A stretch of 37,854 nucleotides of DNA, taken from positions 1-37,854 of IMG/VR virus record IMGVR_UViG_3300025308_000343; one strand, 5' to 3'. Under the pieces are notes generated by a model that saw nothing but the letters and a program-made list of their open reading frames with translations, did no database searches and was not told the origin of the DNA. Below are positions 1 to 37,854 of the stretch, piece by piece. A program made the translations under genes and the position numbers. How positions within the stretch are numbered: the stretch's first letter is position 1; each line of letters opens with the position of its first letter. This stretch comes from a virus.

Positions 1-504
1 TCAGGGGTAGGGGCGGACTACGCGGACGGCGATGAGGCCTTGGAGCATGACGGCGATGCTGGCGGCATCGCGGGCGGCCAGTTCTTCCAAGGAGAGGCGG
101 GGGCCGATGTTGGGGAGCAGGGCGTTGTAGAGCTCGACGGCGTGTTCGAGCTGGCGGGCGACGGCGGCGGCAGCGAAAGGCGCGCCGTATACTATATTGC
201 AGGCGCCCAGGCACTGGCGGAGCAAGGCCAGCTCGATACGGGGCACAGGGGCGACCTCGGCGCTGATCTGGTATTGCGCCTGGCCTTGTGCGGCGCGCTG
301 TTGGGTGCGGGTCTTTAGCCCCTTTCCCGTGGCCAACCAGTCAATCGTTACATTCGCCGCTTCTGCGATGGACGATAAGTTTTCACTACCAGCCGCCTTT
401 TCGCCCCGAATGTAGGCACCAAGCAAGCTGTCTGATATTGAGCAACGTTTTGAAAACGAACGAACGCTCTCTGTGCCGATAGCCTCTTTAATGCGTGCGC
501 CCAT
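1..504 (-). CDS. Phage repressor (XRE/CI-like)
   Basis: This is the divergently transcribed lysogeny repressor. The N-terminal part (GARIKEAIG ... SFSKRCSISDSLLGAYIRGEK ... IAEAANVTIDWLATGKG) is a typical XRE/lambda-type helix-turn-helix of phage repressors. No S24 peptidase Ser/Lys signature is evident in the C-terminal part, so a LexA-like autocleavage is not supported. I chose the ATG at 504 (167 aa). The frame stays open to an ATG at 603, but that 33-residue extension is low in structure, has no Shine-Dalgarno, and its DNA carries the repeated operator half-sites. GGAA precedes the 504 start at slightly short spacing. It sits opposite the early operon, as Mu c does. Start confidence is moderate; identity is good. 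Confidence 0.8.
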   Translation of the reverse strand: MGARIKEAIGTESVRSFSKRCSISDSLLGAYIRGEKAAGSENLSSIAEAANVTIDWLATGKGLKTRTQQRAAQGQAQYQISAEVAPVPRIELALLRQCLGACNIVYGAPFAAAAVARQLEHAVELYNALLPNIGPRLSLEELAARDAASIAVMLQGLIAVRVVRPYP

Positions 505-524
505 CGCTTCCGTTTCTGAATTGA

Positions 525-568
525 GAATCGGAAGTGGACTGGTGCTTGAATCGGAAGTCTTCCGATTC
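525..568. promoter_or_regulatory. Operator half-site cluster O1
   Basis: Three copies of the 10-mer GAATCGGAAG lie here: 525-534 and 548-557 in direct orientation and 559-568 inverted. The last two form a near-perfect palindrome around position 558. A fourth copy is at 628-637. Repeated and palindromic half-sites between repressor and early genes are the expected binding sites of the repressor at 1-504. Confidence 0.7.
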
Positions 569-627
569 TCTAAAACATCAGTACTGGCGCGGGTTTTCGG
601 CATTTAAGATAAAAATATATTTCGTGT

Positions 628-637
628 GAATCGGAAG
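628..637 (+). promoter_or_regulatory. Operator half-site O2
   Basis: A fourth copy of GAATCGGAAG lies about 25 bases upstream of the -35 box of the early promoter. It is identical to the half-sites at 525-568, suggesting that the repressor binds both clusters and perhaps loops between them. Confidence 0.6.
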
Positions 638-645
638 TGTTAATT

Positions 646-675
646 GCGCGCTCAAAAGTTGTTGACAGCGCGCTC
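646..675. promoter_or_regulatory. Direct repeat GCGCGCTC flanking the -35 box
   Basis: The 8-mer GCGCGCTC occurs at 646-653 and again at 668-675, 22 bases (about two helical turns) apart. The -35 hexamer (662-667) sits between the copies. The position suggests an operator for a second early regulator, such as the small DNA-binding protein encoded at 729. Confidence 0.45.
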
Positions 676-690
676 TATGGAGCGGACAAT
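662..690 (+). promoter_or_regulatory. Early operon promoter (sigma70-like)
   Basis: TTGACA at 662-667, a 17-base spacer and GACAAT at 685-690 form a near-consensus sigma70 promoter. It points into the 729-11428 operon and lies between the repressor operators and the first early gene. It corresponds by position to Mu Pe. Confidence 0.75.
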
Positions 691-728
691 CTAACTCAAT
701 CAAACGCAACATAACGGAAGGTTAGGCG

Positions 729-953
729 ATGGCATCAGGTTTGTCCAAAGCAAAAAAGGTCAAGACGCTGGCCGAAGCGCGGGCGGATTTTCACCGCTCG
801 GGAAAGAGCGTAATTTCCTGGGCAAATGAGCGCGGTTTTAGTGTCGCCCTGGTCTATATGGTGATGGCCGGAAAGCGCCCCGGTTTGCGCGGCCAATCGC
901 ACAAGATTGCCGTGTCGCTCGGGATCAAAGACGGTGTGATCGAGGAGGGGTGA
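729..953 (+). CDS. BcepMu gp16-family DNA-binding protein
   Basis: A 74-residue protein whose central segment (FHRSGKSVISWANERGF ... LVYMVMAGKRPGLRGQSHKIAVSLGI) matches the pattern I know for the BcepMu gp16 family, a small helix-turn-helix protein upstream of Mu-like transposases. It occupies the place of Mu Ner, a repressor of early transcription. The start is supported by GGAAGG seven bases upstream of the ATG. It is the first gene behind the early promoter. The family recognition is from memory; the regulatory role is inferred from position. Confidence 0.75.
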   Translation: MASGLSKAKKVKTLAEARADFHRSGKSVISWANERGFSVALVYMVMAGKRPGLRGQSHKIAVSLGIKDGVIEEG

Positions 954-954
954 A

Positions 955-1335
955 ATGGGTCGCACAAATACAGTTGATCTGCTGCCGTCGATTGTTCGTA
1001 AAGAGATCGACGAACGATTGATGGCCAACGGTTTTAGCGATTACCTTGGCCTGGAGCAGGAGCTGCGCGGCCGTGGCTACAGCAAGGTCAGCAAGAGCGC
1101 GTTGCACCGTTACGGCTTGGCTTTGAAGCGCCGTATCAAGGTGGCGCAAGCCACAGCACAACTGCAGGCAGCGGGTATCGATGCCGAAATGGCGGCTGAG
1201 TTGAGTGGCGATGCTACGCTGGTGGTGGTCATCGACCGTCGCAATGGCCGGGCGCGCCTGATTTCGCTGCCGATGCCGGCGGCGACGGTGATTGGGCAGA
1301 TCAAACGACTGAGAATGGATCATGAAAAAGATTGA
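955..1335 (+). CDS. Short DUF3486-like (small terminase N-domain) protein
   Basis: A 126-residue protein that resembles the first half of the gp27-type small terminase encoded at 15834. Both share an LP...R start, an FS.Y..LE..LRG.G segment, then SKSA(L/I)HR(Y/H)G and a basic RR stretch. The C-terminal region differs. GAGGAGGGG precedes the ATG and the gene overlaps the transposase start by 14 bases. Its place in the early operon makes a packaging role unlikely; a DNA-binding or regulatory role is more plausible but not shown. Confidence 0.65.
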   Translation: MGRTNTVDLLPSIVRKEIDERLMANGFSDYLGLEQELRGRGYSKVSKSALHRYGLALKRRIKVAQATAQLQAAGIDAEMAAELSGDATLVVVIDRRNGRARLISLPMPAATVIGQIKRLRMDHEKD

Positions 1336-3379
1336 TCCGATCAAGGGCTGGTATAGCGCCCAGGAACTGGCCGGATTGCCCGGTTTGCCGGGAACCGAGC
1401 GCGGCGTTAAATGGCGTGCGGAAAAAAATTTATGGGCGATGCGCTCTAAAGAGCGCGGCAAGGGCGGCGAATACGCCCTGCGCTCACTCCCCGCCGAAAC
1501 CCAAGCCCATATCGCCTCGCTGGCCCACGACCTGGTCGCCCATTCACCGGCCACCGCGATGGTCACGGTCGACGCGACAAAATCCCCGAAAACCAAGGCC
1601 AAAACCACCGTCGCGCTGCCTTCCGGCGCCGTGGCGATCCGTGGCCAGGTGCGCAAGATCAAGGATGAAAAGGCGCTCGACGACAAGGAACGCTGCTACC
1701 GCGATGCGGCGCTGGTGTTGTGCCGTGCCGTCGAGGGAGCGATGTCTGCTGCCGACTGCTCACTGAACAAGGCCTGTGACGAGCTGGCCAACCGGCTGGT
1801 TTGCGGCGACGCCCGGCCGGAACTGCTCGATGCCGCTGCCGTGACCTACGTCAAGCCGCGCAAGGGCGAGGTGCTGGGCGGGGTGAGTGCCCAGGCCAGC
1901 CGCCTGTACAAAATGATGGGGTTTTTCGAGAAAGGTCGTCTGGCTGGCGATGTCGGGCTGTTTCTGGTGCCCGGAAAGCGTGAAAAAGAAGGCCACAACC
2001 CCATTCACATTAACGCTTTTCTGCGCTTTTTCTGCCTGCCGACCCGGCCGCCAGTGATCGAAGCGTGGCGCGCCATGGATGCCTGGCTGGTCGAGCGCGG
2101 ACTGCCGCAGATTGGCTATAAAACCGTCTGCCGCATCGAAAACGAACTGCCGGTCACCGTTAAATATCGCGGCCGGGTAACGGGCAGCGAATGGCGCGGG
2201 CTCAAGACCTACATCGACCGCGATGTTTCCATGTTCCACAGCAACGATATCTGGGTCGGCGACGGTCACAGCTTCAAGGCCAAGGTGCAGCACCCGATCC
2301 ACGGCCAGCCTTTTACGCCGGAAGTCACCTTCATTCGCGACTGGGTCAGCCGCAAGATCGTCGGCTGGTCTGTGTCGCTGGCGGAATCAACCGTGGCCGT
2401 GTCGGATGCTTTCCGGCATGCCCAGATGGTCACCCGTGCCCGGCCGCTGGTCTATTACTCCGACAACGGTTCTGGCCAGACCGGCAAGATGATCGACTGC
2501 CCCATCGCCGGCACGCTCGCCCGGCAGGGCATTGCCCACGAAACCGGCATCCCCGGCAATCCGCAGGGGCGCGGCATCATCGAAAGCCTGTGGATGGCGA
2601 CGCTGATCCCGCTGGCCCGCGAATACCCGACCTGCACCTGGCGCGGCGCCGACGAAAACGCCACCAACAAGATGCTCAAGGCACTCAACCGCAAAGACCA
2701 TGGCGGCGTGCAGATACCGAGCTTTCGCCAGCTGCTCGACGACGTTGAACGCTGCGTCAATGACTACAACCTGCACCACGAACACAGCGCCCTGGACGGC
2801 CAGACGCCCGAAGACGCCTATCAAGCACGAATGGACCGCGACTCCATCGTCCTCGGCCCGAACGACGCCGAAATCCACGCCCTGTGGATGCCCGAGGTGG
2901 TCCGCAAGCCGACGCGCGGGCTGGTCAGCCTGTTCGGCAACGTCTACGCCAAGCGTGACCTGGTTGATCTGCTGCCCGAAGGCGTCAAGGTCCGCGTCCG
3001 CTACGACCTGCACAACCCGGACAAGGTCTGGCTGCTGACGCTCGACGGCGTATTTCTCGGCGAAGCCGCCTGGAACGGCCACCGCGTGGCGGCCTTCCCG
3101 GTGCCCGAAATGGAGCGTCTGCGCGGCATGCGCGCCGCCGGCAAGATCAAGCGCGGCGAAGAAATCATCGCCGAAGCCCAGGCCGAGCTGGACAACGTCT
3201 ATGACCTGACGCCGGCCGTGCCGATGCCCGTGCCGATGCCGGACTACATGCCGGTACCCGTTGAAGAACCTGAAGAAGAAGCCCCGGCGATGACCCACGA
3301 AGAAATGGTCATGTTGTTCTACGGGGAAAAAGACAAAGACGAGGGAGAGGGTCCGTCGTCTGAGGTGGCGGCCGGTTAG
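1322..3379 (+). CDS. muA: Mu-type transposase A (DDE recombinase)
   Basis: A 685-residue transposase that performs strand transfer during replicative transposition and integration. The N-terminal region (about 8-65, WYSAQELAGLPGLPGTERGVKWRA) is the Mu-type winged DNA-binding domain. The rve-like core carries the DDE triad: D314 in WVGDGHS, D381 in YYSDNGSG and E421 in GRGIIESLW. The first two acidic residues are 67 apart, as in MuA. A beta-barrel-like domain follows (about 520-610), then a Pro/Glu-rich tail with repeated PMPVPMP that probably contacts protein B. Length is close to MuA (663 aa). It is intact, so the element may be mobile. Confidence 0.95.
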   Translation: MKKIDPIKGWYSAQELAGLPGLPGTERGVKWRAEKNLWAMRSKERGKGGEYALRSLPAETQAHIASLAHDLVAHSPATAMVTVDATKSPKTKAKTTVALPSGAVAIRGQVRKIKDEKALDDKERCYRDAALVLCRAVEGAMSAADCSLNKACDELANRLVCGDARPELLDAAAVTYVKPRKGEVLGGVSAQASRLYKMMGFFEKGRLAGDVGLFLVPGKREKEGHNPIHINAFLRFFCLPTRPPVIEAWRAMDAWLVERGLPQIGYKTVCRIENELPVTVKYRGRVTGSEWRGLKTYIDRDVSMFHSNDIWVGDGHSFKAKVQHPIHGQPFTPEVTFIRDWVSRKIVGWSVSLAESTVAVSDAFRHAQMVTRARPLVYYSDNGSGQTGKMIDCPIAGTLARQGIAHETGIPGNPQGRGIIESLWMATLIPLAREYPTCTWRGADENATNKMLKALNRKDHGGVQIPSFRQLLDDVERCVNDYNLHHEHSALDGQTPEDAYQARMDRDSIVLGPNDAEIHALWMPEVVRKPTRGLVSLFGNVYAKRDLVDLLPEGVKVRVRYDLHNPDKVWLLTLDGVFLGEAAWNGHRVAAFPVPEMERLRGMRAAGKIKRGEEIIAEAQAELDNVYDLTPAVPMPVPMPDYMPVPVEEPEEEAPAMTHEEMVMLFYGEKDKDEGEGPSSEVAAG

Positions 3380-3440
3380 CTCGAACTACCCGACCGCCTA
3401 TTTGAAGCACCGTTTCGTAACAGCACTCAGGAGTTTAGCA

Positions 3441-4217
3441 ATGAAAGACCATTTCGTGAAAACAGAGAACCATAAACGGCTGCTGGCTGCAGCCAGTTTC
3501 ATGGAGGAACGCGGTAGCCATAGCGCCTGCCTGTGCCTGTTGCACGGCGAGCCGAGTGTCGGCAAGACACGCAACATCAGCCAGTGGGGCGCGGGCGTCA
3601 ATGCCGTATTGGTCATGGGGCACGTCGGGATGAAGCTCGACGGCCTGCGCTGGGCCATCAGCCAGCATTTCGGCATCAAGCACCAAAGCAACAGCACGGC
3701 CGAGATGAAGCAGCAGATCGCCATGCTGCAGGCGCACCAGACGCCGATTGTTTTTGACGAAGCCCAGTTCGGTCTGAACATGCGCAGCATGGGTTCCGAC
3801 GCCGCCGGCATCGAGTATTTGCGGCAGGTCGGCGAGGCAGCAAAAATCTATGTGATGCTCATTTGCCACAAGAGCGAAGTTCAGCGCTTCAACGAATCGA
3901 AGCACATCCGGACGCGGATTTCGCACCAGTGCGAAATGCTCAACGCCAGCGAGTTGGACACCGTGAATTTCGTGCGCGAACTGGCCGAGGTTGAGGTCGG
4001 CGAAGGGGTTGGCCAACTGGTGTACAAGCAGACCGGTGGCAAATATCGCCTGGTCGAGAACGCCATCGCTGCGCTCGAGCGGATCGCCGGCTTCAAGGGA
4101 CTGAAACGCCTGGAACTGGCCGATGTCGCCAATGTCACGCTCGTCGTCGATCACGAACAAAGCCTGATTCCAAAGGCTGAACCGAAATCCAACGGCACCC
4201 GTGGAGGTGCTCGTTAA
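3441..4217 (+). CDS. muB: Transposition protein B (AAA ATPase)
   Basis: A 258-residue ATPase that would select target DNA and activate the transposase. Walker A GEPSVGKT is at 36-43 and Walker B PIVFDEAQ at about 102-109. I chose the ATG at 3441 because AGGAG lies just upstream; an upstream TTG at 3402 lacks one. Compared with Mu B (about 312 aa) it lacks the N-terminal helix-turn-helix domain and starts almost directly at the ATPase domain. A separate small HTH protein lies downstream at 5024. It ends in an overlapping TAATG with the next gene. Confidence 0.9.
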   Translation: MKDHFVKTENHKRLLAAASFMEERGSHSACLCLLHGEPSVGKTRNISQWGAGVNAVLVMGHVGMKLDGLRWAISQHFGIKHQSNSTAEMKQQIAMLQAHQTPIVFDEAQFGLNMRSMGSDAAGIEYLRQVGEAAKIYVMLICHKSEVQRFNESKHIRTRISHQCEMLNASELDTVNFVRELAEVEVGEGVGQLVYKQTGGKYRLVENAIAALERIAGFKGLKRLELADVANVTLVVDHEQSLIPKAEPKSNGTRGGAR

Positions 4218-4810
4218 TGAGTAACAGCACAACCATCCTGCAGCTCATCGCTGCTGGCACCACCGACCTCGATGCCCTTGCCGCCACAACCGGCAAGAGC
4301 AAGAAACAAGTCGTCAAATTCGTCCAGACCCTCAAAGGCCTCGGCTACGTCAGCGTCTGCGACGAACTCGATGCCGAAATGGGCACTGGCGCCCGCGGCA
4401 TGTATTTCCCGACCCCGGCCGGCGAAGCCTTTGCCGCCAGCGGCGAAGAAATCAAGCCCGGCAAGGCCGGCGAGCGTCCGCGCAAACGCACCGTCGGCCT
4501 GCGAGATCGCGCCTGGTGGCACTTCCGTGCCCACAAGGTCGCCACCCTCAAGGAACTGCTCTCCACGCACGCCAACGGCACCGAAAAAGCCGCCAGCATC
4601 AACCTCTACAAGTACATAGCCACCCTGGAGGCCGTCGGCATCGTCAAGCGCCTGGGCAAGCAGACCGCCAAGCAGAGCAAGGGCAGGGTGGTCTGGTCGC
4701 TCGAAAAAGACCTCGGCATCCTCGCCCCGGTCTGGCGCCAGACCAACCATGAAGTCTATGACCCGAACGGCGACAGCGTTTTCAAGCTGCCGGAGAAGGG
4801 AGGCGAGTGA
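4217..4810 (+). CDS. Winged-helix early protein
   Basis: A 197-residue protein with two likely winged-helix segments. Residues 5-55 (LQLIAAGTTDLDALAATTGKS ... VKFVQTLKGLGYV) have a DNA-binding fold pattern; residues 105-165 (ATLKELLSTHANG ... LYKYIATLEAVGIVKRLGKQ) form a second. The start overlaps the stop of protein B by one base. Proteins of this kind are found beside Mu-like transposase B genes, but I cannot name a function. A regulatory or transposition-accessory role is inferred. Confidence 0.65.
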   Translation: MSNSTTILQLIAAGTTDLDALAATTGKSKKQVVKFVQTLKGLGYVSVCDELDAEMGTGARGMYFPTPAGEAFAASGEEIKPGKAGERPRKRTVGLRDRAWWHFRAHKVATLKELLSTHANGTEKAASINLYKYIATLEAVGIVKRLGKQTAKQSKGRVVWSLEKDLGILAPVWRQTNHEVYDPNGDSVFKLPEKGGE

Positions 4811-5031
4811 TGTCTGCAAACCATCGTCGAATCATTCGAGCAGTAAGAACAGTGCTCGAAGCATCAGATCTTCTCGATGAGATCGCTACTCAGGTTTTCG
4901 AGTGCGAAACAATCGACGGAGGCTGGCCAGAAACGGCAAATGAGGCACTTGCCTATCATGACAAATGCAGAGCGATAGCTAAAGCGCTTCGCCAAATGAT
5001 TACTCCTGTAAAGGCGGGCGACCATGGCTGA
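4810..5031 (+). CDS. Hypothetical early protein (73 aa)
   Basis: A small, acidic, mostly helical protein (MSANHRRIIRAVRTVLEAS ...). Its ATG overlaps the TGA of the preceding gene and it overlaps the next gene by eight bases, consistent with translational coupling. Base composition is lower in GC than its neighbours, hinting at a separate origin. Function unknown. Confidence 0.6.
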   Translation: MSANHRRIIRAVRTVLEASDLLDEIATQVFECETIDGGWPETANEALAYHDKCRAIAKALRQMITPVKAGDHG

Positions 5032-5365
5032 CCAATCCCCCGCCATGGCCCTCTGCCGTGCCCAGCTCGAAGCAGGTCACAGCCGCACCTGGATTGCCGC
5101 CGAGATCGGCATGTCCGACAGCCATGTCCGTCGCTACCTGCTCGGCCACTACGCCGGTACCAAGAGCCTCGTCAACATCGAGAAAGCCATCGTCAAGCGC
5201 TTTGACCGCCGCATCTGCCCGCACGACGGGCAGGAAAAGCAGCCGGTCCAGTGCCAGCGTGTTGCCTTTCGCTCCCGCCCGTATGGCTTTCCCGATGCCG
5301 AAACCCTCTGGCTCGCCTGCCAGACCTGCCCCCACAAACCGCAGCAACCCGGAGCCCAATCATGA
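5024..5365 (+). CDS. HTH protein with C-terminal Cys pairs
   Basis: A 113-residue protein. Residues 9-55 (CRAQLEAGHSRTWIAAEIGMSDSHVRRYLLGHYAG ... IEKAIVKRF) form a helix-turn-helix that resembles the N-terminal DNA-binding domain of Mu B in its YxG turn and following helix. The C-terminal part has cysteines (RRICPHDG and LACQTCPHKP) that could bind a metal. Since the ATPase at 3441 lacks the N-terminal HTH, this may supply it in trans; that is inference. It overlaps the next start as ATGA. Confidence 0.65.
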   Translation: MADQSPAMALCRAQLEAGHSRTWIAAEIGMSDSHVRRYLLGHYAGTKSLVNIEKAIVKRFDRRICPHDGQEKQPVQCQRVAFRSRPYGFPDAETLWLACQTCPHKPQQPGAQS

Positions 5366-5730
5366 GCGCAACCATTCACGCCATTAACGGTGGCGTATTC
5401 CCGGAAATCTTCGGGCCGTCATTCACCCCGGCCCCCGGCGGCCCCATCGGTACCAAAGATGCCCGGCTCGACTTCGACAGCCTGACCATCGACATGAAAA
5501 CCGCCTGGGACTTCGCCATCGCCAAGGCCCTGCCGGTCCTCAACGTCGCCGCCGACCGCAACGGCGCCTACCTCGTCATCGCCCCGACCAAGGAAATCTA
5601 CGCCCTGTTCGGCGAAGAGTGCGGCCAGTGGCGCCGGCACACCGAAAACGGCATGACCACCGAGTACTGGCTGGGCCTGATCGGCCATATCCGCGTCTTC
5701 TGGAGGGAATTCAAATGCACCGCGCACTGA
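5362..5730 (+). CDS. Hypothetical early protein (122 aa)
   Basis: A 122-residue soluble protein starting at an ATGA overlap with the previous gene. It contains a Gly/Pro-rich N-terminus (GPSFTPAPGGPIGTKDARL) followed by a mixed alpha/beta segment and a C-terminal EYWLGLIGHIRVFWREF. I recognise no family. Its place within the tight early operon supports it as a real gene. Confidence 0.6.
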   Translation: MSATIHAINGGVFPEIFGPSFTPAPGGPIGTKDARLDFDSLTIDMKTAWDFAIAKALPVLNVAADRNGAYLVIAPTKEIYALFGEECGQWRRHTENGMTTEYWLGLIGHIRVFWREFKCTAH

Positions 5731-5831
5731 TCCTGCCGCTGCGCGCCGCCCAGCGCCTTGGCCTCGCCATCAAGTTCTACACCCGCCTGCGCTACAGCTG
5801 GCACCTCGCCTGGGTGAAGGCCGCCCGATGA
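5715..5831 (+). CDS. Small basic hypothetical protein (38 aa)
   Basis: A 38-residue reading frame, rich in Arg, Trp and Leu (MHRALILPLRAAQRLGLAIK ...). GGAGGGA lies just upstream of the ATG and the stop overlaps the next start as ATGA, so it fits the operon exactly. The amphipathic character suggests membrane or nucleic-acid association. No function can be assigned. Confidence 0.55.
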   Translation: MHRALILPLRAAQRLGLAIKFYTRLRYSWHLAWVKAAR

Positions 5832-6625
5832 AAACGATCACCACGACCAACCTTGAAGGTCGTGCCCTGCTCGCGCTGCGCGCCGGGCCGATGACGACCA
5901 GCGAAATCAACGAGCGGCTCAACGGCAGCCTGCCCGGCTGGCTCATCAAGGCTGGCCTCGTGGTGGTTGCCGACAACCACTACCGCATCACCGATGCCGG
6001 CCGCGCCGCCTGCCCGTATCGCAACCCGCTGGCCGCCCCAGGTGCCGTCCAGCCCATCACCGAAAAACCGGAGGTTGAAATGTCAAAACACAACGTAGTC
6101 ACCCGCCAGCAAGTGCTGTCCGCCATCGAGGCGGCTGGCCCGGCCGGCATTACCAAGAGCGAACTGGTCGCCAAGTTCGAAGCCCTGGTCGGCGAACCCG
6201 CCATCACCAGCCACCTCGTCATGCTCAAGAAAGACGACGCCGTCAGCAATCCGAGCCGTGGCCTGTGGGTGGCCACCCCTACGGTCAACCCGAAAAACGA
6301 GCCAAAAACGGAACCCCCTGCCGTGACTGCCAGCGACAGCCCCGCAGCCAAGCAACAACTCATCGACATGGCCGCCGCCATCGATCTTGAAAACCTCAAG
6401 ATGCCCGACGAAGCCTTCGAAACCATCGAGATCAAGGCCGTCCCGGATCGCCGCGCCCCGGTAAAGATCGACGTCGACGCCGACGACCTCGAGATCGGCA
6501 TCTTCACCGACGGAAGCATGGATTTCCTCGTCGATGACGGCCTTGACGATGCCCACATCAAGCTCACATCCGAAGCCGTCACCAAGCTGCGCCGCTTCCT
6601 CGGCCTCTTCCAGGAAGCCGCCTGA
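5828..6625 (+). CDS. Tandem winged-helix early protein
   Basis: A 265-residue protein. Residues 8-62 (EGRALLALRAGPMTTSEINERL ... GLVVVADNHYRITDAGRAACP) are winged-helix-like and closely parallel the next gene. Residues 90-150 (VTRQQVLSAIEAAGPAGITKSELVAKFEALVGEPAITSHLVMLKK) form a second winged helix. A Pro-rich linker and an acidic C-terminal domain follow. An internal ATG at 6080 with GGAGG upstream could give a shorter product lacking the first domain. DNA binding is inferred; the role is unknown. Confidence 0.65.
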   Translation: MKTITTTNLEGRALLALRAGPMTTSEINERLNGSLPGWLIKAGLVVVADNHYRITDAGRAACPYRNPLAAPGAVQPITEKPEVEMSKHNVVTRQQVLSAIEAAGPAGITKSELVAKFEALVGEPAITSHLVMLKKDDAVSNPSRGLWVATPTVNPKNEPKTEPPAVTASDSPAAKQQLIDMAAAIDLENLKMPDEAFETIEIKAVPDRRAPVKIDVDADDLEIGIFTDGSMDFLVDDGLDDAHIKLTSEAVTKLRRFLGLFQEAA

Positions 6626-6924
6626 TGGCCCGCCCAAGGTCCGATGCTCCAAAGGCCTTCGGCGGCGTCATCCCCGGCAGCTCCGCGCACCGCCTGATGC
6701 TCGCCCTGCGCGCCGGAAAGATGACCAGCGAACAGGTCGCCGAACGCTTTGGCCGCTACATGAACGACGCCGCCTGGCGTCTTGCCCGGCGCGGCTACCT
6801 CACAGCGCCCGCCCTCGGCAAGAAAGACGGCTGCCTCTCCCTGACCGACGCCGGCAAAGCCCTGGTATCACCCGACGGCCCGCTCTCCCGCCGCAAAAAC
6901 CTCATCAACTACTGCCACCTTTAG
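6625..6924 (+). CDS. Small winged-helix protein
   Basis: A 99-residue protein with the pattern RLMLALRAGKMTSEQVAERFGRY ... LARRGYLTAP ... LTDAGKALV. It mirrors the N-terminal domain of the preceding gene (LALRAGPMTTSEINERL ... ITDAGRA), so the two probably arose by duplication. ATG overlaps the previous TGA. It is a likely DNA-binding protein of unknown target. Confidence 0.65.
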   Translation: MARPRSDAPKAFGGVIPGSSAHRLMLALRAGKMTSEQVAERFGRYMNDAAWRLARRGYLTAPALGKKDGCLSLTDAGKALVSPDGPLSRRKNLINYCHL

Positions 6925-6932
6925 GAGACACC

Positions 6933-7529
6933 ATGGCAATCACCATCACCGAAATCCGCGCCGCGGCCCAGCGCCTGGCCGACACCCACCGCGACTGCGT
7001 CAGCCGCGCCACGGCGCTGGAAAGCGCCATCGCCGAAGCCATCACGCCGATCTATGCCGCCCACCGCGTCGGCATCGACGCCGCCGCCGAAGAAGAAGCC
7101 GCCGCCAAGTCCGATCTGCAGCGCCTGGTCGATGCCGCGCCGCAGCTCTTCACCCGGCCGCGCAGCATCACCCAGGACGGCGTCAAGTGCGGCTTCCGCA
7201 AAGCCGAAGACCAGCTCGACTGGGACGACGAAGCCAACGTCATCGCCCGCATCCGCGCCCTGCAGCAGTTCGCCGACATGGCCCCGGTCCTCATCCGCAC
7301 CGAGGAAACGCTCAACATCGGCGCCCTCGAAGAACTCGACCACAACGCCCGCCGCCAGCTCGGCATCCGCCGCATCTCCGGCGCCGACCAGTCGTTCATC
7401 GGCTTCACCGACAGCGACGTCGAAAAGATGGTCAAGGCCATCATCGCCGACGCCGCCAAGCGCCAGGGCGAAGACGAAACGCCCAAGAAGAAGGGCAAGG
7501 CCAAAACAAAGACGAGCGAGGTGGCGTGA
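6933..7529 (+). CDS. gam: Host-nuclease inhibitor Gam (Mu Gam family)
   Basis: A 198-residue Gam homologue. The family binds double-strand DNA ends as a Ku-like dimer and protects transposing phage DNA from RecBCD. Evidence is the long N-terminal coiled coil rich in Ala/Glu (about 1-60), then FTRPRSITQDGVKCGFRK, LDWDDEANVIARIR and GADQSFIGFTDSDVEKMVKAII, characteristic of Gam proteins, and a Lys-rich tail. Start chosen at 6933, with TTAGGAG upstream; the frame runs further upstream but overlaps the previous gene. Usual length is about 170-180 aa. Confidence 0.9.
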   Translation: MAITITEIRAAAQRLADTHRDCVSRATALESAIAEAITPIYAAHRVGIDAAAEEEAAAKSDLQRLVDAAPQLFTRPRSITQDGVKCGFRKAEDQLDWDDEANVIARIRALQQFADMAPVLIRTEETLNIGALEELDHNARRQLGIRRISGADQSFIGFTDSDVEKMVKAIIADAAKRQGEDETPKKKGKAKTKTSEVA

Positions 7530-7726
7530 TGAGCCAAAATTTAGACGCACTCAAGCTGTCTGCCCATCGTGCCGTGCTGCTGTCGGCCCTGAAAGAGGCG
7601 AGAACTGCCATGCGGGCCTTCACTGACCCCGAAGGCAACATGCCGACTAAAACTGGCGAATTCAATGATCTGAAAAGCGCTTTGGTGCGCGCCGAAAAAG
7701 CCATTTCAGACGTAGAGGTGGCGTGA
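7529..7726 (+). CDS. Hypothetical early protein (65 aa)
   Basis: A 65-residue, mostly helical protein (MSQNLDALKLSAHRAVLLSA ...). ATG overlaps the gam stop and its own stop overlaps the next ATG. No family recognised. Codon use is less GC-biased than gam. Confidence 0.6.
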   Translation: MSQNLDALKLSAHRAVLLSALKEARTAMRAFTDPEGNMPTKTGEFNDLKSALVRAEKAISDVEVA

Positions 7727-7941
7727 TGGACATCGTAATCACTCCCTTCTGGCTTTTCGTTCTGTGCGCGCTGCTTTCGTTCGTCCTCGCCGCCACCGTA
7801 GATAGGACATATATCTGGATCGTGGTTCTGGCGTTTGGCGCACTGTTCAGCTCCAGCGAACTGTCGATTCACATCGACGCCAAGCGCATCATTATTTCCT
7901 ACCTTCCGCCGGCAGCAAACGGCGAGAAAGGCGGTGTGTGA
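7726..7941 (+). CDS. Small inner-membrane protein (71 aa)
   Basis: A 71-residue protein with two hydrophobic segments, residues 5-24 (ITPFWLFVLCALLSFVLAAT) and about 29-42 (YIWIVVLAFGALFS), so a two-helix membrane protein. It is coupled by overlapping stop/start codons to both neighbours. Function unknown; it could be an early membrane effector, such as an exclusion protein, but there is no direct evidence. Confidence 0.6.
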   Translation: MDIVITPFWLFVLCALLSFVLAATVDRTYIWIVVLAFGALFSSSELSIHIDAKRIIISYLPPAANGEKGGV

Positions 7942-8864
7942 TGTGGTTCCATAACCTCCAGCTCTACCGCCTTCCCACCCCCTGGGCGATCACTGCCGAG
8001 CAGCTGCGCGAGCAGCTCGCCCGTGGCCCGTTTTTCAGCTGCCCCAGCAGTCAGCCGCAGGCCCGTGGCTGGTCGGCCCCGCGCAAAGACGGCGAGCTGC
8101 TGCACGCCATGAACGGCGCCTGGATGATCCGCCTCGATGTCGAAACCCGCCTGCTGCCGTCCTCGGTCATCAACGCCGAAGTCCGCGCCCAGGCGGAAAA
8201 GCTCGAAGAAACTCAGGGCTACGGCTGCGGGCGCAAGCAGCTCAAGGAATTGCGGGAAAGGGTCACCAGCGAACTCATGCCGCGCGCCTTCCCCGAGCGC
8301 CGCGCCACCCACGTCTGGATCGACCCGAAAGCCGGCTGGTTCTGCGTCGATGCCGGCACGCCGGGCAAGGCTGACCAGGTCATCGAGCATCTGCGCCATT
8401 GCCTCGACGACTTCCCGCTGACCAAGCTGCACACCCAGCTTTCGCCGATGGCAGCCATGGCCGACTGGCTGGCCGGCGGCGAGGCGCCGGACGGCTTCAC
8501 CATCGACCGCGACTGCAACCTCAAGGCGGCCGGCGAAGAGAAGTCGCAAGTCAGCTACAAGCGCTGCCCGCTCGATGCCGACAAAGAGATCGGCGGCGAG
8601 ATCAAGGCTCACCTGGCTAGCGGCAAGCTGCCGACCAGCCTGGCGCTCACCTGGGACGACCGCATTTCGTTTGTGCTCGATGAGAAGCTGACCATCAAGC
8701 GCCTGGCCTTCCTCGACCTGCTCAGGGAAGAAGCCGAGCAGAACGCCGAAACCGCCGACGACCAGTTCGCCGCCGACTTCGCGCTGATGACCGGCGAGCT
8801 GTCCCGTTTTCTGCCGGCGCTGGTCAAGGCGCTGGGTGGGGAGGTGTGCGATGGCGATCTATAA
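7941..8864 (+). CDS. rdgC: Recombination-associated protein RdgC
   Basis: A 307-residue RdgC homologue, near the E. coli length (303 aa). The start MWFHNLQLYRLP and the segments RDGELLHAMNG-like, LPSSVINAEV, KQLKELRERVTSELMPRAF, VWIDPKAGWFCVDAG and LSPMAAMADWLAGGEAP are family hallmarks. RdgC forms a ring dimer around dsDNA and limits RecA filament loading. It is here in a phage early operon two genes after gam, so both ends and interior of phage DNA could be shielded from host recombination. Start is the ATG overlapping the previous TGA. Confidence 0.93.
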   Translation: MWFHNLQLYRLPTPWAITAEQLREQLARGPFFSCPSSQPQARGWSAPRKDGELLHAMNGAWMIRLDVETRLLPSSVINAEVRAQAEKLEETQGYGCGRKQLKELRERVTSELMPRAFPERRATHVWIDPKAGWFCVDAGTPGKADQVIEHLRHCLDDFPLTKLHTQLSPMAAMADWLAGGEAPDGFTIDRDCNLKAAGEEKSQVSYKRCPLDADKEIGGEIKAHLASGKLPTSLALTWDDRISFVLDEKLTIKRLAFLDLLREEAEQNAETADDQFAADFALMTGELSRFLPALVKALGGEVCDGDL

Positions 8865-9237
8865 CTTCAAAAAGCAATTTGCTGCCGCTGTCCGCTCCGG
8901 CGCTAAGCCACACACCATTCGCGCCCATGGCAAACGCCCGCCGCCGAAGGTCGGCGACTGGGCCTACTGCTACACAGGCTTGCGCACGCGTGACGTCTGC
9001 CGGCTCGGCGCCTTCCGCATCATCCACGTCACGCAGATATCGATCTCATCCGGCAGCCGCAGCGTGTCGATACCGGGCAATGGAATCTGGTATCGCCTGA
9101 CTGACGACGAGATCGAGCAACTGGCGCGCGCCGATGGCTTCGCTTCGGCAGACGAGTTCTTTGGCTTCTTCGCCAAGGAACACGGCGGCACGCTGAGTGG
9201 CTTTCTCATCGAGTGGAACCCGAAGGAGTCGCAATGA
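8851..9237 (+). CDS. ASCH/PUA-like domain protein
   Basis: A 128-residue protein with the ASCH pattern: FKKQFAAAVRSGAKPHTIR near the N-terminus, PPKVGDWAYCYTGLRTRDVCRLG, a strand IIHVTQISI, and C-terminal DGFASADEFFGFF ... GFLIEWNP. ASCH domains are beta-barrel folds related to PUA and bind RNA or modified nucleosides; some are nucleases or deacylases. GGGGAGG precedes the ATG, which lies 14 bases inside rdgC. A nucleotide-binding role is inferred. Confidence 0.7.
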   Translation: MAIYNFKKQFAAAVRSGAKPHTIRAHGKRPPPKVGDWAYCYTGLRTRDVCRLGAFRIIHVTQISISSGSRSVSIPGNGIWYRLTDDEIEQLARADGFASADEFFGFFAKEHGGTLSGFLIEWNPKESQ

Positions 9238-9527
9238 TCCGCTATCAGATCAAGGTCAACGTATCCGGCAGCTGGGCGAATCTTTGCAGCTGCCCGGCGC
9301 AACGCCTGGAGGCTGTCCGGGAAGCCTGCGAACGGCTCGCTTTTGCCCTCGACCACGGGATTATTTTCAAGGTCATTGATTGCGCCAGCAATACGGTTTC
9401 CGTCCTCTACAACAGCCGCCCGAAGGCGGGTGAGCCGCACGGCTGGCATGCGCCGCGCCAGATCGTCGACAACCCCGTGCAGGCAGGCCTTGACCGCACA
9501 ACCTCCGGCTGGATTGGACAGCTATGA
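9234..9527 (+). CDS. Hypothetical early protein (97 aa)
   Basis: A 97-residue protein (MIRYQIKVNVSGSWANLCSC ...) coupled by ATGA overlaps at both ends. A beta-rich N-terminus is followed by a helix and a Gly/Pro-rich tail. I do not recognise it. Confidence 0.6.
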   Translation: MIRYQIKVNVSGSWANLCSCPAQRLEAVREACERLAFALDHGIIFKVIDCASNTVSVLYNSRPKAGEPHGWHAPRQIVDNPVQAGLDRTTSGWIGQL

Positions 9528-9703
9528 ACCCCGGCCAACTCATCCCCACCGACGAGGCCCTCAAGGTGCTGCTCAAGCAATACCGCAACGGACCGCCCTT
9601 GTGCCAGGCGCAGCTCGACTGCCTGGTGCAGCACGGCATTCTCGACACCGCCAACGGCGCGTACTGGACCACCAGCCGCGCCGCCTCCCTGCTGCCGGGG
9701 TAA
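9524..9703 (+). CDS. Small hypothetical protein (59 aa)
   Basis: A 59-residue frame starting MNPGQLIPTDEALKVLLKQY, with a helix-turn-helix-like middle (PPLCQAQLDCLVQHGILDTANGAYWTT). It starts at an ATGA overlap and ends at TAA 9701-9703. The pattern resembles a minimal winged helix like those upstream. Function unknown. Confidence 0.55.
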   Translation: MNPGQLIPTDEALKVLLKQYRNGPPLCQAQLDCLVQHGILDTANGAYWTTSRAASLLPG

Positions 9704-9706
9704 GCC

Positions 9707-9802
9707 ATGGAAAAGCCCAAAGACAACGTGCTCGACCTCGTTTTCATGCCCGTATTCATCTTCTTCTGCCTGCTCGGAAAGTGGCTGGAGATCGACGAAT
9801 GA
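9707..9802 (+). CDS. Tiny single-span membrane peptide (31 aa)
   Basis: A 31-residue frame with one hydrophobic stretch (LVFMPVFIFFCLLGKW). It starts four bases after the previous stop. Its stop overlaps an ATG (9799) in the HU frame. Operon fit supports it, but the small size leaves doubt. Confidence 0.4.
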   Translation: MEKPKDNVLDLVFMPVFIFFCLLGKWLEIDE

Positions 9803-9852
9803 AACACCGCCACATCACCTTTTTCTCAACCCTCCGAAAGGATAGCCACACC

Positions 9853-10128
9853 ATGAACCAATCTGAACTGATCATTAAAACCGCCCAAATCTCCGGCGTC
9901 TCCAAGAAGGATGTCGAGCACGTCCTCAAGACGGCTGGCGACGTCATCACCGCCGCACTGATCGAGGAGGGCGAAGCGGTGCTGCCCTTGCTCGGCAAAC
10001 TCGGCGTCGTCCAGAAGGCTGCTCGCACTGGCCGCAACCCGAAGACCGGCGAAGCCATCCAGATCCCGGCCAAGAAGGTACCGCACTTCTCGGCATCGAA
10101 GGCGCTCAAGGATGCTGTCGCCAGCTAA
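9853..10128 (+). CDS. HU/IHF-type DNA-binding protein
   Basis: A 91-residue HU-family protein, the usual size. The N-terminal helices (MNQSELIIKTAQISGVSKKD) and the signature GRNPKTGEAIQIPAKKVPHFSASKALKDAV with the DNA-intercalating arm are clear. Mu transposition needs host HU to assemble the transpososome, so a phage copy could replace it. I chose the ATG at 9853 (AAAGGA upstream) rather than the in-frame ATG at 9799, which would add 18 atypical residues. Confidence 0.92.
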   Translation: MNQSELIIKTAQISGVSKKDVEHVLKTAGDVITAALIEEGEAVLPLLGKLGVVQKAARTGRNPKTGEAIQIPAKKVPHFSASKALKDAVAS

Positions 10129-10140
10129 GACCATCGCTTC

Positions 10141-10161
10141 AAGCCCGTTAATCGCGGGCTT
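10141..10161 (+). terminator. Hairpin behind HU gene
   Basis: AAGCCCG and CGGGCTT form a 7-bp stem with a 7-base loop just after the HU stop. The T-run (GGTTTTT) lies about 10 bases further on, so termination may be partial, allowing downstream middle genes to be read. Confidence 0.45.
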
Positions 10162-10192
10162 CTTGAGATGGTTTTTAACGCAAAGGAAGACG

Positions 10193-10423
10193 ATGGCCCT
10201 CGACTGGAAACCCCACTTCATCCTGCCGACCGACCGGCCGGCCACGGTGCTGGTCGCCTACGCCCCGGAGCTGGGTGTCGACAACGGCTACGTCGGCCGC
10301 ATGTACGAAGTCCGCCTCGGCCGCATCCGCTGCGAACAAACCGGCCGTTCCCCGCGGCCGCCCTATTGGTGGTGCTACGAACACGAAGTACTCGCCGGAA
10401 TCCCTGGAGTGAAACAGCCATGA
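10193..10423 (+). CDS. Hypothetical protein (76 aa)
   Basis: A 76-residue protein (MALDWKPHFILPTDRPATVL ...) with a beta-rich pattern and C-terminal PPYWWCYEHEVLAGIP. AAAGGAAG lies upstream of ATG and it overlaps the next gene as ATGA. No family recognised; short Trp-rich proteins like this are common in phage early regions. Confidence 0.6.
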   Translation: MALDWKPHFILPTDRPATVLVAYAPELGVDNGYVGRMYEVRLGRIRCEQTGRSPRPPYWWCYEHEVLAGIPGVKQP

Positions 10424-10593
10424 GCCAAGACGCCTGGACGCAACTCAACCTGGCCGCCAAGCGCGCCGCCTTCCCGCTGCGCGCGCCGCGCGCTCAGACG
10501 CTGGCCTGGTGGCCCGTGCATGTCTTTGCCGCTGCCGTCAATGGCTACCACGAAGCCTGCCTGGCCGTGCTGGCGCCGAAAGGTCGGCCATGA
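10420..10593 (+). CDS. Small hypothetical protein (57 aa)
   Basis: A 57-residue basic, Ala-rich protein (MSQDAWTQLNLAAKRAAFPL ...), coupled to both neighbours by ATGA overlaps. No family recognised. Confidence 0.55.
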   Translation: MSQDAWTQLNLAAKRAAFPLRAPRAQTLAWWPVHVFAAAVNGYHEACLAVLAPKGRP

Positions 10594-11009
10594 GCACCAT
10601 CGGCCTGCGCAAGGCCGCCCGCATCAAGGCCATCCACGCCGCCTGCCGCGCCGCCGGTATCGACGATGCCGAGCGCCAGCGCATCCAGCGCGAAATCACC
10701 GGCAAGGCCAGCCTCAAGGACATGGACTATGCCGAAGTCAGCCGCGTCCTCACCCACCTCAACAAGGCCGCCGGCTACCACGACTATGAAGGCAAGCCGA
10801 AAACCACCGACGGCGATCCGCAGCTGCAGAAGATCGAAGCCCTGCTCGCCGACATGAAGCTGCCCTGGGCCTACATCCACCGCTCGAAGTTCGGCCCGAC
10901 CATGGTCAAGAAGCTGACCGGCAAGGACCGCATCGAATGGGCCGACACCGTCGGCAAGCAGGCCGTCATCACCGCGCTGGTCAAGCGCCAGCAGAAACTC
11001 GGGGGTTAA
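10590..11009 (+). CDS. gemA: GemA-family protein (DUF1018)
   Basis: A 139-residue member of the Mu gp16/GemA family. Evidence: KAARIKAIHAACRAAGIDDAERQ at the N-terminus, the Gly/Lys TGKASLKDMDYAEVSRVLTHLNK segment, and MVKKLTGKDRIEWAD near the C-terminus, where family members have the conserved terminal motif. In Mu this early protein modulates host gene expression and DNA gyrase-related supercoiling. It lies directly ahead of mor, as in many Mu-like phages. Confidence 0.85.
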   Translation: MSTIGLRKAARIKAIHAACRAAGIDDAERQRIQREITGKASLKDMDYAEVSRVLTHLNKAAGYHDYEGKPKTTDGDPQLQKIEALLADMKLPWAYIHRSKFGPTMVKKLTGKDRIEWADTVGKQAVITALVKRQQKLGG

Positions 11010-11011
11010 GC

Positions 11012-11428
11012 ATGGCCCTGCCAAACACCATCCAGACCATCGTCAGCATCATCGGCCACGGCCCGACCATGTCCCTGGTCAGTGAATTTGGCGGCCGTGA
11101 TATCCGCTTTCCAGCCCGTCGCGATGGCGACAACTGGGAAGCCCTCGTCGAGATCGTCGGCGAAGCACATGCCAAGCGCCTATGCGAGCGCTTCAACGGC
11201 GACGAGGTCTATATCGCCCTGTGCGCCAACGCCGTCCGCCACGACCGCAACTGCCGCATGATCAAGCGCTACGACCAGCTGCTGCAGCAAGGCCACAGCA
11301 GCCGCGGCGCCGTCGGCATCCTGACGCAGGAATTCCGGCCAATCAGCAACCGCGCCGTCGAGAACATCATCAACAGCCCGGCACCAACGATGGCGCCGGA
11401 AATGGTGCAGCAGGGACAGTTGTTTTGA
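11012..11428 (+). CDS. mor: Mor-family middle transcription activator
   Basis: A 138-residue Mor/C-type activator. The region EFGGRDIRFPARRDGDNWEALVEIVG matches the beta-strand dimerisation linker (FGG...IP) and C-terminal SRGAVGILTQEFRPISNRAVENIIN is the helix-turn-helix. Mor binds the middle promoter and with RNA polymerase turns on C, or late genes directly when no C exists; no separate C gene is seen here. It starts two bases after the gemA stop. The first attC site begins five bases behind its stop. Confidence 0.8.
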   Translation: MALPNTIQTIVSIIGHGPTMSLVSEFGGRDIRFPARRDGDNWEALVEIVGEAHAKRLCERFNGDEVYIALCANAVRHDRNCRMIKRYDQLLQQGHSSRGAVGILTQEFRPISNRAVENIINSPAPTMAPEMVQQGQLF

Positions 11429-11432
11429 TGCC

Positions 11433-11504
11433 GCCCAACGTGAAAGCTCAGCCGACGGCAAAAAGCGCAGCTTTTTGACGGTCGGCTGGAGCGGAGTGTT
11501 AGGC
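11433..11504 (-). repeat. attC site 1 (integron recombination site)
   Basis: On the plus strand GCCCAAC (11433-11439) and GTTAGGC bound the site. Read on the minus strand it is GCCTAAC, 5-base spacer, inner arm GCTCCAGC, loop, inner arm GCTGAGC, 6-base spacer, GTTGGGC. The 5-prime inner arm carries one extra base, as in classical attC sites. The minus-strand outer box GCCTAAC contains the TAA stop of the gene at 11499-11816. It adjoins mor. Confidence 0.85.
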
Positions 11505-11816
11505 GGGATGTTTTGAGGAAACATGGGAGAACCGCCAGGAAAAAATGAAAAACGCAATTACCGAATAGAAAACAAGCAGAAAAATAGCCGTAGCAAGATA
11601 GGCGCTACCTGCATAGCCACAAACTTCGTGCCCATCGAGACAAGCCGTATTAGGGAAAATTTTCGACATGAAACTCGTGGGCCAAGAAAATGCCAGGTAA
11701 GCCGGAACAGTTAACCAACGAGGCGCTTGATTTGCAGCCAACAAACCGAATGCCAAAAGAGAGGCCAGCAAAAAAACCATTGAGACGCCAACGGATAAGA
11801 GAATTCGCGTCGCCAT
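11499..11816 (-). CDS. Cassette-encoded membrane protein (105 aa)
   Basis: A 105-residue integral membrane protein with hydrophobic segments at about 5-30 (ILLSVGVSMVFLLASLLAFG), 35-50 and 75-97 (LATAIFLLVFYSVIAFFIFS), and two cysteines in the central loop (ACLDGHEVCGY). It is the only gene in the cluster that runs with the attC orientation. Its ATG is seven bases after the outer box GTTAGGC of attC2, and its stop TAA lies inside the outer box of attC1, the textbook layout of an integron cassette gene. Low GC for the window. Function unknown. Confidence 0.75.
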   Translation of the reverse strand: MATRILLSVGVSMVFLLASLLAFGLLAANQAPRWLTVPAYLAFSWPTSFMSKIFPNTACLDGHEVCGYAGSAYLATAIFLLVFYSVIAFFIFSWRFSHVSSKHPA

Positions 11817-11823
11817 CGAATAT

Positions 11824-11886
11824 GCCTAACGCACTAGCTCAGGCGGGCGCCGCTTGCGGCGTGTCGCCTGGAGCGATGGGTTCGGC
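11824..11886 (-). repeat. attC site 2
   Basis: Plus-strand boxes GCCTAAC (11824-11830) and GTTCGGC (11880-11886). Inner arms CTCAGGCG and CGCCTGGAG pair with one extra G in the second, equal to an extra base in the 5-prime arm on the minus strand. The loop contains a further GCCGC/GCGGC stem. The outer box GTTAGGC on the minus strand complements the GCCTAAC of attC1, as expected for the two ends of one cassette. Confidence 0.85.
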
Positions 11887-11912
11887 GGCAGATTGAACGG
11901 AGGAGGGAAGAG

Positions 11913-12197
11913 ATGACCGATGAACAGAAAAAGCTTGTGCAGAGCGCGCTGTTTGATGCCGACCACTTGGCGATTTGCGCAGGTAATTTGCTGGCCGCAC
12001 TGAACCGGATGGCTGGCGCCATTGAGCGATGCGAGGTTGCAGACGGGGGTGATATTGGCGCCCCTGCGCGTGCAGAACTTGAGCTTGAGCAGGCGGAAGC
12101 CGATGTGTCTGAATACTGGCGCGCAATACAGAGTGCGACATACGAATACCAGAAACGTGCCAAACGGGCGCGGGCTGCATTGACGCCGAACGCCTGA
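11913..12197 (+). CDS. Cassette gene: hypothetical helical protein (94 aa)
   Basis: A 94-residue soluble, helical protein (MTDEQKKLVQSALFDADHLA ...) with long Glu/Ala-rich helices, possibly a coiled coil. GGAGGAGGG lies upstream of ATG. The last codons (TPNA) are encoded by the attC3 outer box and adjacent bases, so recombination there would change the C-terminus. The gene is antiparallel to the attC orientation. Function unknown. Confidence 0.65.
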   Translation: MTDEQKKLVQSALFDADHLAICAGNLLAALNRMAGAIERCEVADGGDIGAPARAELELEQAEADVSEYWRAIQSATYEYQKRAKRARAALTPNA

Positions 12198-12254
12198 GAT
12201 AACCGGAGCAACGCGGCTTTATCGCGGCGCGTCCGGTTGAACGATGGGTTCGGC
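12185..12254 (-). repeat. attC site 3
   Basis: Plus-strand boxes GCCGAAC (12185-12191) and GTTCGGC (12248-12254). On the minus strand: GCCGAAC, CCATC, GTTCAACC, loop, GGTTATC, TCAGGC, GTTCGGC. Spacers of 5 and 6 and arms of 8 and 7 match the classical pattern, with one mismatch in the arms. Confidence 0.85.
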
Positions 12255-12295
12255 GGCACTGGTTGATAAGCGATTTTTTACTGAAAGGAAACACC

Positions 12296-12673
12296 ATGAA
12301 CAAGATATTGGCTTTGATTTTTGCGGCAGCGGCAATCGCCGGATGCAGCGATGCGAATGTGGCCTCCTCGAATCTCTCAAAGGCGGCAGACAACTTCGAA
12401 CTGACTCGGCGCATCGTGTTTTACAACGGCATAACGGGCGAGTACATGCTGAGCATCGAGGGGTTGTGCTCAATTGGGAGCGCCACCGAAACCAAGGCTG
12501 TCGCCGTTACGTGCAAGACCGGGCCGAGCGAATACAAGAAGCATTTCCTCGGGCTGTCTGACAACGTGACGTATTTCGCCGAGCAGGTCACCGGAGCGCA
12601 GTCCAGCCCATACCAGTACCGGGTTGTTTTCAAGCCAGCCGCCATCGTGCCAGACATTGAGATACGGAAGTGA
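12296..12673 (+). CDS. Cassette gene: phage-type lipoprotein
   Basis: A 125-residue lipoprotein. The N-terminus MNKILALIFAAAAIAGC has a signal peptide with lipobox IAGC (Cys17). The mature part NLSKAADNFELTRRIVFYNGITGEYMLSIEGLCSIG ... YKKHFLGLSDNVTYFAEQ ... YRVVFKPAAIVPDIEI fits a lipoprotein family that I recall from many phages (beta-sandwich lipoprotein). Its role is not established; superinfection exclusion or host surface modification is plausible. Start at 12296 because GAAAGGA precedes it and it begins the signal peptide; the longer frame from 12263 does not. TGA abuts attC4. Confidence 0.8.
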   Translation: MNKILALIFAAAAIAGCSDANVASSNLSKAADNFELTRRIVFYNGITGEYMLSIEGLCSIGSATETKAVAVTCKTGPSEYKKHFLGLSDNVTYFAEQVTGAQSSPYQYRVVFKPAAIVPDIEIRK

Positions 12674-12674
12674 C

Positions 12675-12764
12675 GCCGAACGCTTGAAGTGAAAGGCGTC
12701 GGCGCTGTGCCTTCGCTACAACCAAAAGACTTATTACGCCGTCCTCTCGACTGATTGGTTCGAC
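12675..12764 (-). repeat. attC site 4
   Basis: Plus-strand boxes GCCGAAC (12675-12681) and GTTCGAC (12758-12764); the second departs by one base. Inner arms GTGAAAGG and CCTCTCGAC pair with one mismatch and the same extra G as the other sites. At 90 bases this is the longest site and the weakest match. Confidence 0.7.
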
Positions 12765-12786
12765 GTGATCGAAGAAAGGAAACAAC

Positions 12787-13032
12787 ATGAGCAAATGGAA
12801 AGCGCCTCTTCCGAAAAACAACCCGCCAGATGGCGTAACCCTCTTTGTAATCGCGGCCAAGAATCACTCAGGCGCACGAGCAGAATTGAGCGGAGAAATG
12901 AGCACAAAGAAAATGCAACTGATTTTCAAGCTCGCTCAGATGAGTGATTCCGAGGTTGATGCGGAATGTGAAAAAACGCCGACGCCGAACGCCAGCGGTA
13001 ACCAGACGGCCCGTCAGGGCCGGTCTGGTTGA
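12787..13032 (+). CDS. Cassette gene: hypothetical protein (81 aa)
   Basis: An 81-residue protein (MSKWKAPLPKNNPPDGVTLF ...). GAAAGGA lies upstream of ATG. The frame reads through most of attC5, so the C-terminal 20 or so residues (TPNASGNQTARQGRSG) are site-encoded. The body of about 62 residues looks like a genuine small protein. Antiparallel to the attC orientation. Function unknown. Confidence 0.55.
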   Translation: MSKWKAPLPKNNPPDGVTLFVIAAKNHSGARAELSGEMSTKKMQLIFKLAQMSDSEVDAECEKTPTPNASGNQTARQGRSG

Positions 13033-13046
13033 CCAACGGGTTCGGC
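12984..13046 (-). repeat. attC site 5
   Basis: Plus-strand boxes GCCGAAC (12984-12990) and GTTCGGC (13040-13046). Inner arms GGTAACCAGAC and GTCTGGTTGACC pair perfectly apart from one extra G, the clearest of the set. A loop stem of GGCCCG type lies inside. Confidence 0.88.
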
Positions 13047-13072
13047 GGCAATTTTTACGAGAGGAATAGAAA

Positions 13073-13345
13073 ATGAAAATCATCGAAATGAACGATTGCG
13101 ATTGGTGGATTGGCGAAAGCCTGGAAGCCTGTGTCAAGGACTACACGGAGCATTACGTCGACGACCCTGAATCAAGCGAGGATGCCCGCGAATTGAATGA
13201 TGACGAACTCGACCGCCTGACATTTGCTGTTACGGACGAGAACGAATGCAAGACCGGAGAAAAGCGGACCTTCAGAGAGCAGCTTGCGATTGAGGTTGCC
13301 GCTGGCGGCGAGTTTCCGCGCATGTTTGCGAGCACGGAATATTGA
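13073..13345 (+). CDS. Cassette gene: conserved hypothetical protein (90 aa)
   Basis: A 90-residue acidic protein, MKIIEMNDCDWWIGESLEAC with C-terminal FPRMFASTEY. I recall similar proteins in many proteobacterial and phage genomes, without known function. GAGAGGA precedes ATG and TGA directly abuts the attC6 box. It is antiparallel to the attC orientation, as are three other genes of the cluster. Confidence 0.7.
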   Translation: MKIIEMNDCDWWIGESLEACVKDYTEHYVDDPESSEDARELNDDELDRLTFAVTDENECKTGEKRTFREQLAIEVAAGGEFPRMFASTEY

Positions 13346-13346
13346 C

Positions 13347-13380
13347 GCCGAACGCCTTATAGACACCTAATTTGGTGTCT
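13347..13380 (-). repeat. Partial attC-like site 6 (array boundary)
   Basis: The box GCCGAAC (13347-13353) is followed by the inverted repeat AGACACC/GGTGTCT (13361-13380), which on the minus strand again shows one extra base (TAGTAGACACC against GGTGTCTATA). The second outer box is missing; ordinary phage-like sequence follows. This is either a truncated attC or the resident half of the insertion target. Confidence 0.65.
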
Positions 13381-13398
13381 ACTACGAAAACGACTCCC

Positions 13399-13436
13399 AC
13401 GGTCAACCCGAAAAAAAGCCGAAAATTGAAACCCCC
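13399..13436 (+). pseudogene. Relic of a winged-helix gene tail
   Basis: The 17 bases ACGGTCAACCCGAAAAA at 13399-13415 are identical to 6281-6297 inside the gene at 5828, and similarity continues downstream. The translations PTVNPKKKPKIETP and PTVNPKNEPKTEPP match. No open reading frame remains, so this is a vestige of a duplicated gene or a recombination scar. Confidence 0.5.
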
Positions 13437-13460
13437 AAGCCCGCCCAGTGCGGGCTTTTT
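13437..13460 (+). terminator. Rho-independent terminator
   Basis: AAGCCCGC, loop CCAGT, GCGGGCTT form a perfect 8-bp stem followed by a T-run. It ends the middle operon and cassette cluster before the lysis genes. Confidence 0.85.
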
Positions 13461-13481
13461 CTCGACCTCGTCAGTCGACTA

Positions 13482-13502
13482 GCGCCGAAGCGCTTCCCTC
13501 TG
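13482..13502 (+). repeat. Three-copy intergenic element, copy 1
   Basis: GCGCCGAAGCGCTTCC followed by CTCTG. The core contains the palindrome GAAGCGCTTC. The same element is at 21892 and 29535. This copy lies 33 bases ahead of the first lysis-region gene and just after a terminator, so a role in late transcription is plausible. Confidence 0.6.
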
Positions 13503-13535
13503 TAGCCACGCCTGCCTCAGCCTTAGCCTTGCGGC

Positions 13536-13721
13536 ATGACCTGCCGCGACTGTCTCCATTATCTCGACTCTGCCGAAGCCAACAAGCCGCGCTATGGCCT
13601 GGCTGGCTACGGCTATTGCAAGGCCGGCGCCACGCCGGAGCTGCGCGCCATGTTCTTCCCCGAGACGCAGTCGGTTTGTCTGTTTTCGCCATCCCTGTTC
13701 AAGGAGCGCCACCAGCCATGA
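13536..13721 (+). CDS. Small Cys-rich protein (61 aa)
   Basis: A 61-residue protein starting MTCRDCLHYLD, with more cysteines at GYGYCKAG and QSVCLFS, a pattern of four or more Cys that may bind zinc or iron-sulfur. Similar small proteins occur at the head of late regions in Mu-like phages. It overlaps the next start as ATGA. Function unknown. Confidence 0.65.
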   Translation: MTCRDCLHYLDSAEANKPRYGLAGYGYCKAGATPELRAMFFPETQSVCLFSPSLFKERHQP

Positions 13722-13909
13722 ATCGCTACGCCTCGCGCAAATTCATCCTCGCCTTGCTGTCGCTGGCCAGCGCCACCTGGCTGGTCTTGGAAAAGGCGAT
13801 CACTACGGGCGATTACAAAGCCGTCGTGATCGGCACCGTCGGCGCCTACATCATCGGCAACGTGGCGCAGAAATACGCTGGCCAGAAAGCCGTGGTGGAA
13901 AGTGAGTAA
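13718..13909 (+). CDS. Holin-like membrane protein
   Basis: A 63-residue protein with two hydrophobic segments, about 9-24 (FILALLSLASATWLVL) and 33-47 (YKAVVIGTVGAYIIG), and charged ends. Placed directly before the endolysin, it fits a small two-span holin or pinholin that would permit release of the signal-arrest-release lysozyme that follows. The call rests mostly on topology and position. Confidence 0.65.
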   Translation: MNRYASRKFILALLSLASATWLVLEKAITTGDYKAVVIGTVGAYIIGNVAQKYAGQKAVVESE

Positions 13910-14405
13910 CCTGCGCTTCGCCCCGGTATTCATGGCGCTGTCGGCATCCGCGCTGGTCGGCCTCGTGGTCACTGAGGGCTACACCGACAAGGCCGTGATC
14001 CCCGTGCCCGGCGACAAGCCAACAGTGGGCTTCGGCAGCACCACGCGCGCCGATGGCAGCGCTGTCCAGCTCGGCGACCGCACAACGCCGCCCAAGGCTT
14101 TGGCGCGGGCGCTCAAGGATGTCGAGCAGTTCGAGGGCGCGCTGCGCCAGTGCGTGACCGTGCCGCTGGCTCAGAACGAATACGACGTCTACATCAGCCT
14201 GGCCTACAACATCGGCAAGACAGCCTTCTGTGACTCGTCGCTGGTCGGCAAGCTCAATGACATGGACTACGCCGGCGCCTGCGCCGAAATCCTTCGTTGG
14301 CGCTTCTTCCAGGGGCGCGATTGCTCGCAGGCCGGTAGCGGTTGCAGCGGCCTGTGGAATCGCCGGCAGGGCGAATACAAGCGCTGCATAGGGGGGAGGT
14401 CATGA
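13902..14405 (+). CDS. Endolysin, lysozyme with signal-anchor-release
   Basis: A 167-residue GH24-type lysozyme that cleaves peptidoglycan. The N-terminal stretch FAPVFMALSASALVGLVV is a weakly hydrophobic Ala/Ser/Gly-rich signal anchor. The catalytic Glu25 lies in TEGY and PVPGDKPTVGFGSTT carries the likely Asp/Thr partners. Conserved downstream parts are QNEYDVYISLAYNIG, GLWNRRQGEYKRC. Start is GTG at 13902, overlapping the holin by eight bases. Length and order (holin, lysozyme, Rz) are typical. Confidence 0.88.
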   Translation: MSNLRFAPVFMALSASALVGLVVTEGYTDKAVIPVPGDKPTVGFGSTTRADGSAVQLGDRTTPPKALARALKDVEQFEGALRQCVTVPLAQNEYDVYISLAYNIGKTAFCDSSLVGKLNDMDYAGACAEILRWRFFQGRDCSQAGSGCSGLWNRRQGEYKRCIGGRS

Positions 14406-14893
14406 ACCTGCAACTGTTCGCCGCCGCCGTGCTGTCTGTTTTTTGTTTTACCGCTGGCTGGACGGCCGAAGGCTGGCGCAAAGATGCCGAGATAACCCGC
14501 GTCAAGCGGGCTTATACGGAACAGCGCGCTGTCGATCTGCAGCAGCACCTGGATGACCTGACCGAAGCTGAAGCCTTCGGTCGCGAACTGGTTACCCGCC
14601 TGGCCGCGCAGGAGAACGCCCTGCAGACCCTTGCCCAGGAGAAAGACAATGAAATCCGCCGTCTCACTATTGGCCGCCGCTGCCTTGATGGCGCTGCTGT
14701 CCGCGTGCTCAACCGCACCGCCAGCCTCAAGCCCGCTGCCTTACCGGAAGCCGCCAGCGAACCTTTACGCGCCGATGCCGCCTTTGCCACCGATACCGAT
14801 GTCGGGGTCTGGGTCGGCCAATGCCAGCGCGGATACGAAACCTGTCGCGGCCGGCTCAAAGCCATAGCTGACTTTTACGCCGAGGAAAAATAG
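14402..14893 (+). CDS. rz: Rz-like i-spanin
   Basis: A 163-residue inner-membrane spanin. The N-terminal anchor LFAAAVLSVFCFTAGW is followed by a long periplasmic helical region (about 30-95) rich in Gln/Glu. It would pair with the outer-membrane lipoprotein encoded in another frame within it, fusing both membranes at lysis. ATG overlaps the lysozyme TGA. Confidence 0.85.
   Translation: MNLQLFAAAVLSVFCFTAGWTAEGWRKDAEITRVKRAYTEQRAVDLQQHLDDLTEAEAFGRELVTRLAAQENALQTLAQEKDNEIRRLTIGRRCLDGAAVRVLNRTASLKPAALPEAASEPLRADAAFATDTDVGVWVGQCQRGYETCRGRLKAIADFYAEEK
14649..14867 (+). CDS. rz1: Rz1-like o-spanin lipoprotein (nested in Rz)
   Basis: A 72-residue lipoprotein wholly inside rz in another frame. MKSAVSLLAAAALMALLSAC is a signal peptide with lipobox LSAC (Cys20), and the mature part is Pro-rich (PPASSPLPYRKPPANLYAPM), both hallmarks of Rz1. 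AGGAG lies upstream of ATG. This nesting is well known for lambda-type spanins. Confidence 0.85.
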   Translation: MKSAVSLLAAAALMALLSACSTAPPASSPLPYRKPPANLYAPMPPLPPIPMSGSGSANASADTKPVAAGSKP

Positions 14894-15129
14894 TGACCGA
14901 CGACATTGACCGCGCCCAGGCGCGCGAACAGGAAATGCGCAGCGATGCGCTGGCCGAGCATGCTCGCCACGTGCAGCCCGCGGCAGGTGATAGCGCCAAG
15001 GTCTGCACGATGTGCGACGGCGAAATCCCCGAGGGTCGCCGCCGCGCCATACCCGGCGTCAAGACCTGCATCGAGTGCCAGAAGGACATCGAGAAGCGGG
15101 CACCATTTGACTGGGGGATGGCGGAATGA
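14893..15129 (+). CDS. TraR/DksA-type zinc-finger protein
   Basis: A 78-residue protein with a C4 zinc finger: C38 and C41 (KVCTMCDGEIPEGRRRAIPG) and C59 and C62 (KTCIECQ). This is the TraR/DksA C-terminal signature. An N-terminal acidic helix (DDIDRAQ) could reach the RNA polymerase secondary channel, as TraR does. Start is GTG sharing a base with the rz stop. The gene is common in this place in Mu-like phages. Confidence 0.85.
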   Translation: MTDDIDRAQAREQEMRSDALAEHARHVQPAAGDSAKVCTMCDGEIPEGRRRAIPGVKTCIECQKDIEKRAPFDWGMAE

Positions 15130-15524
15130 CGATGGTTCAAATCGATCTATGGAACCTGATCCTGCTGCTGCTGGCTTTCTTCGGCTGCGTCGGCGCCTTC
15201 GGCAAGATCCTGCTCAGCCAGGTTGAGAAGCGTCAGACAGAACGTTTCGCTGCGCAGGATAAAGCCAGAGAAACAGCGCAAGAAGCAGGAGAGAAAGCCA
15301 GAAAAGAAGCCCAGGACCACTGGGACCAGCGCTTCTCGACCCTGGAGAAAGCAGCCGCCGAGTGGGGGCGCATCGAGCGCGATTTCCTACTCTTCAAGGC
15401 CGAGCTGCCCATGACCTTCGTCATGCGTGACGACTACGTCCGTAATCAGACCGTCATCGAAGCCAAGCTCGACGGCCTCGCTCTCCGCCTCGAAAACGCC
15501 CAACTGAAAGGCAAAATACAATGA
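15126..15524 (+). CDS. Mu gp25-like membrane/coiled-coil protein
   Basis: A 132-residue protein with an N-terminal membrane span (LWNLILLLLAFFGCVGAFG) and a charged coiled coil (about 35-85, rich in Lys/Glu/Gln). By position between the TraR-like gene and gp26/gp27 genes it corresponds to Mu gp25 (DUF2730 family). Function unknown. Another ATG lies two codons downstream. Confidence 0.65.
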   Translation: MTMVQIDLWNLILLLLAFFGCVGAFGKILLSQVEKRQTERFAAQDKARETAQEAGEKARKEAQDHWDQRFSTLEKAAAEWGRIERDFLLFKAELPMTFVMRDDYVRNQTVIEAKLDGLALRLENAQLKGKIQ

Positions 15525-15832
15525 TCGATCACGCCAAAGTACGCCGCGAGAGCCTGCGCTGGTATCTCATTCTGGCGCTTTACAACGCCCGCCCCAGCGA
15601 ACTCTGCGAAGAGATCGTGCAGGACACCATGCGCGCCATCTTCCCCGACGTCACCGCCGTCGAAGTGCGCCAGCAGCTCGACTACCTGGCTGACCGCGAG
15701 CTGGTCAAGCTGCGCAAGGAGCCATCCGGCCGCTGGTGGTCCGACCTGACCCGGACCGGCACCGACCTCGCCGAATACACGGTCGATTGCGAGCCGGGCA
15801 TTGCGCGCCCGACCAAATACTGGGCCGGCTGA
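15521..15832 (+). CDS. Mu gp26-like winged-helix protein
   Basis: A 103-residue protein. The segment LCEEIVQDTMRAIFPDVTAVEVRQQLDYLADRELVKLRKE has a winged-helix pattern, followed by a strand pair with WWSDLTRTGTDLAEYT. In Mu-like phages a protein of this type lies between gp25 and the small terminase. It overlaps the preceding stop as ATGA. Precise role unknown. Confidence 0.65.
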   Translation: MIDHAKVRRESLRWYLILALYNARPSELCEEIVQDTMRAIFPDVTAVEVRQQLDYLADRELVKLRKEPSGRWWSDLTRTGTDLAEYTVDCEPGIARPTKYWAG

Positions 15833-15833
15833 G

Positions 15834-16379
15834 ATGGCTCGCGCCTCCAGCATCACCGCGCTGCCGGAAGAAACCCGCGCCTGGTTGAATCAGGCGCTGG
15901 CCGAAGCCAACTTCTCCGGCTACAAGGAACTCGAAGAACTGCTGCGCGGCCAGGGCTTCGAGATCAGCAAGAGCGCCATCCACCGCCACGGCCAGAAGAT
16001 CGAACGCCGCATGGCCGCCATCAAGGCCAGCACCGAAGCCGCCAAGATGATCACCGAAGCCGCCGGCGACGACCAGGACGCCCGCAGCGAAGCCGTCATC
16101 GCCCTGGTGCAGACGGAAATGTTCGACAGCATCATCGCCATCCAGGAGGCAGAAGACCCGGATGTGACGCCGGCCGACCGGCTCGGCCTGATGAGCAAGG
16201 CCGCCAAGAACATCGCCACGCTGGCCCGCGCCAGCATCGCCCAGAAGCAGTTCAAGACCACGGTGCAGGCCCGCGCCAGCGAAGCCGCCGAGAAGGTCGC
16301 CAAGCTGGCCAAGAAGGGCGGCATGTCGGCGGCCACGGTCGATGAGATCAAGCGGTCAATTTTGGGGATTGCGGCGTGA
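15834..16379 (+). CDS. Small terminase subunit (Mu gp27, DUF3486)
   Basis: A 181-residue DUF3486 protein, the likely DNA-recognition subunit of the packaging motor. The N-terminal HTH region includes LPEETRAWLNQALAEANFSGYKELEELLRGQGFEISKSAIHRHG; a helical oligomerisation part follows, then a basic tail. Start at 15834 with the preceding gene ending two bases before. A shorter paralogue of its N-terminal domain is encoded at 955. Confidence 0.85.
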   Translation: MARASSITALPEETRAWLNQALAEANFSGYKELEELLRGQGFEISKSAIHRHGQKIERRMAAIKASTEAAKMITEAAGDDQDARSEAVIALVQTEMFDSIIAIQEAEDPDVTPADRLGLMSKAAKNIATLARASIAQKQFKTTVQARASEAAEKVAKLAKKGGMSAATVDEIKRSILGIAA

Positions 16380-17944
16380 CGCTGATCAAGAACCCGCTCG
16401 CCGCAGCCCTCCAGGAGGCTGGCCAGCCCAACCCGCCGGCCGCCCTGCTGATCTACCAGCAGGAGTGGATCGCCGACGACTCGCCGCTCAAGATCGCCGA
16501 GAAATCGCGCCGGATCGGCTTGACCTGGGCGGAGGCCGCCGACAACGTGCTGATCGCCTCCAGCGAGAGCGGCAGCAACGTGTTCTACATCTCGGCCACG
16601 CAGGACATGGCCATTGAGTACATCGAAGCCTGCGCCATGTGGGCGCGGCATTTCGACATGGCGGCCGGCGAGATCGAGGAGGGCATCTTCTTCGACGACG
16701 ACGGCAAGGGCGGCGACGCCAAGGCCATCAAGACCTACAAGATCGACTTCCCCAAGTCCGGCAAGCGCATCGTCGCGCTGTCGTCGCGCCCGGCCAACCT
16801 GCGCGGCAAGCAGGGTGTGGTGGTTATCGACGAAGCCGCCTTCGCCCCGGATCTCGAAGGGCTGATCAAGGCCGCCATGGCCATGCTGATGTGGGGCGAC
16901 AAGGTTCGCATCATCTCGACCCATAACGGCGACGAATCGCCCTTTAACGAACTCATTAACGAGGTGCGCGCCGGCAAGCGTGGCGGCACCGTGCATCGCA
17001 TCACCTTCGCCCGCGCCGTCGAGGATGGCCTGTTCCGCCGCGTCTGCCTGCGCAAGGGCATGGCCTGGACGCAGAAGGCAGAGGACAAGTGGGTGGCTGG
17101 CGTGCGCAAGTTCTACGGCGACGACGCGGCCGAGGAACTGGACGTCATCCCCGCCCAGGGTGGCGGCGCCTTCCTGCCGCTGGCCCTGATCGAAGCGCGC
17201 ATGAAGCCGGGTGTCGATATCGTCCGCGCCAAGTGGCCTGCCGAGTTCTCCCTGATACCGGAGCCAACCCGTGCCCGCGAGGTAGCCGAATGGTGCCAGG
17301 AACATCTGGCGCCGGTACTGGCCGAGCTGGACAAGGCCCGCGTGCATGGCTACGGGCAGGACTTCGCGCGGGTTGGCGACTTGACGGTCATCACCGTCCT
17401 CGAGGAGGGCAGCGACACCGTCAAGCGCCCGCGCCTGGTCGTCGAGCTGGCCAAGTGCCCCTACAAACAACAGGAGCAGATCCTCGATTACATCGTCGAC
17501 CGCCTGCCGCGCTTCCGCTTTGGTGCCCATGACGCCAACGGCAACGGCGGCCAGATCGCCGAGCACGCCGCCGACCGCTACGGCCATGACCGCATCGAGC
17601 AGGTGCATCTGACCGAAAAGTTCTACATGGAGCAGATGCCGAAGTTCAAGGCGCACCTCGAAGACGCGACGCTGGACGGCCTGCCGCTCGACGACCAGTG
17701 CCGCGACGACTTGCGCGCCATCAAGAAGATCAACGGCGTGCCCAAGCTGGCCAAGGCCAAGACGCAGGCCGGCGACGGCCCGAAGCTGCAGCGCCACGGC
17801 GACTTTGCCGTGTCGGTCTTCCTCGCCGATTACGCCATGCACACCGATGTCTCGGGCGTCTGCACCGGCTTCGAATCCCTGTCGCGCCGTCCCGACGCTG
17901 GCCGCGACTCCGACTACGGCCACACCAGCCGGCGCATGTTCTAA
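16376..17944 (+). CDS. terL: Large terminase subunit (Mu gp28 family)
   Basis: A 522-residue packaging ATPase/nuclease. SRRIGLTWAEA (about 44-54) is the adenine-binding/Walker A-like element, and VVVIDEAAFA carries Walker B with D152/E153. The later half, with ELDVIPAQGGGAFLP, VHGYGQDFARVGDLTVITVLE and FRFGAHDANGNGGQIAEHAADRYG, is the RNase H-like nuclease. GTG start overlaps the small terminase stop. Length is close to Mu gp28 (about 550 aa). In Mu-like phages it packages host-flanked DNA headful-wise. Confidence 0.92.
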   Translation: MTLIKNPLAAALQEAGQPNPPAALLIYQQEWIADDSPLKIAEKSRRIGLTWAEAADNVLIASSESGSNVFYISATQDMAIEYIEACAMWARHFDMAAGEIEEGIFFDDDGKGGDAKAIKTYKIDFPKSGKRIVALSSRPANLRGKQGVVVIDEAAFAPDLEGLIKAAMAMLMWGDKVRIISTHNGDESPFNELINEVRAGKRGGTVHRITFARAVEDGLFRRVCLRKGMAWTQKAEDKWVAGVRKFYGDDAAEELDVIPAQGGGAFLPLALIEARMKPGVDIVRAKWPAEFSLIPEPTRAREVAEWCQEHLAPVLAELDKARVHGYGQDFARVGDLTVITVLEEGSDTVKRPRLVVELAKCPYKQQEQILDYIVDRLPRFRFGAHDANGNGGQIAEHAADRYGHDRIEQVHLTEKFYMEQMPKFKAHLEDATLDGLPLDDQCRDDLRAIKKINGVPKLAKAKTQAGDGPKLQRHGDFAVSVFLADYAMHTDVSGVCTGFESLSRRPDAGRDSDYGHTSRRMF

Positions 17945-17953
17945 GGGGCCATC

Positions 17954-19546
17954 ATGGCAAAACTACTCGACCAATACGGCAAACCGTTCGACCTCAAGGC
18001 CATCGCCGAACCGCAGACGGCCAGCGTCGCCCAACTGGCCAACACCTACATCGAAGGCCAGCTCGCCGGCCTGACGCCGGCCCGGGCTGCCGCCATCCTT
18101 GCTGCAGCCGATCAGGGCGACATCACCGCCCAGCACCGCCTGTTCGAAGACATGCTCGACCGCGACGCGCACCTGCAGTGCGAGGTGGGCAAGCGCAAGG
18201 GTGCCATGCTGACGCTCGATTGGTCGGTTGAGCCGCCGGCCAATGCCAATGCCGCCGAGAAGAAGGCTGCCGCCTGGGCAGAAGAAATCCTGCGCACGGC
18301 TGTCGATGACCTTGAAGACGTGATCCTGACCATGATGGACGCCGTAGGCCACGGCTTCGCGCCCATCGAGCTGGAGTGGGAATCGTGGGGCGGCGAGCGC
18401 ATCCCCAAGTTTCACCCGCGCCCGCAGGACTGGTTTCGCCTGTCGCCGGATCGCCGCCAGTTGCGCCTGGCTGACGGTAGCGCCGAGGGCGCCGGGCTGA
18501 TCCCCATGGGCTGGATCATGCACACCCACGGCAAGGCCAAGACCGGCTACCAGAGCCGCATGGCGCTCTATCGCGTGCTGGTCTGGCCGTTCATCTACAA
18601 GTCGTACAGCATCGGCGATCTGGCCGAGTTCCTCGAAACCTACGGCCTTCCGATCATCATCGGCAAGTACTACCAGGGCGCCATGCCCGACGAAAAGGCC
18701 AGCCTGATGCGTGCGGTGACGGCGCTGGGCCACGACGCCCGCGCCATCATGCCCAAGGAAATGGAGATCGAGATCCAGAAGGTGACCGGCTCCGGCGACA
18801 GCGCCGCCCACCTGGCCATGGTCGATTGGGCCGAGCGCAGCCAGTCCAAGGCCATCCTTGGTCAGGTGCTCAGCGCCGAGGCCAAGGCAACCGGCATGGG
18901 CAGCGGCGTCGCCGATCTACAGGGCGAGGTGCGCAGCGACATCCGCAAGTCGGACGCCCGCCAGATCGCCGGCACACTGACCCGCGACCTGATCTACCCG
19001 TTGATCACGCTCAACCTGCCCGGCATCGACGGCCTGCGCCGCTGCCCGCGTTTCGTCTTTGACCTGGGCGAAGCCGAGGATCTGGCGTTGTTCGCCGACG
19101 CCATTCCCAAGCTCGCCCAGGGCGGCGCCCGCATCCCGGTGAGCTGGGTGCACGAAAAGCTGTGCATCCCGCAAGCTGCCGATGGTGAGCCGGTCTTCGG
19201 CGCCCCGAAGCCGGCGCCGGAGCCGGAGCCTTTGAAAATCGCCCCAAAATTGCCGTTGACCGTGGAACCGGCGCCCCAGGCCGCGCTGACCGCCCAGACG
19301 CTGCCGGTCGAAGACACCGCCGACAAGATGGCGCCGACGCTGGCCGCCAGCGCCGACCAGCAGGTCGCCGAATGGGTCGATGTCATCACCGCCATGCTCG
19401 ACCAAGCAGGGAGCATGGCGCAGTTCCGCGAGCTGCTCCTGTCTCGTTATTCGGCGTTACCGGCAGGCCAGCTGGTAACGGTGATGACTGCCGCGCTGGC
19501 GGCGATTGATCTGCGTGGCCGTGCCGAGGTGCTCAGTGGGAACTGA
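17954..19546 (+). CDS. Portal protein (Mu gp29, DUF935)
   Basis: A 530-residue portal of the DUF935 family. Characteristic parts are LTPARAAAILAAADQGDITAQHRLFEDMLDRDAHLQCEVGKRKGAML near the N-terminus, GFAPIELEWESW, and ETYGLPIIIGKYYQGA in the middle. The C-terminal region (about 415-460) is Pro/Ala-rich, then helical. It forms the dodecameric DNA gate at the head vertex. Directly follows the terminase. Confidence 0.92.
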   Translation: MAKLLDQYGKPFDLKAIAEPQTASVAQLANTYIEGQLAGLTPARAAAILAAADQGDITAQHRLFEDMLDRDAHLQCEVGKRKGAMLTLDWSVEPPANANAAEKKAAAWAEEILRTAVDDLEDVILTMMDAVGHGFAPIELEWESWGGERIPKFHPRPQDWFRLSPDRRQLRLADGSAEGAGLIPMGWIMHTHGKAKTGYQSRMALYRVLVWPFIYKSYSIGDLAEFLETYGLPIIIGKYYQGAMPDEKASLMRAVTALGHDARAIMPKEMEIEIQKVTGSGDSAAHLAMVDWAERSQSKAILGQVLSAEAKATGMGSGVADLQGEVRSDIRKSDARQIAGTLTRDLIYPLITLNLPGIDGLRRCPRFVFDLGEAEDLALFADAIPKLAQGGARIPVSWVHEKLCIPQAADGEPVFGAPKPAPEPEPLKIAPKLPLTVEPAPQAALTAQTLPVEDTADKMAPTLAASADQQVAEWVDVITAMLDQAGSMAQFRELLLSRYSALPAGQLVTVMTAALAAIDLRGRAEVLSGN

Positions 19547-19730
19547 ACAACATCGCCTGACCTCCTGCGTCGGCAAGATTCGCCATGAGACCAGAGCGGA
19601 CGCCGCCAGCGCCATGCGCAACGTTTTCAAGCGCAAGGGGAAAAAGCCAGGGGAGGTCACCGAGCCCTATCGCTGCGACTACTGCGACGGCTGGCATTTC
19701 GGCCACCCCATGAGCAAGGCCAAGAAATAA
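19536..19730 (+). CDS. Small zinc-finger-like protein (64 aa)
   Basis: A 64-residue basic protein with YRCDYCDGWHFGH, a CxxC...HxxxH-type metal site, and Lys-rich ends. GTG start at 19536 overlaps the portal gene, with GAGG upstream; its stop TAA shares a base with the next ATG. It is probably nucleic-acid binding. Similar tiny proteins lie between portal and head genes in other phages. Confidence 0.65.
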   Translation: MGTEQHRLTSCVGKIRHETRADAASAMRNVFKRKGKKPGEVTEPYRCDYCDGWHFGHPMSKAKK

Positions 19731-20500
19731 TGCCCGTCCCATCCCTGACCGCCGGCTTCGACCTCCCCTTCCAGGAGCAGATCGATTTCTTTCGCGCCAA
19801 ACTCAACATGCCGACCGAGGCATGGGACGATGTCTGGCAGGCTGCTCACGACCGCGCCTTCATGGTCGCCGGGGCGATGAAGGCCGATCTGCTCGACGAT
19901 CTGCGCCAGGCGGTCGACAAGGCCATCGCCACCGGCACGACGCTGGAAACCTTCCGCAATGATTTCCGCGAGATCGTCGGCAAGCACGGCTGGCAGGGCT
20001 GGACCGGTGAAGGCACGCCGGGCGGCTTCGCCTGGCGTACCAAGGTCATCTACGAGACCAACCTGCGCACCAGCTACGCCGCCGGCCGCTGGGCGCAGCT
20101 CAATGACCCGCGCCTGGCCACGCTGATGCCGTACTGGCGCTACGTCCATAACGAAAGCGTCCTGCACCCGCGCCCGCTGCACCATCGCTGGGGCAGCGAG
20201 AAGTTAACCCTGCCGAAAGACCACGAATTCTGGAAAACCCATTTCCCGCCCAACGGCTGGGGCTGCCGCTGCCGGGTGACGGCCGTGCCGAAGCCCAAGC
20301 AGGGCGACGCCACCGAGCCGCCGGCCGGTTGGGATACGCCCGACGAAACCGGCAAGCTTCCGGGTATCGACAAAGGCTGGGCCTACGCGCCCGGCGCCAA
20401 TGCCCAGGGCGAGCTGGACACCTTCATCAACGACAAGGCCGCCGGCCTGCCCGACCCGCTGCGCAAGGCCTTCCTGCGGGACATGCGAAGTGTCCGATAA
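19730..20500 (+). CDS. Head morphogenesis protein (Mu gp30/F, SPP1 gp7-like)
   Basis: A 256-residue minor head protein. The central IYETNLRTSYAAGRWAQL and PYWRYVHNESVLHPRPLHHRWG, then FPPNGWGCRCRVTAVPK, are hallmarks of the phage Mu F/SPP1 gp7 head morphogenesis family. Mu F is longer, so this is a compact version. The C-terminus (WAYAPGANAQGELDTFINDK) is typical. It overlaps the next gene by 11 bases. Confidence 0.88.
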   Translation: MPVPSLTAGFDLPFQEQIDFFRAKLNMPTEAWDDVWQAAHDRAFMVAGAMKADLLDDLRQAVDKAIATGTTLETFRNDFREIVGKHGWQGWTGEGTPGGFAWRTKVIYETNLRTSYAAGRWAQLNDPRLATLMPYWRYVHNESVLHPRPLHHRWGSEKLTLPKDHEFWKTHFPPNGWGCRCRVTAVPKPKQGDATEPPAGWDTPDETGKLPGIDKGWAYAPGANAQGELDTFINDKAAGLPDPLRKAFLRDMRSVR

Positions 20501-21083
20501 CATCGGCGCCACGCTGCTCAGCCAGCCGGTGCTGGCCCGCCTGGCTGAAATATCCCGGCGCATCGGCGACATGTCGCCGGCCATGCTGGCCATCGGCGAG
20601 GCACTGACCGAATCGACCAAGCAGCGCTTTACAACAAGTGTCGGTCCTGACGATAAGAAGTGGAAATCACTTAGCCCGCTCACGGTTATCGAGCGACTCA
20701 ACGAGATCACTACTGCATATGCTTATTTCTCGGATGTAGAGACGCGCAAGGTTGGGACGGTTAGGGTTGGCGATAAGAAGGGGTATTACGATAAAAAGGG
20801 CAGAATCACCAAGAAAACGGCGAACATACTTGCGAACATGAGACCACTGGTCGACACCGGCATCCTGCAGGACACCATCACCTACCAACTGATCGATAAC
20901 GGCAACGGCGTCGAGATCGGCACCAACCGCTTTGCCGGGGAGTGGGAAGGCGGCGCTGCCGTGCATCAGTTCGGTAGCGAAGACGGGACTATTCCCGCCC
21001 GCCCGTTCCTCGGCCTGTCGGCCGACGACGAAACCACCGTCCTCGACATCCTGGACAACTTCGCCGGCCAGGCCATCGGCTGA
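20490..21083 (+). CDS. Virion morphogenesis protein (Mu gpG/P2 gpS family)
   Basis: A 197-residue protein of the phage virion morphogenesis family, needed for head-tail completion. Evidence: LARLAEISRRIGDMSPAMLAIGEALTESTKQRF at the N-terminus and PLVDTGILQDTI ... VEIGTNRFAGEWEGGAAVHQFGSEDGTIPARPFLGLSADDE at the C-terminus. GTG start at 20490. The middle (DNA about 20640-20845) is AT-richer and Lys-rich, unlike the flanks, suggesting mosaic replacement or a variable domain. Confidence 0.85.
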   Translation: MSDNIGATLLSQPVLARLAEISRRIGDMSPAMLAIGEALTESTKQRFTTSVGPDDKKWKSLSPLTVIERLNEITTAYAYFSDVETRKVGTVRVGDKKGYYDKKGRITKKTANILANMRPLVDTGILQDTITYQLIDNGNGVEIGTNRFAGEWEGGAAVHQFGSEDGTIPARPFLGLSADDETTVLDILDNFAGQAIG

Positions 21084-21089
21084 AAAGCC

Positions 21090-21121
21090 AAAACGCCACA
21101 ATCGCGCTCTGTTGCGTTTTT
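21090..21121 (+). terminator. Hairpin terminator behind the gpG-like gene
   Basis: AAAACGCCACA and TGTTGCGTTTT pair with one wobble, giving an 11-base stem with a T-run, six bases after the gene stop. It separates the head operon from the following moron. Confidence 0.65.
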
Positions 21122-21192
21122 GGGTGGGTCGCCGGTATCTGCGCCGCGGTCAATGAGCAAAAACGGCTATTAACGGGGCAGTAACGCTGTTT

Positions 21193-21229
21193 CCGGGCAT
21201 TGCCAATCTGCTGCGCCCGGCCGTTTTTT
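21193..21229 (+). terminator. Second hairpin with T-run
   Basis: CCGGGC (21193-21198) and GCCCGG (21215-21220) form a stem with a 16-base loop, followed by CCGTTTTTT. With the hairpin at 21090 it would isolate the moron from upstream transcription. Confidence 0.45.
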
Positions 21230-21256
21230 GAAAATCGACAGCGGATGGGCTACGGT
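21228..21256 (+). promoter_or_regulatory. Putative moron promoter
   Basis: TTGAAA at 21228-21233, 17 bases, TACGGT at 21251-21256 resemble a moderate sigma70 promoter 34 bases ahead of the moron start. Morons commonly carry their own promoter. Confidence 0.4.
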
Positions 21257-21289
21257 CGTATCATTCGGCATATTCCTCGGGAGGTCGTC

Positions 21290-21847
21290 ATGCGGGTTCT
21301 GGTTGCCCTGATTCTTGGTTTCGTAGCCACGGCCGTCCAGGCGGACCCGTATCGCTGCAACGTCGGCGGGCGGTCGGTTATTCAGGGCGAGCCATGCCAC
21401 GACGAGACAGCGCAGGTCGGCCAGTACCGCTGCTTTGTAGACGGCGAGGTCATCTACTCAAAAGCGCCATGCTCGACAATCAAGTCGAAAGAGACACAGG
21501 CGAAAGAAGCCAAGGCAGCGGAAGAAGCCGATATTGCCAAGCGGAGAATTGCGGCGAGGAGGCTTGAGGCTACCGATGCTGCCAATGCGCCAAGGCGCAT
21601 ATTGCTGGCGCAGCAGGTTACGGCGCGGCATTTGCTAGACCCTGACAGCGCCCGATTTCGGAGTTCTTTCGTGTCGTGGTATTCAGGAACCGCCGTGGTT
21701 TGCGGTTTTGTCAGTGGCCGCAATGGATTCGGTGGGTATGCACAGGCCGTAAGGTTTTATGCGATAGACGACTATGTCGTGATCGATGACGGAAAGGCTT
21801 ACAAGAGTTTTGATCAGCGGTGGCTGGCGAGCTGCGGTCCTGATTAG
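21290..21847 (+). CDS. Secreted moron protein (185 aa, DUF4124-like start)
   Basis: A 185-residue exported protein. MRVLVALILGFVATAVQADP is a signal peptide with cleavage after VQA. The mature N-terminus has paired Cys (DPYRCNVGGRSVIQGEPC and QYRCFVDGEVIYSKAPC), resembling two DUF4124-type units. A charged helix (about 65-105) and a C-terminal beta domain (LLDPDSARFRSSFVSWYSG ... VCGFVSGRNGFGGYAQAVRF) follow. GGGAGGT precedes ATG at 21290. It interrupts the head genes with its own transcription signals, so it is a moron that may act in the host periplasm. Confidence 0.7.
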   Translation: MRVLVALILGFVATAVQADPYRCNVGGRSVIQGEPCHDETAQVGQYRCFVDGEVIYSKAPCSTIKSKETQAKEAKAAEEADIAKRRIAARRLEATDAANAPRRILLAQQVTARHLLDPDSARFRSSFVSWYSGTAVVCGFVSGRNGFGGYAQAVRFYAIDDYVVIDDGKAYKSFDQRWLASCGPD

Positions 21848-21891
21848 GTAGCGCTGAATCGCTGCTAGGTTTGCAACTCCTCACAGGCAAA

Positions 21892-21917
21892 GCGCCGAAG
21901 CGCTTCCCCCTGACCGG
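21892..21917 (+). repeat. Three-copy intergenic element, copy 2
   Basis: GCGCCGAAGCGCTTCC followed by CCCTGACCGG, including the palindrome GAAGCGCTTC. It lies 29 bases ahead of the protease/scaffold gene, the start of a head operon. Bases match copy 3 completely over 26 positions. Confidence 0.65.
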
Positions 21918-21946
21918 ACGATGCCCGCGCCGACACAATCGGCGCC

Positions 21947-22978
21947 ATGGCACATCGAATCCGCAAAACGGCCCTCGCGGCCCTCACGTTTGAACTGACG
22001 CCCGGCGCTGGCGAGATCCAGCTGCTGCCGGATGGCTTTTTCCGCGCTGCGGATGGCTCCGGTCGCCCGGAAGAGGTTGCCGCCTGGCACATCGACGCCG
22101 ACATCGCCAGCAAGCTGCTGGCCCGCATGGCGGCCAAGCCAAACAAGATCCTAATCGACTACGAACACCAGACGCTGCACAAAGAGACGAACGGCCAGCC
22201 CGCGCCCGCAGCCGGCTGGTTCATCGGCTCGGCGCTTGAGTATCGCCCCGGCGCCGGGGTCTTCGCCATCGATCCGCAGTGGTCGCCGCGCGCTCGTGGC
22301 TACATCGCCGACGATGAATACAAGTACATCAGCCCGGTCATCTCATACGACACCGCCACCGGCGCCGTGCTCGATATCCGCATGGTCGCGCTCTCCAACT
22401 TTGTCGGCATCGCCGGCATGTCCGAAGTCGCACTGACAGCGTTGTGCGGCGACACCAACGATTTTTCAACCGAGGAGGTACCTCACATGCTTAAAAAACT
22501 ACTCGCAGCCATCGGCCTTGCCGAGACTGCCAGCGAGGCGGAGGCCCTCGGGGCCATTGCCGCGCTGACCGCCAAGGCGGATTCCGTTGCCAGCCTGCAG
22601 GAGAAGGTCACGGCGCTGACTGCCCAAGGTACCGACAGTAAGGCGCAAGACGCCATGCTGGCGATGCAGACCCAAGTCGCCGCCCTGACGGCATCGATCA
22701 ATGAAGCCCATGTCAAGAAGATCGTTGCGGACGCGCGAGCGGTAGGCAAGCTGGTGGCCGACCAAGAGGAATGGGCGCTCGATCTCGGCAAGACCAATCT
22801 CGCATCACTGACCGCCTACATCGAAAAAGCTCAGCCGATTGTCGCGTTGCAAGGCCTGCAGACCAACGGCAATCCCCCGGCCGGTGCCGGCCAGCGCGAC
22901 GCAGCGCTGACGGCTACCGACGAGAAGGTGATGGCGCAGTTCGGCTTGTCGAAAGACGAGTACGTCGCCAATCGCTGA
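21947..22978 (+). CDS. Head maturation protease (Mu gpI-like)
   Basis: A 343-residue protease/scaffold fusion of the Mu I type. The N-terminal half (about 1-160) has LLPDGFFRAADGSGRPEEVAAWHID, ILIDYEHQTLH, AAGWFIGSALEYRPGAGVFAIDPQWSPRARGYIADDEYKYISPVISY, typical of the Mu-like I protein family. The C-terminal half is helical, Ala/Glu-rich and scaffold-like. It processes the prohead and is degraded. An internal start gives the scaffold alone. Confidence 0.9.
   Translation: MAHRIRKTALAALTFELTPGAGEIQLLPDGFFRAADGSGRPEEVAAWHIDADIASKLLARMAAKPNKILIDYEHQTLHKETNGQPAPAAGWFIGSALEYRPGAGVFAIDPQWSPRARGYIADDEYKYISPVISYDTATGAVLDIRMVALSNFVGIAGMSEVALTALCGDTNDFSTEEVPHMLKKLLAAIGLAETASEAEALGAIAALTAKADSVASLQEKVTALTAQGTDSKAQDAMLAMQTQVAALTASINEAHVKKIVADARAVGKLVADQEEWALDLGKTNLASLTAYIEKAQPIVALQGLQTNGNPPAGAGQRDAALTATDEKVMAQFGLSKDEYVANR
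22487..22978 (+). CDS. Internal in-frame scaffold protein (Mu gpZ-like)
   Basis: The ATG at 22487 (codon 181 of the protease) is preceded by GAGGAGG at 22472-22478 with eight bases of spacing, a much stronger ribosome site than expected inside a gene. The 163-residue product MLKKLLAAIGLAETASEAEA ... is the helical scaffold domain. Mu I/Z and lambda C/Nu3 use the same arrangement. Expression is inferred from the ribosome site. Confidence 0.75.
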   Translation: MLKKLLAAIGLAETASEAEALGAIAALTAKADSVASLQEKVTALTAQGTDSKAQDAMLAMQTQVAALTASINEAHVKKIVADARAVGKLVADQEEWALDLGKTNLASLTAYIEKAQPIVALQGLQTNGNPPAGAGQRDAALTATDEKVMAQFGLSKDEYVANR

Positions 22979-23012
22979 TCGCGGCCTTTAACTATCCTTT
23001 CAGGAGAATCCC

Positions 23013-23417
23013 ATGGCTGCCTTGACTGCAGATCGCAACACCCCGAAACAATCCGCCGAGCAGATCCCTGTTCCCGTCGCCACCGCCGTCAAGATTTTTG
23101 CCGGCTCCCTGGTTGCCGCCAACGCCTCGGGTTTTGCTACCCCCGGCGCAACGGCCGCCACGCTGACCTATCTCGGCCGGGCCGCCGAGACAGTCGATAA
23201 CACGGCCGGTGCCAACGGCGCCAAGACCGTGCGCGTCGACCGCAAGGAGGCCTACAAGTTTGCCAACCTCGGAGCCGACCCGGTCGTCCAGGCCGACCTC
23301 GGCAAGACCTGCTACATCGTCGATGACCAGACCGTCGCCAAGACCAACGGCGGCGCCACGCGCTCCGCCGCCGGCAAGGTCGTCGGTATCGACGCTGACG
23401 GCGTCTGGGTCGAGTAA
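23013..23417 (+). CDS. Head decoration/cement-type protein
   Basis: A 134-residue protein between scaffold and capsid. The sequence (IPVPVATAVKIFAGSLVAANASGFATPGATAATLTYLGRAAETVDNTAG ... VVGIDADGVWVE) has the Ala/Thr/Val-rich, beta-sheet pattern of DUF2190/cement-like capsid stabilisers. CAGGAG lies upstream of ATG. The position between I/Z and T fits a decoration protein. Confidence 0.7.
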   Translation: MAALTADRNTPKQSAEQIPVPVATAVKIFAGSLVAANASGFATPGATAATLTYLGRAAETVDNTAGANGAKTVRVDRKEAYKFANLGADPVVQADLGKTCYIVDDQTVAKTNGGATRSAAGKVVGIDADGVWVE

Positions 23418-23453
23418 GCCGACCGACACCCTTTTCCTTTCAGGAGATTTGCA

Positions 23454-24485
23454 ATGAAAAAATTCCGCTTGTACGCCGTTGTGGCTATCGCCCTCGGTGC
23501 TCTCGCCAGTGCCTTCGCGGCGCCGGCCATCGCTTTCCAGCCTTCGGTGGCTGACGGCCTTCCGGCGATCCTGCTTGGCGGCATGATCATCAACAAAGAA
23601 ACGCTCGCCGCCGCATTCACTGGGCTGAAAACCGTCTTCAACAACGCGCTCAAGGCGGCGCCTGGTAACTGGCAGCTGACCGCCATGGAGGTGCCGTCCG
23701 ATACGGCCGGTGAGGATTACGCCTGGTTGAGCCGCTTCCCGAAGTTCCGCAAGTGGATCGGCAGCAAGGTCGTCAAGAACATCGCGGCTGGCAAGTACTA
23801 CGTGGCGAACGAGGACTGGGAAACGACCATCGGCGTCAAAAAGAACGACCTGGCCGATGATCGCCTTGGTATCTACAAGACCCAAACGCAGCAGGCTGGC
23901 GAGTCGGCTAGCGAGTTGCAGGACAACATTGTCGATGACTTGAAGAACAACGCTTTCACCAAGCTCTGCTTCGATGGCCAGTACTTCTACGACACCGACC
24001 ACGCCGTTGCCGGGGCCAGCGTCAGCAACAAGCTGACCGTGGCTTTGTCGAATGCCACCCGCGCCGCTGCGGATGCCTCTTTTGGTGCGGCTTATCTGGC
24101 CATCACCAATTTCAAGGATGAAGAGGGTCAGCCGCTGCGCCTGATTCCAGACACCCTTGAGGTGCCGCCGGCCCTGATGGCGACCGCCAAGCTGCTCATG
24201 GAAAACGATAAGCTCCAGGACGACACGCCGAACCCCTATCGCGGCATGGCCAAGGTGTTGGTCAATCCGGCGCTATCCAGCGCAACGATGTGGATGCTGC
24301 ACGTCACCAGCAAGGCCAGCGTCAAGCCCTTCATTATCCAGATGCGCCAGCGTCCGGAGTTTGTCCAGCAGACCAACCTGGACAGCGACGAAGCCTTCGA
24401 TACCGGCCTCTTCAAGTATGGCGCCGAGGCCCGCGCCACTGGCCTCTACGGCTATTGGCAACTGTCCGTCGGTTCCACCGGCTAA
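23454..24485 (+). CDS. Major capsid protein (Mu gpT family)
   Basis: A 343-residue capsid protein. From Met44 onward (MIINKETLAAAFTGLKTVFNNALK ... YDTDHAV ... NPYRGMAKVLVNPAL ... FVQQTNLDSDEAFDTGLFKYGAEARATGLYGYWQ) it is a clear gpT of about 300 residues, near Mu T size. The first 43 residues look like a Sec signal peptide (MKKFRLYAVVAIALGALASA with AFA-A site). CAGGAGA supports the ATG at 23454; ATG 23583 (Met44) has only a weak site. Whether the extension is made and removed is open. Confidence 0.9.
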   Translation: MKKFRLYAVVAIALGALASAFAAPAIAFQPSVADGLPAILLGGMIINKETLAAAFTGLKTVFNNALKAAPGNWQLTAMEVPSDTAGEDYAWLSRFPKFRKWIGSKVVKNIAAGKYYVANEDWETTIGVKKNDLADDRLGIYKTQTQQAGESASELQDNIVDDLKNNAFTKLCFDGQYFYDTDHAVAGASVSNKLTVALSNATRAAADASFGAAYLAITNFKDEEGQPLRLIPDTLEVPPALMATAKLLMENDKLQDDTPNPYRGMAKVLVNPALSSATMWMLHVTSKASVKPFIIQMRQRPEFVQQTNLDSDEAFDTGLFKYGAEARATGLYGYWQLSVGSTG

Positions 24486-24502
24486 GCATCGAGCGCTGAC
24501 CC

Positions 24503-24527
24503 AGCCCCTTCCCCCGAAGGGGCTTTT
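24503..24527 (+). terminator. Rho-independent terminator behind major capsid
   Basis: AGCCCCTTC, loop CCCC, GAAGGGGCT and a TTTT run: perfect 9-bp stem. It lies 17 bases after the capsid stop and probably tempers transcription into the neck/tail genes. Confidence 0.85.
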
Positions 24528-24558
24528 CTGAGCGCTTGATCAACCACCAGGAGCAATC

Positions 24559-24954
24559 ATGGCCAAAGCCAACAGCAAGCCTGCCGCAAAACCTGCCGCA
24601 AAACCGAATACATCAGCGACCGCCCAGACGGGGAACACCGCTGAAGTGTCGGCAACGGTGGCCACCCCAGCCGCTCCGCTTCAGAACCCGTCGAACTCCG
24701 CCCATGGCGACGAGGAAAAGCTCCCCCCCGTGGGGGAAGGGTCTGCTGCCGACAAGCTGGACGATGTCGTCGTCGATGGCGTGATCGTGACCAGCGAGGT
24801 CGAGGGCTTCCGCCGGGCCGGCCGCGCCTGGTCGCGGACGCCGACGACCGTGCCGATGGCCGAGCTGGACGAAGAGACCATCAAAGTGCTCGAAGCCGAG
24901 CCGCTGCTGTCTGTGGCCTATCTGGCTGCCGATACCGAAAAGACGGCGGGCTGA
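24559..24954 (+). CDS. Mu gp35-like protein (FluMu HI1506-type)
   Basis: A 131-residue protein. The first 60 residues are a low-complexity Ala/Pro/Lys/Thr segment. The C-terminal EGFRRAGRAWSRTPTTVPMAELDEETIKVLEAEPLLSV is the small conserved fold of the Mu-like gp35/HI1506 family. It follows the capsid gene as in Mu. AGGAGC precedes the ATG. Precise role in the head-neck is unknown. Confidence 0.8.
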   Translation: MAKANSKPAAKPAAKPNTSATAQTGNTAEVSATVATPAAPLQNPSNSAHGDEEKLPPVGEGSAADKLDDVVVDGVIVTSEVEGFRRAGRAWSRTPTTVPMAELDEETIKVLEAEPLLSVAYLAADTEKTAG

Positions 24955-24957
24955 TCG

Positions 24958-25365
24958 ATGCCCTACGCGATGCGCCAAGACCTGATCGAGCGTTTCACCG
25001 AGAGCGAAATCGCCCAGGTGGCGGACAGCGATGGGTCGGGCGAGATCGATGAGGTCATGCTCACGCGCTCGCTTACCGATGCGGACGCCGAGATCGATAC
25101 AGCGTTAATCGGCCGTTATTCTCTGCCGTTGGCCACCGTGCCGGTCCTGCTGACCCGTATCGCCTGCGACATTGCCCGCGAACTGCTCTATTCGGATCGC
25201 CCGACCAAAGAAGTGACCGAGCGCGCCAAGCGTTCCCGTGCGCTGCTCCTCGGCATCGCCAGCGGCAAGCTGCGGATCGATGCCGCCCCGGCCGCGCAGG
25301 AAGTCTCCGGCCTCGGCCTGGTCGAGATGGTCAGCGGTCGGCGCAAGACGCCGTTTGTGGGGTAA
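24958..25365 (+). CDS. Mu gp36-like head-tail connector (DUF1320)
   Basis: A 135-residue DUF1320 protein. DLIERFTESEIAQVADSDGSGEIDEVMLTRSLTDADAEIDTALIGRYSLPLATVPVLLTRIACDIARELLY is the typical helical core seen in gp36 and other connector adaptors. It would sit on the portal ring. Start is ATG three bases after the previous stop. Confidence 0.88.
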   Translation: MPYAMRQDLIERFTESEIAQVADSDGSGEIDEVMLTRSLTDADAEIDTALIGRYSLPLATVPVLLTRIACDIARELLYSDRPTKEVTERAKRSRALLLGIASGKLRIDAAPAAQEVSGLGLVEMVSGRRKTPFVG

Positions 25366-25368
25366 TCC

Positions 25369-25812
25369 ATGCCGCTGCTCGTTGCTGGCGATCACATCAT
25401 CACCCGGCTGAAACAGACCTGCCCGGAAGCCGAGGGAAACGTATTCTCAACCGCCGACCTTGCCGGCGTTAAAGAGAAGTCACAAATAACGCCAGCCCTG
25501 CATGTCGTGCTGGCCCGCTACCGGCCGAAATCGAGCGACGGCGGCAGCTCGTCGCAATGGCGCGAGACTTATTTCGTCATCGCCGTCGTCAAGAACGCCC
25601 GGCAGAACAAGGGCAGCGAGCCAATCATCAACGAGGCCGCCGCGCTGCTCGCCGAAACGCTGGCCGCCCTGGACGGCTGGAAATGCCCAGGCACCACAGG
25701 CCCGATCACGCTCGTCGATGGCCCGGACCCCCTGATTACCGATAGTCATGGATATTTTCCGCTGGCTTTTCAAACCCTGACGCTGACCGAAGGCGTGCAG
25801 ACCGACTATTAA
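25369..25812 (+). CDS. Mu gp37-like protein (tail terminator candidate)
   Basis: A 147-residue Gp37-family protein. Markers are ADLAGVKEKSQITPALHVVLARYRP, QWRETYFVIAVVKNAR, AALLAETLAALDGWKCPGTTGPITLVDGPDPLITDSHGYFPLAFQTLTL, resembling tail-terminator folds. It follows gp36 as in Mu. Role as terminator is inferred from fold-like pattern and order. Confidence 0.82.
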   Translation: MPLLVAGDHIITRLKQTCPEAEGNVFSTADLAGVKEKSQITPALHVVLARYRPKSSDGGSSSQWRETYFVIAVVKNARQNKGSEPIINEAAALLAETLAALDGWKCPGTTGPITLVDGPDPLITDSHGYFPLAFQTLTLTEGVQTDY

Positions 25813-25835
25813 CGATTTAAACAAGGAGTAACGCT

Positions 25836-26234
25836 ATGCCCCGCTACGCACACACTGACTTTCTTGATAACGGTCTTGCCTATCTCAAGGCCAATTGCGA
25901 CAAGGTAATCCTGATCAACGCCTATGCTGCAGACTACGCGACCGTCAATGGCGCGAACAAAGTTGCCGAAGTTGCGCTCGTTACTGGTGACTTCGCTATC
26001 GCCGGTGCAGACGGCGCTGCTCGCGTGCTGACCGCAACGCTGACCGGCAAAGCCGGAGGAAATGCGCTACTGGCTGTCGCTGATGGCACGAACATGCACA
26101 TCGCGTTCGTCGATACCGTCAATTCCAAGGTGCTGTACGTCACTGAAGAATCCAGCGACCAGGCTATTACGCTGGGCAATCCGGTCCAGTTCAACAGCAA
26201 CCCCACGTACACCAGTGGCCAGCCGACGGTTTAA
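25836..26234 (+). CDS. Putative structural protein (132 aa)
   Basis: A 132-residue protein with Thr/Ala-rich beta-strand pattern (LVTGDFAIAGADGAARVLTATLTGKAGGNALLAVADGTNMHIAFVD), typical of a phage structural or decoration protein. CAAGGAG precedes ATG. Starts the accessory surface block. No family recognised with confidence. Confidence 0.65.
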   Translation: MPRYAHTDFLDNGLAYLKANCDKVILINAYAADYATVNGANKVAEVALVTGDFAIAGADGAARVLTATLTGKAGGNALLAVADGTNMHIAFVDTVNSKVLYVTEESSDQAITLGNPVQFNSNPTYTSGQPTV

Positions 26235-26237
26235 GTC

Positions 26238-27047
26238 ATGGCTGCGCCGGTTGGTGATTCGTACTCGGGGAAATCTGGCGGCGTGATTGCTGGCGGAAGG
26301 TGGCATATTGGCGGAAACCGGCAAATCGACATATGGGGCCAGTCAAACGCGATTGGTCGCGCTGAATCCGCTGACCTGTCTGCTAGTCCGCTTAACTCAG
26401 ATGCTGGGCTGATGACGTTTTACGCTGGCACATTTGATCGCGTTTACATCTGGTCAGGATCTGCATATGTCAAATTGCAAGCCAGCAACAACGGTTGTTC
26501 TGCAGGGCAATTTGGTCCTGAATTCGGACTGGCTGTCCGGTGGATGCGGGAAACAACAACTGGAACCCTCTACATCAATAAGGAGGCATTCAGCGGGGTA
26601 TCGATTACCTACTTTGATCCTGCTGGCGCGAATTACCCGCCCATGCGCACCCGTAGAAACGCTGCGGACGCGTGGCTAAGCGGAAATGCTGTAGCGATTG
26701 CAGGTAGAAGCTGGCTATGGCTGCAGGGAGAGACCGACTACACACAGATGCAAAGCTGGTATCAGACTCGACTCGAATCTCTGACCGCTGCCCGAGATAG
26801 CGACGGGCTTCAGGACGCATCGACAAAACGACTGCTGATGGATATGGCGGTCGGCTCTCTGAATTATTCCGCTGCTATCGTCGCCGCAAAAGCCGCCGTC
26901 GCCGCGGCCAGCCCGGTAAATACATTTACCCACTCGATGCCGCTGTACATGAATGTCGATAACCAGCACCAGAACGGCCGCGGGCAAGTGCAGGCAGCAT
27001 ATGACGCATTCGAGTTGTTCTACAACGTAAATCACATAAGCACATAG
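26238..27047 (+). CDS. SGNH-type carbohydrate acetylesterase
   Basis: A 269-residue esterase of the sialate O-acetylesterase/CE6 type. The nucleophile block is GQSN (Ser36 in IDIWGQSNAIG), the middle blocks are FGPEFGLAVRW and QGETDY (163-168), and the last block DNQH carries Asp241 and His244. It has no signal peptide. Its place between neck and tail genes suggests a virion-borne enzyme removing acetyl groups from host surface polysaccharide. Codon use is AT-richer than the surrounding genes. Confidence 0.82.
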   Translation: MAAPVGDSYSGKSGGVIAGGRWHIGGNRQIDIWGQSNAIGRAESADLSASPLNSDAGLMTFYAGTFDRVYIWSGSAYVKLQASNNGCSAGQFGPEFGLAVRWMRETTTGTLYINKEAFSGVSITYFDPAGANYPPMRTRRNAADAWLSGNAVAIAGRSWLWLQGETDYTQMQSWYQTRLESLTAARDSDGLQDASTKRLLMDMAVGSLNYSAAIVAAKAAVAAASPVNTFTHSMPLYMNVDNQHQNGRGQVQAAYDAFELFYNVNHIST

Positions 27048-27054
27048 GTCGATC

Positions 27055-28329
27055 ATGGCTCAACCGTCAGGACAATTACTGGTCGATGCTGGAAACCCGC
27101 TGGCAGGCTTGTTTTTCTATGCCCAGGGCACAAACGGAATCTGGGACGCCAATAACGGTGCGCTTCTGGCCAAGACCGGCACTGCCGGAATGGCCGTCGA
27201 GGGCGGGGCGAATGTCGTACTAGGCAATGCCGCTACTCACTATTCGCTTGCGGCTGCACAGACACTGACCGCGCCGTTCACGCTGCGAGTTAAAGCACGA
27301 AAAGAAGTCGGCACGACCACAAACTCGATGACTTGCGGCAACGATGCCGCGACGAACTGCTTTCACTGGCTGGATAGCAGCGCTGGGAAATCGAAATTCC
27401 GGATCAAGACTGGAGTATCGACTTACGGCGACATCGAAACGACAGCGGCAATCTCGACGACGGCGCACAGCGTCATCACGCTGACCATGACGGCAGCTCG
27501 CGAGTGGGTTATCTATCAAGACGACGCGGTTGTTGGGTCGGGTGCGATGGGCGCTGGCGCTGCCGAGTTTTTCCTGTCCGCCATCTGTGGAGGTTATTCT
27601 GGCGGCTCGTTCCGGCTCAATGGTGCGCTGGAATTCCTTCACGCCATTCCCGGATATATCGCATCGCCCGGCGAAATCGCCGCGCTGAATGCAGATCCGT
27701 ACGCTGTTCTTGATGTCGGAGGTAGCAATGCGCAACCGACATTCCCTGGCCCGAACATCGGCAATCAGATAGGCATCGTCGGCGTCGCGCTGTCGGTAAA
27801 CGACGTTTCCAGCAAATTTTCCGACACCGATGCGCTGACCTTCTCGGCTATTGGCACATGGCCCCCCGGCGTCACGGTGTCGAGTGCTGGCGTCATTTCA
27901 GGTACGCCGGTGACAGCCGGCGTTTATTCAGGACTGGCTGTCCGCGCCACCGACACGGCATCTCAGCCGATTGATTCGGACACCTTCAGCTTCACGATCA
28001 GCGCAGCGTCGCACTTGATTACGGCGTCGAACAGCCAGCAAGTCAACACGGCCGGCGCAGCGAGCGTCCAGCAATCCGGCTTCGGTACCATCACACTGCC
28101 CGCCCTGCGAGATTGGGGCACGGGCAACCTGAAGCCGAATGAAACAGGCGTAAGGATCATTGTTAACAATGAGGCATCTGGCGCGCTGGCTACAATGCTG
28201 ACCAACCAGACAGCCGACGCATCCGCCGTCTTGCCGATGATCAGCGGGCTGGTCTCGGGCACCGAATACCGCATCACCACGATTCTCGCTGACGGCAGCG
28301 AAGGCACCTGGGTGTACACGGCCTCATGA
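27055..28329 (+). CDS. LamG/Ig-like virion surface protein with one SQQ repeat
   Basis: A 424-residue protein. About 50-215 is a LamG/concanavalin-like sandwich (HYSLAAAQTLTAPFTLRVKARKE ... FFLSAICGGYSGGSFRLNGALEFLHAIPGYIASPGEIAALN). About 230-320 is an Ig/cadherin-like domain (FSDTDALTFSAIGTWPPGVTVSSAGVISGTPVTAGVYSGLAVRATD). Then HLITASNSQQVNTAGAASVQQ (Ser327) is one copy of the repeat that is multiplied in the next gene. A C-terminal fibronectin-like domain follows. It probably binds carbohydrate. Confidence 0.7.
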   Translation: MAQPSGQLLVDAGNPLAGLFFYAQGTNGIWDANNGALLAKTGTAGMAVEGGANVVLGNAATHYSLAAAQTLTAPFTLRVKARKEVGTTTNSMTCGNDAATNCFHWLDSSAGKSKFRIKTGVSTYGDIETTAAISTTAHSVITLTMTAAREWVIYQDDAVVGSGAMGAGAAEFFLSAICGGYSGGSFRLNGALEFLHAIPGYIASPGEIAALNADPYAVLDVGGSNAQPTFPGPNIGNQIGIVGVALSVNDVSSKFSDTDALTFSAIGTWPPGVTVSSAGVISGTPVTAGVYSGLAVRATDTASQPIDSDTFSFTISAASHLITASNSQQVNTAGAASVQQSGFGTITLPALRDWGTGNLKPNETGVRIIVNNEASGALATMLTNQTADASAVLPMISGLVSGTEYRITTILADGSEGTWVYTAS

Positions 28330-29519
28330 GCCATTTAGTATCCCTTTTCGCGCCTATCCCCGGCGCGCATACCGTTAAAAAGTATGCGGGGTTTGGCATT
28401 CTCGGTGCGGATATTCCGGCGACTGGCGACAACGGTGGGTCGCCGGTTCTCAACGATGGCATCCTGCCGGGGAGTGAATATTACTGGCGGATTGAGGTTG
28501 CGCCGAGTTCCGGGACGCTGACCATCTTTCCAGACCTGTCGTTTGAGCTTGACGGCGCGGCAGATGGTGATTGGACATGGCAATATCGGCTGTTCGAGGA
28601 CGGTACCGATGAGGGTGTTGCTACTGTATCGGTGCATGTCGGGGGACACGATGTCACGATAGCCTCCAGCCAGCAGGTCAATCAGGCATCGCCGGCCAGC
28701 GTCCAGCAAACGCATCTGATTTCGGTATCCGATAGCCAGCAGGAAAACCAATCAAGTGCGGCCGCCATCCAGCAGACGCACAAGGTTGTGGCCGCCGACA
28801 GCCAGCAGTCGAATGTCGCCAGCGCGGCCAGTGTCAGCCAGTCATCGACCTCATTCATTTCAGCCGCCAACTCGATCCAGACCAACCAGTCCGATGCAGC
28901 GGCCATTCGCCAGACCCATTTGCTTGGCGTAGCCTCCAGCCAGCAAGTCAATCAGACCAGCGCGGCAGCGGTGTTGCAGGTTGTTTCCGGATACCTTATC
29001 GCGACTGATTCGCAGCAGATCAACCAGGCAAGCGCGGCGGCTGTCAGGCAGACACACCTGATCGGCGTGGCCAGTTCGCAGCAAATCAATCGCAGCAGCG
29101 GGGCAATGGTGTCCGACGGAACCGTGGCAGCCGTTTTTTTCCTTGGCGTTTCAATCGAGAAGCGGACGCGGGTCGGCCTGACTGATTCGCCTGTTGGCGT
29201 TTATTTATGGCAGGAGATCGCTTTGGAAAATGTTTATCTCAAGGGCGAGGTTGTCCGTTTGCTTTGTCGGGTCGCTGACACCAATGGTCGTGACATCGAC
29301 CCGCCCGCGCTATCGTTAATGACGCGTTACGGTAGTGGCGTGCCGAGCGAGCTGGTGTTCGGTATTGATCCGGCAATCGTGCGCGCCCGCCAGGGGCGTT
29401 ATTACGCCGATGTGCCGTTGACCGAGCGCGGCACGATGTATTACCGCTGGGAAACCGGCGCCGATGACAAGGGCGCTGGCGAGTCCTCCATCGTCGTGCG
29501 CGGGGGCCGTTTCCAGTAG
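28326..29519 (+). CDS. Surface protein with 22-residue SQQxN repeats
   Basis: A 397-residue protein. N-terminal about 1-107 is Ig-like. Residues 108-265 hold seven repeats of about 22 residues, HLI.VA.SQQ.NQ.SAAA(V/I)(Q/R)QT, with SQQ at 115, 137, 159, (SIQ 183), 205, 229 and 251. The C-terminal domain (about 268-397, RTRVGLTDSPVGVYLWQEI ... GRYYADVPLTERGTMYYRWETG) is a phage structural Ig-like fold. Spacing and Q/N ladder recall curlin repeats and beta-solenoids. Function unknown; an extended spike or fibre is plausible. Confidence 0.75.
   Translation: MSHLVSLFAPIPGAHTVKKYAGFGILGADIPATGDNGGSPVLNDGILPGSEYYWRIEVAPSSGTLTIFPDLSFELDGAADGDWTWQYRLFEDGTDEGVATVSVHVGGHDVTIASSQQVNQASPASVQQTHLISVSDSQQENQSSAAAIQQTHKVVAADSQQSNVASAASVSQSSTSFISAANSIQTNQSDAAAIRQTHLLGVASSQQVNQTSAAAVLQVVSGYLIATDSQQINQASAAAVRQTHLIGVASSQQINRSSGAMVSDGTVAAVFFLGVSIEKRTRVGLTDSPVGVYLWQEIALENVYLKGEVVRLLCRVADTNGRDIDPPALSLMTRYGSGVPSELVFGIDPAIVRARQGRYYADVPLTERGTMYYRWETGADDKGAGESSIVVRGGRFQ
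28647..29121 (+). repeat. Tandem coding repeat array (66/72-base units)
   Basis: Seven units of 66 or 72 bases encode the SQQxN repeats. AGCCAGCAGGTCAATCAG-like words recur at each unit. Units have diverged, so this is an old array rather than a recent slippage product. Additional copy near 28021-28080 in the preceding gene. Confidence 0.8.
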
Positions 29520-29534
29520 TCACCAACGGGGTAG

Positions 29535-29560
29535 GCGCCGAAGCGCTTCCCCCTGACCGG
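29535..29560 (+). repeat. Three-copy intergenic element, copy 3
   Basis: GCGCCGAAGCGCTTCC followed by CCCTGACCGG, identical over 26 bases to copy 2, followed here by a further small palindrome (ACCGGTCGGCCGGT). It lies 68 bases ahead of the tail tube gene. Confidence 0.65.
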
Positions 29561-29628
29561 TCGGCCGGTCGAATGAAAAACTCCGGGTGTCACCCCTGTA
29601 ATTTAAACAGACACTTTGGAGGGTCATC

Positions 29629-30363
29629 ATGGCCGTCACTACCGCAATTCTCAAGGGCACGCTGTACCTCAAGAAGGTCGGCACCTCTTCGCTTCTTTCC
29701 GCCGGCAATGCCACCAAAATCTCAATGGCGGTGGAGGTCGAAGAAAAAACGATTCCCAACACCCAGACGCCCGGCGGTGGCAATCACGACAGTTTCAAGC
29801 GGACGAAGGCCGTCAAGCTGGCTTGTTCGTTCCGCAATCTTTCCAAGAACGTTCTGGAAATCGCCTTCGGCGGCAAGCTGACCACGATTGCCGGCGGCGC
29901 CGTCGCCGATGAGGCACATGCCGATATCGTTCTCGGCAGCCTGATCCCGACCCTCAAACGTCAGGACATGACGGCGGCGCTGACGGTTCAAATGGGCGCC
30001 ACGACTTTTGTCGAGGGCGTTGATTACCTGCGCAAGCGCGCCGGTATCATTCCCCTGACCGGCGGTGCCATGGTGGCGCTCGACGACATCACCATGACCT
30101 ATACTGCGCTGGACATCACCCGCATCGACGGCATGATGGCCACCTCGACCGAGTGCTACGGCCTGTTCGACGGCGTCAATGAGCGCAGTGGCGAGCCGGC
30201 TTATGGCGAGTATTACCGCCTGCTGTTTGGCCCGGCCAGCAATATCGAGCTGGTTGGCGATGAGTTCGTCAGCTTCGACTGCGATGCCGAGTGCCTGGCC
30301 GACGATACCAAGCCGGCTACAGACAGCCCGTTCTATCACTTCGAGCTGGGCGGTATCGAGTAA
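29629..30363 (+). CDS. Tail tube protein (siphovirus type)
   Basis: A 244-residue protein: AILKGTLYLKKVGTSSLLSAGNATKISMAVEVEEKTIPNTQTPGGGNHDSFKRTKAVKLACSFRNLSKNVLEIAFGG is characteristic of phage tail tube proteins of long, flexible tails. It contains the expected beta-strand hairpins. TTTGGAGGG precedes ATG. The absence of a sheath gene next to it argues for a siphovirus tail. Confidence 0.82.
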   Translation: MAVTTAILKGTLYLKKVGTSSLLSAGNATKISMAVEVEEKTIPNTQTPGGGNHDSFKRTKAVKLACSFRNLSKNVLEIAFGGKLTTIAGGAVADEAHADIVLGSLIPTLKRQDMTAALTVQMGATTFVEGVDYLRKRAGIIPLTGGAMVALDDITMTYTALDITRIDGMMATSTECYGLFDGVNERSGEPAYGEYYRLLFGPASNIELVGDEFVSFDCDAECLADDTKPATDSPFYHFELGGIE

Positions 30364-30815
30364 TGCGCATCCTGGGCGACATCACCGTCGTGGGCAGTAC
30401 GCCCGCCGGTGGCCTGATCGAGATCCCCGTGCAGGTCAAGGAATTGACTACCGGGGAGATTCGCGCCTGGCTGAAGGCTTCCGGTTCGGTGGTCGGCGAT
30501 GTGGTCGACTGCACGTTGTTCGACGACTTCAGCCTGCCCGACCTGATGACGCTGACGTCTCTGACGGCTGACGAGATTGACCAGTTGCCGCCGAGTGAGC
30601 TGCGTCGCGTCCGGCAGAAAGCAGAGGAGATCAACGCCGATTTTTTCGCGATGCGGAACCGTGTGGTTCAGCTGGGCCGGCAGGCGCTTGCCGGCAGCTC
30701 GAACGAACCGCCAGTGCTCTTGCTGCGGCCGGCCACGCCCACGTCTGGGAATACCCGTGGAGCGTCTTTCTGGCAGCGTGTGAAGGCGGTACTTAAACCC
30801 GGTTCCGGGAAATAG
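30363..30815 (+). CDS. Tail assembly chaperone candidate
   Basis: A 150-residue protein between tail tube and tape measure, the usual place of the tail assembly chaperone. LIEIPVQVKELTTGEIRAWLKASGSVVGDVVDCTLFDDFSLPDLMTLTSLTADEIDQLPPSEL is helical and acidic, with a basic tail. ATG overlaps the tube stop. No slippery frameshift site is evident near its end. Confidence 0.65.
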   Translation: MRILGDITVVGSTPAGGLIEIPVQVKELTTGEIRAWLKASGSVVGDVVDCTLFDDFSLPDLMTLTSLTADEIDQLPPSELRRVRQKAEEINADFFAMRNRVVQLGRQALAGSSNEPPVLLLRPATPTSGNTRGASFWQRVKAVLKPGSGK

Positions 30816-30817
30816 CC

Positions 30818-33124
30818 ATGGCGGCGCCCGGCAGCCTGCTGCTCAAGCTGATCATCGACGGCACCAACGCCGGGGCGATCCGTGCCCTGGCGCAAACCAG
30901 CGCCGAGGGCCAGAAAACGGCCGCGGCGCTGGGGGGCATCGACAAGGCATCGGGTGATTTTGGCAACACTCGTGCCGGGCTGGCTGCCGTCGAAGGGCAG
31001 CTGAAAAGCCTGCAGGCGGTGGGGCGCAACGCCCTGCAGTTCGCAGGTATCAGCCTTGGCATCAGCGAGCTGATCCAGCTGGGCGATACCTATACCCAGA
31101 TGACTGGCCGCTTGAAGCTGGTCACGCAATACACCGGCGACTATGCCGAGGTGCAGCAGCTGCTGCGCGAGTCGGCGAGCACAACCCGCTCGGAACTGGT
31201 CGGCACGGTCGATCTGTACGCACAGATGTCCCCGGCCTTGAAGGGCATTGGTTTGAATGCGGCCCAGTCGGTTGGTGTGATCACGACGATCAACCAGGCG
31301 ATTGCCCTATCCGGATCATCTTCCCAGGCTGCGCAGGCGGCGCTCGTGCAACTTGGCCAAGGCTTTGCATCTGGTGCCCTGCGTGGCGAAGAGCTGAACA
31401 GCATCATGGAGCAGACGCCGGCCTTGGCGCAGGCGATTGCTGACGGCCTTGGTGTGTCACGCGGCGCGCTGCGCAAAATGGGCGAGGAAGGCAAGTTGAC
31501 CGCAGAAGCGGTGGCCACGGCCCTGCAGAAGGTGGCCGACCAGGTCAGCGGCGATTTCAGCAAGGCGCCCGTCACGGTTGGGCAGGCTTTCACGATCCTG
31601 AAAAACGAGATCCTGGTCTACGTCGGCGCCACTGACCAGGCGGTCGGTGGCACTTCAGCGCTGGCGGAAGTAATCAGCAATGTGGCGGATGAGTTTCGCA
31701 ATGGCGGCCCGGCCGTAACGGCATTCACAGGCTTCATCAAGGTCATGGTGAACGGCCTGGATGGTGCCTACCGGATGTTGAAAATCGTCGTCATCGGGCT
31801 GGCTGGTTATGCCGCCGCTGCCAAGGCCGCCTTGAGCGGGAATTTTTCCGAGGCCAAGACCATCTGGCAAGAGCTCGGCCGCGACATCGACGCCGTCCTG
31901 CAGAAGCCTCTGGTTGGCCAGCAGAAGGCCGTCGAGGTTGTTGCCGATTCGGCTCGCAAGCGCACGCAGTTGGAGCAGCAACTGGCCGACGAGGTCAAAC
32001 GGCTGGAGGCGCTGAAGGCCTATGTCGCCGGCACGGCTTCCGATAACGTGGCAGCCAAGGATAAGGCGAATATTGACGCCCGCATCGCCGACCAGCAGCG
32101 CCTGGTCGATGCCGGGCGCACTGCCTGGCAGCAACAGCTCGCCGAGGCCGAGAAGTTCGCCGAGTCGGCCAAGGCCAAGCTGGCCAAGGCAACTGATTTT
32201 CGGGATGCCGGCCAGGCGGCGGCGTTCAATGCCGGCCTCAAGGGGTTGTCGGAAGAAGACCAGGCCGCCGCCAAGGCATCGCGGATGACCGACCTGCAGA
32301 GTCAGGGCAGCTATGAGGCGGCCCGGGCGCGTATGGCAGCGATTGAGGGCGACATCAAGAAATTCGATGCGGCCTCGGGCGCAGCCGAAAAGCGACTGAA
32401 GGAGGCGCTGCAGCTGGCGCAGGATATCGGCGACGTGGCCAGCATTGAAAGCATCAGCAACGATCTGGCCAAGAATCAGGAGGCCGGCGCCGTGCTCGAC
32501 CAGAAGAAATCAGCCGAAGCGCAGGCCAGGGCGGCGGATCAAGCGAAGTTGCTCGGTGAGCTGCAGCAGCAGCTCGATGCGCTGACCAAAGAGGCGCGCA
32601 CGGTCGAGGTGAAGGCCGACATTACCGATGCGGAGACCAAGGTCAAGGGCCTGACCAACCAATTGGCCGAGCTGAAGGACAAGACGGTGACCGTGACCGT
32701 TAATACGGTGAATGCGAGTAACGCGCCGATACCGGATGTGGCCGATGCGCCGGCGCGTGCCTATGGCGGCGCCTTGCCTGGGTCGGCGCCGCATGATCGC
32801 GCCGACAACATGCTCTACTGGGGGACGCCGGGTGAGTGGGTTATGCAGCTCCCTGCCGTGCGTTATTACGGGGCCGATTACATGCGTCGAATTAACGCCA
32901 TGCAGTTGCCGAGGCACGCCGTCGGTGGGCAACTTGGCAGCAGCCTGGCGTCCCGGCTTAGTGTCCCGTCTGTGGATCGTGCCAAATCGCCGGCTACCAG
33001 CTCCACGCCGCTGATTCTCGATTTCGGCAAACTCGGTCGCTATGAGGCGGCAGCTTCCGTCGATGTTGCCCAACAGATCACCCAGGTGTTCAGGCGCGCC
33101 GCGCTTGCCGGAGGCAGACGGTAA
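30818..33124 (+). CDS. Tape measure protein
   Basis: A 768-residue tape measure. About 65-255 is the conserved tape-measure N-terminal domain (LGDTYTQMTGRLKLVTQYTGDYAEVQQLLRESASTTRSELVGTVDLYAQMSPALKGIG ... GALRGEELNSIMEQTPALAQAIADGLGVSRGALRKMGEEGKLT). A membrane-like stretch (about 310-335) and long coiled coils (about 380-610) follow. C-terminal AYGGALPGSAPHDRADNMLYWGTPGEWVM is typical. If length sets the tail, the tail is fairly short. Confidence 0.92.
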   Translation: MAAPGSLLLKLIIDGTNAGAIRALAQTSAEGQKTAAALGGIDKASGDFGNTRAGLAAVEGQLKSLQAVGRNALQFAGISLGISELIQLGDTYTQMTGRLKLVTQYTGDYAEVQQLLRESASTTRSELVGTVDLYAQMSPALKGIGLNAAQSVGVITTINQAIALSGSSSQAAQAALVQLGQGFASGALRGEELNSIMEQTPALAQAIADGLGVSRGALRKMGEEGKLTAEAVATALQKVADQVSGDFSKAPVTVGQAFTILKNEILVYVGATDQAVGGTSALAEVISNVADEFRNGGPAVTAFTGFIKVMVNGLDGAYRMLKIVVIGLAGYAAAAKAALSGNFSEAKTIWQELGRDIDAVLQKPLVGQQKAVEVVADSARKRTQLEQQLADEVKRLEALKAYVAGTASDNVAAKDKANIDARIADQQRLVDAGRTAWQQQLAEAEKFAESAKAKLAKATDFRDAGQAAAFNAGLKGLSEEDQAAAKASRMTDLQSQGSYEAARARMAAIEGDIKKFDAASGAAEKRLKEALQLAQDIGDVASIESISNDLAKNQEAGAVLDQKKSAEAQARAADQAKLLGELQQQLDALTKEARTVEVKADITDAETKVKGLTNQLAELKDKTVTVTVNTVNASNAPIPDVADAPARAYGGALPGSAPHDRADNMLYWGTPGEWVMQLPAVRYYGADYMRRINAMQLPRHAVGGQLGSSLASRLSVPSVDRAKSPATSSTPLILDFGKLGRYEAAASVDVAQQITQVFRRAALAGGRR

Positions 33125-33552
33125 TGAACGATCCGCTCATCATCGCCGGGCGCACGATCAGCCTCATCTCGTTTCTTGATTTCGATCAGCAAATCAGCCG
33201 CATCGGCGGGGCGTTTGCGGCTCGCCTGGCAAACGGCGCGGCCGACATCGTCTCGCACTGGAGCCGACACCGGATCAGCCTGAGCGGCACGGGCTGGGTT
33301 CCCCCGGCGCTGATCGGCATCGATTACAACAATCCGTTTTCCATCACCTTGCCGCGCCCGATTGCCTTTGCGGTAGGAGAGGCACTGCCGTCCGGCTGGA
33401 CGATCGTCCGTGAAACAACCGTAACCGATCAGGAGTCGGTTGTCGGCCGCCTGGTCTGGGTCAGCCTGACCGTCATCGCCCCGGAAGGGGCGCAAGGTGG
33501 CCATAACAACACCGCCTCGCCATCCTGGCAGTTGGTGTGCGAGGAGAATTAA
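33124..33552 (+). CDS. Distal tail protein candidate (142 aa)
   Basis: A 142-residue beta-rich protein just behind the tape measure (MNDPLIIAGRTISLISFLDF ...). This place holds distal tail or minor tail proteins in siphoviruses. ATG overlaps the tape measure stop. I recognise no specific family. Confidence 0.6.
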   Translation: MNDPLIIAGRTISLISFLDFDQQISRIGGAFAARLANGAADIVSHWSRHRISLSGTGWVPPALIGIDYNNPFSITLPRPIAFAVGEALPSGWTIVRETTVTDQESVVGRLVWVSLTVIAPEGAQGGHNNTASPSWQLVCEEN

Positions 33553-33987
33553 ATGCTGATCAAGCACGCAAAAGTATCCGGAATAGCCAATCCGGCTGAT
33601 CCCGCCATCGTCGGCGGGGAAGACTGGGACGATGCCCATGTGCTGACCGGGTTTCAGCTGATTGGCGCCTTCTCGGTACGGCGTTTCGAGGGCGTTGTGA
33701 CTGTCCCACAATCGCTCGGCATCACGGTGAACAACATCATCGGCGGCGGTGGAAGTTTTGCCGTGACCGTCCCGGAAATGATCGGCGGGTCGACGACTGA
33801 TGTTTGGATCAGCAGCCCGCCGCAATTTAACCCGAACACGTATTCCCTGGATATTTGCGAGTGCACGATTAACGTCGTCAGCGGGCAAATCAGCGGGATA
33901 ATCCGGACCATAGAAATGGCGTCGCTGGCGTATTCTGGCTTCGCGCCAGAGTTCGCCGCCAGCGTCATGTTGTACAAGCGTCTCTGA
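33553..33987 (+). CDS. Minor tail protein (144 aa)
   Basis: A 144-residue protein. The start MLIKHAKVSGIANPADPAIV and GGEDWDDAHVLTGF matches a motif common at the N-terminus of phage tail appendage proteins (HAKVSG...DP..VGG.DWDDAH). The rest is beta-rich. Overlaps neither neighbour: ATG directly follows the previous stop. Receptor-related role is inferred. Confidence 0.6.
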   Translation: MLIKHAKVSGIANPADPAIVGGEDWDDAHVLTGFQLIGAFSVRRFEGVVTVPQSLGITVNNIIGGGGSFAVTVPEMIGGSTTDVWISSPPQFNPNTYSLDICECTINVVSGQISGIIRTIEMASLAYSGFAPEFAASVMLYKRL

Positions 33988-35858
33988 TGCCGGCATTCGA
34001 CTCGGCCATCTTCGATGGCACTGCCTTTGATTCGGGCGGGGCATCAGGCCCACCGCCGGCGGTGCCGGTTGGAACGGGGAGCCTGACCGCGTCGCTTGCC
34101 GTGACGGTCGGTTCCGGCCTTGTGTTCAACCGCGCCATCGGCGGTCTGCGCTGGGCGGTACGAGTGATGGTCGGCGGCGTCGACATCAGCGCCCGTCTGA
34201 TGGATGTCATCCGTATTTCCGGGCGCGAAGACGAGGCGCGGATCGCGTCGTTTTCAGTTCGTCCGGTATCGTCTGCCCAGCTTCTGTCACTCGATGCGCA
34301 GCCGGTCACTATCGACATCATTCTGCAGCGCGGATCGGCGACATCGACGATCCGGCGCTTTACCGGGCAGGTTGAGTCGGTCGAATTCAACTCGGCGCGG
34401 CGCATCGCGACGGTCGATTGTCGTGATGCATGGCAGGAAATATTCAAGGCCTGCCAGACTGCCGAGTCCGTCGAGTCGCTTTTCGGCGGGCTGGCCAAAA
34501 TTTCCCCACTGGCGTTGCCATGGAATGCCGCCAAGCCGGATGCCGGCGCCTATTTTTCGGGGTTGCTCGCGACGATTCCCGGGGCGACGGCCATTGACAG
34601 CCGCGGTATCTGGCATGCCTTCCCCTGGCAGACGGCATCGCCCGCGGCGATCTTCGCCGAAGGCGATGTCATGAGCGATTCCGTCAAGATCCGCCGCGCA
34701 TCGCGGCGCGATCTGCCGAAATCAATCAACGTCCGGCTCTCCCATCGCTTCCATCGGCTGCACAACATCAGCGTCCCGTTGCAGTGGTCGGCGCCGACCT
34801 ACCTCGAGAACATTGACCGGGGGCTGGAGCTCGTTCCGAAATCGACCGTCATCAGCGCCATTGACGGGATCGCTGACTGGTACGTGCAAGGCAAGGCGAC
34901 CATCGAGCAGCACACGCCAGGGCTGTATCAGATACCGTATCAAGCCACCCTGGTCGATTACATGATCGATTACACGATGGCGCAAACGACGATCAAGTCG
35001 CTCGCTGGCTGGATGTACCGACGCTGGTATCAGGAGGTCGATGCCTCGTATACCGCCTCGATTGATGTCGGCGGTCTATCGGAGCGCAGCGCCGATGTCT
35101 CGGCCAGTATTGCAAGTGATTTTGATGCCGACGCCTGGGAAAGGCCGTCATCGGCCGAGAACTCGCTCGGCCTGTACGTGGCCAATGTGCCCGCGCCGCC
35201 CGCGGGGCCGACGGGTTACGAGGCGCTGCCAGCACCATGGCCGCCGTTCAATTCATCCGTTGATCATTACGGCTCTGCTGCCGACATCGATCTGGCCGAT
35301 GCCTTTTCTCACGTGCTGGCAAAAGGCTTGCGGCAAGCCTCCGCCGGCCGGCGAAGTCAGACGGTCAGCTTTTCACGCGTGCTTGATCCGCGCTGGGAAA
35401 TCGGCGATGTCCTCGGCATTTCGGCCTATGGCGTCGCGGCTACCGGGCAAATATCCGAATTTGATGAAACCCTGGACATGGACAGCGGCGAAGCGACGAC
35501 CGAAATCACGTTGGCCTGCCCGGACGGAAATGCCCAAACGACGAGTTTCACGGTCGGCTTTTCGCCGATATTGGCCGTGGAAGAAAAAACGATTACACAT
35601 GCCCCACTCACCAATCATTACGGCGCCGCCTCCGACACCGTGTATATCCCGCCCGGTGCCGACCTGGATGTGTCTGGCCTGTTCGTTAATGTCTCCGGGG
35701 TGAGCAGCTGGTATTTGTCGAGCGCGCCGATATTCAATCAACAGTTTCGCGTGGTCATGCCAGAGATTCCGGCCATCTGGAGAGACCCGATAACACCGGA
35801 AAAGGCCTTCTCGCCTACCTTTAATATCGCCGGCAGCGGCATCACGGTGGTCTTCTGA
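33987..35858 (+). CDS. Central tail hub/baseplate protein (623 aa)
   Basis: A 623-residue tail protein. About 50-145 (VRVMVGGVDISARLMDVIRISGREDEARIASFSVRP ... VTIDIILQRGSATSTIRRFTGQVESVEFN) is a hub-like beta-barrel domain. About 400-500 (LAKGLRQASAGRRSQTVSFSRVLDPRWEIGDVLGIS) is a second. These patterns fit a tail hub of the gp27/gpJ-like type that closes the tube. ATG overlaps the preceding stop. Identification is by pattern and size. Confidence 0.65.
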   Translation: MPAFDSAIFDGTAFDSGGASGPPPAVPVGTGSLTASLAVTVGSGLVFNRAIGGLRWAVRVMVGGVDISARLMDVIRISGREDEARIASFSVRPVSSAQLLSLDAQPVTIDIILQRGSATSTIRRFTGQVESVEFNSARRIATVDCRDAWQEIFKACQTAESVESLFGGLAKISPLALPWNAAKPDAGAYFSGLLATIPGATAIDSRGIWHAFPWQTASPAAIFAEGDVMSDSVKIRRASRRDLPKSINVRLSHRFHRLHNISVPLQWSAPTYLENIDRGLELVPKSTVISAIDGIADWYVQGKATIEQHTPGLYQIPYQATLVDYMIDYTMAQTTIKSLAGWMYRRWYQEVDASYTASIDVGGLSERSADVSASIASDFDADAWERPSSAENSLGLYVANVPAPPAGPTGYEALPAPWPPFNSSVDHYGSAADIDLADAFSHVLAKGLRQASAGRRSQTVSFSRVLDPRWEIGDVLGISAYGVAATGQISEFDETLDMDSGEATTEITLACPDGNAQTTSFTVGFSPILAVEEKTITHAPLTNHYGAASDTVYIPPGADLDVSGLFVNVSGVSSWYLSSAPIFNQQFRVVMPEIPAIWRDPITPEKAFSPTFNIAGSGITVVF

Positions 35859-35859
35859 T

Positions 35860-36261
35860 ATGGCGCTCACGTTCAAATTGTTCATCGATCCGGCGCTGAC
35901 GACGCCGCTGGCTGCGCCCCTGTCCTTTTTTGTCGAGGCTGGCTCTGCTGGGCATTGCGACGCCGTCGTTTATCTCGGTACGCCGGTGCCGGGCCGTATT
36001 CTGCAAACGGAAATAAACCCCGGGGTCGACGACATTCTTGTTTCAGTCACCGGTAGTGGTGCCGTCGCCGCCAACCAGATCAAGCTGGCGACTTCCAGCG
36101 CCGGGCTTGATGCCGCCACTGGCGGCACCGACCTGAACCTCGGTCCGATCCTATCCGCCACGACCCCCGTTCATATCCGTGTGACCGAGGACGCCGACAC
36201 GGTCGGCGAGGTTGTGCTATCGATCACCACCAGCGCGCTGGCGGAATATCTCAATGTCTAA
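35860..36261 (+). CDS. Tail-associated beta-rich protein (133 aa)
   Basis: A 133-residue protein (MALTFKLFIDPALTTPLAAP ...) with Ig-like strand pattern and VEAGSAGHCDAVVYLGTPVPGRILQTE ... VHIRVTEDADTVGEVVLSITT. It starts one base after the hub stop. No named family; a minor tail or fibre-anchor role is inferred. Confidence 0.6.
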   Translation: MALTFKLFIDPALTTPLAAPLSFFVEAGSAGHCDAVVYLGTPVPGRILQTEINPGVDDILVSVTGSGAVAANQIKLATSSAGLDAATGGTDLNLGPILSATTPVHIRVTEDADTVGEVVLSITTSALAEYLNV

Positions 36262-36577
36262 AGACCTGACTGATGCCCTCAACGATTTGATGCAGCCGCC
36301 GCCGGCCAATGTGGTGCCGGCGCCAAAGGCGCGGGGCGCTGCATCGGTCGCTGTCAGCGCGGCGCCTGTGGCGTCCGTATCGGGCGGCGGTGGCCAGGGT
36401 TCCGCTGCCGTTAATATGACCGAGCCAGATTATTCGGCCCGTACCTGGTGGCCAGCAAAAGTTGTCACAACGACCGATGGCCTTTTCGCCATCCAGTTCG
36501 CCCCGGTAAAAAAAATCCGCATGGCCGATCCTGACAGCGTGATTGTCGACTTTAATTTTGCCGAGCCGCCCGCGTGA
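36254..36577 (+). CDS. Small tail-region protein (107 aa)
   Basis: A 107-residue protein. N-terminal half is low-complexity (Pro/Ala/Gly, AASVAVSAAPVASVSGGGGQG), C-terminal half beta-rich (ARTWWPAKVVTTTDGLFAIQFAPVKKIRM). Start at 36254 overlaps the preceding gene by eight bases. Possibly a flexible linker to the last tail protein. Confidence 0.55.
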   Translation: MSKDLTDALNDLMQPPPANVVPAPKARGAASVAVSAAPVASVSGGGGQGSAAVNMTEPDYSARTWWPAKVVTTTDGLFAIQFAPVKKIRMADPDSVIVDFNFAEPPA

Positions 36578-37854
36578 ACACGACTGGCCAAATCGATCTG
36601 GATCGCAACAAGGTCGAATGCTGCGGCGACCCGCTGCATGGATTGTCGACCAATGGTGTGCTGGCATTGACAAACGGGCAGACGCACCCGGTCTATAACC
36701 CGCCGAATAACGGTGATTGCTACATTTTCAAAATCCCCGGATTGCCCACGCCACCCGCGGCGCCGGGTGGCCTTACCTGGCTTAATTATGCCGTTTTGAC
36801 GGGGTTCAATCGGCGCCTCTACGGTCGGAATATCGATTCACGCGCCTGGTTGTTTCTGGATGCGTCCGGCGTTGTATGGCTGGCGTCGATCCAGTTTCCT
36901 TCAGCCCTGCAGGCCACGATCAATTTGGTTAATCTGCGAGAAAACGCCGGCGGCCATTCGATCACGGCGAATTTTGATGTCACACCCATATCGACGCCGA
37001 CGCAAGGCGAAATCTTTGATATTTCGTCGGACGGCCGCCGCCTTATTGTTGGGTACAACATGAGCTTCCAGGAGCGGCTTGGCGCCATCCTTGCCGAAGT
37101 AGTGATTGCGCCAGACGGTAACTCGATGACTCTGTCGCTTTTGGTGGAGCAGGGCAATCAAGCTTATTCAGGGATCACCCAGAACACGGCATTGATCAGA
37201 ACCTACACCGTGCTGAACAACTGGGAAAAGCCCTATGTCGAAGGCGAAAACGCATCCAATGTCGAATTGGAGCAAACCTACACGCGTAGCCACCCGATCA
37301 CGATTGGTGTTCCCGGCCCGTTTTCCCCGCCGGATTCGGTTCATACCATTCTCGTTAACACCATTCTCCTGCGCTACGTTGACGATGGGACAGATGTCAT
37401 ATCGCACACCATCGGCTATGTTTATGACCAGACAGACACCCGACAGCCGGTGATTTACACCGAAGATAATAGCTATGCCGGCGCGGGTATTGATTATCAA
37501 AACAACTATTCAATAGGGGCGATGGGGATCGACTTCAAGCTCACCGTCGGTGGGTCAGTCAGCATTCCCGTCCATGCACAATTCAATGGATCAATGGTGG
37601 CTGGCAATACCACCATGATCCTGACATCGGGCATCGTCGGCACGATGGCCCCGCGCCGACTGACCAATAAAATCTATTGCCTGGTCGGCTCTGGCCATGC
37701 CGATGGGCGGCTACGCTTCTTCCCCCCGCAAACACCCTCCGGTCCGGGTGGCAGCACCGTATACCTCGACGCTGCGCCAGCGTGCAGCTACCAGCCCGAG
37801 ACCCAGCAAATCGCAGTCGGGCCAAGCGATAACGGCGTTTTGTGTTTTATTTAA
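36574..37854 (+). CDS. Distal tail/receptor-binding candidate (426 aa)
   Basis: A 426-residue protein starting at GTG in an ATGA-type overlap. N-terminal GQIDLDRNKVECCGDPLHGLSTNGVLALTNGQTHPVYNPPN, then beta-rich repeats (YDVTPIS..., INLVNLRENAGGHSIT). It ends with the last base of the window as TAA. As the last gene of the tail cluster it may form the tip or receptor-binding part. No family recognised. Confidence 0.55.
   Translation: MNTTGQIDLDRNKVECCGDPLHGLSTNGVLALTNGQTHPVYNPPNNGDCYIFKIPGLPTPPAAPGGLTWLNYAVLTGFNRRLYGRNIDSRAWLFLDASGVVWLASIQFPSALQATINLVNLRENAGGHSITANFDVTPISTPTQGEIFDISSDGRRLIVGYNMSFQERLGAILAEVVIAPDGNSMTLSLLVEQGNQAYSGITQNTALIRTYTVLNNWEKPYVEGENASNVELEQTYTRSHPITIGVPGPFSPPDSVHTILVNTILLRYVDDGTDVISHTIGYVYDQTDTRQPVIYTEDNSYAGAGIDYQNNYSIGAMGIDFKLTVGGSVSIPVHAQFNGSMVAGNTTMILTSGIVGTMAPRRLTNKIYCLVGSGHADGRLRFFPPQTPSGPGGSTVYLDAAPACSYQPETQQIAVGPSDNGVLCFI

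Follow-up and report, generated by a model that had tools for sequence, protein, structure and literature searches.

Integron cassettes are already known from phages. According to the main text of Qi et al. (2023; PMC9892861), 10,705 named phage genomes contain integrons and 17 CALINs, and phage attCs recombine with attI1 in an IntI1-dependent manner. In the same text, TJE1 and PH101 are said to have cassettes that run in the typical direction. The DNA analysed here, hereafter the window, is a stretch of 37,854 bases from an IMG/VR virus record, which may be incomplete. Like the phage CALINs of that study, it holds an attC array without intI in a phage genome. Unlike them, it belongs to a Mu-like phage and carries genes antisense to attC, neither of which was found in the main text of that work.

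Other described systems each share part of this arrangement. The Shewanella prophage M16-3 (MZ568829) contains a complete integron and a CALIN, and, as in the window, an attI adjoins the CALIN within a prophage. However, M16-3 is P2-like (Peduoviridae), cryptic, and IntI-carrying, and its attI is of the Shewanella type; although the title of its source paper mentions Mu-like prophages, it was rejected as a Mu-like precedent because it is P2-like. Chromosomal integrons of Rhodocyclales, for example that of genome G003 (locus L232), share with the window their attC family, an attI motif, and a near-identical attC1, but they have intI and their genes run in attC sense. The integrons of Spirochaetota, in which intI is in reverse orientation (PMC9668308), likewise show an unusual relative orientation within the integron; by description, intI is reversed there, whereas the cassette genes are reversed here. 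In the open-access literature, a scope that leaves out preprints and subscription papers, no description was found of reversed phage cassettes, or of a Mu-like phage with an attI that has no intI nearby. The original prediction, made from the letters alone, had called this route seldom described for Mu-like phages. That is accurate for Mu-like phages in the open-access literature but less so for phages at large, given the CALINs published in 2023 and the abundance of attC arrays in IMG/VR contigs (at least 120 matches to an orientation-neutral pattern).

The explanation that we consider probable is that an integron platform that has lost its integrase resides in this phage, with its cassettes moved by a host IntI acting in trans. 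The evidence for and against it is given below.

An integrase-less array in a Mu-like phage

The window encodes a MuA-type DDE transposase (1322-3379; Pfam and PHROG family matches) and a mor-like late transcription activator (11015-11428, plus strand), for which the PHROG match is clear (PHROG 836, E 7e-25) and the Pfam Mor match weak (E 2e-4, just under the cut-off). A peptide-pattern search with Mor gave no matches. Family matches also reveal a lysozyme and a terminase (TerL). These genes, with transposase and activator in Mu-like order, mark the window as a Mu-like phage, as had been proposed. The array lies directly after mor, whose stop codon precedes the distal attC by a few bases, and is followed by a terminator-like hairpin (13436-13462, plus strand, read from sequence) and then by lysis genes. 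In relatives picked by TerL (73-82% identical), the post-mor slot holds a single ordinary accessory gene (L035, L037, L038) or none (L036) and is therefore an accessory-gene slot; an equivalent terminator-like element closes it in L035 and L037. No attC was found in this slot in the TerL relatives L035-L040, L069-L071, L108, and L130, nor was a near-identical relative with an empty slot found among them.

Five attC sites occupy the slot. Two covariance models were used: one built from the five window sites, and one built from 17 chromosomal attCs only, which had themselves been found with the first, such that their independence is one of sequence and not of search. The chromosomal model matches all five sites on the minus strand (E 4e-15 to 4e-8): attC1 at the distal end of the array (11433-11504, 68.7 bits), attC2 (11824-11886, 57.4 bits), attC3 (12185-12254, 56.8 bits), attC4 (12675-12764, 42.3 bits), and attC5 (12984-13046, 42.1 bits). 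Plus-strand matches in the window stay short of E 1. An attC cluster is defined by at least two sites matching such a model, and the five sites seen in the original prediction are genuine. The hairpin check that it had proposed gave DNA folding z-scores from -2.7 to -6.1 for four of them (-4.1/-4.5 for attC1, -2.8 for attC3, and -6.1/-5.4 for attC5). The long-looped attC4, possibly degenerate, folds no better than its shuffles (z about 0.2), and this weak site counts against our preferred explanation. Likewise, the complementarity that had been noted between outer boxes is exact in four of the five cassettes, the R boxes of cassette 4 (GTCGAAC / GTTCGGC) differing by one base.

The model built from the window sites detected attC arrays in five Rhodocyclales genomes, each of which contains related prophages and has an intI that exceeds the cut-off. 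Over 71 bp, attC1 shares 95.8% identity with a chromosomal attC (L446, 1761-1831) of G003, a Rhodocyclales genome whose prophage has the closest terminase in that genome collection (82%). Searches of Rfam with the window gave no match. A strict DNA pattern of the window attC was also sought in viral contigs, where all 33 matches look like chance by structure; one of them, in L011, falls in coding DNA.

The sixth site had been taken for a partial attC at 13347-13380. Read on the minus strand, it consists instead of TAGACACC-N6-GGTGTCTA-N5-C and then a G^TTCGGC box (13347-13381), and the truncated-attC reading was rejected on account of this motif and its fixed spacing. The phage sequence on the minus strand, AGTAGACACCAAATTAGGTGTCTATAAGGCGTTCGGC, has counterparts in two attI regions: that of G003 (L232), AGTAGACACCTGCATAGGTGTCTACTGAACGTTGGGC, which belongs to an intact integron, and that of G127 (L403), AATAGACACCGATTTCGGTGTCTATTAAACGTTAGAG, which lies beside two attCs and what reads in the sequence as an intI remnant. 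All three have equal length and spacing and agree pairwise at 26-27 of 37 bases. The 31-bp motif TAGACACC-N6-GGTGTCTA-N5-CGTT is absent elsewhere in 4.7 Mb of fetched loci, and a looser pattern occurs in six of 250 genomes of the order to which G003 belongs, with exact spacing only in G003 and G127. By this motif, the sixth site is an attI-type end and not a broken attC, although the motif is known from three examples, which weighs against the preferred explanation. A second array of G003 (L446, G003:C11:2566-2620) has at its end, on the minus strand, the sequence GTCTACTTCACGTTGGGC, which resembles the right half of the motif and is perhaps a decayed attI.

With the attI-type end at the right and attCs of minus polarity, the array forms a normal series from attI to distal end, in which cassette 5 is first and cassette 1 last. 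Across the 37,854 bases, neither TIGR02249 nor an IntI search by tblastn gave a match, and no intI is present around the hairpin at 13436-13462, where it would be expected; the lack of an integrase that had been noted is borne out for the record. If the record is incomplete, an intI may lie elsewhere in the phage, which counts against the preferred explanation. A complete integron has an intI adjoining its attI. The window carries a putative attI, identified by the motif common to the two chromosomal attI regions, and no intI. It is a CALIN in the sense of an attC cluster without a neighbouring integrase, with an attI-type end that exceeds the usual definition. The accessory slot behind mor thus contains an attI-type site and cassettes, and no intI.

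Palindromic elements between genes can also be transposon ends, REP-like elements, or terminators, and the strict pattern of these sites is absent elsewhere in phages. A mimic of attC from another such repeat family is nevertheless scarcely credible here, considering the covariance match to attCs that flank intI, the pairing of boxes between neighbouring cassettes, the attI-type end, and the whole-cassette indels of other phages described below.

Cassette genes and their polarity

The gene of cassette 1 (11499-11816, minus strand) encodes a predicted membrane protein of 105 amino acids without a family match; it has the classical orientation, with its stop codon inside the R'' box. The remaining genes lie on the plus strand, each preceded by a ribosome-binding site. 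Cassette 2 (11913-12197) encodes 94 amino acids without a family match, behind a GGAGG site; cassette 3 (12296-12673) a 125-residue protein with a lipoprotein-like N terminus; cassette 4 (12787-13032) 81 amino acids, reading into attC5; and the attI-proximal cassette 5 (13073-13345) 90 amino acids. The products of cassettes 3 (PF25682/PHROG 478, E 2e-51 and 4e-52) and 5 (PHROG 5459, E 1e-9) belong to phage families. PHROG 478, with about 340 named-phage records at the DNA level, carries the name recombination directionality factor, which looks doubtful in view of the lipoprotein-like start and the spread of the family through very different phages.

Because the attCs have minus polarity, genes 2-5 run antisense to their attCs, which leaves cassette 1 as the one classical cassette. 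One gene in five is therefore in attC sense, the orientation that is usual, although not strictly defining, for cassettes. Both this reversal and the attI end had been missed in the original prediction. The unreversed cassette 1 is a further point against the preferred explanation. Relatives of the reversed cassettes occur in other viruses: the gene of cassette 3 has an 81% identical homologue in a reversed cassette of viral contig L142, and homologues of the cassette 5 gene, 67-72% identical, lie in cassettes of the phage contigs L250, L261, L266, and L267, which have a portal-like gene downstream (read from sequence). In these four contigs, an attC 89% identical to attC2 adjoins the homologue of cassette 5, a different gene from its neighbour in the window.

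Polarity was surveyed more widely with the same covariance model and the same longest-ORF caller for chromosomal and viral arrays. The viral sample was drawn with an orientation-neutral pattern of attC-internal bases only, and near-duplicate segments were removed; earlier patterns, with flanks that favoured reversed cassettes, were replaced and kept apart from the counts reported here. In the 20 chromosomal loci, 81 genes were sense, 8 antisense, and 14 undecided, whereas the 55 loci of viral contigs gave 27, 104, and 44, respectively, a contrast (81:8 vs. 27:104) for which the Fisher p of 7e-27 overstates the case because the contigs are phylogenetically non-independent. Per-locus majorities, sense to antisense, are 19:1 for chromosomes and 6:40 for viruses, with 9 ties. 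Homology backs the gene calls, since the sense ORFs of viral segments (n = 132) have no PHROG match and one Pfam match (DUF2569), while 99 PHROGs were matched among the antisense ORFs (n = 125, including the five window genes). Among the 58 flanking ORFs are phage hallmarks, namely genes of several terminase families and those for portal, primase, polymerase, and tail proteins. Two further Mu-like prophages, L083 and L072, likewise have genes that lie on the strand opposite to attC-type sites. The back-to-front layout prevails in phages. It is not universal, as the chromosomal model places the TJE1 attCs on the gene strand and the main text of PMC9892861 describes TJE1 and PH101 as typically oriented. 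Two attC arrays on opposite strands were seen in L272 (220-2161, plus; 8641-12926, minus).

The outer boxes of these sites are symmetrical and both strands fold about equally well, such that the polarity could in principle be miscalled, with phage attCs using the other strand and their genes being ordinary sense cassettes. This is very unlikely. The model trained beside chromosomal intI gives the window sites 42-69 bits on the minus strand and has no plus-strand match that reaches E 1, and two checks make no use of its strand call. One is viral contig L331 (IMGVR_UViG_3300042939_000785), which has its own intI (698-1807, minus strand) and in which the attCs are directed away from intI while the cassette genes all run toward it, in agreement with the called polarity. 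The other is provided by natural breakpoints, which lie at the model's R' box.

L331 is a phage integron with intI and cassettes in one direction; its segment 698-4464 also includes, near 1847, a box resembling attI, then at least five cassettes and, behind these, a gene for a C5 DNA methyltransferase. IntI is encoded in four of 121 viral loci, within the fetched stretches: L331, L349, L327 (frame-shifted), and L344 (a fragment).

Cassette turnover and the proposed role of host IntI

The natural breakpoints come from the arrays of other phages. A 342-bp cassette is present in L266 and absent from L250, L261, and L267, with an overlap of exactly GTT. The attI-proximal end is empty in L266 and holds a 308-bp insert in L250 and a 594-bp insert in L261, and the pairs L281/L338 and L302/L305 provide two further cassette-sized indels. 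All five unique indels between near-identical phages break inside the G^TTRRRY box. Since these phages differ by whole cassettes with breaks in the GTT box, such arrays recombine in nature. All of these events come from other phages; none was seen in the phage of the window, and this, like the lack of a near-identical relative with an empty slot, weighs against the preferred explanation. At the indel CGAC[AAC]GCACT, the moving unit has a hairpin in front of its gene; the unit inserted in L266 is a hairpin followed by a gene, so the attC in front travels with the gene. A 615-bp indel that adjoins the true cassette indel of L302/L305 has a CC overlap and no GTT box and was left out of the cassette events.

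The proposal that the phage acquired its accessory genes by integron recombination is, as judged from sequence, well supported by the attC family match, the attI-type end, and the exact gain and loss of cassettes in related phage arrays. Passive capture, in which a piece of an old host chromosomal integron reached the phage through illegitimate recombination and has since become inert, would explain the chromosomal type and orientation of attC1 and cassette 1 and the degenerate appearance of attC4. We regard it as improbable, because cassettes 2-5 have phage-type polarity, two of their genes are members of phage families that also occur in cassettes of other phages, reversed genes are rare in chromosomal arrays (8 of 89 called), and other phage arrays turn over. 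The host-type cassette 1, at the distal end, can be read as the oldest, with the phage-type cassettes added later.

In the preferred explanation, that of cassettes moved by host IntI, the attI-type site stands at the downstream end of the post-mor slot with five cassettes behind it, and a host-encoded IntI acting in trans would insert and remove cassettes at G^TT boxes. New cassettes would enter at the attI-type end. As phage-type cassettes have their attC before the gene and antisense to it, and the attI ends a rightward operon, new genes would land in the direction of phage transcription. Each would bring its own ribosome-binding site, making a cassette promoter unnecessary, and the cassette genes would presumably be co-transcribed with the phage operon. 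Reversed polarity would thus suit an array with attI downstream, where the phage operon ends. We infer that the host is a Rhodocyclales bacterium and that its IntI moves the cassettes of this phage. For such movement, the likely enzyme is a host IntI: a search of host genomes for intI, suggested in the original prediction, placed it over the cut-off in 5 of 5 Rhodocyclales genomes with related prophages, compared with 49 of 120 order-level genomes, a small sample.

With the reversed layout found in many other viruses, these seem to run their own version of gene trading. We lean toward the broader view that diverse tailed phages share a pool of reversed cassettes, loaded via attI-type sites, and thereby trade counter-defence and accessory genes; loading would usually depend on host IntI in trans and occasionally on a phage-encoded IntI. 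Such a pool would represent a phage-adapted branch of integrons and not stray host cassettes. Viral cassette ORFs include Acb2/Tad1-hairpin, Lar restriction-alleviation, and NinX genes, as well as dATP/dGTP diphosphohydrolase, HNH, and DNA methyltransferase genes, and the DNA methyltransferases and the Acb2/Tad1-type and Lar-type genes link the counter-defence cargo of phages to the integron system. The shuffling of accessory genes that underlies phage mosaicism is usually ascribed to illegitimate or homologous recombination. A site-specific route for single cassettes, with a borrowed host integrase, would explain part of phage variation.

The preferred explanation makes two predictions. A relative with an empty slot should be continuous at both predicted boxes, joining ...TGATGCCGCCCAA to CGCCTTATAGACACC..., to read ...TTGATGCCGCCCAACGCCTTATAGACACC... 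in a relative of this phage. Reversed polarity should also make the recombinogenic attC strand the coding strand of the phage operon; in the window, the attC bottom strand is the plus strand. The contigs L250, L261, L266, and L267 represent three cassette states at the attI-proximal end and offer a good system for watching turnover.

Follow-up and report, generated by a model that had tools for sequence, protein, structure and literature searches.

The repeats of curlin proteins (CsgA/CsgB, PF07012) have a period of 22-23 residues, two half-repeats, glutamines spaced by 11 residues and a ladder of Ser, Gln and Asn. Each carries two N-Psi-Psi-Q kernels, and E. coli CsgA has been described as left-handed (PMC10192328). 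A second kind of repeat, a two-residue motif iterated along a phage fibre, is found in T4 gp37, in which HxH pairs are reported to coordinate iron (PMC11705849). Fibre genes may also come as a module, as with the GP4 module of podophages, which includes fibre I (Gp80) and a fibre-tail adaptor (Gp77). Here we describe a 22-residue repeat from a 37,854-nt (37.9-kb) virus record (IMGVR_UViG_3300025308_000343, positions 1 to 37,854), hereafter the window, and compare it with these systems. The initial annotation had likened the repeat to curli-type beta-solenoids and considered it unusual for a phage.

Eight repeats in two adjacent genes

The repeats lie in two genes, A and B, which share four bases (ATGA, 28326-28329). 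Labels beginning with L denote loci of relatives, whose recovery is described below.

27055-28329, + strand: gene A, 424 aa, without a Pfam or PHROG match
28012-28080, + strand: repeat 1, inside gene A, HLITASNSQQVNTAGAASVQQ / HLITASNSQQVNTAGAASVQQSG
28326-29519, + strand: gene B, 397 aa
28326-28646, + strand: N-terminal domain of B, about 107 aa, conserved in L004 (63%), L144 and L108
28647-29118, + strand: repeats 2-8 in gene B, seven QxN units of 22-24 aa, predicted right-handed beta-solenoid
29130-29519, + strand: C-terminal domain of B, about 130 aa, a separate small gene in L114, L144 and L027

One of the eight repeats stands near the end of gene A and seven are found in gene B, at a spacing of 22-24 residues. 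Their alignment has the consensus HLIxAAxSQQxNQASAAAVxQT, and all eight repeats agree at four columns (S, Q, N and A). At its best lag, the repeat region of B matched itself with 52 identities, whereas 2000 shuffles averaged 23.9 and never exceeded 33. This result confirms the earlier observation of eight 22-24-residue repeats with regularly placed Ser, Gln and Asn across two adjacent genes. The best self-match lags were 46, 11 and 22, and an 11-residue half-repeat is also present in B (Q-V-N versus Q-T-H).

Tandem Repeats Finder detected no DNA-level tandem repeat in the array. Residues common to the eight copies amount to 50%, and only 49% of the identical residues use the same codon. Given the divergent codons behind conserved residues, and with no repeat detected in the DNA, the copies are old and have been maintained at the protein level while the DNA drifted; recent DNA duplication is not their origin.

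Outside the repeats, the N-terminal part of A appears jellyroll-like, followed by an Ig-like part (both judged by eye), and its repeat is followed by an 80-aa C-terminal domain that is conserved in L004, L144 and L108. Where the C-terminal domain of B has a stand-alone homologue (L114, L144 and L027), this homologue adjoins a repeat or fibre gene.

Relatives of the repeat

To recover relatives, IMG/VR was searched with two degenerate nucleotide patterns that describe the repeat. A locus was counted if its array had at least four units; duplicates were removed and the window itself was excluded. We found at least 67 such loci besides the window, while none of 8436 composition-shuffled open frames gave an array of at least four units. 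As the initial annotation had anticipated, unit number varies between relatives, ranging among the matches listed from 4 to at least 34 (the maximum, in L019). The step from one unit to the next was 22 in 517 of 577 cases among the matches listed; other even steps (20, 24 or 26) accounted for 45 and odd steps for 15. This bias towards even steps is what a beta-solenoid would need, because a change of two residues preserves the in-out alternation of a beta-strand.

A search with gene A returned one relative, L004, whose B-like gene keeps the N-terminal domain and has HxH repeats. The peptide-pattern search for relatives of B in viral and genome contigs found none except L004, and tblastn of B against the phage collection returned no relatives, low-complexity filtering probably hiding the repeats in part. 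No convincing model for the repeat was found in Pfam, PHROGs or NCBIfam for the proteins scanned; where the longest arrays gave a few low E-values, the families hit are unrelated and composition is apparently the cause. A paper search for the repeat sequence found nothing. Judged by sequence, the repeat is a member of a large phage repeat family that is absent from the curated libraries searched. It is therefore less exceptional than was first thought, since the superfamily is common in phages, mostly in the HxH form described below. One family protein, Octadecabacter DB virus 2 gp11 (L140:7065-8591), bears the public label ribonuclease E, an apparent composition artefact.

The QxN and HxH flavours of the repeat

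Window-like Q-x-N occurs in seven arrays among the matches listed (L011-L015, L017 and L019), and looser versions of it are seen in L016 and L018. Most of the remaining arrays among the matches listed have H-x-H at the Q-x-N position. Both flavours share a frame around the motif pair, with hydrophobic residues at -7 and +9, Q at +11 and H at +13, and the window repeats have this same frame together with the superfamily period of 22. In a 94-row alignment of seven-repeat segments, QxN and HxH fall in the same columns. Masking the motif columns left the QxN profile with a summed score of 110 bits on 12 HxH arrays, and no column-permuted profile out of 200 exceeded 22 bits. By these sequence measures the QxN and HxH flavours are homologous, one repeat in two forms.

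True intermediates also exist, namely QxH (L032 and L066), HxQ and QxT, as well as HxN in L018 when read by eye. In L051 and L135, QxH was considered as a separate flavour and rejected; it is the second half-repeat (+11/+13) seen in another phase. Octadecabacter DB virus 2 gp11 has A/S-x-S at the motif position, with the QTH-x-L frame unchanged. In the B homologue of L144 (L144:7272-8267), the N-terminal domain is kept and an Ala/Gly/Ser-rich array with a period of about 21 residues replaces QxN, possibly a further flavour.

Proteins of one phage share a flavour: A and B of the window are both QxN, and three adjacent genes in L108 all have HxH. The L144 homologues of A and B, read by eye, have Ala/Gly/Ser-rich stretches at the same places. 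L108 and L109 weigh little on this point because HxH dominates overall. Sharing of a flavour within a phage would fit co-assembly of the coils; gene conversion would be an equally simple explanation. Taken further, the superfamily might be a modular phage beta-helix with an exchangeable core pair. HxH ladders would then enclose a column of metal ions within a single coil in most phages, metal-free QxN amide ladders would stand elsewhere, for example in the window, and neighbouring proteins would share a flavour as a consequence of end-to-end stacking of their coils into a continuous shaft. We consider this extended scheme rather improbable as a whole.

Predicted fold of the repeat region

Modelled from its single sequence, B gave no usable fold (pLDDT 33). 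With the 94-segment alignment, AlphaFold2 modelled the repeat region as a single chain at a pLDDT of 77.1 and a pTM of 0.69, the depth of this alignment being inflated by overlapping segments of the same arrays. The model is all-beta, with long strands interrupted about once per 22 residues. Structure prediction, proposed earlier as a check on the solenoid, thus returned a beta-solenoid once the family alignment was supplied, and we predict that the repeat region folds in this way.

The best match in structural alignment was the SufB/SufD beta-helix (Z 13.4, 2.5 Å over 158 residues), and the model superposes on the FHA, HxuA and RTX antifreeze beta-helices at 2.2-3.3 Å. Right-handed parallel beta-helices including pectate lyases gave 2.2-3.7 Å, whereas the left-handed helices LpxD and GlmU fitted only at about 11 Å; we take SufB/SufD, FHA, HxuA, the pectate lyases and the RTX antifreeze protein to be right-handed and LpxD and GlmU to be left-handed. 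SufB/SufD, FHA, HxuA and the RTX antifreeze protein are alike in predicted fold (2.2-3.3 Å) but differ in their functions and lack a sequence relation to the repeat (about 4-12% identity). Foldseek E-values were weak (best in PDB 0.5, best in BFVD 0.022), and the nearest predicted viral structure was BFVD A0A6J5LIP7, an uncharacterised phage protein (TM 0.82). Sequence queries against the PDB, made with the repeats, the C-terminal domain of B and the partner family introduced below, returned no convincing match. The right-handedness of the solenoid is a lead rather than a result, because it comes from a predicted model built on an alignment with overlapping segments.

One could also read the array as a low-complexity, disordered linker with no defined fold, given that it is composed mostly of S, A, Q and V and that the single-sequence model is worthless. 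Such a linker is highly unlikely in view of residues kept despite codon differences, a period fixed over many divergent phages and a beta model of fair confidence from the family alignment.

Comparison with curlin and with HxH fibres

Next to the predicted solenoid, the likeness to curlin that had been noted at the outset lies in the period (lags of 22 and 11), in the QX10Q spacing (Q at 0 and +11) and in a composition rich in Ser, Gln and Asn. CsgA is among the structural matches (8c50, Z 12.5), and two BFVD phage proteins named 'Curlin associated' match weakly. We therefore weighed whether a phage has taken over genuine curlin repeats, which would polymerise into or decorate curli-like fibres as a functional amyloid. 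Curlin membership was tested five ways and rejected. The Curlin_rpt profile (PF07012), which was positive in an E. coli control, had no match in the window (E<=10), in B and eight relatives (E<=1) or in ten more arrays (E<=0.1). Neither B nor five QxN relatives contained the curlin register Sx5Qx4Nx5Q (0 matches); in them Asn follows Gln at +2 and not at +5. Against E. coli CsgA the repeat profile scored 3.1 bits, a value reached by 13/150 column-permuted profiles, and hhalign gave a probability of 0.1%. CsgA superposed on the predicted model only at 8.6 Å, compared with 2.2-3.7 Å for the right-handed helices. No CsgG was found at E<=1 in the record, which is possibly a fragment.

Curlin and the window repeats also differ in build: the latter have Q-x-N in place of the N-x-A-x3-Q kernel, a conserved Leu and His and a predicted right-handed coil, and they lie between folded phage domains within multi-domain proteins, with no Csg secretion genes. 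Of the proposed curli-type beta-solenoid, the 22-residue repeat and the predicted solenoid therefore stand, while curlin membership does not, there being no PF07012 match, a wrong register and no CsgG. That the phage borrowed true curlin repeats is very improbable. The repeat is not a curlin, although it may work like one in that its polar side chains stack into a ladder; the amyloid label is not supported.

Phage fibres are often or usually trimers, and a trimeric arrangement could differ from our single-chain model. The repeats might form a fibre like the T4 gp37 needle, with three intertwined chains and the 0/+2 pair on the three-fold axis, where the pair would bind metal if HxH and stack its amides if QxN. 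The fibre context, the repeated two-residue motif and the HxH found at the same position in most relatives are all shared with gp37, which is likened here by description only, and L037 has a sub-threshold match to Pfam PTR (phage tail repeat). The window repeats themselves have QxN at that position and lack the His pair of gp37 and of the Alteromonas phage R22Y fibre. In addition, the single chain is already a compact solenoid at fair confidence, and strict 22-residue turns with two-residue indels suit a solenoid. The R22Y fibre protein, gp12, has HxH spaced by 22 and was examined as a relative; its repeat (HTHSIEDINGL...) differs outside the motif, as read by eye, so we rejected it. We regard an intertwined trimer as unlikely, though it deserves to be kept in view.

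Gene neighbourhood

Genes A and B lie in a cassette between a tail terminator gene and the major tail protein gene, and two further genes precede A:

25369-25812, + strand: tail terminator / neck protein, upstream cassette boundary (PF23840 Phage_tail_terminator, 1.4e-21; phrog_209, 1.4e-24)
25836-26234, + strand: partner protein, family A6, 132 aa (alignment A6)
26238-27047, + strand: SASA-type carbohydrate esterase (PF03629, 5e-08; 2e-109 to the L108 cassette)
29629-30363, + strand: major tail protein with Ig-like domain, downstream cassette boundary (phrog_807, 1.7e-44)

Homologues of the partner family A6 were found within 3 kb of the repeat gene and on the same strand at 44 of 67 loci among the matches listed; many of the other loci end near the repeat gene. 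The family has no Pfam, PHROG or PDB match and may be a fibre base or adaptor.

In relatives, the immediate neighbours of the repeat genes include head-tail adaptors, portal and head morphogenesis genes and the GP4 fibre-tail adaptor gp77. L144, whose tail genes are similar, encodes a GP4 fibre-I-like protein (Gp80) two to three genes upstream of its homologue of A; this Gp80-like protein (L144:3782-4318) has a signal-peptide-like start, unexpected in a virion component. The Gp80-like gp8, the partner gp9, 'tailspike' gp10, the repeat protein gp11 and 'tail fiber' gp12 adjoin one another in Octadecabacter DB virus 2. Genes of the podophage GP4 module thus adjoin repeat genes in relatives, but neither Gp80 (PF23140) nor Gp77 (PF23148) was detected among the window cassette proteins scanned, and profile comparison of A6 with Gp80 gave no match (0.3%).

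An N-terminal lectin-like domain, Laminin_G_3, was detected in the QxN relatives L012 and L018 above the curated cut-off and in L017 below it. The esterase has a short N-terminal tag, MAAPVGDSYSGKSGGVIAGGRW, that is common to non-homologous neighbours in relatives. It has the form M-x-x-P-x-x-DSY...G...AGR and occurs at 26238-27047, L004:5323-6714, L108:12019-12834 and L144:4891-6102, in carriers that are effector-like (SASA esterase, propeller-like proteins); its appearance is that of a shared docking signal by which fibre tips could be exchanged. Elsewhere in the window, the major head protein frame (23454-24485, phrog_371) has a signal-peptide-like stretch, MKKFRLYAVVAIALGALASAFAAPAIA, in frame before the usual start region, MIINKETLAAAF, and the true start may be internal.

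The position of A and B between tail terminator and major tail protein is outside the usual 3' tail-fibre region. Together with the adaptor, portal and head morphogenesis neighbours in relatives, this would suit a capsid or neck decoration, or a secreted protein that is not part of the virion, instead of a tail fibre. The carbohydrate esterase and the lectin-like domains of the cassette speak against this assignment, as do the tailspike, tail-fibre and GP4 fibre annotations that adjoin it in relatives, and we judge it unlikely, though not negligible.

Discussion

We propose that A and B are subunits of an accessory virion fibre, of the tail or collar, in which the B repeats form a beta-helical shaft of variable length; we put the probability of this reading at roughly 0.6. 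According to this working model, A and B would be expressed together with the 132-aa partner and the carbohydrate esterase. The seven repeats of B would fold into a right-handed, two-sheet beta-helix with one 22-residue repeat per turn, in which we infer that the conserved L, I/V, Q and H line one wall of the core; the opposite wall would carry a polar ladder of stacked Q-x-N pairs, replaced by H-x-H in most relatives. Copy number would set the length of the array, which would serve as a rigid spacer, anchored and joined to its neighbours by the terminal domains. The esterase and lectin-like parts may contact a sugar on the host surface.

Annotation has a large blind spot here: the family is common among phage structural modules, includes a protein with at least 34 copies and has no entry in the curated libraries searched. 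Since HxH and QxN are exchanged at a single position, a direct test of what metal does in phage fibres becomes possible. Should the beta-helix prove correct, protein engineers would gain a simple 22-residue building block, and phages a rigid shaft of adjustable length.
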